Source of the DNA: Candidatus Hydrogenedentota bacterium
GTDB taxonomy: Bacteria; Hydrogenedentota; Hydrogenedentia; Hydrogenedentales; JAEUWI01
Assembly (NCBI GenBank): GCA_019637335.1
Contig: JAHBVV010000001.1
Span: forward strand, 875,440 to 939,439
Direction of reading: 5' to 3'
Length of the DNA stretch: 64,000 nt
Shown here: piece after piece, positions 1 to 64,000 of the stretch
Layout: each line of letters opens with the position of its first letter
How positions within the stretch are numbered: the stretch's first letter is position 1
Notes under the pieces: model-generated
What the model was told of the DNA's origin: nothing
The model's input: only the letters and a program-made list of their open reading frames with translations
Databases searched by the model: none
Translations under genes and position numbers: made by a program

Positions 1-136
1 CCTTGAATCAACGATAGTGAGCGTTTTGGAGCGCCGGCATCAGTGCCGGCAAGGATGCCAGCGCTCCAACACGCGCCCTTTTGAACATTGAAGGTGGTTC
101 ATGTGGCGCCCGGCTCGAGTTGGAAGTTCAAATGCG
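1..136 (+). repeat. Dispersed long repeat A, left copy
   Basis: These 136 bases recur as a reverse complement at 52723-52878, with only scattered changes and one roughly 22-base insertion in the other copy. Both contain the inner palindrome around GGAGCGCCGGCAT...GCCAGCGCTCC. No gene is visible. Repeat B follows immediately, so the two families are nested or adjacent here. Confidence 0.8.
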
Positions 137-137
137 A

Positions 138-258
138 GTAACACTTTAGCGGTCTGAAGTGCGGACCAGTATATGTTTTTACTAATGGAGCCGGCGTTCA
201 ATAGTTGTCTTGCGCCGGTGGCGCAAGTTGCCGGCGGGCCGCCGGCGCTCCATAGTTT
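138..258 (+). repeat. Partial copy of GTAACA...GTCTGAAG element (repeat B)
   Basis: It begins GTAACACTTTAGCGGTCTGA at 138 and ends in the palindromic block GCCGGCGGGCCGCCGGC. The same left end occurs at 40002 and, inverted, at 51666, and related termini bound the elements at 19752-20116 and 38080-39294. No matching right terminus is visible before the regulator gene that ends at 295, so this looks like a decayed, one-ended copy. The GCCGGCGGGCCGCC block is partly repeated at 275-294, which holds nothing else. Confidence 0.65.
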
Positions 259-294
259 TTTGCGCCAGTGGCGCAAGTTGCCGGCGGGCCGCCG

Positions 295-1206
295 TCAGAG
301 TTCGGCTTCCGGGAGCATGAGCTCGATGAAGCGGCGGGCCTGGGGGCTGAGGAATTTTCCTTTGCGGATGACGACGCCGTAGGTGCGGTTGGGGAAGAAT
401 TCGCCGGCGGGTATTACGGCGAGCTTTTCTTCGCCGGTGATGCAGATGCTCATGACGACGGAGATGCCGAGGCCGAGCTCGACGTATTTCTTGATCACCT
501 CCCACCCGCCCACTTCCATGGCGACTTCGTAGGGGAGGCCGTGGGACTTGAAGACGGAATCCACGGTGCTCCAGGTGCTGAGGTGGCGCGGCGGCAGGAT
601 GAGCGGGTACTTGCTGATCTCTTTCAGGGTCAGATGCTTTTTCCCGGCGAGCGGGTGGTCCGGCGCGGTGATCAGCAGTGGCTCGTAGCTCACGATGGGA
701 TGGAAGTCGATATCCTCCGGCGCCTGGAGCATCGGGCCCACGGCGAAATCCACGTGCCCCGCGCGCAACTGCGCGAGCCCCTCGGCCCCGGTGACGTTGT
801 GGAGCTTGAGTTCGATACTCGGGTGGGCCTTCCGGAAGCGCTCGACATACTCGGGCAGGACGTACAGAATCGTGGACCAGCCCGCCGCCAGATCGATCCG
901 GCCCTGCTCGACGTTGCCGCGGCGCGCGGAGAACTCGTTCGAAAGGTTGTCGATACGTTCCACGAGCGGCATGGACAGCTCGAAAAGCAGCTCGCCGTCC
1001 GGGGTGAGCTTGATCCGGGGGCCGCGGCGCTCAAAGAGTGTGACGTCCAGTTCCCTTTCGAGGGCCTGGATCTGGAGCGAGACGGAGGGCTGGCTGAGAA
1101 ACATGCGCTCGGCCGCCTTGGAGATGCTGCCATCGGCGGCGGCGTAGCAGAAGCCCCGGAGTTGCTGCAGGCGGTTTTGCTTGTAGCGGAATTCGTTCTT
1201 GGGCAT
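295..1206 (-). CDS. LysR-family transcriptional regulator
   Basis: This 303-residue protein has the usual LysR length. The N-terminal winged helix-turn-helix is clear (residues about 10-70: LRGFCYAAADGSISKAAERM, then LSQPSVSLQIQALERELDVTLFER). The rest is a substrate-binding effector domain (residues about 90-295) of the CysB/CbbR-like type. The ATG at 1206 is preceded by GGGAGG at good spacing, so I prefer it to the upstream in-frame start. The gene is divergent from the malate synthase and isocitrate lyase genes, and members of this family usually act on their divergent neighbour, so control of the glyoxylate shunt is a reasonable inference. The effector is unknown. Confidence 0.93.
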   Translation of the reverse strand: MPKNEFRYKQNRLQQLRGFCYAAADGSISKAAERMFLSQPSVSLQIQALERELDVTLFERRGPRIKLTPDGELLFELSMPLVERIDNLSNEFSARRGNVEQGRIDLAAGWSTILYVLPEYVERFRKAHPSIELKLHNVTGAEGLAQLRAGHVDFAVGPMLQAPEDIDFHPIVSYEPLLITAPDHPLAGKKHLTLKEISKYPLILPPRHLSTWSTVDSVFKSHGLPYEVAMEVGGWEVIKKYVELGLGISVVMSICITGEEKLAVIPAGEFFPNRTYGVVIRKGKFLSPQARRFIELMLPEAEL

Positions 1207-1254
1207 GGCGCCTCCCGGCGGGGGCGGTGCTTGGGAAAAACCTACCGCCCGGTC

Positions 1255-1272
1255 GTATACTGATCGGTATAC
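1255..1272. promoter_or_regulatory. Candidate LysR operator
   Basis: GTATAC-N6-GTATAC forms a short inverted repeat 49 bases upstream of the regulator start, in the 290-bp divergent region before malate synthase. LysR proteins typically autoregulate from such dyads (T-N11-A type). The next bases (1273-1340) are AT-rich, unlike the surroundings. The assignment is positional only. Confidence 0.35.
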
Positions 1273-1496
1273 CATTATTGCAATTTTTTAATCTCAGCGG
1301 CAATAGCATATACGCAGCCAATATTAAACATTGAAACAACTGATTTGTCATACACGTAGATCGAGTGGTAGCCTTAACTTAGACCGGGCCGAGAGCAGCT
1401 GGGTCTGGTCGTGCATGGTTTCAAGGCAGTGTTTTTGACACGGAGCGCAAAGCGCTCATTCCATTTTAATCCCTTATCTTGAAAGGACATGCATCC

Positions 1497-3098
1497 ATGG
1501 CATCCATCGATGTGCCCGAGGGCCTGGAAATCCTGGGACCCGTATCGGACACGCATGCGACGATCCTGACCCGGGACGCGCTTACCTTCTACGCCACCCT
1601 GCACCGCGCCTTTAATCCCCGGCGTCTGGAGCTCCTGGAGAAGCGCAAGGCGCGCCAGGCGGAGCTGGACTTGGGCGCCCTGCCCGATTTCCACCCCGAA
1701 ACCCAGTCCGTGCGCGACGGCGACTGGCGGGTGGATCCCGTACCGGCCGATTTTCAGGATCGCCGCGTCGAAATCACCGGCCCGGTGGATCGCAAGATGG
1801 TGATCAACGCACTTAATTCCGGCGCGAAGACCTACATGGCGGATTTTGAGGACTCGCACGGCCCGACCTGGGAAGCGACGCTGGACGGTCAGGTAAACCT
1901 GTACGACGCGATCCGCCGCCAGATCGATTTCACGGCGCCGAACGGCAAGGAATACAAGCTCAACGCGCAGGTGGCGACGCTGATTGTGCGCCCGCGCGGC
2001 TGGCACCTTTCCGAGAAGCACGTGCTGGTGGACGGCGAGCGGGCGTCGGGGAGCCTCTTCGATTTCGCGCTGTATTTCTTCCACAACGCGAAGTACCGCG
2101 CCGAACAGGGGTCCGGCGTGTACCTGTACCTGCCGAAGATGGAGCACTACCTCGAGGCGCGCCTGTGGAACGACGTGTTCGAGAAGGCGCAGGAGCTGCT
2201 CGGCCTGCCGCGGGGCACGGTGAAGGGGACGGTGCTTATCGAGCACATTCTCGCGGCGTTCCAGATGGACGAGATCCTGTACGAGCTTCGCCACCACAGC
2301 GGCGGGCTGAACTGTGGCCGCTGGGACTACATTTTCAGCTACATCAAGAAATTCGCCCGGAAAGAGGAGTACCTGGTGCCGGATCGTGCGCTGGTCGGCA
2401 TGACCACGCCGTTCATGCGCGCCTACTCGCTGGCCTGCATCAAAACCTGCCACAAGCGCGGCGCGTTCGCGATGGGCGGCATGGCGGCGCAGATCCCGAT
2501 CAAGAACGATCCGGAAGCGAACGACAAGGCGATGGCGAAGGTGCACGCGGACAAGAAGCGCGAGGCCGAGGATGGCCACGACGGCACGTGGGTGGCGCAC
2601 CCGGCGCTGGTCGCCATTGCGATGGAAGAATTCGACAAGGTGCTGGGCGACAAGCCGAACCAGATCGACAAGCAGCGGGACGATGTGCGGGTGTCGCAGG
2701 CGGCGCTGCTGGAGATCCCGGCGGGCGCGATCACGGAGCACGGCATTCGCGAGAACATCAAGGTGGGCGTGCAGTACCTGGAGGCGTGGCTGCGCGGCGT
2801 GGGGTGCGTGCCGCTGTACAACCTGATGGAAGACGCGGCGACGGCGGAGATCTCGCGCACACAGCTTTGGCAGTGGGTGCACAACCCGAAGGCGGTGCTG
2901 GACGACGGCCGCCCGGTGACCCTCGAGCTGGTGCGCCAGATCGCGGGAGAAGAAATGGACGCGATCCAGGCCGAAGTGGGCGCGGATCGCTTTGAATCGG
3001 GCAAGTACCACGAGGCGGCCCGGCTTTTTGACGAGTTTACGGCAAACGGGGAGCTGGCGGAGTTTCTTACGCTGGCGGCCTACGAGCAACTGGACTAA
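1497..3098 (+). CDS. aceB: Malate synthase A
   Basis: Condenses glyoxylate with acetyl-CoA to malate, the second step of the glyoxylate shunt, in the cytoplasm. The 533-residue length matches the AceB type rather than the much longer GlcB type. The family signature is visible at residues about 268-281 (HHSGGLNCGRWDYIF), preceded by the LIEHILAAFQMDEILYEL segment. The ATG at 1497 is preceded by GAAAGGA at 9 bases, whereas an in-frame TTG at 1479 lies on that ribosome site, so 1497 is chosen. Isocitrate lyase follows 39 bases later, giving a bicistronic aceBA operon ended by the terminator at 4469. The pathway allows growth on acetate, fatty acids or other C2 sources. Confidence 0.97.
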   Translation: MASIDVPEGLEILGPVSDTHATILTRDALTFYATLHRAFNPRRLELLEKRKARQAELDLGALPDFHPETQSVRDGDWRVDPVPADFQDRRVEITGPVDRKMVINALNSGAKTYMADFEDSHGPTWEATLDGQVNLYDAIRRQIDFTAPNGKEYKLNAQVATLIVRPRGWHLSEKHVLVDGERASGSLFDFALYFFHNAKYRAEQGSGVYLYLPKMEHYLEARLWNDVFEKAQELLGLPRGTVKGTVLIEHILAAFQMDEILYELRHHSGGLNCGRWDYIFSYIKKFARKEEYLVPDRALVGMTTPFMRAYSLACIKTCHKRGAFAMGGMAAQIPIKNDPEANDKAMAKVHADKKREAEDGHDGTWVAHPALVAIAMEEFDKVLGDKPNQIDKQRDDVRVSQAALLEIPAGAITEHGIRENIKVGVQYLEAWLRGVGCVPLYNLMEDAATAEISRTQLWQWVHNPKAVLDDGRPVTLELVRQIAGEEMDAIQAEVGADRFESGKYHEAARLFDEFTANGELAEFLTLAAYEQLD

Positions 3099-3137
3099 CC
3101 CCTGGCGTATCGCAAGGACAACAAGGACGACAACGAC

Positions 3138-4451
<1,314 letters not shown>

Positions 4452-4468
4452 GCCGGCAACGATAGTAG

Positions 4469-4502
4469 AAAAAACGGGCCGCTTCGGCGGCCCGTTTTTT
4501 TT
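4469..4502 (+). terminator. Rho-independent terminator after aceA
   Basis: A perfect GC-rich hairpin (ACGGGCCGC-TTCG-GCGGCCCGT) with a TTCG tetraloop is flanked by an A-run upstream and eight T residues downstream. It starts 18 bases after the isocitrate lyase stop codon. The A/T symmetry could also let it work on the opposite strand. Confidence 0.95.
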
Positions 4503-4680
4503 AGGCTGGAGGCTTTAGGCTGGAGGCTTTAGGCTGGAGGCTTTAGGCTGGAGGTGAAGGGTGAAGGGTGAAGGGTGAAGGGTGAAGGGTGAAGGGTGAA
4601 GGGTGAAGGGTGAAGGGTGAAGCGTGAAGGGCGAAGGGCGAAGGGCGAAGGGCGAAGGGCGAAGGGGGAAGGGGGAAGGG
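4501..4680 (+). repeat. Two nested tandem arrays (14-bp and 7-bp units)
   Basis: About four copies of a 14-base unit (TTAGGCTGGAGGCT) run from 4501 to about 4553. About ten copies of GTGAAGG follow, then about six GCGAAGG and two GGGGAAG variants to 4680. The unit drifts from one end to the other, as expected of slippage-driven minisatellites. Read on the minus strand it gives a false low-complexity peptide (HPSPFTL repeats). The gap 4681-4783 holds no further gene. Confidence 0.95.
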
Positions 4681-4783
4681 GTGACAGGCTTTGGGCTGAT
4701 ACGGGGTAAGCCTTTTTCGCTTTACAGCGGCGCGCCTTTCGGGGTACGCTGTTGTGTGCAGCACGGAGTGGAGAGTGTAGCGT

Positions 4784-5401
4784 ATGGGCAGGCAAACGAT
4801 CACGGTCGAGGAGCTGGATGACATCCGGCGTCAGTGTGCGGCGTTGCAGGCGGACTGGGAGCGCCTGTATCAAATCGCGGCGGCGGCGTCCGACGGCAGC
4901 GCGGCTGAACGCGAGTTGGCGCTTATTCAACTGCAGGGCCGCCTGTCGTGCGACTATCCCGTGCTCGCGCACTGGCGCAAGGCCAATTTCGGGCTGGCCT
5001 CGGGCATCAACAACCTGGTGGCCCGCGCGGGCAGCATGGCGGCCTTCGCCCGGGACGCGCGCGCGGGCAATGGCCCCCTCCTCCGGGACTGGCAGGCGGT
5101 GCAGGAAACGATCACGCGCGTGCGCGGCCTGTTGGAGGCGGCCCGCGACCAGGCGCGCGCGGGGAAGCCGGTGAAACTGCCGAAGGAGGTCGCCGCGGCG
5201 GTGGAGCGGGATCCGTGGCCAATCGAGTTGTGGATGCGTAAACTCGCCGTGGCCGGCGCCGTTCTGGCGGGGTGTGGTCTTCTCTTCCTGCTTATGCGGC
5301 CGTACCTGCTCGAAACGCGCTTCTTCAAGTGGCTCGACAAGAGCTACAACCGATGGGAATTGCGCAACTATCCGGAATTCCAGCCGCCGCCGAACAGCTG
5401 A
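4784..5401 (+). CDS. Hypothetical protein with one C-terminal membrane segment
   Basis: This 205-residue protein is not recognised. Residues 1-150 are hydrophilic and mostly helical (ELDDIRRQCAALQADWERLYQ, then a region around VQETITRVRGLLEAARDQ). They are followed by one strongly hydrophobic segment at about 153-172 (KLAVAGAVLAGCGLLFLLMR) and a short basic-aromatic tail. That layout suggests a tail-anchored or single-pass membrane protein with its bulk on one side. It begins just after the tandem repeats, and the aminopeptidase gene follows on the same strand 266 bases later. Coding is supported by codon-position GC bias and by its extent, but no function can be assigned. Confidence 0.65.
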   Translation: MGRQTITVEELDDIRRQCAALQADWERLYQIAAAASDGSAAERELALIQLQGRLSCDYPVLAHWRKANFGLASGINNLVARAGSMAAFARDARAGNGPLLRDWQAVQETITRVRGLLEAARDQARAGKPVKLPKEVAAAVERDPWPIELWMRKLAVAGAVLAGCGLLFLLMRPYLLETRFFKWLDKSYNRWELRNYPEFQPPPNS

Positions 5402-5436
5402 ATACCCAGCCACCATCTCCGGAGCCGCCCCCCCCT

Positions 5437-5587
5437 CACCCTTTCCGCCCGCGGCGGACGCGCCGCTTGGCCGTGGCGCACTTGGAAGGGGCAGGGACAG
5501 CAGGGGCGGCAGGGGCCGCGGAGATCGGCGGGGCGTGGCTCGTAGGCCTTCACCCTTCACCCTTTCCGCCTGCGGCGGACGCGCCGC
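5437..5587 (+). repeat. Two copies of a 30-bp direct repeat
   Basis: The 30-base stretch that starts CACCCTTTCCGCC and ends GGCGGACGCGCCGC occurs at 5437-5466 and 5558-5587, with one difference. The second copy is preceded by CACCCTTCACCCTT, the reverse complement of the heptamer array at 4553-4680, so the families share units. Nothing else is seen between the two genes. Confidence 0.8.
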
Positions 5588-5667
5588 GCCGTCACCCCAA
5601 GACGTGGAATCCTCCCGGGCGGGATCGGTACCATAGCGGCTTGTTTTTCAACCCGGGAGATGTACGC

Positions 5668-6729
5668 ATGCGCAAGGAATCGCTGGATTTTCTGAAGAAG
5701 TTGCTGGCCACGCCGAGCCCCTCGGGCTTTGAAGAGAAGATCCAGCGGGTCTGCAAAAGCTACATGGAGCCGTTTACGGACGAAATCTACAAGGACGTCC
5801 ACGGCAACCAGTACCACGTGCTGAACAAGAAGGCGGACATCCGCATCATGCTGGCGGGGCACGTGGACGAGATCGGCCTGATGGTGAACACCATCGATTC
5901 CAAGGGCTTCATCGGCTTCGTGCCGATTGGCGGGGTCGACGGTACGGTGCTGGGCGGACAGCGGGTCACGGTGCATGGCGCGAAGGGCGCGGTGGAGGGC
6001 GTGATCGGGCGCAAGGCGATCCACCTGACGCCGGAAGCCGACCGGAACAAGCCGCTGGAAATGCACCAGATGTGGGTCGATATCGGCGCGAAGGACAAGA
6101 AGGACGCCGAGAAACACGTGGGTATTGGCGACCCGATCACGATTTCGGTCGGCTACCAGGAACTCCTCAACGACATGGTGGTCGCGCGCGCGCTGGACGA
6201 TCGCGTGGGCGCGTTTGTGATCCTCGAAGCCGTCCGGCTGCTGGCGAAGAAGAAGATCAACGTGGCGGTGTACGCGGTGACCACGGTCCAGGAGGAGATC
6301 GGGCTGCGCGGGGCCATCACCAGCGCCTACGGCTGCGATCCGCATGCGGGCCTGGCGGTGGACGTGGCGTGGGCGACGGACCACCCCAAGGGCGAGGGTG
6401 ATCGCTACGGCGAGACGGCCATCGGCGAGGGCCCGATCATCAGCCGCGGCCCGAACATCAACCCGGTGGTCCACAAGGGCATCCTCGCGGCCGCGAAGAA
6501 GGCGAAGATCCCGATCCAGCACCTGGCGATGCCGCGCGGCACGGGCACCGACGCCAACGCGATGCAGCTGAGCCGCGGCGGCACGGCCACGGGCCTGATC
6601 GGCATTCCCAACCGCTACATGCACACGCCTGTGGAACTGGTTTCCCTCAAGGACGTGGAAAACGCGGCAAAGCTCATCGCCGAGTGGATCCTGTCGCTCA
6701 AGGCAAACGCGAGCTTTATTCCGCAGTAG
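5668..6729 (+). CDS. M42-family metallo-aminopeptidase
   Basis: This is a 353-residue cytoplasmic peptidase of the M42 (glutamyl aminopeptidase/FrvX/YsdC) family, which removes N-terminal residues from peptides and forms large tetrahedral complexes. The expected metal and catalytic positions are visible: AGHVDEIG (His-Asp), ALDDRVG (bridging Asp), VQEEIGLRG (catalytic and metal Glu), VDVAWATDHP (Asp), and the C-terminal RYMHTPVE (His). Length is normal. The ATG at 5668 is preceded by GGGAGA; the longer open frame to 5272 overlaps the previous gene and repeats and is rejected. Substrate preference (acidic versus hydrophobic) cannot be read from sequence. Confidence 0.93.
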   Translation: MRKESLDFLKKLLATPSPSGFEEKIQRVCKSYMEPFTDEIYKDVHGNQYHVLNKKADIRIMLAGHVDEIGLMVNTIDSKGFIGFVPIGGVDGTVLGGQRVTVHGAKGAVEGVIGRKAIHLTPEADRNKPLEMHQMWVDIGAKDKKDAEKHVGIGDPITISVGYQELLNDMVVARALDDRVGAFVILEAVRLLAKKKINVAVYAVTTVQEEIGLRGAITSAYGCDPHAGLAVDVAWATDHPKGEGDRYGETAIGEGPIISRGPNINPVVHKGILAAAKKAKIPIQHLAMPRGTGTDANAMQLSRGGTATGLIGIPNRYMHTPVELVSLKDVENAAKLIAEWILSLKANASFIPQ

Positions 6730-6842
6730 CCGGGAGACTGGTTCGAATATACACGCTCGAATACCGCCTTACCTACTTTATATAAGACACGTTGCAGCAC
6801 GTTTAACCAAGAGGCGACGGGACAGACCCGCCGGTTGGGGTG

Positions 6843-7035
6843 GTTGTGGTGGAGGACTTCGGTGACCCCGGCCGGGACATACCCCCGCGTGGTGGCTTTT
6901 GTGGGTGGGGTTGGGTGTTTGTCTGGACGTTGGGTGTTGTGGGCTGGGTGTAGCGTTTGTGCGGCGGTACGTCCCTTGTGCGCGCTGACGGGATTGCACG
7001 GGCAAGCCCCTGGGGGCTTGACCGTGGCACACCTG
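6843..7035 (+). repeat. Dispersed repeat block shared with 10309-10421
   Basis: Two segments of this gene-free interval (6730-7373) recur near 10.3 kb. One is the stretch GCCGGGAC(A/G)TACCCCCGCGTGGTGGC...GTGGG, near 6870-6910 and again near 10380-10425. The other is a palindromic stretch with CACGGGCAAGCCC...GGGCTTGACCGTGGCAC, near 6995-7027 and again near 10312-10343. The order of the two segments differs between the copies. No coding signal is seen. Confidence 0.75.
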
Positions 7036-7104
7036 AGGTGATGAGGGGCGGACGGGGTGACTCTGGGGCGCCGGCCTGTCCTGCGGCGATGCCGCGGCGG
7101 GGTA

Positions 7105-7133
7105 TTGACGGGCGGGCGCGCTTGTGTTAGGTT
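7105..7133 (+). promoter_or_regulatory. Sigma-70-type promoter, cassette copy 1
   Basis: TTGACG and TAGGTT are separated by exactly 17 bases. The surrounding roughly 75 bases (from GGGTATTGACGGGC to GGGAATGCGGCGGA) are almost identical to those at 9085-9155, so a whole promoter plus 5' leader has been duplicated ahead of two secreted-protein genes. The next start codon is at 7374, leaving a leader of about 230 bases. Confidence 0.6.
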
Positions 7134-7373
7134 GCGGGTAGGGTAGTTCTCGGGAATGCGGCGGAATGGCGCTTCCGGGTGCTTTTGTGTACTCTTCGTG
7201 GGAATACGGATCGGCGCAGGTGCTCCAGATGAATTTGCACATGGGCGCGCATGTGGTGAGCATCGTGGTCGCAATGATGGCGTCGGGTCAGTCAATTCAG
7301 GCAGCTTGGATATTGAGATGCGGACGATAGGTCCTGGCGCGGTTTTGCTTGAAACGAATGGCGGATATTAATA

Positions 7374-8765
7374 GTGGGTACTATCTGGCGATATAGGTTT
7401 TCGAGCGCCCTCATAACCGTTGTTGCGTTCACAACTGTGATTTTGACAACGGGAGCGCATTCGCAAGCTTCCGAGGGCGCCCGCCGGTCACACATAATTC
7501 GTGCTCCGGTCTCGGCTACTCTGGAATTCGTGGCTCCCCCAAGCGGCGGGACATTAACTTTGGTGAATAAGGCGTCGGGGAACCAATGCTCCGTGTCCAT
7601 GGAGACGAAAGCGGATCAATCGCCCCAAGAGATTGGGCGATGGCTTGGGGAACTTGTTGCAGAGTATCCCATATCGAAGTTCATGGTCTCTCTCCATATA
7701 GGGGATCCGGAAAATTACGTCATGCACTGGCTCAGAGAACCTCGTCTGGAGTTGAGAGGAATCCCCGGCGAGTACGCTCTAGGCGGAACGGAGAACGGCC
7801 TCGGAATCCCACCGCCGATTGGGAGCCTGAGCGCAGGGTTTGATTCGGAGTCGCAACGGCATACGTTCCGCTGGCATGAAAAGGAAGGCGAATATACGAA
7901 AGTCGCGTTTTCCAGCCACATTGGCTACGGGAAGGTCGTTTCGGGCCCTCGCGTTGTTTCTACCGGCATGCCGTTCCACACACTTCCAGCCGAGCCGCCC
8001 GGAAATGGCTCGTACAGATCGGTTTACGTGGTCGGACTAAAAGAAGACGTACCCTCAAATGCGTCGCACATTTATGCTAACAAGTCGGAACAGATTGAAT
8101 ACTTCTATAGGCCGTTTACGAACGGGATTGCCCCGAATTGGACTGCCTGGGAGGTGGCCCAGAGCGAATCGGTTGTGCTTGAGGAATTCGACTATCCAGA
8201 TATTGAGAAAGAAGCCCGTACAGTACGCTCGTTGTCCGGAGTCGGATGGGAGACGTATGGACGGTGTGTTCAACGGATTCGCTCTACTTCGGGGGGAGCC
8301 GCGGGCGGAATGTACCGTTTTTTTATTGCCCAAACACCAGGGCGAGTCTATCGCCCCGCGCTACGTTACCGGATAATGGATGAGGGAATCGATCTTGATG
8401 GGCAATGGTCATTCGAAGTCATGGTCGGTACGTTGGATCCGAGCCTTGCGTATGAATATGACTATGCATCACGTGTTCTTGCAGGCGACTACTGGCAAGA
8501 ACTGAATTCAAAGGGATCGCAGATTGCGGTCTGGAAACATGACCAGAGTACGGTTTCCACCGGCGATTGGATCTTGAGTCAGACCGGAGCGAGCGATAGC
8601 GACATTCCACAAAAGGATATCTTGCTTGGCGATGATGAGACAGCGATTTTCTTCTGTATACGTCTACAAGGCTACAAGCCTGACGGAATTGTTATGGACG
8701 GTGTGCGGCTGGTTGATGTTACCGATGGATTTCCGAATGCTGAACTTCGTGAAGCGTTTCTATAG
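7374..8765 (+). CDS. Secreted hypothetical protein
   Basis: This 463-residue protein is not recognised. Residues 1-32 form a signal peptide (basic RYRF, hydrophobic SALITVVAFTTVILTTG, then AHSQA). The remainder looks like an extracellular beta-rich protein with many aromatic and Gly/Ser residues and repeated short SLSxGxE-type segments, but no catalytic motif. The start is a GTG at 7374. The gene is visibly less GC-rich and less biased at third codon positions than its neighbours, as is the next gene, so both may be recently acquired or weakly expressed. It lies behind promoter cassette 1. Confidence 0.6.
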   Translation: MGTIWRYRFSSALITVVAFTTVILTTGAHSQASEGARRSHIIRAPVSATLEFVAPPSGGTLTLVNKASGNQCSVSMETKADQSPQEIGRWLGELVAEYPISKFMVSLHIGDPENYVMHWLREPRLELRGIPGEYALGGTENGLGIPPPIGSLSAGFDSESQRHTFRWHEKEGEYTKVAFSSHIGYGKVVSGPRVVSTGMPFHTLPAEPPGNGSYRSVYVVGLKEDVPSNASHIYANKSEQIEYFYRPFTNGIAPNWTAWEVAQSESVVLEEFDYPDIEKEARTVRSLSGVGWETYGRCVQRIRSTSGGAAGGMYRFFIAQTPGRVYRPALRYRIMDEGIDLDGQWSFEVMVGTLDPSLAYEYDYASRVLAGDYWQELNSKGSQIAVWKHDQSTVSTGDWILSQTGASDSDIPQKDILLGDDETAIFFCIRLQGYKPDGIVMDGVRLVDVTDGFPNAELREAFL

Positions 8766-9089
8766 AGAAGATGTCTAGAAATAGGGAGAGCCCACTGTTA
8801 ATGAAAGTTACTCGCCCAGGTTTGCTCGTATCGTGATAGCGGGAGCGCCGCAGGTTTTGGCCAGCCAGCATGAGCATCGACTGCGGGGAGGGCTTTGTTG
8901 ACCCCGGGGCGACGGCGAGAGTGGATGGCAATGTGATGCGATACGTCGATTAGATTCCGTTCCAGCGCGGCCCATGAGTCTACCGCGAAAAGCCAAAAAG
9001 GGGGGGGTAGCAGGCCGGTTGTAGCCTTTCGGAGTACACGCGGGAGGTGAAGCACGGCATGGCCTCACCGGGGTAGGCGCGGCGGGCTA

Positions 9090-9118
9090 TTGACGGGCGG
9101 GCGCGCTTGTGTTAGGTT
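9090..9118 (+). promoter_or_regulatory. Sigma-70-type promoter, cassette copy 2
   Basis: TTGACG-17-TAGGTT is identical to the copy at 7105-7133, including the spacer. It lies 181 bases before the next start codon. The preceding stretch 8766-9085 shows no gene. Confidence 0.6.
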
Positions 9119-9298
9119 GCGGGCAGGGCGGTTTCCGGGAATGCGGCGGAGTGGTGAGAGAGGGTGTATCGATGGACAGCGTCGGGACGTTCGAAATGTC
9201 GGGGCGGGACGCGGGTTTTGTGGTGCGCTTCGGGCGAGAAGTGGCTTGTGGAAAGGCGATAAAGGCGGCTCATTCTTTTTTTCTGGTGAGGTATTCCT

Positions 9299-10249
9299 AT
9301 GATTTTCGCGACTACTTTTGCGTTGCTGCTGAGTCTCGGCGCCGATATTGGTAGTGACGGTCCGCCGGGATATGTCCAGGTTTACGTTCGCACGGTTGAC
9401 GAGAGCGCAGTAGACTCGCCCTTCGAGTACGCTCTGAAGCCGGGTCGGCCCGTGCATGGGACGTTGTGGGGTACAGAACAGCCTATGGGGAGCGGCACAA
9501 TTACTTTTGACTATGCGCCTCCCGCGGCGTGGAACAAAGTCGAGGGCATTGACTTTGTAGACGTGAAGCATGATTCTATTGAGCAGACGATTTTCGTGCG
9601 ATCCGAGGGATTCGAATTGAAATCTCTTGTGGTTCCTGGAGCAACCGCACAGGAAGGGCCGGCGGTCTTACCGCTTGAGCGTGTTGAAAGCATCACGGGC
9701 CGCGTTGTTGGGCCGGATGGCGAGGGTGTTTCGGATGCCCCCATCCTGATTGGGCGTCTCCCGATTGGAATCGGCGGCTGGGACACGGCCGGAGCGGCCG
9801 TTTGCTTCACAGACGGCGCCGGGCAATTTGTGCTAAAGACCTATCCCGCGAATATGCCGTTTCTGATAACTACGCATACGCCTACGTACGCCTGCGGGTA
9901 TATGTATATCGATAAACCCGACCCTTCAACGATCTACGAGATCCGGCTTTGTGGCTCCGCGAGCCTTGCGGGAACGGTGGTGTTATCTCGGGGAAGTATA
10001 AAAAGCGCGGTCGTATGGATAGATGTATTGACATCGAAGGGCGAGCCTTACGTGACCTATATCGCGGACGCCAATCGCGCGACGGGCGAATTCCTGGTGC
10101 GGGATTTGCCACCCGGGGAAGCGAGACTCTCCACTTACGTCTTTATCCCGGCGTTTTTCTTTTGGGAGAAGAATTTCTCGCATCATGTTGCGGTCCAGCT
10201 TGAATGCGGAAAGACCAAATCGCTGGAAATTTCGGTAGACACCCGTTGA
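9299..10249 (+). CDS. Secreted protein with carboxypeptidase-regulatory-like domain
   Basis: This 316-residue protein has a short N-terminal hydrophobic signal (MIFATTFALLLSLGA). Residues about 130-185 look like a carboxypeptidase regulatory-like beta-sandwich (ITGRVVGPDGEGVSDAPILI...TDGAGQFVLKTYP). A second, weaker copy follows (LAGTVVLSRGSIKSAVVWID...TGEFLVRDLPPGEARLSTY). Such folds are usually surface or periplasmic binding modules without catalysis. ATG 9299 follows GGTGAGG. It shares its promoter cassette and lower GC with the preceding secreted protein, so co-acquisition is likely. The role is unknown. Confidence 0.7.
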   Translation: MIFATTFALLLSLGADIGSDGPPGYVQVYVRTVDESAVDSPFEYALKPGRPVHGTLWGTEQPMGSGTITFDYAPPAAWNKVEGIDFVDVKHDSIEQTIFVRSEGFELKSLVVPGATAQEGPAVLPLERVESITGRVVGPDGEGVSDAPILIGRLPIGIGGWDTAGAAVCFTDGAGQFVLKTYPANMPFLITTHTPTYACGYMYIDKPDPSTIYEIRLCGSASLAGTVVLSRGSIKSAVVWIDVLTSKGEPYVTYIADANRATGEFLVRDLPPGEARLSTYVFIPAFFFWEKNFSHHVAVQLECGKTKSLEISVDTR

Positions 10250-10308
10250 TGGGTGGTAGTGGTGGTGGTGGTGTTGGTGGTGGTGTTGGCATGTCGGCCC
10301 CGGTGGGA

Positions 10309-10608
10309 TTGCACGGGCAAGCCCTTGCGGGCTTGACCGTGGCACGCGTGGGGCGGTGGGGGCGTGGACGGGGTGACTCGGGCCGGGACGTACCCCCGCG
10401 TGGTGGCTTTTGTGGGTGGGGAAGGTGGTGTCCCCGTGTTCCCCGGGCGTTGCCCGGGGCTGGGAGCTGCACTGGCCCTTCGGGCCGAAATACCAGTCGA
10501 TACGATTTCACCAACAGAGGCCTCTACCGGCATACATTGGCGGTTCCGGATAATTGGGACACGGAGAAACGGCTATGAAAAATCCCGTACGCTCCACCAG
10601 ATGAGCCT
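10309..10608 (+). repeat. Dispersed repeats and left arm of a long inverted repeat
   Basis: Bases 10309-10421 repeat segments from 6.84-7.04 kb. Bases 10420-10608 match the reverse complement of 15083-15273 over about 190 bases at roughly 85-90% by eye. The match includes the REP-like core CCCCGGGCGTTGCCCGGGGC at 10441. The arms face each other across the glycosidase and PEP-CTERM genes. The gap from 10250 to 10308 is a GGT-rich simple repeat; 10609-10877 shows nothing clear. Confidence 0.8.
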
Positions 10609-10877
10609 GAATTTACGCTTCCGCGATACAGTGCCGCCATGTGCAAACTTGCGCGCATCGTGCTGTCCGGAGCGCCGAAACGGGGTGGGACACTCAGAAT
10701 GTCCGGCTTCATAGGGGTGTGAGCCGCTCGTGTGTGGTGTTGATGGAGGTGGTGGGTTCGTGTTGCTCCAGGCACACGAAGGCGCTGGGGCGCCATCGCG
10801 TGGCACGCGTGGGGTGGTGGCACGCGTGAGGTGGTTGTGGCGAGGATGGGGTGACGCAGCCCGGTTTTGATACTGTA

Positions 10878-10893
10878 TGGCGACTTCAATGCA
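10878..10893 (+). promoter_or_regulatory. Candidate sigma-54 promoter
   Basis: TGGCGACTTCAATGCA matches the -24/-12 consensus TGGCAC-N5-TTGC at the invariant GG and GC with correct spacing. It lies 52 bases upstream of the preferred start of the glycosidase-like gene. A similar box precedes the nearby PEP-CTERM gene. Chance occurrence in GC-rich DNA is possible. Confidence 0.35.
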
Positions 10894-10944
10894 TGGCCCT
10901 ATTCCTCCGGCCCGTGTTCCTGATTGATCTATGAGGCGCCTGAC

Positions 10945-13794
10945 GTGAATACCTTGCGGAACCGATTCGTTTTTCTCTCCCTGCTCCTGACCGTTTCTAT
11001 ATTTTCCCAAGTGGGGTTCGCGGGGGTCGCGGTCCTGGAGAATCCGCTCCTTCGCTATGAAGTCACCGAGGCAGGGCGCAGCGCCGCGCTGATCGACGTG
11101 GCGAGCGGACGCAATTTGCTGGCCGGGGGCGGGGGATCGCCGGTGTGCACCGTCCAGAAGGGCGGCGCGACGTGGGAGTCTGTTTCGCTTTCGGCGCGCG
11201 ACGGCCTGTGGCGCGTGGGCTTTGGCGATGCCGGGGTTACGGTGGTGCTTCGTCCCGAGGCGCACGCGACCCATGTGTCGGTGGAGGTCGTGTCCGTGGC
11301 GGGCGATGGGGTCGACCAGCTTAACTTCCTCCACCTGCCGCTGGCGGCGCGGGATGTCGGGGACGTGGCCGTGACGGCGCTGGCGTTGAACCTGCAGACC
11401 CGCGTGCCCGAGCTGCCGGGGCCCATGGCGGCGCCGCTGGCTTCGTGTTTCCCGCAGTTTGGGTTTGCGGGCGCGCGCGCGGCGTTGATTGCGGCGCCGC
11501 ATGCGGCCCTGCGCGAGACCCTGCAGCGCGTCATCGAGGCGGAGGGCCTCCCCCACTCCAAGGCCGGCGGGCCGTGGGCGCTGGACGCCCCGATCACCCG
11601 CGGCTCCTACCTGATTGACACCGAGGGCGAAATCGGGGAGGACAACGTGGAGGCGTGGATCGCGCTGGCCCGCGCACTGGGCATGAAGCAGATCGATCTG
11701 CACACCGGCAAGTCCATGCGCTTTGGCGATCTGCGGCCCAATCCGGACCGCTACCCGAATGGCCTGGACGGCGTGAAGGCCGTGGTGGATAAGATGCGCG
11801 CGGCGGGGCTCTCGGCGGGGCTGCACACCTACGCGTTCTACTTCGCCAAGGACGCGCGCTGGGTGACGCCGACGCCGGACCCGCGCCTGGCGGTTGCGGA
11901 GGCGTTCACGCTCGACGCCGACATCGACGCGATGGCCGGGACCATCCCGGTGGCGGAGTCCACGGCGGGGGTATCGACGGTGACCGGCTTCCAAGTGCGC
12001 AACAGCGTGACGCTGCGGATCGGGGACGAGCTGATCGTCTTTTCCGGCGCGAACGTGGCGGCGCCCTTCGGCTTCACGCAATGCGAGCGGGGCGCGCTGG
12101 GGACCACGGCAACGGCCCACGCCCGCGGCGCGCGCGTGGAGCGGCTGAAGGAATGCTTCGGCCTGTTCGCGCCCGACGGCGACAGCACGCTGCTTGCCGA
12201 GGTCGCCGCGCGGACGGCGGAGGTCTACAACTACTGCGGTTTCGAGATGATCTACCTCGACGCGCTCGACGGCGCGGATCTCCTGGCGGGCGGGCTGAAC
12301 GCCTGGCATTACGCGGGCAAGTTCGTGGAGGAATTAAACGCCCGGCTCGACCGGCCCGCGCTTTTCGAGATGAGCATGATGGATCACCACCAGTGGCGTT
12401 TCCGGTCGCGCATGGGCGCCTGGGACGTGCCGGCGCGCGGCATGCGGCGGCTTGCGGACATCCACGCGCGGGCGAATGAAGAGGCGGCCCGCGTGTTCAT
12501 GCCGTCGAATCTGGGCTGGAGCGGCGTTTTCACGTGGCATCCCGTCCAGCCGGAGCGCACCTTCCCCGAGGATATCGAGCACCTGCTCGCGCGCGCGCTG
12601 GCGGCGGATTCGAGCCTCTCGCTGCTCGTGGGCTTTACGCCGGAATCGTGGGAGACCTCCGCCAACATTCGACGAATGGGCGGAATCATCCGGCGCTACG
12701 AGGACCTTCGGCTTTCGAATGCGATTCCGGCCGCGATTCGGGCGCAATTGCGGGAGTCGGGCGCTCCCTTTGTTATCGAACCGGATTCAACGGTCGCGCG
12801 GCCGCGCCACACGATGGCGCATACCGCCTGGTCCCCCGACTCCAGCACGTGGACCGTGGTCAATCCATACGCCGCGCAAGCGCCGCGGGTGCGCGTGGAG
12901 ATGCTCGCGGGCCTGGCCCCGCGCGACGATGCGCGGGCGCAGGTGCTGGCCAGCGGGGCCATGCTGGATCAGTTCGGCGCGCCGCGGGCCGCCGAGGGCG
13001 TCACCGTGACGGTGGAAGCGGGCGAACCCGCGCCCGGTGAAACCGCGCCGGGCATTGCGCTGGCCGCGCGCAACGAAACCGCACCGCGGGCCGCTTCCTG
13101 GGGCGGCGTCGGGATGCGCTTCGATCCGCCGCGCAACCTGCACAACCACGGCTTCGGCCTCTGGGTGCGCGGCGATGGATCCGGCGCGGTGCTCTGCCTC
13201 CAATTGCAGGCGTCGGAGGCCGCCGCGAACGGGCGCGCGCAGTACTACGTGGACCTCGACTTCACCGGCTGGCGTTACGTCGAGCTCGTCGAGCCGGAAT
13301 CCGCGCGCCTGGGCGACTTCGGCTGGCCGTTTTCGGCGCGACACGCGGACTGGACGGATGGCGTGCCCTTTATGGACGTGCTGCTGGATTACATCGTGTG
13401 GATGAACTACGGCCAGACCGCGCAATTGAACCTCTGGCTCAACAACGTCGCCCCGGGCGCCAGCGCGCGCTGTGAGATCGGGTCCATCGCGGCGCTGCCG
13501 GTGCGGGAGCTGACCGCCGATGACCTCGCGCTGGAGCGGAACGGGGCGCGGATCGTGATCCCGGGTGCGCTCCGCAGCGGCGACTACGTGGAACTGGCGC
13601 CCGGCGGGGAGGCGGCCATTTACGACGTCCAGGGAGAACTGCGCGCGCGCCACCCGCTGGACGCGACACCCGTGCTCGTACCGGGTGAGAACACGATCCG
13701 CCTGGAATCGCACACCCCGCTTCGCGTGCGGGTGACCCACAGCACCCTGGGCGATGCGATCATCGCGCCGCAGGGCAGGTTTCGGGCGGACTGA
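10945..13794 (+). CDS. Large secreted putative glycoside hydrolase
   Basis: About 949 residues. The GTG at 10945 gives a clean signal peptide (NTLRNRFVFLSLLLTVSIFSQVGFA) and is preceded by GAGGCG. An N-terminal beta-sandwich (to about residue 200) is followed by a TIM-barrel-like region (about 220-620) with strand-end motifs MKQIDLHTGK, GLSAGLHTYAFYF, GFEMIYLDALDG, RPALFEMSMMDHHQWR and GVFTWHPVQP. That order resembles clan GH-D-like glycosidases, where Asp/Glu at such strand ends act in catalysis. Inside the barrel is an insertion (about 325-410) with a TVTGFQVRNSVTLRIGDELI beta module. The C-terminal 300 residues are beta-rich, probably carbohydrate binding. The exact family and substrate are unknown. 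Confidence 0.6.
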   Translation: MNTLRNRFVFLSLLLTVSIFSQVGFAGVAVLENPLLRYEVTEAGRSAALIDVASGRNLLAGGGGSPVCTVQKGGATWESVSLSARDGLWRVGFGDAGVTVVLRPEAHATHVSVEVVSVAGDGVDQLNFLHLPLAARDVGDVAVTALALNLQTRVPELPGPMAAPLASCFPQFGFAGARAALIAAPHAALRETLQRVIEAEGLPHSKAGGPWALDAPITRGSYLIDTEGEIGEDNVEAWIALARALGMKQIDLHTGKSMRFGDLRPNPDRYPNGLDGVKAVVDKMRAAGLSAGLHTYAFYFAKDARWVTPTPDPRLAVAEAFTLDADIDAMAGTIPVAESTAGVSTVTGFQVRNSVTLRIGDELIVFSGANVAAPFGFTQCERGALGTTATAHARGARVERLKECFGLFAPDGDSTLLAEVAARTAEVYNYCGFEMIYLDALDGADLLAGGLNAWHYAGKFVEELNARLDRPALFEMSMMDHHQWRFRSRMGAWDVPARGMRRLADIHARANEEAARVFMPSNLGWSGVFTWHPVQPERTFPEDIEHLLARALAADSSLSLLVGFTPESWETSANIRRMGGIIRRYEDLRLSNAIPAAIRAQLRESGAPFVIEPDSTVARPRHTMAHTAWSPDSSTWTVVNPYAAQAPRVRVEMLAGLAPRDDARAQVLASGAMLDQFGAPRAAEGVTVTVEAGEPAPGETAPGIALAARNETAPRAASWGGVGMRFDPPRNLHNHGFGLWVRGDGSGAVLCLQLQASEAAANGRAQYYVDLDFTGWRYVELVEPESARLGDFGWPFSARHADWTDGVPFMDVLLDYIVWMNYGQTAQLNLWLNNVAPGASARCEIGSIAALPVRELTADDLALERNGARIVIPGALRSGDYVELAPGGEAAIYDVQGELRARHPLDATPVLVPGENTIRLESHTPLRVRVTHSTLGDAIIAPQGRFRAD

Positions 13795-13987
13795 CGCGCG
13801 CCGGGTGCGGGAGCCGTCTTCTCTGTTTGAGCTCCTGATCGATCTCTGTGGAGCGCAACAAGTTTTATTCATTTTTGACATCTTAGTTATCAAGATAGAA
13901 GAAACTGGATCCTTTCTATCCCATTTCCTGGGCGAAGTGGGCCAATAAACCGTTGTGAAATAGACATTTACAGCATCGTCAAAAAAC

Positions 13988-14003
13988 TGGCGCCATGTAT
14001 GCG
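13988..14003 (+). promoter_or_regulatory. Candidate sigma-54 promoter of the PEP-CTERM gene
   Basis: TGGCGCCATGTATGCG keeps the -24 GG and -12 GC at exact spacing. It is 55 bases upstream of the PEP-CTERM gene start. In other bacteria PEP-CTERM genes are commonly driven by sigma-54 with the PrsK/PrsR pair, which fits. The rest of 13795-14058 is AT-richer and shows no gene. Confidence 0.45.
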
Positions 14004-14058
14004 TATTCACTCCTGACGGCTGCGATCCCGGATCGCGGGCCACGCAGGAGGAAATGGG

Positions 14059-14610
14059 ATGAAACGGGGAAGTTTTCGCAGAGCACTACCATTGGCGTTG
14101 TTACTGATTGCCGTTCCGGCCCTGATCGCTGAGGCGAGTCCCATCCATCCGCTCACGGCGAATCACACGGACCTGGATCTTGGGCCGCTTTCGTCCTTGC
14201 CGCACGCGGCCCCGCAATTGGCGCTGGAGCGCCTGTTTCCGTCTTCGGCGGCCAGCGATTCGGCGCTTGCGTTTCCCCTCTACTCCGTGACCGGCAACCC
14301 CGCGCGCGCCCTGGAGCTGCCGGGCGTTTTTACGCGCCCGCCCCACGCCCACGCGCCGGGTCCCGGCCACGAGACGGAGCGTGTGCTTGAAATCCTGCGC
14401 GGGCTCGACGGGGAGCATAGCGCCGCGGGTGCACACGCGAAGACGCTTGGCGCGGGCGGCGCGATCGAACTCGGCATCGCCCCGCGTTACGCCGTGTCGA
14501 ATAGCCTGCCGGATACGTCCAACCCGCTGATTCCGATACCCGAGCCCGCCAGCGTCACCCTCCTCGCGCTGGGAAGCGCCATGCTGATGCGCCGGAAGAT
14601 TCACGTGTAA
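14059..14610 (+). CDS. PEP-CTERM sorting-domain protein
   Basis: A 183-residue exported protein. The N-terminus is a signal peptide (MKRGSFRRALPLALLLIAVPALIAEA). The C-terminus is a complete PEP-CTERM signal: the PEP motif within PIPEPASVTLLAL, a hydrophobic stretch and a basic RRK tail, which exosortase cleaves to release or anchor the protein, usually with exopolysaccharide. The middle is low in recognisable features, rich in Pro, His and Ala. AGGAGG sits just before the ATG. A strong terminator follows at 14646. The matching exosortase is not in this window. Confidence 0.85.
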   Translation: MKRGSFRRALPLALLLIAVPALIAEASPIHPLTANHTDLDLGPLSSLPHAAPQLALERLFPSSAASDSALAFPLYSVTGNPARALELPGVFTRPPHAHAPGPGHETERVLEILRGLDGEHSAAGAHAKTLGAGGAIELGIAPRYAVSNSLPDTSNPLIPIPEPASVTLLALGSAMLMRRKIHV

Positions 14611-14645
14611 ACCAGGTCACGATTTCCTATCCTGAGAGCCGGATT

Positions 14646-14673
14646 CGCCCCGCGACGGAACGCGGGGCGTTTC
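14646..14673 (+). terminator. Rho-independent terminator after PEP-CTERM gene
   Basis: The 9-bp perfect stem CGCCCCGCG/CGCGGGGCG has a six-base loop, followed by TTTCC. It lies 36 bases after the stop codon. Confidence 0.8.
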
Positions 14674-14816
14674 CATTTGTACTACTATCCGTCATTTTCT
14701 TTCTTTCTCAGCAAGTTCATTGGAGAATAAAGCGGTAATACATTCATACAAAACCGATCATGCAGCCGAAATGCGGGTTCGAAATTCGGCCCCATCTATC
14801 GTCGATGGCTTTAGAA

Positions 14817-15349
14817 ATTGCCCCGAAGGGGCACGGCAGCTTCGAGCCCCGGGCAACGCCCGGGGTTAACGGAATAGGCTTCCTGTGAGCCCTGAAAGGG
14901 CGGCGGAGTTTATGCTCCCGCGCTGAACTGCGCTGCCCTTTCAGGGCGAATAAAAACTGCACCACGCTTCCCCTGGGCGTTGCCCAGGGCTCGAAGCTGC
15001 ATTGGCCCTTCGGGCCGAAAGAACGGGAATACCGAGTTCATTACATTCATCATCGACGCGCCTTGAACCACCATACAATTCGCGTTCATCCGGTTTGAGC
15101 GTACGGGATTATTCACAGGCGTCTCTTCGTGCCCGAATTATCCGGAACCGCCAATGTATGCCGGTTGGAGCCTCTGTTGGCGAAATCGTTTCGACTGGTC
15201 TTTCGGCCCGAAGGGCCAGTGCAGCTCCCAGCCCCGGGCAACGCCCGGGGAACACGGGGACACCACCTTCCCCGCCCTGAAAGGGCAGCGCAGTGGTGAG
15301 CCAGCCCAGGGTTTCCGAAGTTCAACTGCGCTGCCCTTTCAGGGCGTAT
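14817..15349. repeat. Cluster of REP-like palindromes
   Basis: Two palindrome families alternate. Family C centres on CCCCGGGCGTTGCCCGGGG next to TGGCCCTTCGGGCCGAAA. Copies lie at about 14817-14871 (minus), 14967-15028 (plus), 15199-15262 (minus) and at the IS-split site 15372-15383/16779-16835. Family D is GCCCTGAAAGGGC paired with GCCCTTTCAGGGC, at 14889-14947 and 15274-15345, each able to form a long hairpin. No gene is present from 14674 to 15383. Confidence 0.85.
15083..15273 (-). repeat. Right arm of long inverted repeat
   Basis: It matches the reverse complement of 10420-10608 over about 190 bases, starting in the REP-like core and running through CCGGAACCGCCAATGTATGC to GAGCGTACGGGATTATTCA. 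With the left arm it brackets the glycosidase and PEP-CTERM genes. Confidence 0.8.
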
Positions 15350-15383
15350 AAGAAACCCGCCGATCAAACCCCGGGCGTTGCCC

Positions 15384-16778
15384 CATAAGCGTTAACTTAA
15401 AAAGCTCCTTGCCCCAAGAGCGGTTTCAGCGCTTCGGTTTGGCGATTGCGCTTTCTGGGCGTATCGGAAAGCGCCTCAGTTATTGCGTACCAGTTGCTAA
15501 GAGCATCCCGCAGCCCGGCGGGCGGCAGTATGGCGTCTTTAATCTGCTCAAACATGTATTCGGTCTCCCGCCAGCGGCTTCTTCTCGATTCCAAGCAGGT
15601 ATCCCCAGGGGGAAAAATCCTCACCGGCAGCGATGAGGGTCTCGGTAAGCGATGCGATGAAGAGTTTTCCCTGAAGCCAGGCGCGCGCGCCATCGGGCTC
15701 TTTTTTGGGGAGGTGGCCCAGATGGAGGATAGATTTGAGGCGCTTGAACACGAGCTCTATCTGCCATCGGCCCCTATAGAGCTCAAGAACTTGCGCGGCG
15801 GGGGCGGCGCGTTGCGGCAATGTCGTCAGGACAATGAAGTATCCTGCCGCTTCGAGCGCCTCGGGGCTGGCTTCGAAATTGCTTTTCTGGGCGGTCCGGA
15901 GAATTTTCTTTCGCGCGATTTCCGCCGCTGTCTCACTCTTCTTGACCGCGCATACACGCACTGGAATGGCCTCGTCGTTGTCATCCGCTGGCGGGATGCA
16001 CCAATGCCATTCGCCTATGTCGCACGTATCCAGCGTCCGCAAGTGCGCCAACATATCGACGGGCGAACCCGCGCCGTTCGCCAGTGGGACATTCGAATAG
16101 GGGAGGCGTACGATCGCATCGCCCCCATGAGAAATCACATGCCTGATCCCTGGGCGATTGGCATAGACACGATCTCCAATGAGCACATCCCCCTGGGTTA
16201 CCTCAAAGCGGCGGAATGTTTCGCCGCTGGACTTTTCAAAGATCCTCACATAGTCACACCGAAGCGTGGCCAGATCTATCGAGTAATGTATGCGCCAGCA
16301 GCTTCCCGTTTTGCCTGGCTCGCTGACGGTCGTACCATCCACCAACCGAATCCGGCGACCGGCAAGAAGTCCCTCCGGACATTCGCGACGGCACCACACT
16401 CCAAGAAGGGCCTCATTCATAAGGCGAAACCACTCTCCAGATTGCTTCAATCGCTTCCAAATAGCCACCGAGGAAACCGACGTAAGGCCAGCCTTCTCGG
16501 CTCGAAGGGCGGTATGCTTCAAAGACCTGCCCTCCACCAGGTAGACAAGTAACGTGCGCAGCAGGCACTCCGCATCGGGAAAGCCCCGCATACGAAGCAA
16601 CGCTCCCGATTCACGACCCAAGCTCTCCCAGTTCTCCGGCAGAAAGCCCAGGAGCAATTTCCAGTTCGAAAGGTCATCATTTGGAAGCGATTCCATCGTA
16701 GCACTCCTTCCAGGATATCGGCCTGGAGGGAGTATAGCGGACGGCCCAAAATCGGGTCAAATTAAGTTAACGCTTATG
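15384..16778 (-). mobile_element. Complete IS4-family insertion sequence
   Basis: This 1395-bp element is bounded by perfect 17-bp terminal inverted repeats (CATAAGCGTTAACTTAA) and flanked by an 11-bp direct repeat GGGCGTTGCCC (15373-15383 and 16779-16789). It carries one intact transposase gene. An 11-bp duplication is within the IS4-family range. Removing the element and one repeat restores a perfect REP-like palindrome CCCCGGGCGTTGCCCGGGG-type site, so the target is evident. The intact frame and ends suggest a recent, possibly active insertion. Confidence 0.93.
15548..16696 (-). CDS. IS4-family DDE transposase
   Basis: This 382-residue transposase cuts and joins the element ends. The DDE triad can be placed: first Asp in RLVDGTTVSEP (residue about 119), second Asp in VLIGDRVYANRPG, and Glu in the IS4 YREK signature, seen as Y-x2-R-x3-E-x6-K in YRGRWQIELVFKRLK. 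Length and motif order are those of full-length IS4 transposases. The gene fills the element, with short non-coding margins on each side. Confidence 0.95.
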   Translation of the reverse strand: MESLPNDDLSNWKLLLGFLPENWESLGRESGALLRMRGFPDAECLLRTLLVYLVEGRSLKHTALRAEKAGLTSVSSVAIWKRLKQSGEWFRLMNEALLGVWCRRECPEGLLAGRRIRLVDGTTVSEPGKTGSCWRIHYSIDLATLRCDYVRIFEKSSGETFRRFEVTQGDVLIGDRVYANRPGIRHVISHGGDAIVRLPYSNVPLANGAGSPVDMLAHLRTLDTCDIGEWHWCIPPADDNDEAIPVRVCAVKKSETAAEIARKKILRTAQKSNFEASPEALEAAGYFIVLTTLPQRAAPAAQVLELYRGRWQIELVFKRLKSILHLGHLPKKEPDGARAWLQGKLFIASLTETLIAAGEDFSPWGYLLGIEKKPLAGDRIHV

Positions 16779-16835
16779 GGGCGTTGCCCGGGGCTGAAAA
16801 CTGCGTTGGCCCTTCGGGCCGAAAGAATGCGCTGG
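16779..16835 (+). repeat. REP-like repeat remnant right of the IS
   Basis: This is the right half of the family C repeat interrupted by the insertion sequence (GGGCGTTGCCCGGGGCTG, then TTGGCCCTTCGGGCCGAAA). The following stretch to 17069 shows no gene. Confidence 0.8.
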
Positions 16836-17069
16836 CATCCAGTTTTGCTGCCGAGTGTACCGTCTGCGCTACAGACAAGGTCCAGGGAATCTTCTATCAG
16901 CTCATAGCATCGCCGCCCTGAAATGAGAACCGGGCAATCGACTCATATCTGCCGTCATCGTTGCCGATATACCTTCAAACCGGATGAGCCACAATTCGCG
17001 TTCATTTGTGTTCATTCGCGGTTCAAATTCAACCGGTTGCGACCAGAGGCTACCCTGTGGAATCCGAGG

Positions 17070-17732
17070 CTATTCCGCGCTGTCGTCGGGCGGGTCGGTT
17101 TCGTTTTCCCGGGCGGGGAGATCGGTCTCGACGGGTGGGGCGGGCTCTCGGAGGAGGGGCTCGCTGGGGAAGGCGAATTCGAGTTGCTGGCGGCGGAGGA
17201 GGCCGTAGCGCTTGAGCAAGCGGAGGGTTTGCAAGGTCTGGGAGGGGGCGTAGTTGCCGTGGCTTCCGAGCTGCCAGGCGAGGGCGCCGAGCAGGGTTCC
17301 GAATTCGATGACGTGGCCGATGCCGAGGGCTTCGAGCAGGCTCAGGGCGCGCGCGCGCGGGGCGGCGGAGGCGGGTAGCTCGGAGATGACCAGGACGGTG
17401 GCGAAGGTGGCGGCTCCGAAGACGCCCCGGGCAAGATCGGCGACTTCGGCGGAGGCGACGTGGCCGAGGATCGGGCTGGACTCTATTACGGAGGGGTAGA
17501 ACTTGTCGGCGTGCCAGGCGCGGACTTCGACGGCGGCGCGATCGATGAGGCGCGCGTCGGGCCCGTGGAGCAGGAAGGGCGGCGCTTCGCCGGTCCCCTC
17601 GCCGAGGCGCTCGACGAAGAGCAGGGATCCGGCTTCGCTCGCGCGTACGTCCAGGTGCGGCCAGTGGGTCAACACGCTGAAGCGGTTGATCTCGAAAAAC
17701 TCCCGCACGAGCTGGATGTTGATCTCGCTCAT
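17070..17732 (-). CDS. Hypothetical protein downstream of TPR gene
   Basis: A 220-residue protein that starts at the ATG overlapping the TPR gene stop (ATGA, 17729-17732), so translation is coupled. The N-terminal 150 residues look globular (NIQLVREFFEINRFSVLTHW, then LFVERLG... and FYPSVIESSPILGHVASAEV). A helical stretch GIGHVIEFGTLLGALAWQLG and a TLQTLRLLKRYGLLRRQQLEF segment follow, resembling a DNA- or protein-binding helix. The last 35 residues are acidic and Pro-rich. I do not recognise the family. Coupling to the TPR protein suggests the two act together. Confidence 0.65.
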   Translation of the reverse strand: MSEINIQLVREFFEINRFSVLTHWPHLDVRASEAGSLLFVERLGEGTGEAPPFLLHGPDARLIDRAAVEVRAWHADKFYPSVIESSPILGHVASAEVADLARGVFGAATFATVLVISELPASAAPRARALSLLEALGIGHVIEFGTLLGALAWQLGSHGNYAPSQTLQTLRLLKRYGLLRRQQLEFAFPSEPLLREPAPPVETDLPARENETDPPDDSAE

Positions 17733-18571
17733 GGCGCGGGCGCGTCTCCCGCCTCGCCGAGGAGTACGGCGGCGATCCGGCTCCTGGGCTTGATCTCGCG
17801 TATCTCCCGACCGAGCGCCCGGGCGTCGGCGAGGCGATCGAGGCGGAGCAGGCACATTCCGCGCTTCTCCAGGACGTCCGTGATGTCGAAATGTTCGCCG
17901 AAGGAGTAGTAGTGTGTGCGGTCGGCCATGCGGTTTTCGGCGGCCTGGTAGGCGTCGAGCGCGGCGGCGAAATTGAGGCGGGCGAACTGGAGTTCGCCCC
18001 GCAGGTAATACGGCTCGGGCTGGTCGGGATTACTTTCGGCGAGTTTTTCGAGCAACGCGCCGGCCTCGTCGAAGGCCTCCGCCGCCAGGACGGTATTCCC
18101 GGCGAGCCGGGCCGCGCGCGCCTGGAGGTAGAGCGTGGCGAAATTGGCGCCGCCGAGGTTCACCGCCTGGGTGGCCAGGGCGCAGGCGCGCGCCCAGTCG
18201 CCCTCGGCGAAGGCGCAGGCCGCGAGCCCCTGCATGGCGCGGGGATTCTCGGGTTTCTCCGCCGCCACGGCGTCGAAGGCCTCCGCGGCGCGCTTCGTGT
18301 TGCCGCCTTCGAGGAGCGCGAAGGCGAGATCGAGGCGGGGCGGGATCAGGTGGGGGCGCGCCTTGATCACGCGGTAGAAGCATTCCACGGCCTCCTGGAG
18401 CGCGCCCTGGCGAACCTTGCATCTCCCGAGCTGGTGGTAGCAGGCGACGTAGTAGGGGTCGAGCTGGAGCGCCTTCTCGAAATATTGCACCGCCTGCGCC
18501 ACGTCGCCGCGCATGCTGGCGGTCACGCCTTCGTCGTAGTAGCTTTCCGCCGTCTCGCCGCCAAACACCAT
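17729..18571 (-). CDS. Tetratricopeptide-repeat protein
   Basis: A 280-residue protein made almost wholly of TPR helices: ESYYDEGVTASMRGDVAQAVQYFEKALQLDPYYV at residues about 9-42 is a canonical repeat. Further repeats follow at about 43-76, 77-110, 111-144, 146-180 and 185-215. TPR proteins are scaffolds, so this gives no reaction. It begins 12 bases after aroB and overlaps the next gene by 4 bases, forming a three-gene unit. No signal peptide is seen, so it is probably cytoplasmic. Confidence 0.85.
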   Translation of the reverse strand: MVFGGETAESYYDEGVTASMRGDVAQAVQYFEKALQLDPYYVACYHQLGRCKVRQGALQEAVECFYRVIKARPHLIPPRLDLAFALLEGGNTKRAAEAFDAVAAEKPENPRAMQGLAACAFAEGDWARACALATQAVNLGGANFATLYLQARAARLAGNTVLAAEAFDEAGALLEKLAESNPDQPEPYYLRGELQFARLNFAAALDAYQAAENRMADRTHYYSFGEHFDITDVLEKRGMCLLRLDRLADARALGREIREIKPRSRIAAVLLGEAGDAPAP

Positions 18572-18583
18572 GGTCCGTTTTCC

Positions 18584-19705
18584 TTATGCGGGCGCGCGGC
18601 TCACGGCGTCGAGCGCCGCGCGCACCTGCGCCTCGGTTATGTCGGTTCGCTGCACCACATGGCCGATGCGATCCGCCACGATAAACTTGAGTGTGCCCGC
18701 GCGGACTTTCTTGTCCTTGCGCATCGCCTGGACGACGTCGTCGGCCGGGAGTTCCGGCCAGGCGACCGGCAGTCCGTAGGCCTCGAAGACCGCCCGCTGC
18801 CGCGCAACAAAGGCGTCGTCCACAAGCCCCAGCTCGCGGGAGAGGGCGCCGGCGGCCACCATGCCGATGGCGATCGCCTCGCCGTGAAGGAAGGTCTCGT
18901 AGCGGGTCACCGCCTCGATGGCGTGGCCGAAGGTATGGCCGTAGTTCAGGTTTGCGCGGGCGCCGTGTTCCTTTTCGTCCCCCGCGACGACCGCGGCCTT
19001 GATCTCGCAGGAGCGGAGAATCGGCACGGCGAGGGCTTCGGGGTCCATGGCGAGGATGGCGGCGGCATTTTGCTCCATGAAGGCGAAGAGGTCTTCGTCG
19101 GCAATGATGCCGTGCTTGATGGCCTCCGCCAGGCCGGCGCGTAGCTCGCGATCGGGCAGGGTCTGCAGCAGCGCCATGTCCACGAGCACGCCGAGCGGCT
19201 GGTGGAACGCGCCAATGGTGTTCTTGCCGAGCGGGTGGTTGACGCCGGTCTTGCCGCCAACGCTCGAGTCCACCTGGGCCACGATGGTCGTGGGGATTTG
19301 GATGAACGGAACGCCGCGCATGAAGGAGGCGGCCGCGTAGCCGGCGACATCGCCCACGACGCCGCCGCCGAGCGCGAGCACGAGGCTGGTGCGATCCAGA
19401 CCGCCGGCGAGGAAGGTCCCGCAGATGGCTTCCACGGCGGCCATGCGCTTGTTCGGTTCGCCGGCGGGCATCGTGTGTACGTCCACCCCGTGACCGGCGT
19501 CCTCCAGCAGGGTGCGGACACGATCGGCGTAAAGCGGGCCGACATTGGAGTCGGTCACGATGCCCAGACGGCCCTTCACGCCGGTGCGCGCGACCATTTC
19601 CGGGAGGCGGTCGAGGATATCGCTTCCGATCAGGATCGGGTAGGCACGTTCGCCCAGTTCTACGTTGACCGTGCGCAGGGGCACGGCGGGATCGGCGTTG
19701 CTCAT
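18584..19705 (-). CDS. aroB: 3-dehydroquinate synthase
   Basis: Converts DAHP to 3-dehydroquinate, step two of the shikimate pathway, with NAD and a divalent metal. At 373 residues the length is normal. Visible motifs: the NAD-binding GGGVVGDVAGY at about 113-123, VDSSVGGKTGVN at 145-156, Lys/Asn in HPLGKNTIG, and the metal ligands Glu194 (GLAEAIKHG), His257 (NYGHTFGHAIE) and His274 (LHGEA). The gene heads an operon with the TPR and hypothetical genes. The mobile element at 19752-20116 sits just upstream, between this gene and any more distant promoter. Confidence 0.97.
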   Translation of the reverse strand: MSNADPAVPLRTVNVELGERAYPILIGSDILDRLPEMVARTGVKGRLGIVTDSNVGPLYADRVRTLLEDAGHGVDVHTMPAGEPNKRMAAVEAICGTFLAGGLDRTSLVLALGGGVVGDVAGYAAASFMRGVPFIQIPTTIVAQVDSSVGGKTGVNHPLGKNTIGAFHQPLGVLVDMALLQTLPDRELRAGLAEAIKHGIIADEDLFAFMEQNAAAILAMDPEALAVPILRSCEIKAAVVAGDEKEHGARANLNYGHTFGHAIEAVTRYETFLHGEAIAIGMVAAGALSRELGLVDDAFVARQRAVFEAYGLPVAWPELPADDVVQAMRKDKKVRAGTLKFIVADRIGHVVQRTDITEAQVRAALDAVSRAPA

Positions 19706-19751
19706 GGACTATTCCACCCTTCCGGATTCCCGGCGCGGGATTTGTTTTATC

Positions 19752-20116
19752 GTAACAGTTTGGCCGTCTGAAGTAGTCACCCTCGTCGCAGCCAACGGTG
19801 GCGGCTAACCGTGATCGAGCACCGTCATCCCCACGAAAGTGGGGATCCAGAGACCATGCAACGTTAACCTCGCAATCCCTCTGGATTCCCGCTTTCGCGG
19901 GAATGACAAATACATTTGGATTCCCGCCTTCGCGGAAATGACGAATACATCTGGATTCCCGCTTTCGCGGGAATGACGAATACATCTGGATTCCCGCCTT
20001 CGCGGAATTGACGAATACTTCTGGATTCCCGCTTTCGCGGGAATGACGAATACATCCAGTGTAAGTAAGGCATCTCGTATCGGCGAACGCCTTACTTCAG
20101 ACGGCTAACGTGTTAC
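19752..20116. mobile_element. 365-bp MITE with 8-bp target duplication
   Basis: The ends are inverted: GTAACAGTTTGGCCGTCTGA at 19752 and, on the other strand from 20116, GTAACACGTTAGCCGTCTGA, matching at 19 of 22 positions. Immediately outside both ends is the perfect direct repeat GTTTTATC (19744-19751 and 20117-20124). No gene lies inside; the interior is the 35-bp array. GTAA termini and 8-bp duplications are features of the IS66 family, so this is probably an IS66-type non-autonomous element. That family link is inference. Confidence 0.85.
19882..20056. repeat. Five tandem 35-bp units with dRS3-like palindrome
   Basis: Each unit contains ATTCCC-N8-GGGAAT or a close variant, followed by GACGAATACATCTGG. 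Units 1, 3 and 5 are perfect palindromes. Units 2 and 4 share a broken right arm, so the real period is about 70 bp. The core fits the dRS3 pattern known from Neisseria. A related dyad (CATCCCCAC...GTGGGGATCC) lies at 19825-19853. There are no unique spacers. Confidence 0.92.
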
Positions 20117-20150
20117 GTTTTATCTTGACGAATTCGGCGGCGCGATCGGA

Positions 20151-21185
20151 TCAGTACGCCACTTTCACGGTGCGCTTCGTATCCGCGGCCTTTTCGGCGG
20201 CCAGGATCACGGCGAGGCTCTTGAGACCCTCTTCGCCGGAGCAGAAGGGCTCTTCCTGGCCAAGGATGGCGCGCACGAAGGAACCGCCGATGTCGAGGCC
20301 CCACGAGTCCTCATAACGGATGGGTGCGGGGGGCAGATCGAACACGATCTCGCAGCGGGGATTGGTCATGCGCGCCACGAGCGGCTTGTCGGCGTGAAGC
20401 AGCACTTCGAGCGTGCCCTTCGTGCAGTGGATGATGGTGTAGTTCATCATGCCGCCCTGCAGGGTCCACGAGGCGGCCAGCGTGCCCATGCCGCCATCCT
20501 TGAAGGTGAAGGAGGAGACGAAGTTGTCCTCCACGTCGGTGCGCTTCTTCTCCAGGGTGCCGTAGAAGGCGCGGATCTCCTCCACTTCCTTTCCGGTGAT
20601 AAAGCGGATGGCGTCGGCCTTGTGCACGCCCAGGTCGGCCATGGCTCCGAAGCGCGCGTCCTTCTTCTTGAAGAACCATTTCGCGTCGGGCGCCCAGTGT
20701 TCCGGGCCCTCGTGCCCGCACATGCCGGTCACGTGCAGCACCTCGCCGAGAAAACCGCTCTGGATGATCTCGCGCGCCTTCTTGTGGGCGGGGTAGTTGC
20801 GCATGCTCTGGTTCACGACGAGGAGCTTACCGGCCTTTTTCGATTCGGCGACCATTTTCTTCGCCTCGGCCAGGCTCATGGCCATGGGCTTTTCCACCAT
20901 GACGTGCTTGCCGGCGCGGGCGGCCATGATGCTGCACTCGCCGTGGTATTTGTTGGGCATACAGACGGAGACGGCTTCGACCTCCGGATTTTTCAGCAGC
21001 TCCCGGTAGTCGGTGTAGATCTGGGCCTCGGGCGCGAAGCGCTCGGCCATGGCCGCGGCGCGCGGGCGGCTCGCATCGCAGAAGGCCACCAGGTCGGCCT
21101 GGCCGCAGGTGGCGTAGTCGGGGATGTGGAGGCGTTCGGCGATGGCGCCGCAGCCGATAATTCCTACTTTGACACGTTTGGACAC
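20151..21185 (-). CDS. Gfo/Idh/MocA-family oxidoreductase
   Basis: A 344-residue NAD(P)-dependent dehydrogenase, probably acting on a sugar or cyclitol. The Rossmann start is VGIIGCGAIAERLHIP (residues about 7-22). Next come CDASR, VSVCMPNKYHGE and the family signature with catalytic Lys in KHVMVEKPMAMSLAEAKKM (about 93-111). The C-terminal alpha/beta domain includes GAMADLGVHKADAIRFI, where the His is in the usual catalytic region. No signal peptide, so cytoplasmic. Substrate cannot be predicted; the sulfatase-like neighbour upstream suggests glycan degradation. Confidence 0.93.
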   Translation of the reverse strand: MSKRVKVGIIGCGAIAERLHIPDYATCGQADLVAFCDASRPRAAAMAERFAPEAQIYTDYRELLKNPEVEAVSVCMPNKYHGECSIMAARAGKHVMVEKPMAMSLAEAKKMVAESKKAGKLLVVNQSMRNYPAHKKAREIIQSGFLGEVLHVTGMCGHEGPEHWAPDAKWFFKKKDARFGAMADLGVHKADAIRFITGKEVEEIRAFYGTLEKKRTDVEDNFVSSFTFKDGGMGTLAASWTLQGGMMNYTIIHCTKGTLEVLLHADKPLVARMTNPRCEIVFDLPPAPIRYEDSWGLDIGGSFVRAILGQEEPFCSGEEGLKSLAVILAAEKAADTKRTVKVAY

Positions 21186-21328
21186 AAAAGGACTCCTTCC
21201 AGGAAGTAATTGAACAGGCGCGCGCCGGGCAACTCAATCGGTCGAATTGGGCAGGCGTTCCCGGCGGCGGCAGCGAACCGGTATTGTAGTCGGGCGGGGG
21301 CCGGGAAGTAAACCGGCGCGCGGGACGG

Positions 21329-23377
21329 CTACAGGTAGCCCATGCCTTCGAGGCCCTGTTCGAGGTCGCGGTTGAACTCCGGCGCGGCGCCGTCCTCCCC
21401 GCCGAAAAAGGCGGGGAAACTGTCGAGCCAGGCGTCCAGCATGGCGTTGAGGCGATCGGCGGCGTCGGGCTGATCGCCGGCGATATTCCGCGTCTCCCCG
21501 GGGTCGTCCGCGAGGTTGTAAAGTTCAAGCGCCTCGCCGCCCAGCGTGCGGATGAGCTTGTAGTCGCCCTGGCGCACCATGATCTTCGGGTTATCGGCGC
21601 GGTTGGTCGTGCCCAGGGCGAAGATCGGTATGTCGGTCGGGAGCGCGGCCTCCCCGCGCAGCGCCGGGGCCAGGCTCGTTCCGCGCCACGCCGCCGACGG
21701 GTCCGCGCCCATGAGCTCGGCGAGGGTGGGCAGCAGGTGGATCGCGGAGACGGGCGCCGTCTCCACACCGGTAGCGACGCCGGGGCCCGCGACGATGAGC
21801 GGGACGCGGATCTGTTCCTCGTAGAGCGATTGGCCATGCCCCCACGCCCCGTGATCCCAGAGTTCCTCGCCGTGGTCGGAGGTGAAGCAGACATAGGTCT
21901 CCCCCCCCACGCCGGCGCGTTCCAGCGCATCCATCAGACGCCCAACAAAGGCGTCCACGTAGGTCACTTCGCCCTCGTAGAGCGACCGCACGTAATCACG
22001 GTGTTCCTCGTCCACGGCGAAGTTTTGCCCGAGGATGGGGATGCCCCATTCCTCGCCGCCGGCATAGGGATGGAAAAAGGGCCAGGGGCCTTCGGGCACG
22101 CGGCGCAGGCAGGCAGGCGGATCGTAGGGCGCGTGGGGATCGATATAGTGCACCCAGAGGTAGAACGGCTGATCGCGGTGGCGCCGGATGAAGGCCTGCG
22201 CGTAGCGGTCGAGTGCGATGGTGGTGTTGTGCGGGCGAATATCGGCGAGGGCGGGCAGCCAGGCGCGAACGAGTGCGCCCAGCAGCGGGGTCTGGCGCAG
22301 GTAGCCCTCTTCCGCCAGCAGGATCGGGTGGGAGCTGGCGTGCGCCTGGATTCCCGCCATCATGCCGGGGATGCTCGGGAGGAACGCATTGGCGGTGAAG
22401 GCGCCGGTCGCGTAACCGGCGGCGGAAAGCTGTTCCGCCAGCGCCGGAAACGAAGCATCCACCTCGTACTGGTTCATCTCCAGCGACCACTGACCGTGAC
22501 CCGCGTTGGGCGTGAGGGTTTTTGGATACTGCGAGGAGAAGAGGCCCGTCATGGACGGCAGGGTCCAGGGCGCGAGGGCATAGTGCTGGTCGAAGCGCAT
22601 GCCGCGGGCGGCCAGGCGTTCGAGCGCGGGCGTGGGCACGGGACCGCCATAGGCGCCGCAGTAGTCCGCCCGGAGCGTATCCGCTATGACGAAGACCAGG
22701 TTGGGGCGTTCCTCGTCCGCGGGCCGGTGCGGGGCGTAGGGCAGGATCGACGCGGCGAGCGGCGGGGTCATGATTAGAAGCAAGCCCGCCGCGAACGCGG
22801 CGCCCGCGCCGCGAATCCAGGCGGCGGCGGAAAGCACGCCGGCGGCGGAGAGCAACATGCCCGCCGGCATCAGGGTCACCCAGCGCGCGCGATCGGGGGC
22901 GTACAGGAAGTATTCGCCCGCCGCGATGAGCGCCGCGTTGGCCGCGAGCCAGCACAGGGCCATAAAGCCCGCGAACTGGCGCGACCTCCACCACCCGGAG
23001 CGCGGTCCCAGCCAGGCCGCGCCGCCCGCACCCGCGAGCACGCCGATCACCAGGGCGTCGTCCGCCGTGGGTGTGTGCTCCCGGTGTATGCTCAGCAGCG
23101 CCCAGACAATCACGCCCGCGAGGGACGGCGCGGCGGCCCTAAGCGCGCCGGGGCTCAAACCGACGCGGCGGAGCAACACGCTCGCAACGGCGGACAGGAT
23201 CACCAGGGCGGCGGCATAGGCCAGAAAGACCACGGTGATGCCGGCTACGTCATGCGGCAGGATCCCGCTCCACTGCGACGCCCGGTGGGCCTTGAGCAGC
23301 TCCAGGAAAATAAAAAACAGCGCCAGCGCGCCCGCAAGCGCCGCCCGATCGCCGCGCCTGGGTGAGTTATTCCGCAT
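21329..23377 (-). CDS. Membrane-anchored sulfatase-superfamily enzyme
   Basis: 682 residues. About six N-terminal membrane helices (residues 12-215) precede an extracytoplasmic alkaline-phosphatase-superfamily domain. Metal and active-site motifs are FVIADTLRADYCGAYGG (Asp233), APWTLPSMTGLFSSQ (270-283), FYLWVHYIDPHAPYDPP and CFTSDHGEELWDHGAWGHG. At the position where true sulfatases have Cys or Ser (C/S-x-P-S-R), this protein has Thr272 in TLPSM. Formylglycine cannot form there, so it may be a phosphotransferase or phosphodiesterase of this superfamily rather than a sulfatase. Start 23377 is chosen for its GGAGG; the longer frame reaches into repeats. Confidence 0.88.
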   Translation of the reverse strand: MRNNSPRRGDRAALAGALALFFIFLELLKAHRASQWSGILPHDVAGITVVFLAYAAALVILSAVASVLLRRVGLSPGALRAAAPSLAGVIVWALLSIHREHTPTADDALVIGVLAGAGGAAWLGPRSGWWRSRQFAGFMALCWLAANAALIAAGEYFLYAPDRARWVTLMPAGMLLSAAGVLSAAAWIRGAGAAFAAGLLLIMTPPLAASILPYAPHRPADEERPNLVFVIADTLRADYCGAYGGPVPTPALERLAARGMRFDQHYALAPWTLPSMTGLFSSQYPKTLTPNAGHGQWSLEMNQYEVDASFPALAEQLSAAGYATGAFTANAFLPSIPGMMAGIQAHASSHPILLAEEGYLRQTPLLGALVRAWLPALADIRPHNTTIALDRYAQAFIRRHRDQPFYLWVHYIDPHAPYDPPACLRRVPEGPWPFFHPYAGGEEWGIPILGQNFAVDEEHRDYVRSLYEGEVTYVDAFVGRLMDALERAGVGGETYVCFTSDHGEELWDHGAWGHGQSLYEEQIRVPLIVAGPGVATGVETAPVSAIHLLPTLAELMGADPSAAWRGTSLAPALRGEAALPTDIPIFALGTTNRADNPKIMVRQGDYKLIRTLGGEALELYNLADDPGETRNIAGDQPDAADRLNAMLDAWLDSFPAFFGGEDGAAPEFNRDLEQGLEGMGYL

Positions 23378-23613
23378 CGGGGCCGAACCTCCTTGTGTCC
23401 AGTATTCTATCCCGCGCCACCCCGCCGAACGGAAGTGGCGATGCGGACTGCGCCGCGCTCGGAACCGCATTGCGACCGTCGCGCCATGCCCCTTTCAGGC
23501 TGGACGCGCAGCCGAACGCCCGCGCGACACCATACGCGGGCGCTCCCCAGGCGCGCAACAATCGCCCGAATTCCCCGGTACAGTCTTTCATGATGCATCG
23601 CATCGCTCGTTAA

Positions 23614-24004
23614 GGATGAAAAGCCGGTTGCTTTGCAACCGGTACACAGCCGGGACGGCTGTGCCACGTTCTTTGCGCGCTTCACCTTGGTTCCAGAGAT
23701 TACCTTTGAAGGAAGGTGGCACAGGCGTCCCGTTTGTGTATTTTCGGAGCAGGCGCCCGGGATTACGGGGTGGCTGGGGCGCTTCTTCGGCTGGTGCGTC
23801 GGCTGCCTGGCCCGCGACGGGACAGCCGCGCCGGTTGTCCGTACTACGGCTTCGTTGAGCGCGCATTCTGACCCGCTCGGGCTGCGCGTACCCGAGGTGG
23901 TGGGGCGCCGCAGTCCCTGGGAGGCGTCACTTGTTGCGGATGAAAAGCCGGTTGCTTTGCAACCGGTACACAGCCGGGACGGCTGTGCCACGTTCTTTGC
24001 GCGC
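23614..24004 (+). repeat. 67-bp direct repeat pair
   Basis: GGATGAAAAGCCGGTTGCTT and the next 47 bases are identical at 23614-23680 and 23938-24004. The unit contains two small dyads (CCGGTTGCTTTGCAACCGG and CAGCCGGGACGGCTG). Similar CGGGACGGCTGTGCCAC phrases make false open frames on the minus strand. No gene is seen from 23378 to 24127. Confidence 0.88.
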
Positions 24005-24127
24005 TCGTCTGTGTGTTTTCGTGGCAGCCTCGCACGCTCAAGCCTTCGCGGCGGAGCCGAGGAGCTTGAACGCCGGAGATCCGCCGCAGGAGGATGGCGC
24101 CGTTGGTTATAGCGAAATGCCCTGTGG

Positions 24128-24133
24128 TATACT
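24128..24133 (+). promoter_or_regulatory. -10 box of the tRNA-Pro gene
   Basis: TATACT lies 12 bases before the tRNA 5' end. A weak TTGGTT at 24103-24108 has a 19-base spacing, so the -35 element is uncertain. Confidence 0.5.
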
Positions 24134-24145
24134 TCGCGTTCCGGT

Positions 24146-24223
24146 CGGGGTGTAGCGCAGTCCGGTTAGCGCACCTGCTTTGGGAGCAGGGGGCCGTCAG
24201 TTCGAATCTGACCACCCCGACCA
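24146..24223 (+). tRNA. tRNA-Pro (anticodon UGG)
   Basis: A full cloverleaf can be drawn. Acceptor stem CGGGGTG/CACCCCG; D arm GCGC...GCGC with AGTCCGGTTA; anticodon stem CCTGC/GCAGG with loop TTTGGGA (anticodon TGG); five-base variable loop; T arm GTCAG-TTCGAAT-CTGAC; discriminator A and encoded CCA. The C1 and A73 identity bases are as expected for bacterial tRNA-Pro. No duplicated 3' end is seen downstream, so there is no sign of an integrated island. Confidence 0.97.
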
Positions 24224-24834
24224 TTTAGAGTCAACTTAAGCCAATGACTTACGTTATCGAGCCATTGGCTTTTCTGCTTCATCAACGCCAACACGGCGCG
24301 TGTGCCGGCGGAGCTGTGGAATGTCTCCGGGCGCTCCCTGCCGGACGCGGGATGCGGACCTGTGCAAGATTCGCGCGCCGCTTTGCGCAATCCGCTTGCG
24401 AATCGGCAGGCCCGTGAAGCAGCGAGAGTTTGACACTGGATTCGAGGGTCTGATACCGTCGAGAGCGTCCGCTGTGGCGCATGTGAATTGTTCTGGAGAG
24501 CCGGCATGGCCGTCTCATGGGCCGCTGGGGGAGGCCGGTTGCGCCACAGGCCGTGTTTGGCGTCCCCATCCGTCATACCTGAAACTTTCGGGTTGGGAAC
24601 AGGGTCGCATTAGGCGATGTTAGCGCCTCTTGTTCGGTTCCAGTGCTCCTTACGATGATGGCCCGTTGTGGATCCTGGCCCCAACGCTTGATGGCCCGGG
24701 CGGCAAGACGCCAATCCGATATGACCCCTCTTGGTGTTGCACGTTGTTCCCGCCGTTGCGGTCGCTTGTGACGGCCGCGACGAAGCGTGGCGTTTCGGAG
24801 TCAGAAGAATGGGTAGCGCCAATGAATCGTTGCC
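24224..24834. other. Gene-free spacer
   Basis: Six hundred bases between the tRNA and the antiporter operon show no convincing coding frame and no repeat from the other families. The promoter for the operon should lie here, but no strong -35/-10 pair could be fixed. Confidence 0.6.
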
Positions 24835-25374
24835 ATGAATAGCAATGCCGTCCCTCCGGTTTCCGGTGGCGGGAACTCGGTGAGCTTTCTATCCTTCGCC
24901 CTCGGGTTTCTTGTCTGGGGGACGGTCTGGATGGTTCTCACGGAGTGGAACGCGGGGTCTCTAGTGGTTGGCCTCCCGACGGCGGGCCTGGCGGGGTATC
25001 TTTATGCCCGTACGCGAGCCGGCAGGGTTGCGCTTCCCGCGCCAATCCCCCTGGCTCGCTTTCTGCCGTACTTTGTGTGGAAGTCCCTGCTTTCCGGCGT
25101 GGACATTGCCGTTCGCGTAATGTCGCCGCGAGTTCGTGTGGCTCCTGGTTTCTTTGTCCATGAGACTGCTTTGGAGCAGGCGGAAGCCCGCGTTTTTTTT
25201 GCCAACACGGTCAGTCTGATACCGGGCACGCTCAGCGTAATGTTTGAGGGGGACCGGCTACATGTCCATACCATCGATGTGCGGGAGCCGAACCAGGCGA
25301 ACCTCCGCCAACTTGAACGGCAGGTAGCGGCGCTTTTCCGCGACGAGGGCCAACATGGGGAGTACTCCGCGTAG
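24835..25374 (+). CDS. mrpE: Na+/H+ antiporter subunit E (MrpE/MbhA type)
   Basis: The 179-residue membrane subunit opens the antiporter operon. Two N-terminal hydrophobic segments (about 17-35 and 42-60) are followed by LARFLPYFVWKSLLSGVDIAVRV. The soluble C-terminal domain holds the family hallmark NTVSLIPGTLSVMFEGDRLHVHTID (about 123-147). MrpE has no catalytic residue; it helps assemble the complex. The stop codon overlaps the next start by one base (TAGTG). The first 15 residues are Gly/Ser/Pro-rich and may be a start-site overcall. Confidence 0.92.
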   Translation: MNSNAVPPVSGGGNSVSFLSFALGFLVWGTVWMVLTEWNAGSLVVGLPTAGLAGYLYARTRAGRVALPAPIPLARFLPYFVWKSLLSGVDIAVRVMSPRVRVAPGFFVHETALEQAEARVFFANTVSLIPGTLSVMFEGDRLHVHTIDVREPNQANLRQLERQVAALFRDEGQHGEYSA

Positions 25375-25646
25375 TGCAATCGGCAAGTCTGTTAATTGTA
25401 TTGGTTTTGCTGATAAGCCTGGGGCTTGGTCTCACCCGGATCGCGCTCGGCCCGACGGTCGCCGATAGTCTCCTGGGGGTACAGTTCACTTCGACTATTG
25501 GAATCGCGTTACTCCCGCTTATTGGAATCATGTGGGGTGTTCCGGCCCTCGTGGATATCGCGTTGGTTCTCGCGGTTCTCGGGGTCCCGGCGACGCTCGC
25601 TTTCCTGCGGTACGACAGAAGACACAACGGCGGGGACGGCACGTGA
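25374..25646 (+). CDS. mrpF: Antiporter subunit F (MrpF/MbhB type)
   Basis: A 90-residue protein with three hydrophobic helices: SLLIVLVLLISLGLGLTRIA, TSTIGIALLPLIGIM and ALVDIALVLAVLGVPATLAFL. The motif TRIALGPTVADSLLGVQF is the MrpF signature region. It starts at GTG 25374, overlapping the mrpE stop, and overlaps mrpG by four bases. This translational coupling is seen through most of the operon. Confidence 0.92.
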   Translation: MQSASLLIVLVLLISLGLGLTRIALGPTVADSLLGVQFTSTIGIALLPLIGIMWGVPALVDIALVLAVLGVPATLAFLRYDRRHNGGDGT

Positions 25647-25945
25647 GCGCGGCTGAATGGGTTTCCATTTCGCTGTGCGCGGTGGGCTCTTTCTTCTTCC
25701 TGGCCGGCAGCGTCGGGATGATGCGCCTTCCCGACGTGTTTCTGCGGATCCATGCCTCGGCCAAGGCGGACAATCTCGGTCTGGCGTTTGTGCTTGCGGG
25801 GGTGGCGATGGAGGCCGGATCGCTTTCGCTCGGCCTGAAACTGCTTCTGATCTGGGTTTTGCTGATTGTCTCGAGCGCGACCTCGTGCAATCTGATCGCG
25901 CAGAAGGCCATAGAAGAGAACAACCTACGGAGAAGACCGAAGTGA
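25643..25945 (+). CDS. mrpG: Antiporter subunit G (MrpG/MbhC type)
   Basis: A 100-residue protein with three membrane helices and the characteristic first-loop sequence GSVGMMRLPDVFLRIHASAKADNLG (about 19-43). The GTG at 25643 overlaps the preceding stop as GTGA and avoids a long frame-shifted N-terminus. The C-terminus is basic. Part of the E-F-G block conserved in Mrp and Mbh complexes. Confidence 0.93.
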   Translation: MSAAEWVSISLCAVGSFFFLAGSVGMMRLPDVFLRIHASAKADNLGLAFVLAGVAMEAGSLSLGLKLLLIWVLLIVSSATSCNLIAQKAIEENNLRRRPK

Positions 25946-26214
25946 CTACACTCCAGTTGATTTCGGATCTTATGCTTGCAGGCGGATTAATCGTGCTGGC
26001 CTGCGCCTCAATGCTTTGCAGGAACCTCACCCGCTGTGTCGTGCTGTTTATGTCGTTCGGGCTGCTGATGGCGTTCTCCTGGGCCCGGCTGGACGCGCCC
26101 GACATCGCCCTGGTCGAAGTCTGTATCGGCTCTGGGCTCACCGGGGCCCTCCTGCTTTCCACCATCAGCTTCCTTGATCGACCCGCGCGGCGGAACGAAG
26201 CCGGAGGGAACTGA
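25942..26214 (+). CDS. MbhD-like subunit (DUF4040)
   Basis: A 90-residue protein equivalent to the C-terminal part of MrpA, which in archaeal membrane-bound hydrogenase is a separate subunit, MbhD. The hallmark is the second and third helices with LTRCVVLFMSFGLLMAFSWA followed by LDAPDIALVEVCIGSGLTGALLL (about 51-73), which carries conserved acidic residues thought to lie in the ion path. The start is GTG 25942, in a GTGA overlap with mrpG. No full-length MrpA is encoded here. Confidence 0.85.
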   Translation: MTTLQLISDLMLAGGLIVLACASMLCRNLTRCVVLFMSFGLLMAFSWARLDAPDIALVEVCIGSGLTGALLLSTISFLDRPARRNEAGGN

Positions 26215-26217
26215 CGG

Positions 26218-26937
26218 ATGCGCGATGAGGAAGTAGATGCGAAATGGCCGGCGCTGGCGCTCATCTGCATACTGCCATTGCTTGGATTGCTGATCGCTTC
26301 AGCGGCCGAAGTCGCGCACGCGCCCCGCGGTCTCGCCCGGGAAATCGCCGAGCATCTATCCGGCGCCGGGGTGGACAATCCGGTCACCGCGGTCTTGCTG
26401 AACTTTCGTAGCTTCGACACGTTACTGGAGGTTGCTGTTCTCCTGGTCGCGCTGCTCGGGATCGCGGTTGTGACGGGCGAAACGGCCGCTCCGCGCCCGG
26501 GCGCGCTGCCGCTCGATGACGTGATATTACGGGGCGTCGTGAGCCTGCTGGCGTCCGCCATCGCCGCCGTGGGCGGCTATCTGCTGTGGGTGGGCGGGCA
26601 CGCCCCGGGAGGGGCGTTTCAGGCCGGGGCCTTGCTGGCTTCCGTATTCGTCCTGTTGTTGCTTTCCGGCCACGACGTCTGGAATATGTATTCTCCTCGC
26701 ACGGAGCGCGTGTTCCTTACGGCGGGAATCGCGACGTTCCTGATAGTGGGGCTGTGGGTTTCCGCGGGCGATCGAAACTTCCTTGAATATCCCGGCGCCT
26801 GGGCGAAGGAGCTGATACTGGTGATTGAGGCGGCGTGCACCGTGTCCATTGGCGTGATGCTGTTCGGCATGTATCGTGGCGGCTTTCGCTCCGTTACAAG
26901 GCGGCGCAACCGCCGATCGGAGGGAATGGAAGGATGA
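26218..26937 (+). CDS. Fused MbhE + MrpB antiporter subunit
   Basis: 239 residues with two parts. Residues about 1-90 match MbhE, the last piece of MrpA: an N-terminal helix, then NPVTAVLLNFRSFDTLLEVAVLLVALLGI. Residues about 95-230 match MrpB/MnhB with four helices, including LLWVGGHAPGGAFQAGALLASVFVLL, where GGxxPGGGFQ-type motifs are typical. In archaeal Mbh these are separate genes (MbhE, MbhF), so this is a fusion. It overlaps mrpC by four bases. Confidence 0.88.
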   Translation: MRDEEVDAKWPALALICILPLLGLLIASAAEVAHAPRGLAREIAEHLSGAGVDNPVTAVLLNFRSFDTLLEVAVLLVALLGIAVVTGETAAPRPGALPLDDVILRGVVSLLASAIAAVGGYLLWVGGHAPGGAFQAGALLASVFVLLLLSGHDVWNMYSPRTERVFLTAGIATFLIVGLWVSAGDRNFLEYPGAWAKELILVIEAACTVSIGVMLFGMYRGGFRSVTRRRNRRSEGMEG

Positions 26938-27260
26938 CCCATTCGGGCTTGTATGCCGTAACGGGCGTGATTCTTTTCGGCCTGGGGCTCTGGGGAGTGA
27001 GCGCGCTGGTAAACCCTATCCGCAAGGTAATCGGGCTGAACGTTATGAGTGTCGGAGTATTCTTGACCCTGGTCGCCTTCGGCTTCCGGGAGCCGCCGGC
27101 GCAAACGGATTCGGTGCCGCAGGCCATGGTGCTTACCGGCATTGTAGTATCGGTTAGCGCAACCGCGCTCGCGCTGGCGCTTGTGCGGAGGCAGGGGATC
27201 GACCTGCCGCATGCGCCCGACGCATGCGCCCATGGAGAACGAAAGCGCCCGGAACAATGA
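26934..27260 (+). CDS. mrpC: Antiporter subunit C (MrpC/MbhG, NuoK-like)
   Basis: A 108-residue NuoK-like subunit. Three helices: GLYAVTGVILFGLGLWGVSA, KVIGLNVMSVGVFLTLVAFG and AMVLTGIVVSVSATALALAL. The motif GLNVMSVGVFL corresponds to the conserved G-x-E/N-x-M segment of NuoK/MrpC; here the position often occupied by Glu is Asn, as is common in MrpC. ATG 26934 overlaps the previous stop (ATGA), and the next gene again starts in an ATGA overlap. Confidence 0.92.
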   Translation: MTHSGLYAVTGVILFGLGLWGVSALVNPIRKVIGLNVMSVGVFLTLVAFGFREPPAQTDSVPQAMVLTGIVVSVSATALALALVRRQGIDLPHAPDACAHGERKRPEQ

Positions 27261-28705
27261 CTGAAGTCTCTTTGCTCGCGCTTCTTGCCACACCGCTTCT
27301 GGCGGCCGTGGGGTGCATTCTGTTCGAACGAGGGTCAAGGGTCTTCGGCGTGGGGACGGGACTTGTCGAACTTCTCGCGCTGGCGTGCTTGATCGCGTCA
27401 CAAATTGACGCGGCCCCCTTTGAATACCGGATAGCGGGCTGGCCGGCGCCCCTGGGAATTCAGTTCTATGTCGACGGCCTGAGCCTGCTGATGCTGGTGA
27501 TGTCCGTGGCCGTCGGGCTCGGAATCGTGCTGTATGCCGGCGCCTATTTTCGCGGCGGTCACGGCGCGCCGGGGGGAAGCGGCCATTTCTATCCCCTTTT
27601 CTTGATCACCTGGAGCGCGCTTAATACCGTATTCGTATCCGGGGACTTGTTCAATTGGTATGTTACGCTTGAACTCTTGACGCTTTCCGCGGTCGGGCTC
27701 GTGGGCCTGTCAGGCGACGCCACGGGTACCCGGGCCGCACTGCGCTACCTGTTCGCGGCGCTGATTGCGTCGATGCTTTATTTGCTCGGGATTGGGATTC
27801 TTTATGGGCAGTATGGCGTCCTGGACTGGCGGGACATGGCGGCGGCGGCGGCGGCGGACGATGTTCCCACAACGGCCGGGGTGATGCTGATTACGACCGC
27901 TCTGGCGATCAAGACGGCGCTATTCCCGCTTCATTTCTGGCTCCCACAGGCGCACTCCGCGGCCCCCGCCCCGGTGAGCGCACTGCTCTCGGGGCTGGTG
28001 CTGAAGGCGTCCTTCTTTATTCAGCTTCGCATCTGGTCGCTTATCGTCCCGGGTCTGGACGAGCACGGTAAGGCGGCTCTGCTCCTGGCCTCTCTGGGCG
28101 CAATTGCGGTTATCTGGGGCTCGATGCAGGCCCTGCGCCAGAACCGGGCCAAGCTGATACTTGCCTACTCCAGCGTCGCGCAGGTCGGGTATTTCTTTTT
28201 CATCTACGCGATGGGGCCGGCGGGCGAAGCGCTGTTCGGGGGCCTGTATCTACTGCTGTCTCACGGCTTCGCCAAAGCGGGCGCATTCCTGGCGGTGGGC
28301 GCCCTTATGAAACGCGCCGGAAGCGACCTCGTCGGCGACTGGGGAGGGTTGGCCCGGCGTGAGCCGGTCCTTGTCCTGGCCCTTGCGCTGGCCGGAGTCA
28401 ATTTGATGGGGCTGCCGCCCAGCGGCGGCTTTATCGGCAAGTTTGTGCTGCTTTCGGCCAGTTTTGAGCAGGGCCAGATCATTTTCGCGATTGTGCTGTT
28501 GGCCGGCGGTCTGGCGGCGTCCATCTATGTTTTCAAGATGGTCGGCGCGACGTTGCTCACAAGTGAATCGGAGGATAGCGCGCCCGAACCGGAACTCTCC
28601 CCGGCGCTTCGCTGGGTACCGCTCGGGCTTTCGACGGTTTCGATCCTTCTTTGCTTCACGCCCGGTTACTTTCTCCGACTACTGCAATCCGGTCTCGCGA
28701 TCTAG
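27257..28705 (+). CDS. mrpD: Antiporter subunit D, first copy (NuoM/N-like)
   Basis: 482 residues, about 14 membrane helices, proton_antipo_M type. Key ion-path residues are present: Glu in FNWYVTLELLTLSAVGL, Lys in AIKTALFPLHFWLPQAHSAAPAPVSALLSG, and a second conserved Lys in LVLKASFF. Such subunits couple proton entry to Na+ movement. This one matches MbhH by gene order. A second antiporter subunit follows after 27 bases. Confidence 0.93.
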   Translation: MTEVSLLALLATPLLAAVGCILFERGSRVFGVGTGLVELLALACLIASQIDAAPFEYRIAGWPAPLGIQFYVDGLSLLMLVMSVAVGLGIVLYAGAYFRGGHGAPGGSGHFYPLFLITWSALNTVFVSGDLFNWYVTLELLTLSAVGLVGLSGDATGTRAALRYLFAALIASMLYLLGIGILYGQYGVLDWRDMAAAAAADDVPTTAGVMLITTALAIKTALFPLHFWLPQAHSAAPAPVSALLSGLVLKASFFIQLRIWSLIVPGLDEHGKAALLLASLGAIAVIWGSMQALRQNRAKLILAYSSVAQVGYFFFIYAMGPAGEALFGGLYLLLSHGFAKAGAFLAVGALMKRAGSDLVGDWGGLARREPVLVLALALAGVNLMGLPPSGGFIGKFVLLSASFEQGQIIFAIVLLAGGLAASIYVFKMVGATLLTSESEDSAPEPELSPALRWVPLGLSTVSILLCFTPGYFLRLLQSGLAI

Positions 28706-28732
28706 CCTGGCGAGCCGGCAAGGGCATTCCAC

Positions 28733-30214
28733 ATGTTACTCGTCTTGACGATAGCGAGCTCCCTCCTGGGGGGGGCCGCGATTTTCCTCCTGGGAGAACA
28801 CCGGGGCAGGTCGCGAACGTTCACCAACCTGGCGCTGGCCGTTTTCAAGGTCGCAATTATCCTGGTCATGCTCGTTGGCGCCGCGCGGGGCGAAACCTAT
28901 GAGCTGCGCGTGAGCTTGTTGCCGGGACTCGATTTCGTGCTGGAGGCCGATGCGCTGGCATTCCTGTTTGCGACCTTGTCCGCGGTGCTCTGGTTCCTTA
29001 CGACCATCTACGCTATTGGATACCTGGAGCACTCCCCGGGGCGAGCGCGGTTTTTCGGCTTTTTCGCCTGGTGTGTCTGCGCCACGACCGGGGTGGCCTT
29101 TGCCGGCAATCTGTTCACGTTTCTCGTTTTCTACGAAATGTTGACCCTGGCCACCTATCCACTTGTCGTCCATCGTGGTACGGAAAAAGCGATACAGGCG
29201 GGCAAAATCTATCTGGCGTACACCTTCATCGCGGGCGCGGTTCTTCTATTGGCAATCATATGGCTGCGAAGCATTGTGGGGCCCGTCGAATTCCACGAAG
29301 GGGGCGTTCTTAATGACTATGTTGATTCACATCGTCTGGAACTTCAACTGATTTTCGCGTTGCTGATTGCCGGGTTCGGCGTCAAGGCCGCCCTGTTTCC
29401 CCTCCATGGCTGGTTGCCTCAGGCCATGGTCGCGCCGGCCCCGGTCAGCGCGCTGCTGCATGCCGTTGCGGTGGTGAAGGCGGGAGGCTTCGGTATCGTC
29501 CGGACCGTATACGATGTTTACGGCATATCGACCGCGAACACGCTGGGCTTGCTTGCGCCGCTGTCCATTATCGCGAGCTTTACGATCATCTACGGATCGG
29601 CGCGCGCCGTGACACAAGACGACCTCAAGCGACGGCTGGCGTTTTCCACCGTGAGCCAGGTCTCGTATATCGCGCTCGGGGCCTCCATATTCGGCCCGGT
29701 GGCGACGGTTGGCGGCATCGTTCACATCGTTCATCAGGCCTTGATGAAGATCACTCTGTTTTTCGCGGCCGGCAATTTCGCCGAGACCCTTCATATTCAC
29801 AAAGTTTCGGAAATGGCCGGGGTGGGCAGGCGCATGCCCTGGACCATGACGGCGTTCACGGTCGCCGCCCTCGGGATGATCGGGATGCCGCCCTTCGCCG
29901 GGTTTGTCACCAAGTGGTATCTGGCGCAAGGCGCCTTGTCGGCTGGCCAGGATTGGGTGATACTCGTCTTAATTACCAGCGCCATCCTGAATGCGGCCTA
30001 TTTTCTGCCGATACTCTATACCGCGTGGTTCGAGAAACCGCTCGCGCATGCTTCGCACGAAGATCGGGGCGCCCACCGCTTCGAATGTCCGCTGAGCCTG
30101 CTTGCCCCGCCGTGTATCACCGCAGCGCTCGCGATCGCCGCGGGACTTTTCGCGGGGATGGAGTGGAGCCCGCTTGACTGGGCCAACTTCGTGATGGAAC
30201 TGGAGTACGAATGA
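28733..30214 (+). CDS. Antiporter subunit D-like, second copy
   Basis: 493 residues, about 14 helices, same superfamily as the previous gene but clearly diverged. Glu is kept in FLVFYEMLTLATYPLVVH, and Lys in GVKAALFPLHGWLPQAMVAPAPVSALLHAVAVVKAGGFG. An extended N-terminal segment with TIYAIGYLEHSPGRARFFGFF resembles MrpD/NuoL members of formate-hydrogenlyase-like complexes. The start ATG 28733 is not overlapped by the previous gene. It overlaps the next gene in ATGA. Confidence 0.92.
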   Translation: MLLVLTIASSLLGGAAIFLLGEHRGRSRTFTNLALAVFKVAIILVMLVGAARGETYELRVSLLPGLDFVLEADALAFLFATLSAVLWFLTTIYAIGYLEHSPGRARFFGFFAWCVCATTGVAFAGNLFTFLVFYEMLTLATYPLVVHRGTEKAIQAGKIYLAYTFIAGAVLLLAIIWLRSIVGPVEFHEGGVLNDYVDSHRLELQLIFALLIAGFGVKAALFPLHGWLPQAMVAPAPVSALLHAVAVVKAGGFGIVRTVYDVYGISTANTLGLLAPLSIIASFTIIYGSARAVTQDDLKRRLAFSTVSQVSYIALGASIFGPVATVGGIVHIVHQALMKITLFFAAGNFAETLHIHKVSEMAGVGRRMPWTMTAFTVAALGMIGMPPFAGFVTKWYLAQGALSAGQDWVILVLITSAILNAAYFLPILYTAWFEKPLAHASHEDRGAHRFECPLSLLAPPCITAALAIAAGLFAGMEWSPLDWANFVMELEYE

Positions 30215-31947
30215 TGGACCTACTTTTTCTGCAAGTCCTGTCGTTTTTGCTGGTTCTTGTGGGGCTGGTTTGGGCCATCTCGCCGCTGCGCCGGTTCGCC
30301 TGGCTTGTCAGTCTCGCGATTCCGTTGACGTGTATTGGCTGGACGTTCCTTTCTCCGGGGGAGATCACCCCGGCGCCCTGGTTTCTCATGGGCGCCCATT
30401 TCGGATTGGACGCCATCGGCCGCCCCCTCCTTGCGCTGACCGCGTCGATTTGGTTTGCGGCCGGGATTTACAGTCGGGGCTATCTCAAAAGCCAGCCGGA
30501 TTCACGGTTTTATTGGTTCTTCTTCAGCCTCACGATGGCCGGTAATCTCGGCCTGCTTGCCGCGCTGGATGCGGGCAGCTACCTCACCTGGTACACGATG
30601 ATGAGCGTTGCCGCCTACGGGCTCATAATCCATGATCGGAAGCCGGCGAGCATCCGGGCAGGCCGCGTTTATATGGCGTTGACCGTTCTTGGCGAGATGC
30701 TTATTTTCGCGGGCATCGCGTTTGCCGTCCGCGATAGCGCGTCGCTGCTCTTCGAAGATATTCGCCGCGGGGTTGCCGAGTCTCCCAATAAGACGCTTGT
30801 CGGCTTCCTCATCCTAACCGGATTCGGCATCAAGCTCGGTGTTATGCCGCTGCATTTCTGGCTACCCCTCGCCCACCCGGCCGCGCCCACGCCGGCAAGC
30901 GCCGTGCTGAGCGGTGTGATGATTAAGACGGGCCTCGTCGGCATGCTTCGGGTCCTGCCCTTCGGGGATGCCGGGTTCGAACTGCTCGGGCCAACCATGA
31001 TCGTGGCGGGGCTCGGCACGGCATTCCTGGCCGCGATCTTCGGGACGACGCAGTCAAACATAAAGGCGGTTCTTGCCTACTCCAGCGTCAGCCAGATGGG
31101 GCTGGTCACGACGGCCGCTGGCGCGGCGCTACTGGAACCGGGGTTGTGGATCGCACTTGCGCCTGCCCTGTTGTGGTTCGTGCTGCACCATGCGGTAGCG
31201 AAGGTGGCCCTGTTCATGGGATGCGGTGTGGTCGGTTTTCCCGCTGGCTCGGCGGCGCGCCGCATCGCAATTACCGCGGGCCTGGGCCTGGCCGCGCTGT
31301 CCATTGCCGGCCTGCCCTTGACGACAGGCTTCGTCGCTAAGCAAGGGCTGAAGTCCGCGCTCGGCCAGTCCGCCTGGGGGAGTATTTTCGACACCCTCCT
31401 GCCCCTCACCGGCATTACCACGACGCTCTTGATGGCGCGTTTCCTCTACCTGGCTCGCCCGAAAAACTCGGATTCGCCCGATCGCCTCCCCTTCAGTATG
31501 CTGGCCACCTGGGGCATCCTCACCGCCGGAGCGGGCATAAACTGGATTTGGGCGCAGCCCGCCGGTATTGTTTCAAAGGACTGGCTCAAGTTCACGCCAA
31601 CCTATGTCTGGACGGGGCTGTGGCCGATACTGGGCGCCGCTCTGCTGGCCGCCGCGCTCCTGCGCCTGTCTCCGGTCCGCAAACGGCTGTCACGCATCGA
31701 GGTCCCCCAGGGGGACCTGGTCGTCCCCATATCGTTCGCGGTCCGGGGCGTTTTGCGTGCGCTCGCGCAGGCGGGCCGCTGTTCTCAAGCGTGTTCAGCC
31801 TCAATGCGGCAACGTTTGTCGGGCCATATCCGTGATTGGCCCCGTTTACCGGCGTCCAGACTCGCGGCGTGGCTGGAATCGGAATACGCCTTGTTGCCGC
31901 TGCTCTGCGCCATCAGCCTCCTGATGGTGGCTATCCTTTTGGCCTGA
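30211..31947 (+). CDS. Antiporter-like subunit, third copy, Glu replaced
   Basis: 578 residues with about 14 helices plus a 90-residue cytoplasmic C-terminal extension that ends in one more hydrophobic segment (LPLLCAISLLMVAILL). The HFWLPLAHPAAPTPASAVLSG motif and the preceding Lys (GIKLGVMPLHFWLP) are kept. At the position of the essential helix-5 Glu (ELLTLS and EMLTLA in the two sisters) this protein has TWYTMMSVAAYG, so the acidic residue is lost. It may be structural or couple differently. It closes the operon; the next gene is convergent 110 bases away. Confidence 0.9.
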   Translation: MMDLLFLQVLSFLLVLVGLVWAISPLRRFAWLVSLAIPLTCIGWTFLSPGEITPAPWFLMGAHFGLDAIGRPLLALTASIWFAAGIYSRGYLKSQPDSRFYWFFFSLTMAGNLGLLAALDAGSYLTWYTMMSVAAYGLIIHDRKPASIRAGRVYMALTVLGEMLIFAGIAFAVRDSASLLFEDIRRGVAESPNKTLVGFLILTGFGIKLGVMPLHFWLPLAHPAAPTPASAVLSGVMIKTGLVGMLRVLPFGDAGFELLGPTMIVAGLGTAFLAAIFGTTQSNIKAVLAYSSVSQMGLVTTAAGAALLEPGLWIALAPALLWFVLHHAVAKVALFMGCGVVGFPAGSAARRIAITAGLGLAALSIAGLPLTTGFVAKQGLKSALGQSAWGSIFDTLLPLTGITTTLLMARFLYLARPKNSDSPDRLPFSMLATWGILTAGAGINWIWAQPAGIVSKDWLKFTPTYVWTGLWPILGAALLAAALLRLSPVRKRLSRIEVPQGDLVVPISFAVRGVLRALAQAGRCSQACSASMRQRLSGHIRDWPRLPASRLAAWLESEYALLPLLCAISLLMVAILLA

Positions 31948-32057
31948 CGGGCCGTCGTCCGGGCGGGCGTTCAGAGGGCGAATCGGCACACGGCGGTGAG
32001 TCACCGGAGGGATCCGATCTGCCCTTTTCTTCGGGCGATCGCGGCCGATTCGCCGCG

Positions 32058-33227
32058 TTACGCCCAGTTCCGAAGGGGGTGAGTACGGTTTTCGAGGGGC
32101 ATGGGGATCTGCGCGCCGGCGACATGGGATGCAAATACCGCCTGAATCATCTCTTGCACCGCGCGCCCGTCCTGAAGGCTGAGTTCCGGCCGGCGATCCG
32201 CCGCGATGGCCTCCAGCAGATCGTCGACGATGTAGCGGTAGCGGTTGTGCCCGCCCGTGTTTTCTGGCGCGGGGGCGCCGGGGAGCGGCAGCCACGCGGC
32301 GTCGGGAGCGGCGGCGTCCCACGTGGGGCTGTCGAGCCAGCGCGCTTCGAAGGTGGACCCGATCCGGATGGAAATGATTCCGCGGCTGCCGTGCAGATCG
32401 ATGCCAAAGCGTCCGCCGGCGCCTTCGGGATGTCGCGCGGAATCGAAGTACCCCGCGCGCCCGCCGGGGAAGGCGAACATCGCGTGTATGGTGTCGCCGA
32501 GGATGGGGCCGAGCGGTTCGGTGGCTTCGCGCACATCCCCCGGGCCCGCGGAGGCGCCGCCGGCGGTGATCGAGGCGGCGCAGCGCAAGGGATCGGCCTC
32601 CATGAAGAAGCGCATGAGATCGAGTACGTGGCTGCCGAGTACGATAAGGTCCTCCCCGCCGGAGCGGCGATCTTCCTTCCCACGGGTGCGGGCCTCGATC
32701 AGCGTGCCGATGAGCCCGTCATCCACGGCCTGTTTTACGTGCTGGAGGATGGCCGAACCGCGCACGTTGAACGCGATGGACCACTTGAGGTTTCGCGCCT
32801 CGATCGCGCCGATCATTTCGTCGGCTTCCGCCAGATCGGTGCAGAGGGGCTTCTCCATGAAACCGTGCGCGCCCGCTTCAGCACAGGCGAGCAGGTAGTC
32901 CCGGTGGTGGATGGTCCAGCGCGGGCCGACGGCGACGAGGTCGGGCTTTTCTTTTTCGAGCATCTCGCGGTAGTCCGCATAGGTGCGCTCGGCGCCGGAT
33001 TCCTCGGCATGTTTTGCACGGCCCGCCTCATCGGGGTCGGCCAGCCCGACCACGGCGATATTGTCGCGCCTGGAAAAGGCGAGGTGGAGACCGTGGCCGT
33101 AGCCGCCCTGGTTGCTGTCGCCGATGACGCAGGCGCGGAGTCTTTCCCCGGATTGGGCCCGCGCGGCGACGCCCGCCGGCAGGGCGAGCGCGGTTGAAAG
33201 CAGGAAAGCGCGTCGGTTCAGGTGCAT
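32058..33227 (-). CDS. Gfo/Idh/MocA-family oxidoreductase with export-type signal
   Basis: 389 residues. The N-terminus MHLNRRAFLLSTALALPAGVAARA looks like a Tat-type signal (RRAFL, hydrophobic, AxA). The Rossmann region has a variant glycine loop (CVIGDSNQGGYGHGLHLAF), followed by VGLADPDEAGR, VAVGPRWTIHHRDY and the EKP motif in GAHGFMEKPLCTDLAEADEM. GSHVLDLMRFF carries the usual His. Exported NAD-dependent members usually carry bound cofactor. The start at 33227 follows GGGAGA; the track-length N-terminus overlaps the upstream gene. It sits 49 bases after the URO-D-like gene, a likely operon. Confidence 0.9.
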   Translation of the reverse strand: MHLNRRAFLLSTALALPAGVAARAQSGERLRACVIGDSNQGGYGHGLHLAFSRRDNIAVVGLADPDEAGRAKHAEESGAERTYADYREMLEKEKPDLVAVGPRWTIHHRDYLLACAEAGAHGFMEKPLCTDLAEADEMIGAIEARNLKWSIAFNVRGSAILQHVKQAVDDGLIGTLIEARTRGKEDRRSGGEDLIVLGSHVLDLMRFFMEADPLRCAASITAGGASAGPGDVREATEPLGPILGDTIHAMFAFPGGRAGYFDSARHPEGAGGRFGIDLHGSRGIISIRIGSTFEARWLDSPTWDAAAPDAAWLPLPGAPAPENTGGHNRYRYIVDDLLEAIAADRRPELSLQDGRAVQEMIQAVFASHVAGAQIPMPLENRTHPLRNWA

Positions 33228-33276
33228 GTCGGGTTCTCCCTCTGTGCCGGTAACGGTGGCGGTTTCGGCGGGCCGG

Positions 33277-34491
33277 TCAGGCGCGATGGCCGGCCGCCGC
33301 GCGATACATCGCAACGACCTTCTCGCCCGGGATTTCCGCCAGTATATTGTGAATGGCCGCGAAAACAAAGCCGCCGTCCTGGCGCATGTATTCCACCACT
33401 TCGGCGACCTCCCGCTGTACCTCCTCCATGGAGCCGAGCGGGAGGGTGCGCTGGGTCTGCACGCCCCCGCCCCAGAGCGCGATGCGCCCGCGGGCCTTGT
33501 CCTTCCAGGCACGGTAGCCGCTATCACCGGCGGGCCATTGCACGGGATTGAGGACGTCGAAGCCGCTCTCAATGAAATCGTCGATCAGATCGTATATCGC
33601 GCCGCAGGAGTGCATAAAGGTCTTCACGCCGGGCGCATGACGGCGGACGGTATCGGTGATCCGGCGGTAGTAGGGCTTGAACAGCGTCCGGTAGGTTTCG
33701 GGCGAGGCGATGCAGTGCGACTGCGTGCCCCAGTCGTCCGAGGCGATGTGGTAGAGGTCGATGTAGGGATGCACCGCGTCGAGGAGTTCCGCGGTCTGTT
33801 CGGTGATGATGGTCGTGACGGTCTCGTGCAGTTCCGCGACGAATTCGGGCTCGGTCATGCAGAGGAGCGGAAACTGCGCGATGCCGGTGTAGCTCCCGAT
33901 GCCAAAGGGGCAGCCCAGGCCCCCGAAGAGAATGGCGCGGTCGGTGGATTCCCGCGCGCGCTGGCAGCGCTCCTTCACCGCGAGCAGGTCGGGCTTCCGG
34001 AGCCGGCCCCGATCCAGCGCCCCGGCCACCGCGCCGATGTCGGGCCGGGGAATGGCGCCGCTGAGCGATACGGGCTGCCCGCCGTGCGCCGCTTCGAAAA
34101 CATGGGCCGCGGGCGGCATCGTCAGGTCTCCCTGCGCGATAACGCCGTCCGCGCGCACGGTAAAGCGCTCGGGCCACCGAACCCGCGCGTCCAGACGCCC
34201 ATTGAAGTCGAACGGGCGCCACAGATCGTCCTGCGGGTAGACGTTGTTGATGTCGAGGCGCACGGTGGCGACGTCGCAATCGAGCGCGTCGAGCACATCG
34301 GGTTCCGGCAGGGCGAGCATCTGCGTGGTGTCGTGGACGCGGGGACGACGTGGCGGCAGGCCCAGGGCGGCGACCAGGTCTGGATACGCAAAACAACTGA
34401 TTCCTGAAGAATCCATGCCGCCGAGATCGAGAGGAATCCGGTCGGTCTCCTGGAAATTCAGCGCCGCCATCACCCGTTCGCGTCGCGTCAC
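33277..34491 (-). CDS. URO-D-like corrinoid methyltransferase family protein
   Basis: 404 residues of the uroporphyrinogen decarboxylase/MtaA superfamily. The start RRERVMAALNFQETDRIPLDLGG and the zinc-site segment TFMHSCGAIYDLIDDFIESGFDVLNPVQ (His-x-Cys) point to methylcobamide:CoM methyltransferase-like members rather than true HemE. The C-terminal NILAEIPGEKVVAMYRAA is also typical. GTG 34491 follows GGGAGG at nine bases; ATG at the later VMAAL is an alternative. In planctomycete-like genomes many such proteins of unknown substrate accompany sugar oxidoreductases, as here. Confidence 0.87.
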   Translation of the reverse strand: MTRRERVMAALNFQETDRIPLDLGGMDSSGISCFAYPDLVAALGLPPRRPRVHDTTQMLALPEPDVLDALDCDVATVRLDINNVYPQDDLWRPFDFNGRLDARVRWPERFTVRADGVIAQGDLTMPPAAHVFEAAHGGQPVSLSGAIPRPDIGAVAGALDRGRLRKPDLLAVKERCQRARESTDRAILFGGLGCPFGIGSYTGIAQFPLLCMTEPEFVAELHETVTTIITEQTAELLDAVHPYIDLYHIASDDWGTQSHCIASPETYRTLFKPYYRRITDTVRRHAPGVKTFMHSCGAIYDLIDDFIESGFDVLNPVQWPAGDSGYRAWKDKARGRIALWGGGVQTQRTLPLGSMEEVQREVAEVVEYMRQDGGFVFAAIHNILAEIPGEKVVAMYRAAAGHRA

Positions 34492-34629
34492 GTCTTGCTT
34501 CCTCCCGTGGCCACGCGGTGTGTTGCGGGCCTGGCGCAAGTATAGCGGAGCGGGCGGTCTCCCGGGTAGGCGGCGATGCGCTGAAACGCCGATGGCGCGC
34601 CGAAGCGCGCCACCGGGCGGGAAACGCAA

Positions 34630-36960
34630 TTAGCGACCCGGGATAATCTCCGGCCGGGGCGGGCCATCGTAGGGCCGGGCGCCCTTGGGATGGCCGAAGT
34701 CATCGGGCACGGACACCAGGTCCCGATCCTTGACCTCGGGCGGCAGGATCATGCCGTAATACCGGCCCATCCAGTAGTCTTCAAGCCAGCCGACGGCCGG
34801 GTAGGCGCCGCGACCGCCGCCGCTGCTGTCGTAGCGGATGGCGGAGCGGCTACCCCAGGCGGCCTGGGTCTCGCGGGGCAGGAGACCGCGCGTCCCCTTC
34901 GCGTAACTGACGTACCCGTCCTCCGTGTGGAGGTCATCGCGGTGGGAGTTCTTGTAACTGTGGCTTACGGGATCGAGGGGCCAGGAGCGCAGGTGCGCAA
35001 CGCCCTGATCGACTTCGCAGTCGTTTCCTGTGAGCCCGCCGTACATGAAGTTGAAGTAGGGCACCTTCTGCATGCGCATGACTTCCCAGTGCCGCTCGAT
35101 GGCACGCAGGTAGATCGAGCGGAGGTACTCGTCTTTCGTGTATCGCAGGAGCGGGTCAAAGCAGCGGAAGGCCAGCTCGTCGTCCCACGGCACGATGTAA
35201 TCGGGCGGGAAGGTCAGCTTCTCGCGGACCGTATACTTGTGGTAGTTCCAGTCGAGCAGTTGCTGCAGGCCCGCCTCGTAGGCGGGATCGCCGGTCAGGG
35301 CGTGCGCCGTGATGGCGTAGGCCTGGGCCTCCATGCCGTTGAGCCCGCGCGCGTAGTAGCCGTAGGGGCGCAGGAGGTAGTCCGGGTCCCATCGGCCCCA
35401 TCGCGTCGGCTTGCCGTCCATGTCGCGCAGGAGCCAGCCCTCGCCGATGATATGGTTCGTAATGCGGGCCAGGTGCGCCTTCGCACGCTCCTTCTCAGCG
35501 CCCTTCGCAGCCAAGTCATGGAAAAGGGCGACGGCGTAGTAGTGCGCGTTGACCTCGTCGCTCGACGTGTCGCCCTTCCAGCTCCACTTGCCGTCTTCGG
35601 TCGCATACCACTTCGCGGGCAGTCCGCCGGAGCCGCGCTCGGCGCGTTGCCCCTCATCAACGCCCTCGACCCAGATCGCCCGGGCGAAGAAACCTTCCTT
35701 CGGCGTGATCTGCTCCAACCACATCATCGCTTCGGCGGCGTCCACGGCGGCATCGCGCGCGGCCTTATCGCCGGTGACCGCGTACTTGTAGCTCATGGCG
35801 GCGAGGTAGTGGGCGGTGTGGCCGCCGTCGTTGTCGCTCACTTCGCGGAGCCAGCCGAGGTCTTTTCCGGCGTAGTAGAGGCGCTGGACGAAGCCGAGCC
35901 GCTTGAATCCCCACTCATCGAGCTGGCGCTCGTAGTAGTCGGCTTTTTTCAGCATCGTATACGGCTCGTAGCGGATAATGCCCAGGCCGGCGTTCGTGGC
36001 AATGCACACGACGTGGTCCCCGGCGACGATGTCGTTCACGTGGTCGCCCGGGAGCCAGTGATCCGCACCGAAGTACTGGAATTCCCCGTCCACGTGGCGT
36101 ATGGCGCCGGTGGTGGTTCCGATCCAGAGGTCCTTCGCGAACCCGGGCGCGGCGCAGGTGGTGTTGTTCGACGGGAGGCCGTCCTCGCCCGTGAGCACGG
36201 TCATGGCCATGCCCCGGAGCACCGCGAGCCCGCGATCGGTGGTTACAAAGAGGCGGCTGCCGAAACTCAGCATGTCCCGGGTTTCCGAAGAGGGCAGCGT
36301 GCCCCAGTCGATCGGATTGCGCCAGAACACAGGCCCGTCCAGCAGGGCGAGTTCGCCCTTCCGCAGCACGTAGAGCGTGCCGCTGTACGACGCGATACGC
36401 TGGATCGTGCCGATCTGAATGGGATCCGAGATGACTTGCGTTCCGTCTTCCATGATCAGCGTGGCGTCGGTCGAGAGATAGCCCGTGTCGGGCTTGATAT
36501 CGACCAGCGTGTTCTCTTCGAGGCGGTAGATGGCGTCGGCCGAGGCGAAGTGGATGTTGCCAAGGTGTAGCGTGGCGTCGACGGCGCGCACATCGCCGAG
36601 GCGTACCCACTGGTTGCCGCGCAACTCGTGCAGGCCGTCGTCCGCGGCGACGAAGAGGCGATCGCCAAGCCCCCACACGCCGCGCACCGGTTTGGGAGCG
36701 TTTAGCACGGTCGCCAGGCTGCCGGCCCTCAGGGTGTGGAGCGCGTCCGCGGCGACGGCATAGAGGACATCCTCATGCAGCGCCAGCGCGGTGACGGGGG
36801 CGTCCGTGAATATCTTCTCGGCGGATTCCTGGAGGTAGACTTCGTCGGCGGCGGGCGTCCAGAGCGGCGCCTCGGGGGAGGCGGAAAACGCTGGAGACGC
36901 GGCGGTGGAGACCGCAATGCACAACGCGGCCATAAGGCGGAGGGGCGGGTGAATAGACAT
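34630..36960 (-). CDS. Secreted beta-propeller plus (alpha/alpha) toroid protein
   Basis: 776 residues with a signal peptide (LRLMAALCIAVSTAASPAFS). Residues about 45-330 have repeated propeller blades of the two-component-regulator type (FVAADDGLHELRGNQWVRL, FVTTDRGLAVLRG, LPSNNTTCAAPGFAKDLWIG). Residues about 345-680 are helical with repeated aromatic pairs (YLAAMSYKYAVTGDKAARDAAVDAAEAMMWL, HALTGDPAYEAGLQQLLDWNYH), typical of an (alpha/alpha)6 toroid as in glycan-active enzymes. A catalytic residue cannot be assigned. ATG 36960 follows GGAG. Possibly a glycan hydrolase or lyase. Confidence 0.7.
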   Translation of the reverse strand: MSIHPPLRLMAALCIAVSTAASPAFSASPEAPLWTPAADEVYLQESAEKIFTDAPVTALALHEDVLYAVAADALHTLRAGSLATVLNAPKPVRGVWGLGDRLFVAADDGLHELRGNQWVRLGDVRAVDATLHLGNIHFASADAIYRLEENTLVDIKPDTGYLSTDATLIMEDGTQVISDPIQIGTIQRIASYSGTLYVLRKGELALLDGPVFWRNPIDWGTLPSSETRDMLSFGSRLFVTTDRGLAVLRGMAMTVLTGEDGLPSNNTTCAAPGFAKDLWIGTTTGAIRHVDGEFQYFGADHWLPGDHVNDIVAGDHVVCIATNAGLGIIRYEPYTMLKKADYYERQLDEWGFKRLGFVQRLYYAGKDLGWLREVSDNDGGHTAHYLAAMSYKYAVTGDKAARDAAVDAAEAMMWLEQITPKEGFFARAIWVEGVDEGQRAERGSGGLPAKWYATEDGKWSWKGDTSSDEVNAHYYAVALFHDLAAKGAEKERAKAHLARITNHIIGEGWLLRDMDGKPTRWGRWDPDYLLRPYGYYARGLNGMEAQAYAITAHALTGDPAYEAGLQQLLDWNYHKYTVREKLTFPPDYIVPWDDELAFRCFDPLLRYTKDEYLRSIYLRAIERHWEVMRMQKVPYFNFMYGGLTGNDCEVDQGVAHLRSWPLDPVSHSYKNSHRDDLHTEDGYVSYAKGTRGLLPRETQAAWGSRSAIRYDSSGGGRGAYPAVGWLEDYWMGRYYGMILPPEVKDRDLVSVPDDFGHPKGARPYDGPPRPEIIPGR

Positions 36961-37123
36961 GATGTACTCCTTCATGAAAGCGATTCAGTCAAAAGCAGAC
37001 TAGCATACGCAGCCAGCGGAATGCCCGCCTCGGTCGAATGGAGACCTGTCCCCGCGCGGGCCTCGCGCTGGCGATGTCGCCGGGTTGCCCCTCTTTGCTA
37101 TACTGGCGGCGGAACCGGCAGCC

Positions 37124-38083
37124 ATGTCCATGACGTACCAGAATCGAATGATGATCGCGGTCTTCCTGTCCGTGCTCCTGCACGCGGCGGGCTTTGGCGT
37201 GCTTCAGTATTCCTACACACCCCGCCCCGCCCCGCCGCCTCCGGAATCCGCGCCGATCATCGTCAATCTGCAGCCCGAACCCGAGCCGGAGCAGACGCCA
37301 TCCCGGCAGCTCGTCGACGTGGCCGTACCGGCGCCGGAGCCGCCCGACTCCACCGATCGCACTGCGGAAACGAATGCCGAGACGATGACCCTGGCGCGGC
37401 GCCCCGATGCCGCGCCGGCCCCGGCGCTGGCGCCCGACACTTTCGACGCGCTTCCCGCGCCGCCGTCGCCGCCGGAGGAGCCCGCGCCCGCGCCGGTGGA
37501 GCCCCCGCTGGAGCAGGCGCCGCCCGAGGAAGAGCCGGAACCGGCCGAAACACCGGCCCGAAAGCCAACCCCGGAGCGCGCCACACCGCCCGTGGAGGAG
37601 ATGGATGTTCCGCTCGAAACGGTGGAAATCGACGAACCGGCGGAGGCCGAGGAACCCGCCCCCGAACCGCCCATGCAAGTGGCCCGGGCCATGCCTGCGC
37701 CGCCCCAGCGGCCCTCGCCCGGGCGCGCCCGGGAACAGGGCGGCGGCGCGCGCCAGGGCGCGACGAACTTCAGCGCAATCCAGCACGAAATCGCGCCCTA
37801 CCTCAAGCACGTGCGCCAGCTTGTGGAACGCCAGTGGAACGAAATGATATACACGCGCTACTCGGGCACGTCGCCCGTGCGCGCGGTTATCGACTGCGCG
37901 ATCAACCCGCAGGGCGAACTGGTTTCCGTGACGATCATCGAACCCGACCGGGACCGGCTCTACAGCGCACTGTGCCGCGACGCCGTGCAACGCGCGGGCC
38001 CCTTTGGTCCCTTTACCTTCGAGGTGCCGGAAATCTACCGTAACCAGAACCTCGAAATACGCTGGACCTTTAACTTTCTGTAA
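37124..38083 (+). CDS. tonB: TonB-family energy transducer
   Basis: 319 residues. One N-terminal membrane helix (RMMIAVFLSVLLHAAGFGVL) is followed by about 180 residues rich in Pro, Glu and Ala that span the periplasm. A C-terminal TonB-like domain (about 240-319) includes ARYSGTSPVRAVIDCAINPQGELVSVTIIEPDRD. It transmits proton-motive force from ExbB/D to outer membrane receptors. A TATACT -10 box lies at 37099-37104. The stop TAA is part of the GTAA terminus of the element at 38080; before insertion the frame would have ended T-F-N-F-H-stop. Confidence 0.92.
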   Translation: MSMTYQNRMMIAVFLSVLLHAAGFGVLQYSYTPRPAPPPPESAPIIVNLQPEPEPEQTPSRQLVDVAVPAPEPPDSTDRTAETNAETMTLARRPDAAPAPALAPDTFDALPAPPSPPEEPAPAPVEPPLEQAPPEEEPEPAETPARKPTPERATPPVEEMDVPLETVEIDEPAEAEEPAPEPPMQVARAMPAPPQRPSPGRAREQGGGARQGATNFSAIQHEIAPYLKHVRQLVERQWNEMIYTRYSGTSPVRAVIDCAINPQGELVSVTIIEPDRDRLYSALCRDAVQRAGPFGPFTFEVPEIYRNQNLEIRWTFNFL

Positions 38084-39294
38084 CAGTTTAGCCGTCTGAA
38101 GCAAAGAAGTTTTTCAACCACGAATGAACGCAGGGCAGCCTGTTGGCGCAACTGAATATGGGATCACCACGAAGGGCATGGGGCAGCCGCTGGCCGCAAC
38201 CAAGGAATTGATCACCACGAAGGGCACGAAGTCCACGAAGGAAAGAGGTTGGAGAAGGATTGATATTCACGCGACGGCGCAGAGGAGAAAAGGCGCAGAG
38301 GAGACGATCCAGGGCGCGATGCGCGGTTACGGTGGGCGGGGGATTGGATTTGGAGCCACAAAGAGCGCAAAGATCACAAAGGACACGGGGGAGCCTCTGG
38401 CCGCAGCCAGGGAACTGATCACCACGATGGGTACGAAGAGAAACAGAGAAGGGCTTTAACCGCAGAGAGCGCAGAGGATGGCTCTTGTACGCAGATGAAG
38501 TAGGTGGTTGAATGAGGGTGCGTTTTTGACCACGAATGGACAGCAATGCAGACGAATGCGCCGGGAGCGGCGGCTGGCCACGATCAGGATTTGTGACCAC
38601 GGATGACACGGATGACACGGATAGCAATTGGTTCCGGCCGTTGAGGCGTGCCGGCGGCTGCGTGCGATTTTCGACGCAGCCTGTTCGGATTGTTCAGCAT
38701 CCGGGGTGGAACGGGTGGCGGGCTGCTCGGTCTAATCTTGTTCGAGCGTCGCGGCAATCCGTGTCATCGGTGTAATCCGTGGTCAATAGAAGAATACCGG
38801 CCACGATATTCATGGGACGGCCCGGAAATTCTCCTTGGAATTTCCAATTCGTAAATGCTTTTACAACAGATTGTTACGGAGGTATTGCGCGCAAGAACTT
38901 GCAGAAAAAACAAGAAAATGACGGATAGCAGTACGAATTCACACGAATAAGAGAGACTATTGACCGGGTTCGAGGACTGAAATGGAACGATAACAGGTCC
39001 GCCTTTGATCTCTTGAAGTGGATATTTTTTCCACAGATTTGCACAGAACGCCACAGATAAGAGATAGAGACCGGCAGCGCCAGAGAGCCGGGTTGGTGTC
39101 TGCGCGGATCTTTGGAAAAACTCCTTCGTTGCGGCGAAAGGTTGCTCTATGTTCTCCGCGGCCAATCAGGTTTCTTGTTGCCTGGATGCCTGGCCGCGGG
39201 TCTGGGAAAAGGCTGCTTGAACTGAATTTCGGTTTCTTATTCGTGTCCATTCGCGGTAAAACTGGTACTCAACTTCATACGGCTAAAGAATTAC
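38080..39294. mobile_element. 1.2-kb non-autonomous element separating tonB and exbB
   Basis: The left terminus GTAACAGTTTAGCCGTCTGA (38080) is inverted at the right end, where the reverse strand reads GTAATTCTTTAGCCGTATGA (18 of 22 matching). Flanks are AACTTTCT (38072-38079) and AACTTTCA (39295-39302), an 8-bp target duplication with one change. The interior has no gene; it is full of CCACGAAGGGCACGAAG, GATGACACGGAT and AACCACGAATG short repeats. Excising it leaves tonB ending T-F-N-F-H-stop about 39 bases before exbB. Confidence 0.8.
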
Positions 39295-39345
39295 AACTTT
39301 CATTAATCCGAAGCACGCCGCCGACCGCGGCGGCGGGGAAGACCC

Positions 39346-39969
39346 ATGACCGAATTTTACGAACTTATCCAGCAGGGTGGGTGGCTGATGGCGCCGCTGG
39401 GCCTGTGTTCCCTGGTGGCGCTTTCGATCGTCATCGAACGCGCCGCCGCGCTCCGCCGCGACAAGGTCATCCCCCCGGAAATCGTCCGCATCCTGCATGA
39501 ATTTGGAAACGCGGGCGGCGCCACTCCCTCCCACTCCCTGGCGGTCTGCCAGCGCACGCACGGAGCCTTCGCGCGGCTTGCGGAGGAATTGATCCAGTTG
39601 CGGCACCTGAGCCACGCGCAGCTCCTGGAGACGATGCACGCCGTCGGGCGCACCCACGTCGCGCGCCTGGAGCGGGGGCTCACCCTGCTCGAGATCATTG
39701 CGGGCATCAGCCCCCTCATCGGCCTCCTCGGCACGGTTCTGGGCATGGTGACCGTGTTCGACGCCATCACGCAGGACGGGCTCGGCAACCCGCAGGTGCT
39801 GGCGGCGGGCATTTCCCAGGCCCTGGTGACCACGATCGCGGGCCTCTGCGTGGCCATCCCCGCGCTCGCCTTCCACGGCATCTACAGCAAGCGCGTGGAC
39901 GAATTGGCCATCGAGATGCAGGAGCGCGCGACCGCTTTTCTGGCCAAGCTGCACGCGCCGGGGACCTGA
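39346..39969 (+). CDS. exbB: ExbB/TolQ/MotA proton-channel protein
   Basis: 207 residues with three membrane helices: WLMAPLGLCSLVALSIVIERA (about 12-32), LLEIIAGISPLIGLLGTVLGMVTVF (about 113-137) and ALVTTIAGLCVAIPALAFHGIYS (about 155-178). The long cytoplasmic loop is helical. The GISPLIGLLGTVLGM segment is the hallmark of the family. It supplies proton-motive force to TonB or Tol. It was once almost contiguous with tonB (see element at 38080). No ExbD-like gene follows; the next 340 bases are a second element. Confidence 0.93.
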   Translation: MTEFYELIQQGGWLMAPLGLCSLVALSIVIERAAALRRDKVIPPEIVRILHEFGNAGGATPSHSLAVCQRTHGAFARLAEELIQLRHLSHAQLLETMHAVGRTHVARLERGLTLLEIIAGISPLIGLLGTVLGMVTVFDAITQDGLGNPQVLAAGISQALVTTIAGLCVAIPALAFHGIYSKRVDELAIEMQERATAFLAKLHAPGT

Positions 39970-40001
39970 GGCGCGCCCGCGCCGCTCCCGTTTGCTTCCG
40001 C

Positions 40002-40303
40002 GTAACACTTTAGCGGTCTGAAGTGCGGAACAGTATGTGTTTTCACTAGTCGAGCCGGTGTGTATGGAGCGCCGGCGGCCCGCCGGCATTGCACCGAAGA
40101 TGCAAGAATACGTTGCCGGAGTGCTCCGGCGACACGCGGCTTTTTATGCAACGGCAGCATTTCCAGAATGCTCTCTTGCGCCGGCGGCGCAATCTGCCGG
40201 CGGGCCGCCGGCGCTCCATAGTTGCACGTAGCCTTTATTCAGCATATCGCTCGAGTTTGGCCACTGTACTTCGCCACTGTACTTCGCTCGGCTGAAATGT
40301 TAC
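40002..40303. mobile_element. Probable 302-bp MITE after exbB
   Basis: The left end GTAACACTTTAGCGGTCTGA is close to other family members. The right end, read from 40303 on the reverse strand, is GTAACATTTCAGCCGAGCGA (16 of 22 matching). The flanks GCTTCCGC and GATTCCGC match at seven of eight, but one base is extra between the right end and its flank, so the duplication is uncertain. It contains palindromic GCCGGCGGGCCGCCGGC blocks and two copies of CCACTGTACTTCG. No gene is visible. Confidence 0.6.
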
Positions 40304-40311
40304 CGATTCCG

Positions 40312-41322
40312 CTATCGCCGGATGAAGTGGATTCCCTCGCCGGTCACCCGGTAGCCGAAATTGGGCACCGGCCACTGCCACACGATCAGGTTAAGCGCCG
40401 TCTCCCGGGTGACGCCGTGCATGACCGCCGCATTGACCGGCAGGCGTCCGGCGTCCGCGTCCGCGGTTACGGGGACGCCCAACTGTTCGGATAGTAGCGG
40501 GAGGCAGGCCGACAGCGGGCGCATCGCAATGCCAAAGGCGGTTCCGGCGTCCACGCGGGGCAGTCGCACATTGACCACCTGCCGCAGCATTTGGCGCTGG
40601 TCGCCGGAGAGCCCCTCCCGGTTTACGCAAGCGTCGCCCCGGTTCCGATTTTCCACCGAACGCACAAGAATGTACGAGTTGGTGCTTTCGACCGCCACGG
40701 AACCCGCGGGCACCAGCGCCGACTTGAGGACGGCCTCCACGATAGCCGAAACCGGCGCGTCTGTTATCGCCAGTTCCCCGCACCACGCTTCGTCCAGCAG
40801 GTTATCGGCCACGATCGCCGTGTCCAGCGCGGCGCCCAGCAGCGCAAACGCATCGTACAGGCCGGTCCCGGCGCCGATCGCGTAGCTTGCGGTCATGTCC
40901 CGGTACCGCGCGTCGATGCTCTCCTGGATCGACAGGGCCGCCAGGGCGTCGTATCCGTTGGGATAAAGGAAAGCGTAGTTCGGCGTGACCTGCACCTGGC
41001 AGGACAGCCCGGCGACCAGGCGGCGCAGCCCGCTCGCGTACTCGGCCCGGCTGATCGCCGCCTGCGCAACGCGCCATTCCTCCATCCCCGCGGCCAGGAC
41101 CACGCCGCCGCCCGCCGTTTCTCCAATATGGCGGACCGCCGGCCCCAAATGCGGGTACAGGGCCGTATCCACACTCAGCGGAGGGAAGCTCCCGGGCGCG
41201 CGCGCCGCGTCTGTGCGCGCCGGCCCCTCCAGTGGCGTCTGGCGGGCCGTCTTGCCACAGCCCGCGCAAGCGATCGCCACGATGAGTGCGGCGCAGACGC
41301 CGCAAGCTGGCCATTTACACAT
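40312..41322 (-). CDS. Putative lipoprotein with secretin-N-like C-terminus
   Basis: 336 residues. The N-terminus has a lipobox (ALIVAIACAGC, Cys about 22), so it should be acylated. The C-terminal segment LPLLSEQLGVPVTADADAGRLPVNAAVMHGVTRETALNLIV resembles the STN or secretin N-domain pattern seen in TonB-dependent receptors and secretins. An earlier copy-like segment is ALNTAIVADNLLDEAWCGELAITDAPVSAIVEAVLKSALVP. The function is unknown; an outer-membrane or export-related role is inferred from lipidation and domain type. ATG 41322 follows GGAG; a second ATG at 41337 is less likely. Confidence 0.65.
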   Translation of the reverse strand: MCKWPACGVCAALIVAIACAGCGKTARQTPLEGPARTDAARAPGSFPPLSVDTALYPHLGPAVRHIGETAGGGVVLAAGMEEWRVAQAAISRAEYASGLRRLVAGLSCQVQVTPNYAFLYPNGYDALAALSIQESIDARYRDMTASYAIGAGTGLYDAFALLGAALDTAIVADNLLDEAWCGELAITDAPVSAIVEAVLKSALVPAGSVAVESTNSYILVRSVENRNRGDACVNREGLSGDQRQMLRQVVNVRLPRVDAGTAFGIAMRPLSACLPLLSEQLGVPVTADADAGRLPVNAAVMHGVTRETALNLIVWQWPVPNFGYRVTGEGIHFIRR

Positions 41323-41390
41323 GGTTATCCACTCCATACCCCGGCGCGCCCGCGCGCCGCCCTCAAGCTGCTTCCAGCGGGCGCGCCGCG

Positions 41391-42044
41391 CTATCCGTTA
41401 ATCCCGTGAGGCGCCCGCTGGTTCCGCCGGATATGGGACGCGGGATGGTAGAAGCGCTCCAGCGGTCCCCGGTAACAGCGCGGGCACAGCAGCGAGCCGT
41501 CTCCTGTCCTGTTGCGGGTGGTGATCCGGCAACACGCCACGCAGGTAACCGCTCCGCAAAACGGGCACTGCAAACCGAAATCGTCCAATTCCCCCGGAGC
41601 CTCGTCGAGGGCGCCATCGTAGGCGCCCAACGGCCAGGGCGGGGGATCGAGCGGCTTGCGGCATTCCTTGCACTGTACCTGAAAATACTGCCCCTCATAC
41701 AGATTTACCCCGACGAGCCGCATCGCGCCCCGGGCCATGCTGAAGCAGTGCGCGGCATCGCACTCGGGACAGACGAACTCGGCCAGATCCTTGCCGAGCG
41801 CCTCGGGCCGTTCCCGAACCACCAGCGCCTTCTCCGCGGCGCTCAGCCGCGCCAGGGAATCCGGGCGCACATCGGCGCGCGCGGTGCAGACGGAGCACGC
41901 CATGTTGAAGGAGCCATCACGGTTCCGGAGAACGAGGGTATCCCCGCCGCGCATAAGGCGCAGCATGCGAACCGCCACGGCGATCGTGACGCAGGCGAAG
42001 ACCGCCGTTCCGGCAATCGCGCACGCCCACTCGAAATCCGTCAT
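41391..42044 (-). CDS. Membrane protein with multiple CxxC zinc ribbons
   Basis: 217 residues. A single N-terminal helix (AIAGTAVFACVTIAVAVRML) anchors a cytoplasmic or periplasmic domain carrying CSVC, CPEC, CKEC, CPFC, CVACC and CPRC. The pairs suggest two or three structural zinc sites. No enzyme motif is seen. It precedes the lipoprotein gene on the same strand (68-base gap), so they may be cotranscribed. Not recognised further. Confidence 0.65.
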   Translation of the reverse strand: MTDFEWACAIAGTAVFACVTIAVAVRMLRLMRGGDTLVLRNRDGSFNMACSVCTARADVRPDSLARLSAAEKALVVRERPEALGKDLAEFVCPECDAAHCFSMARGAMRLVGVNLYEGQYFQVQCKECRKPLDPPPWPLGAYDGALDEAPGELDDFGLQCPFCGAVTCVACCRITTRNRTGDGSLLCPRCYRGPLERFYHPASHIRRNQRAPHGING

Positions 42045-42076
42045 AGGTAATCCAACCTGGCCCGAGAAAAACGCGC

Positions 42077-42105
42077 TTGTCTCGCGCGGAACAATTGCCT
42101 ATACT
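42077..42105 (+). promoter_or_regulatory. Strong sigma-70-like promoter, likely leaderless
   Basis: TTGTCT and TATACT are separated by exactly 17 bases. The -10 box ends eight bases before the ATG at 42113, so transcription would start at or within a base or so of the start codon. Confidence 0.65.
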
Positions 42106-42112
42106 CTAGCGC

Positions 42113-42679
42113 ATGAACAACTTGATGATCGTATTATGGCTGGTTTCGCTCGGCCAGATCACGCCCGCCATTCCCGACGGGGCCACCATATTCACTATCA
42201 CCTACAAGGATGGCGGCCAGGACGTCACGGTGGCCGCCGCCATCCGGGCGCGCGGCGAATTTGCCGACGCCTTCGATCGCCTTGCGCTTCCCGCCCAGCT
42301 CGAACTGGTGCGCGACGAGCCGTGGTTCAATTATCCGAGCGCCACCGTGCTCAAGCAGAATGTGCGCGAGGCCGAGCCCGAATCGTCCGCCAAGCGCCGC
42401 CTCCGCTATGAGAACTCCGGATTCGAGCGGATCGAAACGGATCAAGGCGTAACCTGGCTTTCCGCGGAGACGGTGGCGCGGGCAACCCGGATGAGGGAAC
42501 TGGAGGAGGCCCGTGACGCGGAGCGCGCGCGGATCCATTCGACGGCGTCGCTCGCGGCGCTGAGTTCGGGCGGCGGCGGCGATTCGGGGCCGGGGGTCTT
42601 TGCGCTGTGGGGCCGGCATGTCGCCGTGCTCGTGTTCGCGGCCATCGGCATCGTCATCACGGTCAAAATCGGCTTCTGA
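42113..42679 (+). CDS. Small exported hypothetical protein with C-terminal helix
   Basis: 188 residues. The N-terminus is weakly signal-like (NNLMIVLWLVSLGQI). The middle has an FTITYKDGGQDVTVAAAIRARGEF-type start and a charged helix (RATRMRELEEARDAERARI). Residues about 150-160 are a Gly/Ser linker, followed by a membrane helix (HVAVLVFAAIGIVITVKIGF) at the very C-terminus. Not recognised. The gene is convergent with the cyclase gene, seven bases apart. Confidence 0.6.
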   Translation: MNNLMIVLWLVSLGQITPAIPDGATIFTITYKDGGQDVTVAAAIRARGEFADAFDRLALPAQLELVRDEPWFNYPSATVLKQNVREAEPESSAKRRLRYENSGFERIETDQGVTWLSAETVARATRMRELEEARDAERARIHSTASLAALSSGGGGDSGPGVFALWGRHVAVLVFAAIGIVITVKIGF

Positions 42680-42686
42680 GCGCCGC

Positions 42687-44330
42687 CTAATCGCGGACCG
42701 ATGTCACCTCATACGCGCGCACTTCGAGCGCTTTCCCCTTCAGCAACACCTCGCCGATCGGCTTGCCCTCCACCTTATCGGAAATCCGCGACCACGTTTC
42801 CTCGCCAACAATGACCTGGCCCGGGCCGGCCAGGCTGCAAAAGCGGCTCGCCGTGTTTACCCGGTCTCCCACGACCGTATACTCCATCCGCATGGGCGAC
42901 CCGAAATAACCTGCCGTCACTTCGCCGGTGTCGATTCCGATACCAAGCTGGATGACGTGGCGGCCCTCTTTCTTCCGGACCTCGTTCAATTCGGCGTTGA
43001 GCTGCTGGATCGCCACCGCCGCCGAAACCGCCGCCAGCGCGTCGTTTTCGAGCGGCACCGGCGCGCCGAACACGGCCATAATCTCGTCGCCCACGTACTT
43101 GTCAAGCGTACCCTGGTACTGGAAGATGATTTCCGTCATCGCGGTGAAGTATTCGTTCAGCAGTTGCACCAGGTCCGCCGGCGCGATCCGCTCGGCAGTG
43201 TTGGTGAAGCCGCGGATATCGCAGAAGAGCGTACTGACCCGCGCGCGCTGCCCCCCCAGCTCCACCGCTTTTTCCTCGGACATGATCTTATCGACGATCG
43301 CCGGGCTCAGGAAGCGCCCGAACTCGATGCGCTTCATCTCCGCCTGCACCACCTTGTCGTGCAGGCGCACGTGGTCAATCGCCATCGCCGACTGCGACGC
43401 CAGCGACGCGAACAGCTCGAGATCCTCCTCGTTGAAGGTGACCTGGGGCTTGCGCGTGTCCAGGTAGATCGATCCGAGGATGCGGTCGTCGATTTTCAGC
43501 GGCACGCACATCGCGCTCATAATTTCGGACCGGATAATGCTCTCGCGCATGCCGAACTCGCTGTCGTTCTGGCTGTCCAGCATCAACACCGCCTCTCCGT
43601 CGATCGCCGCGCGCCCCGCGATGCCCATGCTGGGGGAACTCGCCTCCAGCTCCCGGCCCATCTCCCGCGCCACCTTGACGTTCAGGTTGTTCGTGTCCCC
43701 CTCCCGCAGCATGACAAAGCCGCGGTCCGCATTCATGACCTCCATGACCATGTCCAGCACCTGGGCCAGGCGCTCCCGCAGGTCGAAGCCGGACGCCATG
43801 ATCTGGCTGGCCTTGTGCAGCGCCGCCAGCCGCCGGTAGGCCCGGCTCATCTTGACAATTTCTTCGGGGGTCGCGGACACCTGCTCGCGCGGCTCGCCCA
43901 TAAACCGGGGCGTGGGCTGCCCGATCAGGGTCATGCTGTTGCCGATTTCGTCCATTTCCTCGCGGATTTTGTCCAGGTTCTTCACGAGGTCGGGATTGAT
44001 CGTATAGGGGGTCTCGTCCGGATTATCCTTGCCGTACTGGGTGTCGTCCCGGAAGACGAGGTGGCAGCGGCTGCCAAACCAGATCTCGTCCATGTGCGAG
44101 AGCACCCGCTCGACGATCCGCTGGCGGTTCACATAGGTCCCGTTGAGGCTCTTGAGGTCGAACAGCACCGACTTGTTGCCGACGCGGCATATTTTTGCGT
44201 GGTTCCGGGACACCTCGTCCGCCACCAGGACCACGTCGCTGTCCTCGGAGCGCCCGAAACGGGTTTCGTTGCCCGACAGCGGCACCGTCATCGGCGGCAC
44301 CCCCGGCTGTTCGATTATCACCTGTGGCAT
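42687..44330 (-). CDS. FHA-GAF-class III adenylate/guanylate cyclase
   Basis: 547 residues. An FHA domain (residues about 20-90: GRSEDSDVVL, SRNHAKI, SLNGTYVN) should bind phosphothreonine. A GAF domain follows (about 170-310: ASGFDLRERLAQVLDMVMEVMNADRGFVMLREG). The C-terminal class III cyclase has metal Asp in FCDIRGFTNTAER, second Asp in YVGDEIMAVFGAP and the NxxxR motif in DRVNTASRF. It probably makes cAMP in response to phosphorylation or ligand signals. ATG 44330 follows GAGGGA. No kinase partner is beside it. Confidence 0.92.
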   Translation of the reverse strand: MPQVIIEQPGVPPMTVPLSGNETRFGRSEDSDVVLVADEVSRNHAKICRVGNKSVLFDLKSLNGTYVNRQRIVERVLSHMDEIWFGSRCHLVFRDDTQYGKDNPDETPYTINPDLVKNLDKIREEMDEIGNSMTLIGQPTPRFMGEPREQVSATPEEIVKMSRAYRRLAALHKASQIMASGFDLRERLAQVLDMVMEVMNADRGFVMLREGDTNNLNVKVAREMGRELEASSPSMGIAGRAAIDGEAVLMLDSQNDSEFGMRESIIRSEIMSAMCVPLKIDDRILGSIYLDTRKPQVTFNEEDLELFASLASQSAMAIDHVRLHDKVVQAEMKRIEFGRFLSPAIVDKIMSEEKAVELGGQRARVSTLFCDIRGFTNTAERIAPADLVQLLNEYFTAMTEIIFQYQGTLDKYVGDEIMAVFGAPVPLENDALAAVSAAVAIQQLNAELNEVRKKEGRHVIQLGIGIDTGEVTAGYFGSPMRMEYTVVGDRVNTASRFCSLAGPGQVIVGEETWSRISDKVEGKPIGEVLLKGKALEVRAYEVTSVRD

Positions 44331-44594
44331 CGACAATCCCTCGTTCCGTGCGAATGATAGCAGGGTCCGCAAATCGGGTCAATGGCTGTTGGACTTGGAA
44401 AAGCCTTTGCCGGTACCATAGAGGCGTTTAGTCGCGGGTGGCGGCCCTTCGCAAGACACCAGCAAACCGCACCCATCGCCCCGTTCCCCGCAAGCGCCAA
44501 GGTTCCGACCCATTGCCCCCTTCTTATCAGAATCCGCCCTGCGCCCGGCCATTCGGCCCGGCTACTTCCCGCCTGGACGCCCCCGGAGCCGCCC

Positions 44595-45470
44595 ATGAGG
44601 CCCGCTGATCCCCCCGCCGATATGAACCTGCGGGAGATGTGCCAGCGCTACGGCATCACGTTCAAGAAGGCGCTCGGCCAGAACCTCCTGCTGGACGACA
44701 ACATCAACCGGATCCTGATCGACGCGGCGGCCCTGACGAAGGACGACTATGTCGTCGAAGTGGGCGCGGGCCTGGGCGCGCTAACGCGCCGGATACACCC
44801 CGCCGCGGGGCAGGTGCTCTCCGTCGAAATCGACAACTCGTTTATGCCGTGCCTTCAGGACCAGTTCGGGCAAATCGGGCACGTGCACCTGTTCCGGGGC
44901 GACTTCCTGAACCACCCGGTCGAGAAGCTTGTGGATGAGTTCATACCGGGGGGGACCAGCTACAAGTTCCTCTCGAACCTCCCCTATTACATCACCACCC
45001 CGATCCTCTTTCATGTGCTTGAATCGCCGCTGTTTTTCTCGCGCCTCGTCGTGATGATGCAGGAGGAGGTCGGCCAGCGCCTGGTGGCGCCCGTCGGGGC
45101 CGAAAACTACGGCGTGCTTTCCGTCGCCGCCCGCTGTTACGCCAGCGTCGATATTGTCCACCGCGTGCCCGCCTCCTGCTTTGTGCCGAAGCCCAAGGTG
45201 GATAGTTGCATCGTGCGCTTCCGGTGTGACAAGAAAGAGGCGATGCCCCGGGACGAAAAACTGTTCCTGATGAAGGTCGTTCGGGCGGCCTTCGCGCAGC
45301 GGCGCAAGACGTTGCGCAATTCGCTGACGAAATCCGGCGCCTTCGGCGCGCCGCGCGAAGCCGTGCTGGACGCGATGGACGCCGCCGGCATCGACCCGGG
45401 CCGCCGCCCGCAGACGCTGGGCCTTGAGGAATTTGGACTGCTGGCGCGCGAGATCCGGCAGCGCCTCTAA
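44595..45470 (+). CDS. rsmA: 16S rRNA dimethyladenosine transferase
   Basis: KsgA/RsmA dimethylates A1518 and A1519 of 16S rRNA in a late step of small-subunit assembly. 291 residues from the ATG at 44595. Motifs: KKALGQNLLLDDN near 25-36, the SAM loop VVEVGAGLGALT at 53-64, the acidic end LSVEID, and the catalytic NLPYYI at 128-133. The C-terminal domain has FVPKPKVDS. A longer in-frame extension to 44382 covers Pro-rich sequence and is rejected. It precedes the histidine kinase by 21 bases. Confidence 0.96.
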   Translation: MRPADPPADMNLREMCQRYGITFKKALGQNLLLDDNINRILIDAAALTKDDYVVEVGAGLGALTRRIHPAAGQVLSVEIDNSFMPCLQDQFGQIGHVHLFRGDFLNHPVEKLVDEFIPGGTSYKFLSNLPYYITTPILFHVLESPLFFSRLVVMMQEEVGQRLVAPVGAENYGVLSVAARCYASVDIVHRVPASCFVPKPKVDSCIVRFRCDKKEAMPRDEKLFLMKVVRAAFAQRRKTLRNSLTKSGAFGAPREAVLDAMDAAGIDPGRRPQTLGLEEFGLLAREIRQRL

Positions 45471-45491
45471 TACGCGATGGAGATCGGATGA

Positions 45492-46553
45492 ATGGACGGA
45501 CAGACGGGACACCCCGAAATCCACGAACAGATCCTCTCCAGCCTCGCCAGCGGTGTGCTGGCGGTGGACGCGCACGGCGTCATCCTGACCGCTAACGCGG
45601 CCGCCGCGCGCCACCTGGACGTGGATCCGCCCCTCCTGGCCCCGGGAAAGCGCCTCAACGCGCTGGCGGAGCTGTCGCCCCCCATTCTCCGGATTATGGA
45701 TGAACTGCGATCCGGGCAGCACGTGATTTCGCGCCGGGAAGTGACCGTTCCGGGCGCCGGGGAGCACCGGGTGCTCGGTATTACCGCCTCCCCGCTCCAG
45801 GGGCCGGAAGCCTTCAACGGCGCCATCTTCCTCTTCATCGACCTGACCGAACTGCGCCGGTTCCAGCGCACGGCGGACCTCAACAAGCAGCTTGCCCAGA
45901 TCGGCGAGTTGACCGCCGGCGTGGTTCACGAACTGCGCAACCCGCTCAGCGTCATCGCGGGCATGGCGGAGCTGCTCCTGCGCAAAAGCGAGGAGGGCGA
46001 CCCGGTCCACACCAAGGCGACGACCATCTATTCGGAAACGCGGCAGATGGAACGGCTCGTGAGCCAGTTCCTGAGCTTCGCACGGCCTTTCGCCCTGGAG
46101 CAGTCGGTCTGCGCGCCCGCCGCCGTGCTGGAGCGATCCATCGCGCTCGTCCGCCCCCTGGCGGCCGAACGCGAGGTCACCGTGGATACGGAACACGAGG
46201 ACGGCCTCCCCGAGATCCACGTGGACGCCGAAAAGATGGCCCAGGCCCTGAGCAATATCCTGCGGAACGCGATCGAAGCCTGCGATTCGGGGTCCCGCGT
46301 TCTGGCGCGGATTCACACCCGCGGCGGGCGCGTGTGCTTTCGCGTGGAGGATGAAGGCCCCGGTATTTTTATCGCCGAGGGCGAGGATCTTTTCAGCGCC
46401 TTCTTCACCAAGAAGGAGGGCGGCACGGGCCTCGGCCTTTCCATTGTCCACCGCATCGTAACCGCCCACGAGGGCCAGGTGACCTACGGAAACAATACCG
46501 GCGCGGGCGCGTGGTTCGAAATCAGCCTTCCCGCCGATTTGCCGGGCGCCTGA
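45492..46553 (+). CDS. PAS-domain sensor histidine kinase (NtrB-like)
   Basis: 353 residues, no membrane segment. A PAS-like domain (10-118) is followed by HisKA with the phosphoacceptor His146 in VVHELRNPLS, and a HATPase with N-box NILRNAIEA (255-263), G1 DEGPG (287-291) and G2 GTGLGLS (311-317). All catalytic boxes are intact. The layout matches NtrB/AtoS-like soluble or regulatory kinases that partner sigma-54 response regulators. No response regulator lies next to it, so its partner is elsewhere. It follows ksgA closely. Confidence 0.94.
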   Translation: MDGQTGHPEIHEQILSSLASGVLAVDAHGVILTANAAAARHLDVDPPLLAPGKRLNALAELSPPILRIMDELRSGQHVISRREVTVPGAGEHRVLGITASPLQGPEAFNGAIFLFIDLTELRRFQRTADLNKQLAQIGELTAGVVHELRNPLSVIAGMAELLLRKSEEGDPVHTKATTIYSETRQMERLVSQFLSFARPFALEQSVCAPAAVLERSIALVRPLAAEREVTVDTEHEDGLPEIHVDAEKMAQALSNILRNAIEACDSGSRVLARIHTRGGRVCFRVEDEGPGIFIAEGEDLFSAFFTKKEGGTGLGLSIVHRIVTAHEGQVTYGNNTGAGAWFEISLPADLPGA

Positions 46554-46576
46554 CCCGCCTCCCCGCGCCTGCCCCG

Positions 46577-47074
46577 CTATTCTTCCGGCTTTCCGCGCCC
46601 CAGCGCCGCCAGGACAAACGCGCCCGCCGCCCGCAGGGTTACGCCGAGGTAGAGGATTTGCCCCACCAGCGGCACGAGAAAGGCCAGCTCGGTCACGGCC
46701 GCGGCGCGCACCCATGCGGAGTGGTCCAGGGGCGCGTCCGGCGCCCCCGCGAGGCGATCGGCGGTGAGCCGGTAGGCCCCGATGCGGCCCCAGAGGTGCA
46801 CGGCGCAAATCCCGCCGAACAGGAGAATCGCGAGCAGCCCGAGGGGCTTGATTTGGAGCATCACCAGCACCGCGAACAGGCCGACCGCGGTGTTGATCGC
46901 GCCGATGATCCCGGCCCGAACCGGGTGGCCGGTGTAGACGCGGTATATGCGCTCAGAGAATTCCGGGCGCGCGCAGGCGAACCAGAGATTCCAGGCTACT
47001 ACGGCGGCCTTCAACACCAGGATCGCGCATGTCCCCGCGATTACCGCCAGCGCCGTTGCTACGAGCTTTTCCAT
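46577..47074 (-). CDS. Multi-pass membrane protein
   Basis: 165 residues with about four membrane helices: LVATALAVIAGTCAILVLKAAVVAW, GIIGAINTAVGLFAVLVMLQI, LGLLAILLFGGICAVHLW and AAVTELAFLVPLVGQILYLGVTL. Not recognised. It ends a run of minus-strand genes and starts 20 bases after the anti-sigma gene, so it may belong to the same sigma/anti-sigma unit. The start at 47074 is chosen because the longer frame overlaps the anti-sigma gene. Confidence 0.7.
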   Translation of the reverse strand: MEKLVATALAVIAGTCAILVLKAAVVAWNLWFACARPEFSERIYRVYTGHPVRAGIIGAINTAVGLFAVLVMLQIKPLGLLAILLFGGICAVHLWGRIGAYRLTADRLAGAPDAPLDHSAWVRAAAVTELAFLVPLVGQILYLGVTLRAAGAFVLAALGRGKPEE

Positions 47075-47094
47075 TCCTATGCGTTCCCTTCTGG

Positions 47095-47658
47095 CTAGTG
47101 TCTCGGCCTGCCCAGGTATTCCCGGGCATTTACAATGCACGCGGCGGCCAGGCCCAGGGCGAGCAGGGGGCCCGCCCAGGAGAGTGGACCTACCGGAATC
47201 CGCTCGATCAGAGCGAGGCCTGAAGTCCCGACGGCGCCCAGGCCGTTCAGGAGTGCTTCCGCGTCAAATCCCATGGGCGGCAACCGCCACGCCAGCGCGT
47301 CCCACGCGGGCGCCGTCAGTTGGAGCTCACGGACGCGACCGATCCAGTCCGGCAGGTCCACATACTGGCCGCCCGCGACTGCCACCGCGATAAGCGCGGC
47401 CAGACCAGCCGCCCAGGCCGGAGACAGGCGCCCGTGTGGCGGCTGCGCGGCGATAGAGGCCTGAATTCGGGCGACCAGCGCGGGATCGGGCGCAATGGCT
47501 TCGGGCGTGACGCGCAATGCGCGTTCGAGGGCTTCGAGCGAACGCGCATGGGCCGCACAGGCGCGGCACGACAAAAGGTGCTGGCGCACGGAGACCGGCG
47601 GGGGCACGCCGCCGTCAAAGGCCGCGTCCAGCGCGTCTCGCGCCGTCTTACAATCCAT
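47095..47658 (-). CDS. Zinc-finger anti-sigma factor
   Basis: 187 residues. The N-terminus carries the ZAS motif H-x3-C-x2-C (HLLSCRAC at 27-34), which binds the ECF sigma factor. A membrane helix (AWAAGLAALIAVAVAGGQYV, about 80-99) and a second hydrophobic segment near the end (GPLLALGLAAACIVNA) place a short domain outside the cytoplasm. Its start lies inside the sigma gene (11-base overlap), so the pair is coupled. Stimulus unknown. Confidence 0.9.
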   Translation of the reverse strand: MDCKTARDALDAAFDGGVPPPVSVRQHLLSCRACAAHARSLEALERALRVTPEAIAPDPALVARIQASIAAQPPHGRLSPAWAAGLAALIAVAVAGGQYVDLPDWIGRVRELQLTAPAWDALAWRLPPMGFDAEALLNGLGAVGTSGLALIERIPVGPLSWAGPLLALGLAAACIVNAREYLGRPRH

Positions 47659-48307
47659 CGTCCGCCTCCTGAAGCATCATTTCGCGCAACTGGCGCCGCG
47701 CCCGGCACAGCGCGACCTTGGCGGCGCCTTCGCCAATGCCCAGCACGGCGCCCGCCTCCGCCAGTGTGAAGCCTTCGTGGTAGTGGAGCGTCACAAGCTG
47801 CCGCGCGCGCGGCGCAAGCCCCGCCAGCGCCGCTTCCAGCCGTTCCTTCTCGGCGGACGGCGCCACCGGCCCGCGTTCCGGCAGCGCATCCAGCTCCAGA
47901 TCGACCGCCACCCCCCGTCGCTGGCGGCTTCGCAGGGCGTTCAGCCCGGTGTTGGTGGCAATCGTGTAGAGCCAGCGGCGAAACGAACGGCCGGCGTCGA
48001 AGCGCCCCAGCGACCGGTAGGCCTTCAGGAACGTCTCCTGCGTCAGATCTTCCGCCTCCTGCCGGTGGCGCACCATGCGGTGAAGGTAGGCCCGGATCCG
48101 TGGCGCGTAATAGGCCACCAGGGGATTGAAGGCCTCGGGGCGACCGCGCCGCACTTCGCGCACGCAGGCGGTCTCCCACGCCGCGATCGCGGCCGGGTCA
48201 TCATCGGGCGGGGGATCGAGGCGCACGGCCAGGACCGCCGGAAACCAGCAGCGCACCGCGAACCGCGAACGGCCTGGCCACCGCTGTTCAAGGACCCAGC
48301 TACTCAC
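47648..48307 (-). CDS. ECF RNA polymerase sigma factor
   Basis: 219 residues. Region 2 (about 60-125) includes AEDLTQETFLKAYRSLGRFD and FRRWLYTIATNTGLNALRSRQR. Region 4 (about 155-210) has LVTLHYHEGFTLAEAGAVLGIGEGAAKVALCRARRQLR. The first 30 residues look atypical and may not be translated; GTG 48307 is the track start, with GGGAG upstream. The overlapping zinc anti-sigma gene shows ECF regulation, and the DUF1501 gene ends 47 bases upstream on the same strand. Confidence 0.9.
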   Translation of the reverse strand: MSSWVLEQRWPGRSRFAVRCWFPAVLAVRLDPPPDDDPAAIAAWETACVREVRRGRPEAFNPLVAYYAPRIRAYLHRMVRHRQEAEDLTQETFLKAYRSLGRFDAGRSFRRWLYTIATNTGLNALRSRQRRGVAVDLELDALPERGPVAPSAEKERLEAALAGLAPRARQLVTLHYHEGFTLAEAGAVLGIGEGAAKVALCRARRQLREMMLQEADDGL

Positions 48308-48354
48308 GCATGCAAACTCCCGGATTCATTGGGGCGATATCCCGGACACCGCCA

Positions 48355-49473
48355 TCACATGATGTCCAGCGGGGCCAGTGTATACCCCGGAAAAACCCGG
48401 TTCAACGCGAGATCCGGCGCGTGCCGCTGGAAAATCGGCGCGATCACGTCCCGGAAATTGTAGGTTACGGGCAGGTCGCCCGGGCCTTCCAGGGCGTCGG
48501 CCTCCAGGCTGTTCCAGCCCTTCAGTACGCGTCCGCCCCGCACCCCGCCGCCCAGCACCATCATCAGGCCGCCGCGCCCGTGGTCGGTTCCCAGCGAGGC
48601 GTTTTCGCGCACGCGCCGCCCGAATTCGCTGATCACCACCACGGTTGCGCGCTCCCGATCGGTTCCGAGGTCGTCATAGAAGGCGATTAATCCCGCCGCG
48701 AGCCGGGCCATCAGCGGCGTAATCAGGGGCGAAGACGCCACGTGGCTGTCCCACCCGTCGAGATCCAGCGTCACCGCTTCGACCCCGGCCCCGGCCTTGA
48801 TGAGTTGGGCGGCCTGACGCAGTTGCTGCGCGAACGGATCCTGGGGGTAGTCCGTGTCCGTGCCGCCCGCAAGCCGCGCCTGGATGGTTTCGATGCGGCG
48901 AATCGCGCGCACCACGGATTCGCCGGCACCGCCCCAGGGCAGGCGTGTTGCGGCGTAGGCCGCCCCCAGATCGTCTACAAACGTCCCGGCATCGGGCCCG
49001 AGCGCAATATCCGCGAGCGAACTGACGACAACCGCGGCGGGCGCGGCGCGCAACGATTCCGGATAGCGCGTGCCGAAGGCCACCGAGGCCAGTGGGTTTC
49101 CCGACGCGCGCGTGTTTTCGCGGAGATACCGTCCGATCCAGCCGCCCGCGCCGGTTCCGCCGTGTTCCAGGTAGTCCTGGGCGGCGAAATGGGAGCGGCT
49201 GTCCTCCTCCGAACCCGCGCCGTGCACGATTAGCAGGTCGCCGGCGTCGTAGGCGCGCCGGAGCGGGGCCAGCGCCGGATGCAGCCCGAAGTGGCCGTCC
49301 AGCGGCGCGGTGTCGCGCGCGGCAACCCCGATCAGGGGTCGCGCGCGGTAGTACGCATCGTCTTCCGCCGGGGGAACCATGCTCAGCCCGTCGGCCCCAC
49401 CTCGGAGGAATACCACGACGAGGGTATGGGCGGACTCGGGCCGAATTTTCAACGCCATGTTCGATTGAGCCAT
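48355..49473 (-). CDS. DUF1501-family protein
   Basis: 372 residues. DUF1501 proteins fold like the alkaline-phosphatase/sulfatase superfamily. Typical motifs are LVVVFLRGGADGLSMVPP at the N-terminus, GRRVRENASLGTDHGRGGLMMVLGGGVRGG near 300-330, and RHAPDLALNRVFPG at the end. They always occur beside DUF1800 proteins, as here (gap two bases). No signal peptide is visible on this member. Function unknown; an extracytoplasmic role is usual. Confidence 0.92.
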   Translation of the reverse strand: MAQSNMALKIRPESAHTLVVVFLRGGADGLSMVPPAEDDAYYRARPLIGVAARDTAPLDGHFGLHPALAPLRRAYDAGDLLIVHGAGSEEDSRSHFAAQDYLEHGGTGAGGWIGRYLRENTRASGNPLASVAFGTRYPESLRAAPAAVVVSSLADIALGPDAGTFVDDLGAAYAATRLPWGGAGESVVRAIRRIETIQARLAGGTDTDYPQDPFAQQLRQAAQLIKAGAGVEAVTLDLDGWDSHVASSPLITPLMARLAAGLIAFYDDLGTDRERATVVVISEFGRRVRENASLGTDHGRGGLMMVLGGGVRGGRVLKGWNSLEADALEGPGDLPVTYNFRDVIAPIFQRHAPDLALNRVFPGYTLAPLDIM

Positions 49474-49475
49474 TG

Positions 49476-50873
49476 TTAATATCCTTGAAAATCGGGTCCG
49501 GCCAGCAGCAGCGCCAAGCGTCCCACCTCGCCCGCGTTTTCCGCCGCGATCCCGATCCAGTCCCGCGTGATCGCCGCGCGCCCGCCGGCGTTTCGCGCGA
49601 TGCCGTCCCAGTCGACGGAAACCCCTTCCACGGCCCCGCGATCCAGCGATTCAAGAAGGCGCCAGCGCCAGAAAAGCGTGCCGTGCCACGCTTCGCCGCT
49701 CTCGGGGTACCCATCGGGCGTCGGGTATTGGAATGGCGCGTGGCCCATACGCCCGAGGTACTCCAGCAACGGCTCCGTGTGCTGGACGTCCGCCAAGGTC
49801 GCGCGCATGACCGAGGCCACGTAGTGGAAGGGGCGCTTGAACTGCGGGCTCCCGGGCTTGCGAAAGGCCGGTGTCGCGAATATCACGCGCAGCATCGCCT
49901 TTATGTCGCCGCCGGTGTCCGCGTAGCGCGCGGCCACGGCCGACACCGCCTCTTCGGGGGCCTCCGGACCGATAAAGCGCGCGCAGAGTTTCCGGGCCAG
50001 AAAACGCCCGGTCGAAGGGTGTGCGCACGCGATGGCCAGGAGGCGATCCACATCGCCCGCGTCCAGCCCGGCGGGTATGGATTCCCCGAGCACCGTTTTC
50101 GGGCCGCCGTCGTGGCGGGCCGGATCGAATTCCACCCGCCCCTTGCCAAACCATGTGTCGCTCCGAACGGTCCACCCCGTCAGGCACCGCGCCGCCTCCA
50201 TCACATCCGCCTGGGTGTAGCCGCCGTCGATTCCGAGGGTGTGTAATTCGAGCAATTCCCGTGCGTAGTTCTCGTTCGGCTGCTCGTTTGGCGTGCGGCG
50301 GTGGTTCATGCGCCCGTCGAGATACCAGAGCATCGCCGGACCCAGCGCGGAAGCCCGCAGCAGATCGGGAAAATGGCCGAGCGCGTGCGCGCGGATAACT
50401 TCGCGGTCGTCCGCAGTCTTCAACCACGCGCAGTCCCCTTTGGAGTGGTCGATGTTGAAGTGGTCGCTCCAGAAATCGACCATCACCTCGAAGAGCTGCC
50501 GCTCGCTGTAGCACGCGCGGAGCAGTTTGCCCGACGCCAATTCGCTCCAGAGCACCTCCGGCTTGTATTCGAACAGCTCGCCGGTCGGACAGGATAGCGT
50601 CTCGAGCCGCCGCGTCCGCTTGTCGCACGCGCGATCGTCGATCCGGGCAGGGTTAAGCTGCGACCCCAGCCACGCGTCCACCCCCATCGCCGCCACCCGC
50701 GCCACGTCACCCGGGCGCGGTCCGAAGCTGCACCGGTTCAGGACGTGGCGCGCGAGCGCCGGAGCCAGGTCCGGCGCGAAGTGCGTGGGGCGGGACGCGG
50801 CGGGCAACCCCAGCCCCAGCGCGAGGCCGCAGCCGCCGGCCTTTCCCAGAAATCCGCGGCGGGACAGCATCAT
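49476..50873 (-). CDS. DUF1800-family protein
   Basis: 465 residues, starting at the ATG that overlaps the previous stop (ATGA 50870-50873). The N-terminus MMLSRRGFLGKAGGCGLALGLGLPAA is a Tat-type signal. Characteristic motifs: HVLNRCSFGPRPGDV, MVDFWSDHFNID, DGRMNHRRTPNEQPNENYARELLELHTLGIDGGYTQ (the family core) and CLTGWTV. DUF1800 proteins pair with DUF1501 and are exported; no activity is established. Longer upstream frame rejected. Confidence 0.93.
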   Translation of the reverse strand: MMLSRRGFLGKAGGCGLALGLGLPAASRPTHFAPDLAPALARHVLNRCSFGPRPGDVARVAAMGVDAWLGSQLNPARIDDRACDKRTRRLETLSCPTGELFEYKPEVLWSELASGKLLRACYSERQLFEVMVDFWSDHFNIDHSKGDCAWLKTADDREVIRAHALGHFPDLLRASALGPAMLWYLDGRMNHRRTPNEQPNENYARELLELHTLGIDGGYTQADVMEAARCLTGWTVRSDTWFGKGRVEFDPARHDGGPKTVLGESIPAGLDAGDVDRLLAIACAHPSTGRFLARKLCARFIGPEAPEEAVSAVAARYADTGGDIKAMLRVIFATPAFRKPGSPQFKRPFHYVASVMRATLADVQHTEPLLEYLGRMGHAPFQYPTPDGYPESGEAWHGTLFWRWRLLESLDRGAVEGVSVDWDGIARNAGGRAAITRDWIGIAAENAGEVGRLALLLAGPDFQGY

Positions 50874-51376
50874 GACGCCACCGGCGCGGGCGCGGCGGCG
50901 GAGCGAGACCACCACGCCATCAGCGCGGCGCCAAGCCCCACGATCAGTATGGCGGGCAGCAACACAAACCACCCGGCCACCGGCAGCACGCATGCGGTCG
51001 ACACCACGGCGCCCCCGCGCAACACCACCGCCCCGCTGGCACGGGCCGGCCCGCCTTCCGACAGCCCCTGTCCGACCCGCCGGACGATGCCCGTGGCCCC
51101 GAACAGGGCGAGCAGGACCAGCCCGGAGAGAATGAGTACGCCGGCGAGTTTCAGCGGGCCCGCGCCCTGCGCCGCCAGCCCCAGCCCCAGCAGCAGCGCC
51201 GGTACGCCCGCCAGGGCGCCTGTCAGGAGGGCTCTTACCGGACGCGTGACAGCCATGCCCTGCACCCGGGCGACGGCGCCGGGAAACAGCGCCCCAAAGA
51301 GCAGCCAGTGACAGGTCGTGCAGAGCAACATGCCGAGAATCAGAAACAGGATTTTGAACACATCCGCCATGATCAT
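50870..51376 (-). CDS. Membrane protein upstream of DUF1800 gene
   Basis: 168 residues with about four to five membrane helices (FKILFLILGMLLCTTCHWLLF; VRALLTGALAGVPALLLGLGLAAQG; LKLAGVLILSGLVLLALFG; ACVLPVAGWFVLLPAILIVGLGAALMAWW). Not recognised. It overlaps the DUF1800 start by four bases and heads the operon that runs on to the sigma factor. It could be the sensor or anchor for the DUF1501/1800 pair. Confidence 0.75.
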   Translation of the reverse strand: MIMADVFKILFLILGMLLCTTCHWLLFGALFPGAVARVQGMAVTRPVRALLTGALAGVPALLLGLGLAAQGAGPLKLAGVLILSGLVLLALFGATGIVRRVGQGLSEGGPARASGAVVLRGGAVVSTACVLPVAGWFVLLPAILIVGLGAALMAWWSRSAAAPAPVAS

Positions 51377-51555
51377 GAGACGCTCCTTTTCGGCCCGCGC
51401 GCACCCGGCGCGGCGCCATCCTGCCCCCCTCTACCCCGGCGCGGCCGGAATGGTTACACCGCCGTGGAGAAAATGTGGCGCGGGGAGCGTCAGAACCCGC
51501 GCAGAGATTCAAAGATCACCCTCACCAGGAACGTGTCGTCGAAGGGCTCCGGCAA

Positions 51556-51666
51556 CGTGTTTTTGCGCCTTCGGCGCCATGCCGGCGGGCCGCTGGCGCT
51601 CCATAGACACCGGCTCCACTCGTACGAACACCTGCTGTTCCGCACTTCAGACCGCTAAGGTGTTAC
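51556..51666 (-). repeat. Partial inverted copy of repeat B
   Basis: Read on the minus strand from 51666 it starts GTAACACCTTAGCGGTCTGA and continues through the same sequence as 40002 (GTGCGGAACAG, TGGAGCCGGTGT, GGAGCGCC) to GGCGCCGAAGGCGC. No partner terminus is visible. The rest of 51377-51885 is non-coding. Confidence 0.75.
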
Positions 51667-51885
51667 GACCATTTCAAACACATAACAACGCAAACCGATC
51701 CAATTATCGTCTAGGCTTTCACCGGAAAGTGCCGTTATTTGTGTGAATTAGCGCTTATTCGTGGTTCGTTCTTTCCCGATTTCGGCCAAGAGCTGCCCTG
51801 TGCTCGCCGCGTACGGATCGCGCCTGAATATCGCGCCCGGATCGGCGTCTGGTGAACAGGCGTACAAACAACAGGAGGGTTCGCC

Positions 51886-52581
51886 ATGAAGACAGAACGG
51901 ATTCTGATCCCGATCGCGTGTATTGCCCTGGCTTTCAGTGGATGGGCCAGCGCCCAGAGCACGGCGCGCCCCGGGGCGCCGATCAAGACCCCGCGCATTG
52001 ACATCGGGACGCGGGTCAGCCCGCAGGCCAACATTGGCCGCGCGACGCGTAACAGCAGCGCCATCCGCGGCATTACGCATGGACGGCGACCCACGGCGGG
52101 CGGGCGTGTTCCGAGTGGACGCCTGCCGGGCGGGGACGTGGGCCGCCTTCCCGGGCACGCCCCGCTGGACGGCCTTTCGGGCCTGGACGGCAACCCGTTG
52201 AATGGATTGCTCGGGCAGTTTCTGCTCAATGAATACGGTTACGGCCGCCATTTCGACCCCTATGAGGGGCAAAAGGCCCTGGCCAAAGCCCACCGCGACG
52301 CGGCGATCGCCAATGCCATCGTGAATGTAGTGGGCATACTGGCCACCGCCAACCAGCCGGTGGTTACACCGGCCTGCCCGCCGGCCCAGCCCGCGTTGCG
52401 CGGCCATATCGAGCGGCAGCGCATTCTCGTACAGGAGGCGCGCGTGGAGGAATACCGGGTCTGGATTCCGGAATACACCATCCCGGAGACCGGTGAGGTG
52501 GTGGTGGGGCACCACGAAACGCGCCGGCGTGAGATACCCGCCGTGTACAAAGATCGAGATGTCTGGGTACCCGCCCCGTAG
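51886..52581 (+). CDS. Secreted hypothetical protein
   Basis: 231 residues with a signal peptide (RILIPIACIALAFSGWASA). The middle is low-complexity, rich in Gly/Pro/Arg (about 25-110). The C-terminal 100 residues are ordered, with KALAKAHRDAAIANAIVNVVGILA and a beta-rich end (VEEYRVWIPEYTIPETGEVVVGHHETRRREIPAVYKDRDVWVP) that recalls small periplasmic YXWV-type domains. AGGAGG precedes the ATG. Not recognised; it is probably a cell-envelope protein. Confidence 0.7.
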   Translation: MKTERILIPIACIALAFSGWASAQSTARPGAPIKTPRIDIGTRVSPQANIGRATRNSSAIRGITHGRRPTAGGRVPSGRLPGGDVGRLPGHAPLDGLSGLDGNPLNGLLGQFLLNEYGYGRHFDPYEGQKALAKAHRDAAIANAIVNVVGILATANQPVVTPACPPAQPALRGHIERQRILVQEARVEEYRVWIPEYTIPETGEVVVGHHETRRREIPAVYKDRDVWVPAP

Positions 52582-52722
52582 AGAACAATTTGCGGCGTCC
52601 GCGGCGCGTTCGCGCCCGGGCGCCGCCACACCGCTCTGCGGCGGCCGATTCCGAGAAAGCCCCAAATCCGGGATCGTTTCCCTTCTTACGCGTGGGCCTG
52701 CCTGATAGCCGCAGGGCAATCG

Positions 52723-52878
52723 CATTTAAACTTCCAACCCGAGCCGAGCGCCACATGAACCACCTTCAATGTTAAAAAGGGCGCGTGTTGGAGCGCTGGC
52801 ATTTCGCCTTCGGCGAATCCCCGACCTTGCCGGCACGGATGCCGGCGCTCCAAAACGCTCACTATCGTTGATTCAAGG
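52723..52878 (-). repeat. Dispersed long repeat A, right copy
   Basis: Reverse complement of window positions 1-136, with an extra block TCGGGGATTCGCCGAAGGCG inside one arm. It carries the same GGAGCGCC...GGCGCTCC dyad. The remainder of 52582-53168 holds only the promoter below. Confidence 0.85.
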
Positions 52879-52959
52879 TTCCAAATCGACTCAAGTTTAC
52901 GCCCATATACCGAGATCGAGTCTAAATGCGATTGCCCTGCCTGATGGCCGTTTTCCCCC

Positions 52960-52988
52960 TTGTCGTACGGCAGATTTCGTACTATAAT
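52960..52988 (+). promoter_or_regulatory. Sigma-70-type promoter of the FHA activator-like gene
   Basis: TTGTCG-17-TATAAT, the best -10 match in the window. It lies 181 bases upstream of the ATG at 53169, with no other gene between. Confidence 0.7.
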
Positions 52989-53168
52989 GGCGTCAGGTTT
53001 TTGCGGGCGGGTGGAGAGGCGGTAGATACAAGGGGTTATTGTGTGTGAAGAGCGGGGTTGTAATGTGATAGCGCGCGGGCGCGAATTCGCGATCCCGGCG
53101 CGGCGCTGTGCGCCGTTTCCCTCCGCGCGAGGCGAGCGACGCCGCGCCCGGCAAGCGGGAGGCGCGGC

Positions 53169-54932
53169 ATGATCTGGCACCTCACCGCCAAGTCCGGCCC
53201 GCGCCGGGGCGAAAGCTGGGCGATTGGCGAACGCCCCGTCACGCTCGGTCGGGGTCTGAACTGCGATATCCACATTCAAGATCCCACGGTCTCCCGGCAA
53301 CATTGCCAGGTGTATCTGGAGGGGAACGAGGTCGTGTTTCGCGATCTCGGAAGCCGCAATGTTTCGCTGGTGAACGGCACGGTCGTCACCGAGGGGCGGC
53401 TGGCCCTGGGCGACGAGCTTTCCGTCGGATCCTCGGCCTTTATCCTCACGCGCACCGTTTCTTCGGAAAACACCGCACAGAACGGCGACGAGCCGCCGCC
53501 CTCCACGGTATCCCTGCGCAAGACCATGCTACCGCCCGACGCCATGGACCAGACGCCGGCGTACCGCTCTTTTCCGAGCACCGCGCACGATGTCTTCCGC
53601 ATGTTTCAGTTCGGGCGTCGCCTGAGCCGCGCCTCGTGCGAGGAGGCCTTTGCGTCCGCCTGCGTTCGGGAAATGGAGGGGCTCTTCCCCGAGGGCGTCA
53701 CCGTGGCGCTCTGGTGCGGGAACGAAAGCGACTACCAGTGGTACCCCGCCACGTTCGAGGCCAGCGACGAACTCGTGGCGCAGGTGAACGCCGCCATGGC
53801 CACCGGTCGTCCCTCGCTCGAACGGCACCGCAGGAAAGGCCGCCTGTTTCAGGATCAGCTTTTAGCGTGCGCCGCCCCGCTGATGGTCTCGGGCCATTGC
53901 CGGGGGGCCGTCCTGGCCACCTCGGCCGCGCGCCGCTATGTACTCAAGGACAGCGATCTGGAGCGCCTGGACGGCATCGCGCAGGCGGCGGCGCCCTTCC
54001 AGGTCTGGCGGTATGCCCCGGCCCGCGACCTCGATCACGAAAAAGCCCTCGATCACCTCGAATTGATCGGGGAGGGCTCCTCGGGCAATCTGCGGCGCGA
54101 GATTCTTACGGTTTCCAACTCGGGCCATTACGCGCTGATCACGGGCGAAAACAACGCGGCGGTGGCGCTGGCCGCGCGGCTGATCCACGATCGTTCGCAG
54201 GCGCCCCGGAAAGCGTATGTATGGGCCGACTGCAACAGCCTGGCGGGGCCGGACTTCTTCGAGGAGCTTGCCGGATGCGACGCGACGCACCCGGGCCTGC
54301 TGGAACAGGCGGAAGGCGGCACGCTCGTCCTGGCGAATATCGAGGCGCTTACGGATCAAAACCAGGCCGATTTGCTGGATGTCGCGATGCGCGGCGCCTA
54401 CCGGCGCGCGGGAGAGCAGAATAAGCGCGCCTTCAGCGGGCGAATTGTCGCCACCAGCAGCCACGACCCGGACGCCCTTCGGCGGGATGGGCGTCTCCGG
54501 GGGGATCTTCTCGCGCTCCTGGGCCGCCAGCATGTGCGGATTTCGCCGCTCGCCTACAATCAATACGCCATGGCTGCGGGAGAATCGGTGGACTCGCCCG
54601 ATGGCGACACGCCGTCGCAGGACGGTTTCCCCTCCGCGGGCAATGATGGGCGTATAGGCGGCTCCACCCTGGAAACCCGAGAGAAGATCGCCCGGGCCCT
54701 GTACCGCAGGGGCGTGAAACCGCCCAGCACGGACAGCCCCGCTCCGCGGCCGCGCGAGTATCACGATTCTTCGTTCGACGCGCTGGCCCAGGCGGAGGAA
54801 ACTCTCATTCGCGCGGTGCTGTCGCAATGCAACGGCGATCTGGAGCGCGCCGCCAAGGTCTTCGGCATCCCGCTTTCCGAGTTGCGACCCCTCGTCGAAC
54901 AGTTGAATGAGGCCCCCGGTCCCAACAGCTAG
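53169..54932 (+). CDS. FHA-GAF protein with degenerate sigma-54 activator ATPase
   Basis: 587 residues. An FHA domain (24-92; LGRGLNCDIHIQDPTVSRQH) is followed by a GAF-like region (about 140-285). Residues 300-480 align with the AAA domain of sigma-54 activators, but the Walker A GESGTGKE is GENNAAVA (326-333), the GAFTGA loop is deleted and Walker B (GGTLFLDE) is GGTLVLANI (383-391). It ends in a Fis-type helix-turn-helix (QCNGDLERAAKVFGIPLSELR). It should bind DNA and perhaps a phosphopeptide, yet cannot hydrolyse ATP. Probably a regulator evolved from a bacterial enhancer-binding protein. Confidence 0.85.
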   Translation: MIWHLTAKSGPRRGESWAIGERPVTLGRGLNCDIHIQDPTVSRQHCQVYLEGNEVVFRDLGSRNVSLVNGTVVTEGRLALGDELSVGSSAFILTRTVSSENTAQNGDEPPPSTVSLRKTMLPPDAMDQTPAYRSFPSTAHDVFRMFQFGRRLSRASCEEAFASACVREMEGLFPEGVTVALWCGNESDYQWYPATFEASDELVAQVNAAMATGRPSLERHRRKGRLFQDQLLACAAPLMVSGHCRGAVLATSAARRYVLKDSDLERLDGIAQAAAPFQVWRYAPARDLDHEKALDHLELIGEGSSGNLRREILTVSNSGHYALITGENNAAVALAARLIHDRSQAPRKAYVWADCNSLAGPDFFEELAGCDATHPGLLEQAEGGTLVLANIEALTDQNQADLLDVAMRGAYRRAGEQNKRAFSGRIVATSSHDPDALRRDGRLRGDLLALLGRQHVRISPLAYNQYAMAAGESVDSPDGDTPSQDGFPSAGNDGRIGGSTLETREKIARALYRRGVKPPSTDSPAPRPREYHDSSFDALAQAEETLIRAVLSQCNGDLERAAKVFGIPLSELRPLVEQLNEAPGPNS

Positions 54933-54959
54933 ACGGGGCCGATTGCGGGGAGGCTTCGA

Positions 54960-56429
54960 TTACGGATCGAGCGGATACAGCGGGTGCGGTCGCTTTGTGT
55001 ACACAAACGCTTCCGGGCCGGCGCGCGTCACACCGGGGGTGTCCACGCAGATCGTTCGCGCCGCGATCGGGTCGTAGGCCGCGCGGGGCGCGGTAACTCC
55101 CTTGACGATAATCGCGCGATGGATCCCGGGGTCAATCCCCAGGCTCAACAGCTGTTCCAGGCTCGTCGGCATGACGCGGAGGCTGTTCAGCACCACGGTA
55201 TGTCCATCGTCGGTCGCGAGCACCGCCGTCTGTCCCTGGTCGTACTCCCGCGTGCCGCCGTGGCGCGGGCTTTCTTCAATGAAGCGTCCGGAATGCACCC
55301 GCGTCACGGTCCCGCGCACCGAAACGGGCGCGCCGTGGAGCGCGTCCGTCTTTGCGCCGACTTCCAGCGCTACGCCGGCACCCTCCCCCGCCGCGGTGCA
55401 CGCGCGCGCGGCATCGGGATCGTAGAATACGGCGCAGATCCGCGGCACGCCCGCCGCGCGCAAGGCCGCGAAGAGTATCGTCGAATCCCCCGGTCCGCCG
55501 CCGCCGATGTTGTCGCCGCTGTCCATGAGGCAGACGGCGCCCTCGGTGGCCAGCGTCTGTTGGACCGCCTCGTCCACGTCCGGCAGCCCCGCGTTCAGCG
55601 CCGCACGCCGTTCGTACACGCGGTCGGCGAACTGTCGCGCTTTTTCCTCAGCGAGCGCGGCGTCGCCGTTTGCCGTCACCAGCACGGACACGCCCATGAA
55701 CGGCACATCGGCGTAAATATAGCCCGGCAGGAGAGACACGGTGACGATGCCCGGCTCGGCCTCCAGCGCCTCAAGTTCGGCGTAGAGTTCGGCCATGGGG
55801 CCGTCGCCGGTAAACTGCTGCACAATGTGAATCAGCAAGGGCAGCTTCACGTGCGCCATCCGCGGCGCTATCTTCCCGCGAAGGATACCCGCCAGGATCC
55901 GCGCGCAATCCACGCCGCGCTGGCGCTGGTCGGTGTGCGGGTAGGCCCGGTAGGCCACCAGGGTATCGGGGATGGACGCGATCCGCGGCGAGACATTGCC
56001 GTGCATGTCGAGCGACAGCACGATAGGGATGTCCGATCCGGCCCGGGCGCGGATGCGTTCGAGGGTCTCGCCGTCGGCGTCGTCGAAATCGGGGCACACC
56101 ATGGCCCCGTGCAGCGCCACCAGCAGCCCATCGAGCGGGCCCGCCGCATCCAGCGCCGCGAGGATCTCCGTGACGATGCTTTCGTAGGCCGCGCGCGTCA
56201 CCGGGCCGCCGGGCGTTGCCCACGCGGCCACGAGGGGCACGGCGTCCAGACCGAAGTTGGCGCACCCTTCGAGAAAGCCGCCGAGTTCGTGGTGTGCGTC
56301 CTTCCAGACGGGGACGATGGCGGGGCCGGCATGCAGAAAGGCCTCCTCGAAGTGCCGCCGCTCCGTTACCGTGCTCGCGAAGGTGTTGGATTCGTGCATG
56401 AACCCGATGATGCCAACACGCGGCTTCAT
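54960..56429 (-). CDS. MlrC-like M81-family metallohydrolase
   Basis: 489 residues of the MlrC/DUF1485 family, whose namesake opens the microcystin breakdown pathway after linearisation. Features: RVGIIGFMHESNTFASTVT at the N-terminus (conserved HESN), LVALHGAMV, SLDMHGNVSPRI, AYRAYPHTD and, after residue 300, MDSGDNIGGGGPGDSTILF. The His/Asp pairs are likely metal ligands. No signal peptide. It overlaps the class III aminotransferase gene (ATGA, 56426-56429), so both act in one pathway, probably on an amino-acid-derived compound. Confidence 0.92.
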   Translation of the reverse strand: MKPRVGIIGFMHESNTFASTVTERRHFEEAFLHAGPAIVPVWKDAHHELGGFLEGCANFGLDAVPLVAAWATPGGPVTRAAYESIVTEILAALDAAGPLDGLLVALHGAMVCPDFDDADGETLERIRARAGSDIPIVLSLDMHGNVSPRIASIPDTLVAYRAYPHTDQRQRGVDCARILAGILRGKIAPRMAHVKLPLLIHIVQQFTGDGPMAELYAELEALEAEPGIVTVSLLPGYIYADVPFMGVSVLVTANGDAALAEEKARQFADRVYERRAALNAGLPDVDEAVQQTLATEGAVCLMDSGDNIGGGGPGDSTILFAALRAAGVPRICAVFYDPDAARACTAAGEGAGVALEVGAKTDALHGAPVSVRGTVTRVHSGRFIEESPRHGGTREYDQGQTAVLATDDGHTVVLNSLRVMPTSLEQLLSLGIDPGIHRAIIVKGVTAPRAAYDPIAARTICVDTPGVTRAGPEAFVYTKRPHPLYPLDP

Positions 56430-57742
56430 CCGGCGCGCCCGGCGATCTCCGCCATGGCTTTCCCGGCGGCGGTGGCGGTCTCGTCGATGTCCGCGTCGCT
56501 GAGGACCGTGGAAACGAACCAGATCCCGAAGGAGGTCACCAGAACGCCATGGTCTTGCAATGCGCGCACAAAGCGCCGCCCGAGTTCGGCATCGGCCTGG
56601 CGCGCGGAACGCAGATCGGTCACCGGCGGCGCGCCCGGGGGCACGAACGACGTGCTGAACACCGAATTCACCCCGCGCATTTCGAGCGGCAACCCGTAGC
56701 GCTCCGCCAGCGCTTCCAGCTCCTCGCAGAGCCGCCGCCCGCTCGCGTGGGCCCGCTGCAACACCGCGCCGTTGTCCGTATAGAGGTGCTCCAGGGCCGC
56801 GCGCGTGCCCGCCATGACGAGCGCCATCGCGTTGTAGGTCCCGGAGTGCACCGTGCCCGACGTGTACAGGGACATCAGGTCGGCGCGCCCGGCGACCGCG
56901 GCCACCGGGAGGCCGCCGCCCATGGCCTTGGCGAAGGTCGCCAGGTCGGGCGTGACGCCGTAATACGCCTGGGCGCCGCCTGGATCCACGCGGAACCCGG
57001 TAATCACCTCGTCGAAAATCAGCACGGCGCCGTGCCGCGTGCACAATTCCCGCAGGCGCTGGAGGAAGGACTTTTCGGCGGGTATCAGCCCCGCCGCACA
57101 GGCGAAGGGATCGCAGATGACCGCCGCCAGCGCGTCCCCGTGTTCGGCGAAGGTCGCTTCCAGGAGCGCCAGGTCGTTCCACGGCCGCACCACGAGCGAA
57201 TCGCCGTAGGACGCCAGCTGGCCCTTCGACGACGGCCGCATCGTCGGGTTCTCGCGCGGGCCCAGGTCCGCGTCGGGCGAAGGCGGGTTCCACGCGATGG
57301 TGTCGAGCCAGCCGTGGTAATGGCCCTCGAAGCGCAGGATCTTCTCGCGCCCCGTCGCGCTGCGGGCCAGCCGCAGGGCGGCGTGCACCGCCTCGGAACC
57401 CGTGCAGTTGAAGCGGACCATCTCCGCGCACGGGATATGCTGCGCCATCAGTTCCGCCGCGACGACCTCGTCCTCGCACTGTCCGGCGTAGAGGATGCCC
57501 TTCTCCAGCTGCCGCCGCACCGCCTCCGCCACGCAGGCCGGCGTGTGACCGAACAGCATCGGGCCCTGGCCGAGGATATAGTCGATGAATTCGTTGCCAT
57601 CCACATCCCAGATCCGCGCGTCGCGGGCGTGGGAGTAGTGGTGCGGGAAGGGCTGCGCCAGCGCGCGCACGGCGCTGTTCACGCCGCCGGGAATTACCTG
57701 GCGCGCGCGCTCGTGCCAGGACTTGGAAATGCTGAAATCCAC
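56426..57742 (-). CDS. Class III aminotransferase, glutamate-1-semialdehyde aminomutase-like
   Basis: 438 residues, PLP-dependent. Visible: VIPGGVNSAVRA at the N-terminus, GHYHGWLDT, the cofactor-binding FDEVITGFR and the Schiff-base Lys in LATFAKAMGGGLP. The family includes HemL and many catabolic relatives. The MlrC partner, not a heme cluster, suggests a catabolic aminotransferase. The start is GTG 57742; the frame extends further upstream but has no good ribosome site. Confidence 0.85.
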   Translation of the reverse strand: MDFSISKSWHERARQVIPGGVNSAVRALAQPFPHHYSHARDARIWDVDGNEFIDYILGQGPMLFGHTPACVAEAVRRQLEKGILYAGQCEDEVVAAELMAQHIPCAEMVRFNCTGSEAVHAALRLARSATGREKILRFEGHYHGWLDTIAWNPPSPDADLGPRENPTMRPSSKGQLASYGDSLVVRPWNDLALLEATFAEHGDALAAVICDPFACAAGLIPAEKSFLQRLRELCTRHGAVLIFDEVITGFRVDPGGAQAYYGVTPDLATFAKAMGGGLPVAAVAGRADLMSLYTSGTVHSGTYNAMALVMAGTRAALEHLYTDNGAVLQRAHASGRRLCEELEALAERYGLPLEMRGVNSVFSTSFVPPGAPPVTDLRSARQADAELGRRFVRALQDHGVLVTSFGIWFVSTVLSDADIDETATAAGKAMAEIAGRAG

Positions 57743-57877
57743 CGAATGACTTTCTATGCGGTCGGGACAACCGGAACAAGAACCTATGGTCCTCGTATTT
57801 AACCGCAAAGGCCGCCAGCGGCGCAATCGGGGGAGCTACCCGGTGTTTTCTCGGAGCCTGTCGCACTCGGGTTCTGT

Positions 57878-58034
57878 AACCGCAAAGAACGCAGAGAACG
57901 CAAAGAATGGGCGTGGCGCAAGGCTGCTGGCGAGTAAACCAGGCGGCTCCGTCTGTTCAAACACCCCTCCTCCTATCGGGAACACCGCAGACGAACACAA
58001 TGCCCTTTTTGCGCTCTTTGCGTTCTTTGCGGTT
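57878..58034. repeat. Inverted AACCGCAAAGAACGCA repeat
   Basis: AACCGCAAAGAACGCAGAGA (57878) faces its own reverse complement at 58006-58034 (TTTGCGTTCTTTGCGGTT). The same phrase recurs at 58614-58770. Such phrases are common between genes in this type of genome. No gene lies between the aminotransferase and GxxExxY genes. Confidence 0.8.
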
Positions 58035-58049
58035 CCTCCCCATGAAGCC

Positions 58050-58502
58050 TTATCCAAGAAGCCATGCTATCACAACGCTGAATAGGGTGGAGGAAGCGGG
58101 GCACATACCTGAAGCGCCTCCGCGTTGCCTCGCCGGGTCCCAGGCAAACTTCCGGACTTGAAACCGATACGACCCGAAATTGATCAGTAGCCCGTGTTCG
58201 ATCCGTGCCGATTTCAGGTATCCCAGAATTTGCGCCTCATGCTCCGGGGCGAGGGCCTTGACCGCCTTGAGCTCAACGATAAGCCGCCCATTGACCAACA
58301 GGTCGCACACATACTCCCCGATCACCGTGCCGTCTTCATCGAATATCGTGATTGGGAACTGTTGTTCAACCACGAAGCCCGCCTTTCGAAGCCGGTGCGC
58401 CAGGGCATTCTCGTACGGCTTCTCCAGGAGCCCATGGCCATGGTACGCATGAATGGCGTAGGCCGTCTGCCGAACTTGGTCACAAAGCAATTTGATTTCC
58501 AT
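58050..58502 (-). CDS. GxxExxY family protein
   Basis: 150 residues. The family motif G-L-L-E-K-P-Y is at about residues 24-30 (HGHGLLEKPYENALAHRL). Downstream is GEYVCDLLVNGRLIVELKAVKAL, the conserved D..ELK block that resembles a PD-(D/E)xK nuclease core. The family is widespread in intergenic and mobile contexts and its function is unproven. It lies between two copies of the AACCGCAAAGAACG repeat. Confidence 0.87.
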   Translation of the reverse strand: MEIKLLCDQVRQTAYAIHAYHGHGLLEKPYENALAHRLRKAGFVVEQQFPITIFDEDGTVIGEYVCDLLVNGRLIVELKAVKALAPEHEAQILGYLKSARIEHGLLINFGSYRFQVRKFAWDPARQRGGASGMCPASSTLFSVVIAWLLG

Positions 58503-58613
58503 AGAGCGCCCTCCTTTGATCTACATATCGATATGGCCTCACTTAACTATCGTCGCAAAAAAGCGGAATGACAGGACGTGCCGGCATCCAAGTCCGCTGG
58601 CAGACCTTTTCTT

Positions 58614-58770
58614 AGCCGCAAAGAACACATAGAACGCAAAGCGTCTCAGCAGAATACGACCGCTGTAGGACCGACTAGACACCGCGTCTTGATCGAGCGA
58701 CCCACACGCTTTTCTTGAGTGCGCCGACCTTTTACAAAGCCCTTTTGCGTTCTTTGCGTTCTTTGCGGTT
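58614..58770. repeat. Second inverted AACCGCAAAGAACGCA repeat
   Basis: AGCCGCAAAGAACACATAGA at 58614 and its inverse TTTTGCGTTCTTTGCGTTCT at 58744-58770 resemble the pair at 57878-58034. The two pairs flank the GxxExxY gene. Nothing else is seen from 58503 to 58811. Confidence 0.75.
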
Positions 58771-58811
58771 CCTGATAAGGGGCCAGCCCGCGCTGTCGTC
58801 CAGCGAAGCGA

Positions 58812-59534
58812 TCATCCCTCCACCAGCGCGTACTCCCAGGCAATCAGGACGACGATACAAATTGAATCAGGGGAGTCCGAAGCCACGACCGGCACGCTCT
58901 CTTCCGGGCCGATCATCGCGACGCGCTCCCTGTCTCCTGATCCGGCGATTTTGTAGTGACCCACGCTGAGCAGGTGTCCCGTGCGTACACCGGCCTCGGC
59001 CAGCTGCTCGCGCATAGAATCCCGCGCCGTGATCGCATCGTGGACCGCCAGTGCCCGCAACGCGCTGTAGTCGGCGAGTACGAATTCCACCGGCTTCTTC
59101 TTCGGTGGCCCGAAGGGATCGTCCGATGCCGCCGGACGGCTTCCCAAATTCACGCCGTTTCTTGCGGCCACGTCGAACACGGCTGAGATTTGCGTTGCGA
59201 GCGCGAGCTTATCCGCCGGCTGCGCCAGGGGAGCTTCCACCCGCATGACCTGGCATACCCGGGCGCCTGCGGGCGCGGCGGCCTGGTTCGAATAGGAATA
59301 CGAATCGCCCGATGCCGGGCTGGAGAACTGGAACATCTCGCGGGTCACCGTGGCCCCCGCAATGCCGAGCCCGGCGATGCCGTCCACGGTAGTTGCGGCC
59401 TTTTCGTTACACTGGCGCAGCGCGTCGGTTGCGACGCCGGCCGTCGCTTCCGCCTGGAGGTATATTCGCATGGAGTCTGGCGCGCCGGTGGCCTCTCCCC
59501 GGGTCTTCAGCGAAATGGCAGGCATGACTCTCAC
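58812..59534 (-). CDS. SIMPL (DUF541) domain protein
   Basis: 240 residues. The domain (PAISLKTRGEATGAPDSMRIYLQAEATA...) is typical of SIMPL/DUF541, with its GxxVTR-type segment (GIAGATVTREMFQFSS). No signal peptide follows the GTG at 59534, although this start has a perfect AAGGAGG seven bases upstream, so a cytoplasmic variant or a misplaced start is possible. The function is not established for the family. Confidence 0.8.
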   Translation of the reverse strand: MRVMPAISLKTRGEATGAPDSMRIYLQAEATAGVATDALRQCNEKAATTVDGIAGLGIAGATVTREMFQFSSPASGDSYSYSNQAAAPAGARVCQVMRVEAPLAQPADKLALATQISAVFDVAARNGVNLGSRPAASDDPFGPPKKKPVEFVLADYSALRALAVHDAITARDSMREQLAEAGVRTGHLLSVGHYKIAGSGDRERVAMIGPEESVPVVASDSPDSICIVVLIAWEYALVEG

Positions 59535-59844
59535 GGTGCTTCCTCCTTGCCGCTTTGACGCCGGACACCCCTGGCGGGGCGCTTGCGCCTTCATTGTGAT
59601 TATATAAACGCCAACGAGACCCGCTCGTTTTATCCTGAAAGAGAGCATACCGCATTACAGCAGGAGACGGAACGGGGGCGCGTAAAGGATCACACTGCCG
59701 TTTCGTTGCGCCCGCATACAAGTCCAGTTCAGTTATTGAAATACCTGCCGCCCCAGTATACGTGAATGCGCCCGGCAAATTTCCAGCGGCGCACCCAGAC
59801 CCGCGGGAGCGAGCCTGGGTGGCGCGCTGGAGATATTCATGACT
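59535..59844. other. Gene-free spacer
   Basis: About 310 bases between the SIMPL and YCII genes. A short dyad (CCAGCGGCGCACCCAGAC...GCGCGCTGG, 59785-59832) is the only structure seen. Confidence 0.5.
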
Positions 59845-60264
59845 TCACGCCTCGAGCCGCTTGCGCAGCGACTCCTCCTGCTCCGCCAACTCCGGCGGCA
59901 TCACCTCGCCGAAATCGGCAGCCTCGTAGATTGGGCGAATTTCGATTTCGCTGGGGCCGGGCATGGGATTGGGACAGCGCTTGACCCATTCCACCGCCTC
60001 GTCCATGTCCTTAACCTCCCAGATCCAATAGCCCGCCACGAGCTCCTTGGTCTCGATGAAGGGGCCGTCCGTCACCGCGCGGCGGGCTCCGTCGAAGGCC
60101 ACGCGCTTGCCCTTCGAGGACGGCTTGAGCCCTTCGCCACTTCGCAATATACCCGCGCTGTGCAGCGCTTCGTTGAACTGCATCATGGCTTCCATCAACT
60201 CGGTCGAGGGCATTTTTCCCGCTTCGCTGTCCGCCGTTGCTTTCACAAACACCATAACACGCAT
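59845..60264 (-). CDS. YCII-related protein
   Basis: 139 residues of the YCII-related ferredoxin-like fold (MRVMVFVKATADSEAGKMPSTELMEAMMQFNEAL). Conserved DGPFIETKELVAGYWIWEVKDMDEAVEWVKRCP lies in the second half. The family often forms dimers and is associated with ECF sigma factors or dehydrogenases, but no activity is proven for this type. ATG 60264 follows AAAGGAG. It stands alone in this region. Confidence 0.92.
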   Translation of the reverse strand: MRVMVFVKATADSEAGKMPSTELMEAMMQFNEALHSAGILRSGEGLKPSSKGKRVAFDGARRAVTDGPFIETKELVAGYWIWEVKDMDEAVEWVKRCPNPMPGPSEIEIRPIYEAADFGEVMPPELAEQEESLRKRLEA

Positions 60265-60491
60265 TTTTCTCGCTCCTTTGCCTGATTGTGGCCGCGTTGG
60301 CCTGTTATGAGAAATCAACGAATGGGGGCGGCAAATATGGACATTCGCGTGAACGGGAAGCTGGTTAGTGGAGAATGGGGCGGCTGCGGACGCTGATGGC
60401 GCCGCGGTGGGACATCCGCCGAGCGGCACACCACCGATATCACTGTCGTATGGATGAATGCGCGATGTCGCTGTGCGGGGTATCGTCTTGT

Positions 60492-61133
60492 TCAGTCTTC
60501 CGACCCGACCGGAAACCAGGATTGCAGGGTGGTTTTAAACTTATTGAACGCCGGATCCTCGCATCGCGACAAGCTCACGCTGCACGCAATTTGATGATAG
60601 ATCGATGCGGAACGTGGGATCTTGACCCGCTTAAGCGCAAATTCCAACGCGCGCTTCGGGTCAACGGGCTTCAAGTGATTGGGTTCAAGAAGTCCCTGCG
60701 CGATAAGCTGGTCGCGCAGTTGTGGCTGGACGCCTGCCCAGCCAAGCACACGCGGCACTTCGGACGAGTCGCTCCAAACCCAGGCCTCCAGTTCGGGAAC
60801 AAGCGCTATCGCTGCGCAACGGCCATCCCAACCGGTATTTCGAAGCCGCTCCTCGATTCCAGACTCTATTGCTGATGCGCCCGAACTCTCTTTTCCGCAC
60901 CCGTCGCGATCCAACATGATGATCGCTCTCCGATACCGGCCCGAGTGGTCCCGCAAAAACTCATGCGCCTCGAGCAGGCAACCCGGATCACGGTTGGGAT
61001 GGACAAAGATATCCCACGTAAGCTCCCGGATCTGCAAAGACTTCCAGCGCCCCAGGATGCCTTTCACTGCGTGTTCCATGTCCTTGTCCGCGGCCAGCAC
61101 CACCAGATCCTTCGAATCCTCGACGGCGCTCAT
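60492..61133 (-). CDS. TOPRIM-like protein paired with an ATPase
   Basis: 213 residues. Order of motifs: an N-terminal acidic strand (VVLAADKDMEHAVKGIL), HPNRDPGCLLEAHEFL, then IIMLDRDGCGKES (Asp75, Asp77) and VPELEAWVWSDS (Glu114, Glu116). That pattern suggests a TOPRIM/DUF4276-like catalytic core. Its start overlaps the ATPase stop by four bases (61130-61133). In OLD-, RloB- or Septu-like defence pairs an ATPase activates such a nuclease. From memory this also resembles MAD4 of the MADS system, unverified. GC and codon bias are lower than average. Confidence 0.75.
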   Translation of the reverse strand: MSAVEDSKDLVVLAADKDMEHAVKGILGRWKSLQIRELTWDIFVHPNRDPGCLLEAHEFLRDHSGRYRRAIIMLDRDGCGKESSGASAIESGIEERLRNTGWDGRCAAIALVPELEAWVWSDSSEVPRVLGWAGVQPQLRDQLIAQGLLEPNHLKPVDPKRALEFALKRVKIPRSASIYHQIACSVSLSRCEDPAFNKFKTTLQSWFPVGSED

Positions 61134-62422
61134 CCAAGCACTCCGCCAGCGAACAGCACCCCTAAGTTGGTTTCTCCATGCCAGCTTCGCAATGCGGGGT
61201 GATCTCCTCCCAATACGATATCAGCCGCACCCTCAACGGTCTTCGCGAAGCAAAGGATCGTGTCCGCTTCGGCCATACTGATGATAACCGGTGAATGGGT
61301 GGCCATCAGGATTTGGGCGTCGTAGACCGACGACAAAGACTGAAACATTGTCTCCACGGCCCGGGGATGGATTCCGTTCTCCGGCTCTTCAATGAGATAG
61401 ACTCCGCTGATGTCCGGCAGATAGGCCGGAAGAGTCAGCGCGAGAAGGCGCAGTGTGCCATCTGACGCCATCCATGAAGGCACACGTAAGCCGCCTTGAT
61501 AACACAAGACGAGATAGCGGTGCTTATCGTCCTCACGCTCAATGGTATCGATGTCTTCCAAGTCTGGAAGCGCCGTTCTCAAATGTTCTATCCACCGTCT
61601 AAACGAATCCCCGGACTTCCTGCGCAGGGCATCTATGACCCAGGGAAGGTTGGAACCGTCGGGCTTGAAGCCGCGCGTCTGGCCCGGGGGGCAGGCCTTG
61701 CGAATTACGATGCTGTTCAACACGAATTGCTGAACCCCATCGGTCAAGAGGCGCTTCAGCCACGTCGTTACTGGAAACTTGGATTCATCCTCGGGCAGAT
61801 TGCCGAGGGCGGACTTTCTTGGGCCAAGCTTAAAGGCTGGCGCCCACCCTTTGCCGGACTCTTTGTAGACTTCCGAGTAGAAATTGTCGTTTCCGCCTTC
61901 GACCTTGTTGACGACCGTCTTGGCGTTGCGAGCCCCCTTTATGGAGAGTATTGTCTCGGGCGCCGCGCGCAAATCGGGAAAGCGAAATACCTGCTGGGGG
62001 CTCTCTGTATGACGTTCCGCCTTCAGCAGCAGGACCTTCTCGCTACGTATGACATACTCCCCGGAATACTGCTCTTCGCCGAGTGAGACCTCATAGCGGA
62101 CCGTGTCAAAACTCTGGTCGGAAAGTAGCGCTCGAAAGTGGTCAGGGATCAAGACCTCGATCGCAAGCTCAAACCCGTCAGACTCGCGTCCCCAGCAGAG
62201 GTCTTGAAAGTTCTGTGACCTGTCTCTCACTGCTTTTTCAAGACCGCCGGACACAAGGTCACCCAAGAAGGCCACGACGTCCAGAAAGGTTGTCTTACCG
62301 CTCGCGTTGGGCCCCACAAGCACGTGAAACGCCTGCATCGGCTGGCGAACATAATGGAGGCAGCGATAATTCCTCGCTTCAATCAGCGTTATCACTACGC
62401 TGGCCTTCTGGTTGCACCGCAT
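61130..62422 (-). CDS. OLD/SMC-like AAA ATPase
   Basis: 430 residues. Walker A is VGPNASGKTTFLDVV (about 36-50); an ABC-type signature-like stretch (SWMASDGTLRLLALTLPAY) precedes Walker B (GVYLIEEPENGIHPRA) and the H-loop (MATHSPVII). The central 200 residues are a variable insertion. This is the RecF/OLD-like layout of defence ATPases. The ATG at 62422 abuts the stop of the next gene upstream. The lower GC fits horizontal transfer. Confidence 0.9.
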   Translation of the reverse strand: MRCNQKASVVITLIEARNYRCLHYVRQPMQAFHVLVGPNASGKTTFLDVVAFLGDLVSGGLEKAVRDRSQNFQDLCWGRESDGFELAIEVLIPDHFRALLSDQSFDTVRYEVSLGEEQYSGEYVIRSEKVLLLKAERHTESPQQVFRFPDLRAAPETILSIKGARNAKTVVNKVEGGNDNFYSEVYKESGKGWAPAFKLGPRKSALGNLPEDESKFPVTTWLKRLLTDGVQQFVLNSIVIRKACPPGQTRGFKPDGSNLPWVIDALRRKSGDSFRRWIEHLRTALPDLEDIDTIEREDDKHRYLVLCYQGGLRVPSWMASDGTLRLLALTLPAYLPDISGVYLIEEPENGIHPRAVETMFQSLSSVYDAQILMATHSPVIISMAEADTILCFAKTVEGAADIVLGGDHPALRSWHGETNLGVLFAGGVLG

Positions 62423-62692
62423 TCATCCGTTCGTATCCTTCTTTTCTCGCTCCCGGGCTTCCGCCAACTCCTCCCGAAGTTCCCGCATCCGCTCCCTGAC
62501 GGTATCGAGTCTCAATGGCCCCATGGAAACGCGATCAGGGCCATTCTCGATTTCCCGCCGGAGCTCCTTGAGGAGTTCCAGTTCCTGCTCGATCTCGGCG
62601 GCCAGCCAGGGCCCGCCCCAACGGCTATGTTTTTCGACCATTCCCACATCTCCAAGTTGCTTGTCGTATCCTTTATTGGGATGTAAACCCAC
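62423..62692 (-). CDS. Small coiled-coil protein upstream of the ATPase
   Basis: 89 residues, starting at GTG 62692. Residues about 30-85 are a strongly charged helix (AAEIEQELELLKELRREIEN, then RERMRELREELAEAREREKK) typical of a coiled coil. The N-terminal half contains GVGMVEKHSRWGGPWLAAE. It stops one base before the ATPase start, so the three genes form one unit. No homology is claimed; existence of the protein is less certain than that of its two neighbours. Confidence 0.55.
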   Translation of the reverse strand: MGLHPNKGYDKQLGDVGMVEKHSRWGGPWLAAEIEQELELLKELRREIENGPDRVSMGPLRLDTVRERMRELREELAEAREREKKDTNG

Positions 62693-62794
62693 TTCACCGC
62701 CGATTTCGCCGGTCCGGGTATGGCTCTCCGCGGAACGCCTGTCCCTCGTCGGGGAGGCAGGATGCCTGGCCTGGCCAAGATCAGTTTTGCCATT

Positions 62795-64000
62795 TCAGGG
62801 TACCGGATCGGCGGGAGGCGGCTCAATGCCTTCGCCGAGACGTTGCATGCCGAGTTTTCCGCGCCAGGCGGCGAGCGCGCCGCCGGCGCCGAGGAGAAGG
62901 CCGACGAGGAGGGTGAGCCAGGCGTCTGCGAGGGGGGCGGTGGCGAGCACGGCGGCCGCCATGAGCCCGCCGAGCAGGGCGCAGGTCATGCCGATGATGT
63001 AGAGGGCGTAGAGGCCGTCTCGCGGGCGGCCCTGCCCCGCGCCGGGCGTTTCGGCGGCGGTGAGGCCGTCGAGGAAGGCGTCGACCTCGGCGCGGCGGGC
63101 GGGAGAATCGGGCCAGATCCGGCTGCCGATCGCCAGGCCGGCGGCGGTGGGCAGAATGGTGATCCAGGTGAGCCACTGCACGCCGCGCAGCCAGGCGAGG
63201 GAGGCGTCTTCGCCGGGGGCGAGCCAGGCGAGGCCGGGCAGCGCCGCGAAGGCGGACTGGACGGCGGGATAGCTGATGGCGTAGGCGCCAATTCCGAGGA
63301 GGGCGCCGGCCGCGAAGCCGGCGATGGCGCCGCGCCCGGAGACGCGGTTGCTCAGGAGCCCGGCGGCCATCGGCAGCGCGACAGGCGGCAGGAGCACGGC
63401 GAAGAGCTGCGCCATGATGTTCACGAGCTCGTCCAGTTCCTGCGCGTAGACGAGCGCCACGGCGAGGATCATGGCCAGGCCGCCGACGAGCACGGTGGAG
63501 AGGCGCCCGATCAGCAGGAGCGCGCGGTCGGAGGCGTTCCGCGCGAAGAGCCGCTTGATGATGTCGTTGGTAATGACCGAGGCCACGGCGTTGTAATCAC
63601 TCGACAGCATGGACATGGTGGCGGAGAACATGGCGGCGAGCACGACGCCCATGAGGCCGACGGGCAAGAGCATCCGGCAGATCATGGGGTAGATTTCGTT
63701 GGCGTCCGCGACATCCGGCAGGAACTGCGTCGCCGCAATGGCGGGCCAGAAAAGCAGGGGCGGCGCGATGACGGTGAGCACGGCCACGGTATAGCCCACC
63801 TTGCGGGCTTCCGCGTCGCTGCGCGCGGCGTAGTAGCGCTGGACGTAGGGCCATTTCGTGGCGAAGGTGAGCGCGAGGATCACCGAAAAGGACAGGAGCC
63901 ACGGCCAGGTGTACGTGGCGTTGGTCACGTTGCCGTAGCCTTCGGGCAGGCGCTCCAGTACGCTGAGCACGCCGCCCGCCGCGGCCGCAGCCAGCGGCAC
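62795..64000 (-). CDS. Sodium:solute symporter, partial (5' end outside window)
   Basis: The last 401 residues of an SSS-family transporter with ten or so membrane helices left. The family hallmark near the third helix of this fragment is YYAARSDAEARKVGYTVAVL (the R-x-x-x-A-R-x-x-K block), and AAMFSATMSMLSSDYNAVASVITND is the Na+-site helix region. About 100-150 N-terminal residues lie beyond position 64000. Substrate could be a sugar, acid or amino acid. A cytoplasmic tail ends in Pro-rich sequence. Confidence 0.93.
   Translation of the reverse strand: MPLAAAAAGGVLSVLERLPEGYGNVTNATYTWPWLLSFSVILALTFATKWPYVQRYYAARSDAEARKVGYTVAVLTVIAPPLLFWPAIAATQFLPDVADANEIYPMICRMLLPVGLMGVVLAAMFSATMSMLSSDYNAVASVITNDIIKRLFARNASDRALLLIGRLSTVLVGGLAMILAVALVYAQELDELVNIMAQLFAVLLPPVALPMAAGLLSNRVSGRGAIAGFAAGALLGIGAYAISYPAVQSAFAALPGLAWLAPGEDASLAWLRGVQWLTWITILPTAAGLAIGSRIWPDSPARRAEVDAFLDGLTAAETPGAGQGRPRDGLYALYIIGMTCALLGGLMAAAVLATAPLADAWLTLLVGLLLGAGGALAAWRGKLGMQRLGEGIEPPPADPVP

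Follow-up and report, generated by a model that had tools for sequence, protein, structure and literature searches.

A REP-carrying, probable IS66-type MITE with an expanded palindrome array upstream of a putative aroB gene in a Candidatus Hydrogenedentota genome

How does a tandem array of palindromes come to lie between two bacterial genes, and what could have carried it there? The question is raised by a locus in a Candidatus Hydrogenedentota genome (G000; 7.16 Mb in 55 contigs), from which we analysed a stretch of 64,000 nucleotides, referred to below as the window. Here a 365-bp element is bounded by inverted ends of about 24 bp (Table 1), which form a terminal inverted repeat of 25 nt with 88% complementarity, and the octamer GTTTTATC stands on both sides of it, identical at 8 of 8 positions. 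No ORF of at least 100 amino acids lies wholly inside the element; two ORFs, at 18030-19985 (minus strand) and 19202-19771 (plus strand), merely extend into it. It has a minus-strand ORF on either side. One of these is the putative aroB, and the element lies upstream of it, 46 bp from the start codon. Without the element the two ORFs would be spaced by about 72 bp, and the insertion may therefore separate genes that are transcribed together.

Table 1. Features of the element and its neighbours, in window coordinates
Feature	Position	Strand
ORF read as aroB, 373 aa (predicted, from the protein by eye)	18584-19705	-
Left 8-bp target duplication, GTTTTATC	19744-19751	
Very probable IS66-type MITE, 365 bp (basic form, 225 bp; tandem expansion, 140 bp)	19752-20116	+
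Terminal inverted repeat, left, GTAACAGTTTGGCCGTCTGAAGTA	19752-19775	+
CGTC REP, left, CGTCATCCCCACGAAAGTGGGGATCC	19823-19848	+
Five 35-bp units in direct orientation, each a CGTC REP with 9 further bp	19880-20054	+
REP unit 1, tag TGTC	19883-19908	-
REP unit 2, one stem base changed, T-G pair	19918-19943	-
REP unit 3	19953-19978	-
REP unit 4, two stem bases changed	19988-20013	-
REP unit 5	20023-20048	-
Terminal inverted repeat, right, inverse of the left, GTAACACGTTAGCCGTCTGAAGTA	20093-20116	-
Right 8-bp target duplication, GTTTTATC	20117-20124	
Upstream ORF, Gfo/Idh-type oxidoreductase, 344 aa (predicted, by eye)	20151-21185	-

How widespread is the element within its own genome? A search with its sequence returned 103 matching pieces, which fall into 39 loci besides the window. 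Our copy set (n = 33) consists of the window element and the 32 of these 39 loci at which both ends could be placed; the other seven (L025, L052-L055, L057 and L058) are cut by a contig end or have one end unrecognised. The octamers flanking a copy match at 7 or more of 8 positions in 27 of the 33 and at all 8 in 14, as against 7 or more in 1 of 1,054 pairs when flanks were swapped between different copies; the duplications of the other six are poor (1-6 of 8). Nineteen copies measure 222-227 bp, two 294 bp, eight 432 bp, and one each 365 bp (the window copy), 374 bp, 431 bp and 570 bp. Identity among the short copies reaches 98% (median 91%), so their spread is fairly recent. The end pattern itself is found at 195 sites in this genome with at most three mismatches (reversed-pattern control, 0) and at 130 with at most two; at the latter threshold the other 67 genomes of the phylum hold 12 sites in total, in five of them, and genus-mates 0 to 2. 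For 26 of the 27 well-duplicated copies, a crude test placed 18 insertion sites within stop-to-stop ORFs of at least 150 codons, the corresponding proportion of flank positions being 0.886, a comparison of little weight in a genome where long chance ORFs abound. A preliminary description, made from the window alone, had called the element a 365-bp MITE with a perfect 8-bp duplication and had proposed looking for further copies; the ends, the duplication and the 33 copies bear it out.

Which transposase could move a short non-coding element of this kind? The same genome encodes an IS66-family transposase between the same ends (L064:2366-3890, equivalent to C4:200366-201890), where a single ORF of 490 amino acids, at L064:2410-3882, fills the 1,525 bp between them. 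Its product matches the profiles NF033517 (279.7 bits; cut-off 180), PF03050 and zf-IS66, and the ends of this IS agree with the family end at 22/22 and 20/22 positions. The flanks of the full-length copy match at 3 of 8 positions, with no 8-bp duplication, and another end adjoins it; its last move was not clean. No second intact transposase of this IS66 kind was found in the genome. On contig C25, a decayed IS66 element adjacent to MITE copies has this type of end at its start. At L065:2081-4140 a decayed IS66 copy lies between two MITE copies that share the left flank CATGGTCG, which suggests a local duplication. Within another genome, G020, the sole end match (C239:5080-5103) overlaps a C-terminal fragment of TnpC (C239:5097-5198), and the right end in the intact IS66 copy likewise overlaps the transposase C-terminus.

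The ends of related transposons point the same way. Of 28 transposase relatives, 18 from named genomes were examined for their ends: GTAA stands at both ends in 8 (in two of them in the second-ranked pair of ends only) and is absent in 10; the relatives from Rhodopirellula solitaria (L089) and Aporhodopirellula (L096) combine GTAA ends with perfect 8-bp duplications. According to PMC12898284, the ends of ISDge4, a single-ORF IS66 element of the ISBst12 group, are GTGACTACTCAGCA/GTAACTGCTCAGCA, and its target duplication measures 8 bp. On the strength of the ends common with the IS66 gene, and of the ends and duplications of its relatives and of ISDge4, the 365-bp element is very probably an IS66-type MITE of ISBst12-like affinity—short, non-coding, with shared GTAA ends, an 8-bp duplication and a partner that has tnpC alone—and we infer from these sequence features that the IS66 transposase moves it in trans. 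An IS66 origin had already been suggested from the GTAA ends and 8-bp duplications, with the advice to look for an IS66 transposase bearing these termini; the gene at L064 gives that suggestion its partner.

What, then, is the palindromic array inside the element? The five 35-bp units that had been described were confirmed (TRF: 5.1 copies, period 35, score 298). CGTC-1 REPs, a class that includes the dRS3 repeats of Neisseria, are described as a CGTC tag, an 8-bp stem, a 4-nt loop and a CCA tail (PMC3733652). Units 3 and 5 have this structure in full, unit 1 departs from it in its tag, and units 2 and 4 depart in one and two stem positions, respectively; the units had thus been rightly likened to dRS3, with which CGTC-1 REPs are equated in that source. 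The head-to-head pairing of the class also recurs: the basic 225-bp element holds one head-to-head REP pair, and naked pairs occur in other genomes. Paired stem positions covary: in 124 REPs of G000, collected with independent letters permitted at two stem positions, the pair at positions 7-22 is C-G or T-A in 122 and that at positions 11-18 is G-C or A-T in 123, the three remaining pairs being G-T or T-G.

Aligned with the 19 short copies, the window copy exceeds the 225-bp form by 140 bp, the excess being four additional units of the right REP. All 19 short copies have a single 35-bp unit, including the nearest relative (L021, 96% alike), and no second five-unit array was found in the genome. 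These comparisons support the earlier proposal that the array expanded after insertion. Units 3 and 5 are identical, unit 1 is one base off, and units 2 and 4 agree at two of six variable positions; odd units differ from one another at 0-1 positions, even units at 3 and odd from even units at 3-5. A 70-bp period, also proposed before, does exist, but it is thin, with strict alternation at just two of the six variable positions (TCTCT and GAGAG). A first duplication of 35 bp followed by duplication of a two-unit block fits this pattern, a fit that rests on those two positions; the apparent order of slippage events is drawn from six variable positions in all. The lengths of the copies vary, as the preliminary description had anticipated, but steps of the 35-bp unit occur in the window copy alone, and the other long copies hold a second transposon.

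Are the REPs confined to this family of elements? REP matches are present in 48 of the 68 genomes of the phylum, and the cases examined in G005 and G036 are mostly bare head-to-head pairs. The REP pair is therefore older and wider in distribution than the MITE, and one MITE lineage would seem to have acquired an existing pair. Other elements with the same IS66-type ends carry no REP, among them one at 38080-39294 of the window. Eighteen further REP loci of G000 were read. A clear IS66-type end (3 mismatches) stands beside the cluster at one of them (L165), and weak ones (4 and 6 mismatches) at L160 and L173, so the idea that all REPs of the genome lie within IS66-type elements was rejected. 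Paired ends of a second element, 203 bp long, are present at 15 of the 18. In a plasmid collection the IS66-type element is absent, and the search gave just two short REP-like matches, of which one, with 100% identity over 32 bp, comes from a record of Neisseria gonorrhoeae.

The second element has ends GGGGCTGTCGRTTTA and a REP pair of its own (e.g., L041:1135-1337). Its end is present in all 13 long copies of the IS66-type MITE other than that of the window, if weakly in L044 and L051. The element is inserted in a REP loop of the IS66-type MITE and, in clean cases, the 4-nt loop is duplicated, which accounts for the 432-bp copies (225 + 203 + 4). The sizes of 294 and 570 bp are 432 bp minus and plus 138 bp; this is the spacing of REPs across the nested insertion, and REP-REP recombination is thus a likely source of both. 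Over 33 listed pairs of second-element ends, some of them paired across nested copies, the loop match is 4/4 in 18, 3/4 in 7 and 0-1 in 8. Second-element ends with at most two mismatches occur at 107 sites in the genome (control, 13); 42 exact ones were scored, and 40 of these abut a REP arm, whereas none of 66 IS66-type MITE ends, taken as a control, does so.

This element, too, has a partner in the same genome, an IS1182-family IS of 1,861 bp (NF033551, 363.8 bits) with the same ends. At L201:1285-3145 (C1:314579-316439) the IS is nested in a 203-bp MITE that is itself nested in an IS66-type MITE, and there it occupies a REP loop with GAAA duplicated. The 203-bp element thus shares with an IS1182 transposase gene its ends and with the IS its choice of target, which it duplicates, as expected of an IS1182-type MITE. 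The association extends to the genus-mate G036, where all six 203-bp elements fetched (L203-L208) carry a REP pair and occupy REPs, with a loop match of 4/4 in two and of 1 to 3 of 4 in the others. G041 and G045 have one element each (195 and 149 bp, respectively), which lies within a REP and has no internal REP pair. Each insertion of a 203-bp MITE removes one REP target and adds two.

How do these pieces fit together? We consider it very likely that the window copy is a non-autonomous, ISBst12-like IS66 MITE with a REP pair as passenger, that its right REP was expanded by slippage, and that its REPs are of a kind used as targets by IS1182-type MITEs. The IS66 transposase, from a tnpC-only IS at another site in the genome, would recognise the shared ends GTAAYWCTTYAGCCGTCTGAAG and, judging from the ends and duplications, insert the element by an 8-bp staggered cut; the basic 225-bp element would carry the head-to-head CGTC-1 pair along. 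The right REP with 9 flanking bases would then have been tandemly duplicated until five units stood in a row; replication slippage at hairpins is the most likely mechanism, followed, again most likely, by slippage over a two-unit block of 70 bp. Elsewhere the REPs would act as landing sites, an IS1182-type MITE with its own REP pair entering their loops to give the larger copies. Since REP pairs lie inside both MITE families, CGTC REPs are here the cargo of two such families. We lean, by a small degree, towards a broader view in which CGTC REPs have spread in this lineage as both cargo and target of DDE transposons, a self-feeding process that uses one site and supplies two per insertion.

Several other accounts were weighed against this one. 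If the REPs were moved by a RAYT-type (tyrosine) system of their own, the IS66-type ends would be incidental, and the commonness of end-less REP pairs in the phylum, with naked pairs in G005 and G036, would follow naturally. The 225-bp copies of G000 are, however, alike from end to end and have their 8-bp duplications outside the ends, which indicates that the entire unit moved rather than the REPs alone; we regard this account as very unlikely for the copies here, while a RAYT-type route may have served for the first arrival of the REP pair. It is still harder to credit that the five units are ancestral and that the 225-bp copies lost four: slippage can delete repeat units as well, but the 19 short copies, L021 among them, are uniform in having one unit, and the array has no counterpart elsewhere in the genome. 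Equally hard to credit is an assembly artefact. Tandem repeats are error-prone in assembly, and one copy (L037) has odd small deletions, but units 2 and 4 each differ from all the other units, and the array lies inside a 973-kb contig.

The position of the array raises the further possibility, which we hold to be unlikely, that selection maintains it, its hairpins forming an RNA or protein-binding element that controls aroB. The array lies close upstream of that gene between same-strand ORFs, and the minus-strand RNA of the element has a predicted fold of -178.4 kcal/mol (z -11.1); an unselected MITE rich in palindromes would, however, fold as strongly. A promoter scan gave no sigma-70-like promoter in the element, no terminator-like site was found within it (two begin outside, on the other strand), and an Rfam search of the element returned no family at gathering score. 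Moreover, decay of the stems in units 2 and 4 argues against selection on every hairpin. An empty site for comparison was sought at aroB and none was recognised (G036, in the 190 bp before aroB). The array is thus probably without a selected role, and the protein-binding or recombination function upstream of aroB suggested in the preliminary description found support in no test. As for recombination, dRS3 is a phage site, and the array could be imagined as a dRS3-like attachment site for a phage or integrase. The unit class does include dRS3 (PMC3733652), but from end to end the element aligns with the other copies, its 140 bp of extra REP units apart, and so has no integrated cargo; we judge such a role exceedingly improbable.

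How does this system compare with those already described? Members of the IS66 ISBst12 group such as ISDge4 (PMC12898284) have a single transposase ORF, GTAA-type ends and an 8-bp duplication, as here; the present family, in contrast to that description, consists mostly of short non-coding copies, and its intact IS has no duplication. Bacterial MITEs such as RUP, NEMIS and Nezha, named in PMC3733652, are likewise short, non-coding and hairpin-rich, with inverted ends and a target duplication, whereas in the present family the ends are of the IS66 type and the cargo is a REP pair. Its REPs share the tag, stem, loop, tail and head-to-head pairing of the CGTC-1 and dRS3 repeats treated in that source, although a run of five units in direct, head-to-tail order is not usual for the class as described there. 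The 2013 account gives CGTC REPs no dedicated transposase and leaves open whether other transposases move them; the REP pairs of H. neapolitanus, for instance, are placed in 41-bp palindromes with no named transposase (PMC3733652). Where that account found no link to a transposase, the pairs here lie within transposon ends and duplications.

The second element resembles IS1272 of the IS1182 family in its IS1182 transposase and its palindromic hairpin targets, but IS1272 replaces the target stem-loop without duplication, whereas here the 4-nt loop is duplicated (PMC5678879); loop-only duplication at hairpins is drawn in that paper as a possible outcome (pathway c). REPs are known as insertion sites of IS elements, with neither IS66 nor IS1182 named in the portion of PMC1525189 consulted, and, in contrast to the cases given there, the MITE inserted here brings REPs itself. 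Among titles, PMC3281130 included, we found none on IS66 MITEs, and a literature search that lay mostly outside subscription journals gave no description of REP-carrying IS66 or IS1182 MITEs. If the broader view holds, it would show concretely how CGTC REPs, lacking their own transposase, can move. With a REP pair in two transposon families, one of them targeting REP loops, this can now be tested with two particular transposases, and REP-carrying MITEs may help explain the spread of repeats thought to lack a transposase. The window copy itself would be a MITE that grows a palindrome array by slippage.

The window contains several other mobile or repetitive elements. That at 38080-39294 (1,215 bp) has IS66-type ends and a 7/8 duplication, AACTTTCT/AACTTTCA; no CGTC REP was found in it, and its interior is filled with repeats of short motifs, CCACGGATGACACGG and CACGAAGGGCACGAAG among them. 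IS66-type ends also bound 40002-40303, where the flanks GCTTCCGC/GATTCCGC match at 7 of 8 positions with the right end shifted by one base, and lone ends occur at 138-161 and 51643-51666, with no partner found nearby. The DDE_Tnp_1 transposase encoded at 15.5-16.7 kb was considered as a partner of the second element and rejected, as the ends differ. It belongs to an IS at 15384-16778 (transposase of 382 aa) whose ends are CATAAGCGTTAACTTAA and whose 11-bp duplication, GGGCGTTGCCC, is palindromic. Finally, 7-bp tandem repeats occupy 4500-4680, with GGTGAAG repeated 18 times and TTTAGGC 7 times.

What the first reader, a model, noticed from the sequence alone, without database searches (positions are those of the whole stretch)
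38072..39306. A 1.2-kb non-autonomous element split a tonB-exbB operon and rewrote the tonB stop codon
Both ends carry GTAA-type inverted termini (18 of 22 bases) and are flanked by AACTTTCT/AACTTTCA. If the element and one flank are removed, tonB reads ...T-F-N-F-H-stop and exbB begins about 39 bases later, a normal operon gap. With the element in place the GTAA terminus gives L-stop. This is an unusually clear before/after record of a MITE-type insertion at a gene end, with the gene probably kept functional. Coupling of exbB to the tonB promoter must now cross 1.2 kb of repeat DNA.
Basis: seen in the sequence. Interest (0 to 1): 0.78.

Follow-up and report, generated by a model that had tools for sequence, protein, structure and literature searches.

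The report
IS66-type mini-transposon at tonB stop
A 1.2-kb stretch of gene-less mobile DNA, one of well over a hundred relatives in this Hydrogenedentota genome, landed exactly on the stop codon of a TonB gene and supplied a new stop codon, so the protein is most likely unchanged; the event is clear but of a known kind, although the filler inside it belongs to a poorly described repeat system.

Summary
Window 38080-39294 (1,215 bp) has 22-bp inverted ends (18/22) and an 8-bp target duplication, AACTTTCT/AACTTTCA. It is a non-autonomous IS66-type element. In contig C1 (973 kb), 22 end-pairs carry duplications matching at 7-8 of 8 positions, against 0.75 expected. The genome holds 337 such ends (one control hit) but same-genus species hold 3-12. 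A 1,525-bp IS66 element with the same ends and one 490-aa transposase is present as likely partner.

17 of 29 relatives end exactly in F-L-stop and none ends in H, so the left duplication copy is ancestral. Insertion changed CTT-TAA to CTG-TAA: Leu and stop are kept, and the stop now comes from the element's GTAA end. Three same-genus species lack this insertion; one has a different mini-element at the same stop codon.

The 1.2 kb is composite: a 418-bp mini-element that exists alone elsewhere, plus 803 bp of nested 9-bp-period arrays inserted into an array-like site. MITE-supplied stop codons (Coxiella QMITEs) and MITEs inside operons (Chunjie) are already published.

Unexpected lead: inverted 9-bp arrays of the same type bracket GxxExxY genes in this phylum and in Bacteroidota, possibly an undescribed mobile element.

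The parts
37130..38083 (+). tonB-like gene; its stop TAA (38081-38083) lies inside the left end of the element
   Evidence: All 12 members of alignment A1 match Pfam TonB_2; ORF ends at 38083
38072..38079 (.). left copy of the 8-bp target site duplication, AACTTTCT (inferred ancestral)
   Evidence: relatives end in Leu-stop
38080..38101 (+). left 22-bp terminal inverted repeat GTAACAGTTTAGCCGTCTGAAG; its TAA is the present tonB stop
38080..39294 (.). complete composite non-autonomous element, 1,215 bp
   Evidence: Inverted ends, duplication and multi-copy family; no coding match in five ORFs tested in or overlapping the element
38130..38932 (.). 803-bp insert of nested 9-bp-period arrays (CACGAAGNN, CGCAGAGNN, CACGAATNN, CACGGATNN), absent from the 418-bp form
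   Evidence: Alignment to C1:427505-427922; about 40 large interior copies elsewhere
38594..38785 (.). inverted pair of CACGGATNA arrays within the insert (arms 38594-38625 and 38754-38785)
   Evidence: repeat I1, 91% complementary
38933..39294 (.). right part of the 418-bp core mini-element (87% identity to the solo copy)
39273..39294 (-). right 22-bp terminal inverted repeat (GTAATTCTTTAGCCGTATGAAG on the - strand)
39295..39302 (.). right copy of the target site duplication, AACTTTCA (one change)
39346..39969 (+). exbB/tolQ-like gene with its native 43-nt leader after the right duplication
   Evidence: MotA_ExbB 99 bits
40002..40303 (.). second, 302-bp element of the same end type directly downstream of exbB (ends 16/22; duplication degenerate)

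Best explanation
The element is a non-autonomous transposon of the IS66 type (ISBst12-like, single-ORF group). The resident IS66 transposase, or a lost relative, is inferred to recognise the 22-bp GTAA...TTTAGCCGT.TGAAG ends in trans and join them to an 8-bp staggered cut. Here the cut took the last bases of tonB, AACTTTCT. After insertion the end G-TAA follows the duplicated CT in frame, so CTT-TAA (Leu-stop) became CTG-TAA (Leu-stop) and TonB kept its sequence; the original stop was pushed 1.2 kb downstream next to exbB, which kept its own 5' leader. The copy is a composite: a 418-bp core mini-element into which an 803-bp block of nested 9-bp arrays had inserted. Shown: ends, duplications, copy family, matching autonomous IS, solo 418-bp form, insertion absent in three same-genus species. 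Inferred: trans-mobilisation, order of events, near-neutral effect on TonB.
For: Ends 18/22 and duplication 7/8. In C1, 22 end-pairs with duplication of at least 7/8 against 0.75 expected, with perfect matches essentially at length 8 only. 337 ends genome-wide against 1 control hit, 3-12 in same-genus genomes, so a species-level burst. IS66 element at C4:200366-201890: 1,525 bp, ends GTAACACTTTAGCCGTCTGAAG/GTAACACTTTAGCGGACTGAAG, transposase NF033517 279.7 bits over cut-off 180, plus Pfam DDE_Tnp_IS66 and zf-IS66. A published ISBst12-group member, ISDge4, has GTAACTGCTCAGCA as one end and an 8-bp direct repeat (PMC12898284). 17/29 relatives end exactly in FL-stop and none in H. Gap in same-genus relatives 72, 28 and 444 nt, none with these ends. 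Solo 418-bp form with perfect duplication GAAAATCG.
Against: The autonomous IS66 copy has no recognisable 8-bp duplication of its own (AAAAAAAA / AAAGTGTC), so its recent mobility is not shown. Similarity between it and the mini-elements hardly extends beyond the 22-29 terminal bases, so they are not simple internal deletions of this copy. The two duplication copies at tonB differ by one base. No strain of the same species without the insertion was available.
Confidence: 0.92

Rival explanations
1. One reading: ancestral tonB ended N-F-H-stop and the insertion changed the last residue from His to Leu.
For: The right duplication copy AACTTTCA followed by TTAA would read CAT-TAA.
Against: No relative ends in H; 17 of 29 end exactly in FL-stop, including two of three same-genus species. 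A single T-to-A change in the right, now non-coding copy is the simpler history.
Confidence: 0.05
2. The mini-element landed first as the 418-bp form and the 803-bp array block was inserted later, in place.
For: The 418-bp form exists alone, and array blocks have entered other copies at another array-like site (C3 copy).
Against: The C1:274914-276020 element, with its own 7/8 duplication, shares the same left junction and array content, which suggests that composites can move as units; a similar independent insertion is not excluded.
Confidence: 0.4
3. The insertion is a selected regulatory change: it uncouples exbB from tonB by a terminator or a new promoter.
For: It lies between the two genes, and a second element follows exbB.
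Against: No promoter-like site (0.9 expected) and 4 terminator-like sites (3.0 expected); other family members lie at varied distances in intergenic DNA and only this one of 20 overlaps a gene end.
Confidence: 0.06
4. Another transposase family (for example Tn3 or IS256) moves the element.
For: Only the terminal 22-29 bp are shared with the IS66 copy.
Against: GTAA ends, an 8-bp duplication and the only IS found with matching ends being IS66. The two other IS66-like genes, at C6 and C26, lack these ends.
Confidence: 0.04

Closest known systems
IS66 family, ISBst12 group (e.g. ISDge4 of Deinococcus geothermalis, PMC12898284)
   Same: GTAA-type ends, 8-bp direct repeats, single-ORF IS66 transposase in the resident partner
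   Different: This element has no transposase gene; beyond the ends it is unrelated to the partner
QMITE1/QMITE2 of Coxiella burnetii (PMC5896051)
   Same: MITEs that overlap gene 3' ends by a few bases and supply only the stop codon (ubiB 2-bp and CBU_2020 3-bp overlap); they serve as insertion sites for other elements
   Different: Different ends and duplication length (QMITE1 2-3 nt, QMITE2 7-11 nt)
Chunjie MITE of Geobacter uraniireducens (Chen et al. 2008, cited in PMC10969869)
   Same: MITE family with size variation; one copy inserted in an operon, reported as not disturbing operon structure
   Different: 178-235 bp; relation of its ends to these not tested here
Mosaic non-autonomous transposons (TIMEs, Tn3-derived, PMC4133298)
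   Same: Non-autonomous ends carrying foreign DNA as a mosaic
   Different: Tn3-type ends

Membership tests
Non-autonomous element (MITE class) | terminal inverted repeats and target duplication | tested here: met
   18/22 ends and 7/8 duplication; family-wide 8-bp duplications
Non-autonomous element (MITE class) | no transposase coding capacity | tested here: met
   No Pfam match in five ORFs in or overlapping the element
Non-autonomous element (MITE class) | high copy number | tested here: met
   337 ends in the genome, 1 control hit
Non-autonomous element (MITE class) | small size (usually under about 600 bp) | tested here: not met
   1,215 bp as found; the 418-bp solo core meets it. Best called a composite non-autonomous element with a MITE core
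IS66 family (as parent) | GTAA ends | tested here: met
   Both ends start GTAA; a published ISBst12-group end starts GTAAC (PMC12898284)
IS66 family (as parent) | 8-bp target duplication | tested here: met
   8-bp repeats for IS66 elements in PMC3281130 and PMC12898284
IS66 family (as parent) | IS66 transposase between matching ends in the same genome | tested here: met
   C4:200366-201890, NF033517 279.7 bits
IS66, ISBst12 group | single transposase ORF, without the extra ORFs | tested here: met
   1,525-bp element nearly filled by a 490-aa ORF
IS66, ISBst12 group | phylogenetic placement of the transposase | not tested
   No reference set of ISBst12 transposases was aligned
IS66 family (as parent) | transposase acts on these ends | not testable with these tools
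   Needs a transposition assay

The most novel reading that the evidence does not exclude
The 803-bp filler belongs to an apparently undescribed mobile repeat system: inverted arrays of a 7-base word plus two free bases (9-bp period), whose coding form brackets a GxxExxY gene (TIGR04256) and whose gene-less forms insert into pre-existing arrays, including those inside IS66-type mini-elements. The GxxExxY protein, perhaps nuclease-like (from memory, not tested), would be the mobilising enzyme.
Probability: 0.35. Interest if true: 0.75.

Novelty: new member of a known kind. Interest (0 to 1): 0.36.

Why it matters
It is a clean case of a transposon end (GTAA) acting as a replacement stop codon with no inferred change in the protein, and it documents a species-specific burst of IS66-type non-autonomous elements in an uncultured phylum. 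The more valuable by-product is the lead on 9-bp inverted arrays and GxxExxY genes: such arrays occur here in many copies, the same architecture was seen in another phylum, and no paper found in the searched library describes it.

Tried and rejected
Rfam found no RNA family in the element. Promoter and terminator scans were at chance level. The idea that these elements prefer gene ends was rejected: of 20 elements with duplications in C1 only this one overlaps a gene end. Four-helix-bundle genes (TIGR02436) as a partner of the arrays were searched but showed no clear bracketing arrays. A profile search of solved structures with the TonB domain gave nothing. Sequence-string searches of the literature for the arrays gave nothing or two unrelated animal-biology papers. 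An off-by-one in my first empty-site script was corrected; the relatives' counts are not affected. RNA folding of the whole element had no shuffle control and was not used.

Full report
What is there. The stretch 38080-39294 (1,215 bp) starts GTAACAGTTTAGCCGTCTGAAG and ends with the inverse of GTAATTCTTTAGCCGTATGAAG (18 of 22 bases), flanked by AACTTTCT and AACTTTCA. The upstream gene is TonB-like (TonB_2 in all 12 aligned relatives) and the downstream one is MotA/TolQ/ExbB-like. Proteins like this exbB are found in Candidatus Hydrogenedentota assemblies, so the window very likely comes from that phylum.

Is it a transposable element? Yes. The end motif occurs 337 times in the own genome against one hit for the reversed control. 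In the 973-kb contig C1, 48 plus/minus end pairs lie within 3.5 kb; 22 have direct repeats matching at 7 or 8 of 8 positions, where random pairing predicts 0.75, and perfect repeats occur at length 8 and essentially at no other length. Elements with 7-8/8 repeats range from 152 to 1,617 bp, most near 300 bp. Same-genus genomes hold 3-12 matches, of which several are chance, so the expansion is recent on the genus scale.

Which transposase? The genome holds one intact IS66 element with the same ends: C4:200366-201890, 1,525 bp, a single 490-aa transposase (NF033517 279.7 bits, cut-off 180; DDE_Tnp_IS66; zf-IS66). Two other IS66-like genes (C6, C26) lack these ends. GTAAC-type ends, an 8-bp repeat and one ORF match the published description of the ISBst12-group element ISDge4 (PMC12898284); 8-bp repeats are also reported for IS66 elements in Paracoccus (PMC3281130). 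That this transposase moves the elements in trans is inference; its own copy has no clear duplication, and the mini-elements share only the terminal 22-29 bp with it.

What happened to tonB? With the left repeat as ancestor the empty site reads ACC TTT AAC TTT CTT TAA, T-F-N-F-L-stop; with the right repeat it reads N-F-H-stop; at present it reads ACC TTT AAC TTT CTG TAA, T-F-N-F-L-stop. Of 29 related loci 17 end exactly in F-L-stop and none in H. So the ancestor most likely ended in Leu and the protein is unchanged; the right repeat later changed one base. The stop codon is now the TAA of the transposon end. The empty-site gap to exbB is 39 nt; in the 18 relatives with adjacent exbB the gaps are 9-79 nt in 15 cases and 142, 258 and 444 nt in the rest. 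The 444-nt case, a same-genus species, has a different mini-element (ends GAGGGTGTATGGAA, TAA on both sides) sitting on the same stop codon. Eleven of 29 relatives have no exbB within the fetched 1.3-1.5 kb downstream, so close coupling is not obligatory. No promoter or terminator excess was found.

What is inside? The solo element C1:427505-427922 (418 bp, perfect repeat GAAAATCG) aligns to the first 50 and the last 362 bases of the window element (92% and 87%); the 803 bases between (38130-38932) are absent from it. They are chained arrays of a 7-base word plus two free bases, with a roughly 590-bp unit found in many other places at 75-95% identity. In C1, 45 strict arrays occur, none overlapping a predicted gene, with none in the reversed control. 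The left junction of the insert lies in a CACGAAT array of the mini-element; in a C3 copy an array block entered the same mini-element at a different, CACAGAT array, again starting with (G)GCAGCC. Array blocks therefore seem to enter array-like sites. An element at C1:274914-276020 shares the left junction and has its own 7/8 duplication, so composites may move as units.

A lead outside the question. GxxExxY genes (TIGR04256) in this phylum are often bracketed by inverted 9-bp arrays: 10 of 34 loci by a word-based test and 6 of 34 by a motif-free strict test, against 0 of 29 tonB-control loci in both; among 129 small genes of C1 the only bracketed one is the GxxExxY gene in this window. In a Bacteroides finegoldii plasmid the gene sits between radA and the next gene with CACCACAGAGGACGCAGAGGACACGGAGG before it and CTCTGTGACCTCTGTGTCCTCTGTGGTG after it, and a Bernardetia plasmid looks alike; a Sphingomonas plasmid has the gene between fabD and fabG with an array visible only upstream; a Persicobacter copy shows none. 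Only two papers of the library mention GxxExxY. Whether the protein mobilises the arrays is untested.

Verdict. A real, clear transposon insertion with a replaced stop codon, most likely silent for the protein, by a non-autonomous element of IS66 type. MITE-supplied stops (Coxiella QMITEs, PMC5896051) and a MITE inside an operon (Chunjie, PMC10969869) are known, so this is a new member of a known kind.

Noticed in passing
window 57880-58775, GxxExxY gene at about 58146-58484 (-): A GxxExxY gene lies between inverted 9-bp-period arrays (AACCGCAAAGAACGCAGAGAACGCAAAG ... TTGCGTTCTTTGCGTTCTTTGCGGTT). The same architecture was found for other GxxExxY genes in the phylum and in Bacteroidota plasmids.
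   Followed up: partly
L127 680-1160 (same-genus genome G002): A different mini-element with ends GAGGGTGTATGGAA and TAA on both sides sits exactly at the tonB stop codon of a sister species, an independent insertion in the same gap.
   Followed up: partly
window 40002-40303: Second GTAA-ended element, 302 bp, directly downstream of exbB; its duplication fits only as TGCTTCCGC/CGATTCCGC or 8 bp with one extra base.
   Followed up: partly
window 19752-20116: A further complete family member (C1:895191-895555, 365 bp) with a perfect 8-bp duplication GTTTTATC.
   Followed up: no
L223 1471-1902 (Sphingomonas parapaucimobilis plasmid): GxxExxY gene placed between fabD and fabG with very short gaps, as if it had inserted into an operon.
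   Followed up: no
window 37130-39969: No exbD next to tonB-exbB; the genome's three ExbD genes are on other contigs.
   Followed up: partly

Follow-up and report, generated by a model that had tools for sequence, protein, structure and literature searches.

We asked whether an open reading frame with the layout of a sigma-54 activator fused to an FHA domain, found in a 64-kb stretch of Candidatus Hydrogenedentota DNA (the window), is a working gene, and what its protein could do with its ATPase motifs gone. The initial annotation had described an intact gene, not a decaying pseudogene, for a protein that keeps the frame of an enhancer-binding protein (sensor, AAA region and Fis-type helix-turn-helix, HTH) with Walker A, GAFTGA and Walker B all lost.

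The gene and its surroundings

The reading frame is complete and undisrupted, and its ATG start, preceded by GGGAGG, is backed by the orthologues, which share the N-terminus M-x-W-x-[LI]-T-A-K. The features of the locus are as follows.

51886-52581, forward strand: gene for a secreted protein with no Pfam family, the syntenic upstream neighbour, present in 4/4 genus genomes
52960-52988, forward strand: sigma-70-type promoter TTGTCG-N17-TATAAT, 10/12 match
53169-54932, forward strand: the whole gene, intact, 587 aa, FHA–GAF-like–degenerate AAA+–Fis-type HTH
53169-53456, forward strand: FHA domain, residues 1-96 (Pfam FHA, 58 bits, residues 24-87)
53568-54002, forward strand: GAF-like input domain, residues 134-278 (by alignment to a region of the intact paralogue L002 that scores as GAF)
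54066-54554, forward strand: AAA+ alpha/beta subdomain, residues 300-462, catalytically degenerate (Sigma54_activat match and model)
54144-54167, forward strand: former Walker A, now GENNAAVA (aligned to GETGTGKE of relatives)
54255-54296, forward strand: former L1 loop, GAFTGA absent, 8 residues shorter than in relatives (alignment)
54318-54341, forward strand: former Walker B, now GTLVLANI, D to A and E to N (relatives: GTLFLDEV)
54555-54770, forward strand: AAA+ lid remnant (AAA_lid_14 unmatched, pLDDT about 35)
54780-54914, forward strand: Fis-type three-helix HTH with an eroded recognition helix (HTH_8 and predicted fold)

Pfam matched Sigma54_activat (PF00158) to residues 307-451 of the window protein with 62 bits (cut-off 20.2); in a genome-wide scan the same protein reached 65 bits and 21 strong PF00158 domains scored 159-253 bits. 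HTH_8 was matched at residues 539-572 with only 16.1 bits, under the cut-off of 22, and AAA_lid_14 was not found in the window protein by Pfam; both orthologues exceed the HTH_8 cut-off and carry the lid. Pfam made no GAF call for residues 134-278 of the window protein itself, and this region has an alpha/beta pattern in a low-confidence model. Matches to PHROG and to the RtcR-type PADLOC system were set aside as due to the shared AAA+ domain only. We conclude that the gene encodes a degenerate sigma-54-activator homologue fused to an FHA domain. The enhancer-binding frame described for it holds for the order of the FHA, GAF-like and AAA+ domains and for the core fold; the lid is lost and the HTH is only partly kept.

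The promoter upstream had been called the best sigma-70 promoter in the window, and this agrees with our scan, where it is one of four sites matching at 10/12 positions, and no other among them has a perfect -10. In both orthologues the aligned -10 position reads TACAAT, and a GGGYGGAGAGGCGGTAGA-like stretch downstream of it is conserved. This stretch (about 53000-53040 in the window) lies inside a leader of ~180 nt, is conserved in G001 and partly in G002, and is possibly a leader element. The sigma-54-like promoters proposed at 10878 and 13988 did not hold up: they are two of 26 TGGC-N8-TGC matches in the window, where 15 are expected, and neither was found with the usual sigma-54 consensus with one mismatch allowed. 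The window also carries another FHA protein (42687-44338, reverse strand), which reads from its sequence as an apparent FHA–GAF–class III nucleotide cyclase; a gene of this kind also occurs near the G001 orthologue.

Motif losses across the family and within the genus

Homologues with the FHA–GAF–AAA+–Fis layout (E <= 1e-60) are carried by 42 of the 68 Hydrogenedentota genomes examined, with up to several paralogues per genome. We aligned 86 members of this family, consisting of three degenerate proteins and 83 relatives with intact catalytic residues. The relatives resemble the window protein in full-length homology, domain order and phylum, and every one of them keeps the Walker A Lys, the Walker B Asp and Glu, both arginine fingers (R162, the first, and R168, the second, in PspF numbering) and the sensor II Arg, with exact GAFTGA in the L1 loop of 70 and variants in the rest. 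In contrast, the window protein retains the first arginine finger only. The alignment therefore bears out the reported loss of Walker A, GAFTGA and Walker B and adds further losses. As 83/83 relatives show no variation at the catalytic residues, these losses are not chance.

The three degenerate members (the window protein, L016 on G001:C22 and L017 on G002:C468) are the only ones among the 86 that lack GAFTGA and Walker B, and both orthologues carry an unrelated loop in place of GAFTGA. Across the trio, in the order window protein and then orthologues, the Walker B Asp is replaced by Ala, Arg and Arg (the orthologues read R-E, with the Glu kept), the second arginine finger by Leu, Trp and Ala, and the sensor I Asn by Ser, Ser and Arg; all three have Leu in place of the sensor II Arg. 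The Walker A Lys is Val in the window protein, whereas it remains Lys in all 83 relatives and in both orthologues, the latter reading GEAGTGKE and GEVGTGKE. A search for orthologues with the same losses was thus answered in part: GAFTGA, the Walker B Asp and the second finger are gone from all three, but Walker A is kept outside the window species. Walker A, the Walker B Glu and the lid were lost in the window copy alone, and 23/53 family-conserved AAA+ positions are kept there against 30 and 32 in the orthologues; the window copy has decayed further than its two orthologues. The trio also has 28 alignment columns that are invariant within it yet rare among relatives, which suggests a state of its own and not random decay.

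The two orthologues, from the same genus, are 34-41% identical to the window protein. The trio forms one clade with a support of 1.0 in the tree, which did not resolve the sister group of this clade (long branch, weak support). A profile built from the trio scored its own members at 1025-1101 bits and the next protein at 410, and a scan of the genome contigs with this profile returned only the G002 orthologue and two FHA-only matches. The degenerate protein is conserved in one genus only among the 68 phylum genomes examined. In 3/4 genus genomes its gene sits just downstream of the secreted-protein gene on the same strand, and between G001 and the window the common gene order reaches much further on both sides. 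At the syntenic site of the fourth genome, G003, the secreted-protein gene and other neighbours are present and the activator gene was not found. Two control gene families pair G002 with G003 as sister species, so that G003 most likely lost the activator and the genus ancestor had it. The simplest account of the losses common to the trio is that they came before its three species separated.

Several observations accompany these comparisons. The secreted protein has a C-terminal YRVWIPEYTIPETGEVVVGHHETRRREI region, and its relatives occur in 31/68 phylum genomes. A related FHA-activator group comprises L005 (G000:C1:752027-753379), L098 and L100; its G001 and G002 copies read GAFTSA, and in its G000 copy, L005 (474 aa), the GAF-like domain is apparently absent. 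A FHA–GAF protein of 299 aa without AAA+ or HTH is encoded at G000:C4:256270-257097 (L004; L130), with relatives in L128 and L129. It is conserved in G000, G001 and G002, ends in KLRKQWGL, and represents a separate case in which a member of this family lost its output half.

Selection and predicted structure

Codon models were run on the three degenerate orthologues and, as controls, on two sets of three intact orthologues drawn from these species. Whole-gene omega was 0.10 (controls 0.044-0.047 overall), a rough value because synonymous sites are saturated, and omega=1 was worse by 169 lnL units. The domains differed, again as rough estimates: AAA+ omega was 0.153 in the trio versus 0.031-0.032 in the intact controls, HTH omega was 0.10 versus 0.06-0.07 and is thus somewhat relaxed, and FHA omega was 0.058, like the controls (0.035-0.069). 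Branch-specific omega values were unstable under saturation, and likelihood tests alone were used for single branches. With three branches modelled separately, freeing the window branch from omega=1 improved lnL by 9.7 for the whole gene and by 9.2 for AAA+, so that omega=1 was rejected for both; for the FHA domain alone, where changes are few, it was not rejected (lnL difference 1.7). These results support purifying selection on the window gene, although the branch average could mask constraint that was lost only very recently in the window species. Saturation and branch averaging limit the omega part of the argument; with an intact frame, rejection of omega=1 and the same locus in three species, the description of the gene as intact and not a decaying pseudogene is supported.

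In the FHA domain of the window protein 15/15 family-conserved columns are retained, with G27, R28, S42, R43, H45, N64, N69 and G70 (the GR, SRxH and N motifs) all kept. R28, S42, R43 and N64 are FHA phosphothreonine-contact positions, and the domain matches the GarA and OdhI FHA structures by sequence. Binding of a phosphothreonine peptide by this domain would be expected from these residues.

A model of the AAA+ domain plus HTH, made with eight sequences, had a mean pLDDT of 73.6, with about 90 in the alpha/beta core, about 35 in the lid region and about 89 in the HTH. Full-length AlphaFold2 with two sequences gave a mean pLDDT of 41 and no usable domain arrangement. The AAA+ core superposed on FleQ, PspF and NtrC1 chains with Z of about 23 and rmsd of 1.8-2.3 over about 160 residues, so the comparison with NtrC and PspF that had been proposed as a check returned a related fold; VpsR is also among the structural matches. 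The core is predicted to retain the PspF/NtrC1 alpha/beta fold and to have no lid. PspF and NtrC1 themselves (Z about 23 and 22.6-22.8) share this fold and are active ATPases with GAFTGA and a lid, which the window protein lacks.

At the output end, all three degenerate proteins have an eroded RSTLYRK motif in the recognition helix, with T changed to E in two, Y to R or E, and K to L, M or I. The window protein has thus probably lost the reading of enhancer DNA; some DNA binding by its HTH is possible, as the HTH fold is still predicted. HTH net charge (-3, -2 and +1 in the trio; mean +1.8, sd 1.7 in relatives) did not settle whether DNA binding is lost.

Possible roles of the degenerate protein

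ATP hydrolysis by proteins of this class needs the Walker motifs and arginine fingers supplied in trans, and contact with sigma-54 needs GAFTGA (PMC7175178). Because those motifs are absent, the window protein is not expected to hydrolyse ATP or to contact sigma-54, and its residues point to a loss of ATP binding as well as hydrolysis. Activators without GAFTGA are known, and what is new here is the unusually complete loss. In Caulobacter NtrC, the L1/GAFTGA segment is deleted by 8 residues, and the window protein has 8 fewer than its relatives; this NtrC and that of Rhodobacter capsulatus have a receiver domain, where the window protein has an FHA domain, and are reported to act at sigma-70 promoters (PMC10274813). 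Caulobacter NtrC needs Walker A and B residues and R. capsulatus NtrC needs ATP binding (PMC10274813), whereas the window protein has no ATP site left and an eroded recognition helix. VpsR of Vibrio cholerae (PDB 7v2b) is like the window protein in its AAA+ core fold and in having no GAFTGA, and is reported to work without ATP (PMC10274813, spelled VspR there); it is a c-di-GMP-binding regulator of sigma-70 promoters and has no FHA domain. Among the papers searched we found none on FHA-fused activators of Hydrogenedentota.

We suggest that the protein is a paralogue of the FHA-fused activators in which ATP use, sigma-54 contact and probably enhancer reading are gone, and that the gene would be kept for its FHA and GAF-like inputs and for the AAA+ core as a protein-contact surface. 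The FHA domain would most likely dock on a kinase-phosphorylated partner, and other regulators could then be modulated: the window protein might join intact FHA-activators as a dead subunit, sequester them, or serve as a phospho-adaptor. We give this reading, a pseudo-enhancer-binding protein acting by protein association, about an even chance of being right. The contrast between the untouched FHA domain (15/15) and the AAA+ domain (23/53) backs it, as does an AAA+ omega that is relaxed (~0.03 to 0.15) yet far under 1, and erosion of the DNA-reading helix besides the ATPase and sigma-54 losses favours a role in protein contact. Partners for such a role exist, since the 7.16-Mb assembly of the window genome encodes one RpoN and about 25 Hanks-type kinases in addition to its 21 activator domains. 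In Azotobacter, activators that are paralogues of one another have been reported to interact and probably assemble into hetero-oligomers (PMC9542535). On the other side, oligomerisation of an AAA+ core without its lid is uncertain, because the inter-subunit ATP site and the lid normally support the AAA+ ring. We infer both the identity of the partner and an inhibitory direction.

A more specific form of the proposal is that of an FHA-gated dead subunit, which on a phosphothreonine mark set by a kinase would join or cap rings of intact FHA-activator paralogues and so control sigma-54 transcription while itself neither using ATP nor binding DNA. We regard this form as rather unlikely.

The initial annotation had offered a repressor or decoy at sigma-54 enhancers, or a phosphopeptide-controlled DNA-binding protein. 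Activators without GAFTGA that moved to sigma-70 promoters kept DNA binding, some working without ATP (PMC10274813), and with a predicted HTH fold (pLDDT about 89) and VpsR among the structural matches one could picture an ATP-independent DNA-binding regulator, switched by FHA and GAF, as a sigma-70 activator or repressor or as an enhancer decoy. However, the recognition residues are largely lost in the trio, the window protein alone of the three scores too low for HTH_8, omega for the HTH is mildly raised and the sigma-54-like sites are near background. This weakens the repressor or decoy idea; the phosphopeptide half of the second proposal is favoured by the FHA positions, and its DNA-binding half is doubtful. 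Overall, we hold a DNA-binding role to be possible, with the chances well against it. A slowly decaying relic, on its way to loss, would explain why G003 has no gene at the syntenic site though its sister G002 has one, and why the window copy, the most eroded, has lost more than the others, including Walker A and the lid; the five-fold relaxation of AAA+ omega fits as well, and a branch average could mask recent loss of constraint. Yet 587 open codons, a whole-gene omega of 0.10 with neutrality rejected on the window branch too, a fully conserved FHA domain, a promoter region conserved in orthologues and shared losses that likely predate the species split make such a relic improbable. Least probable, and in our judgement very much so, is a pure FHA–GAF sensor or scaffold with inert AAA+ and HTH remnants: the 299-aa FHA–GAF-only protein of the genus suggests that the input half can work alone, but that clade arose independently, and the AAA+ core of the trio is under selection (omega 0.15), predicted to fold and marked by trio-specific conserved residues.

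The window protein has lost nearly the whole mechanism of its family and is nevertheless under selection with an intact phospho-reader. It offers a natural test of whether enhancer-binding proteins can become pure signalling or inhibitory subunits, and the three species form a stepwise series, with Walker A present in two and lost in one. In this uncultured phylum the protein may connect the sigma-54 network with signalling by Ser/Thr kinases.
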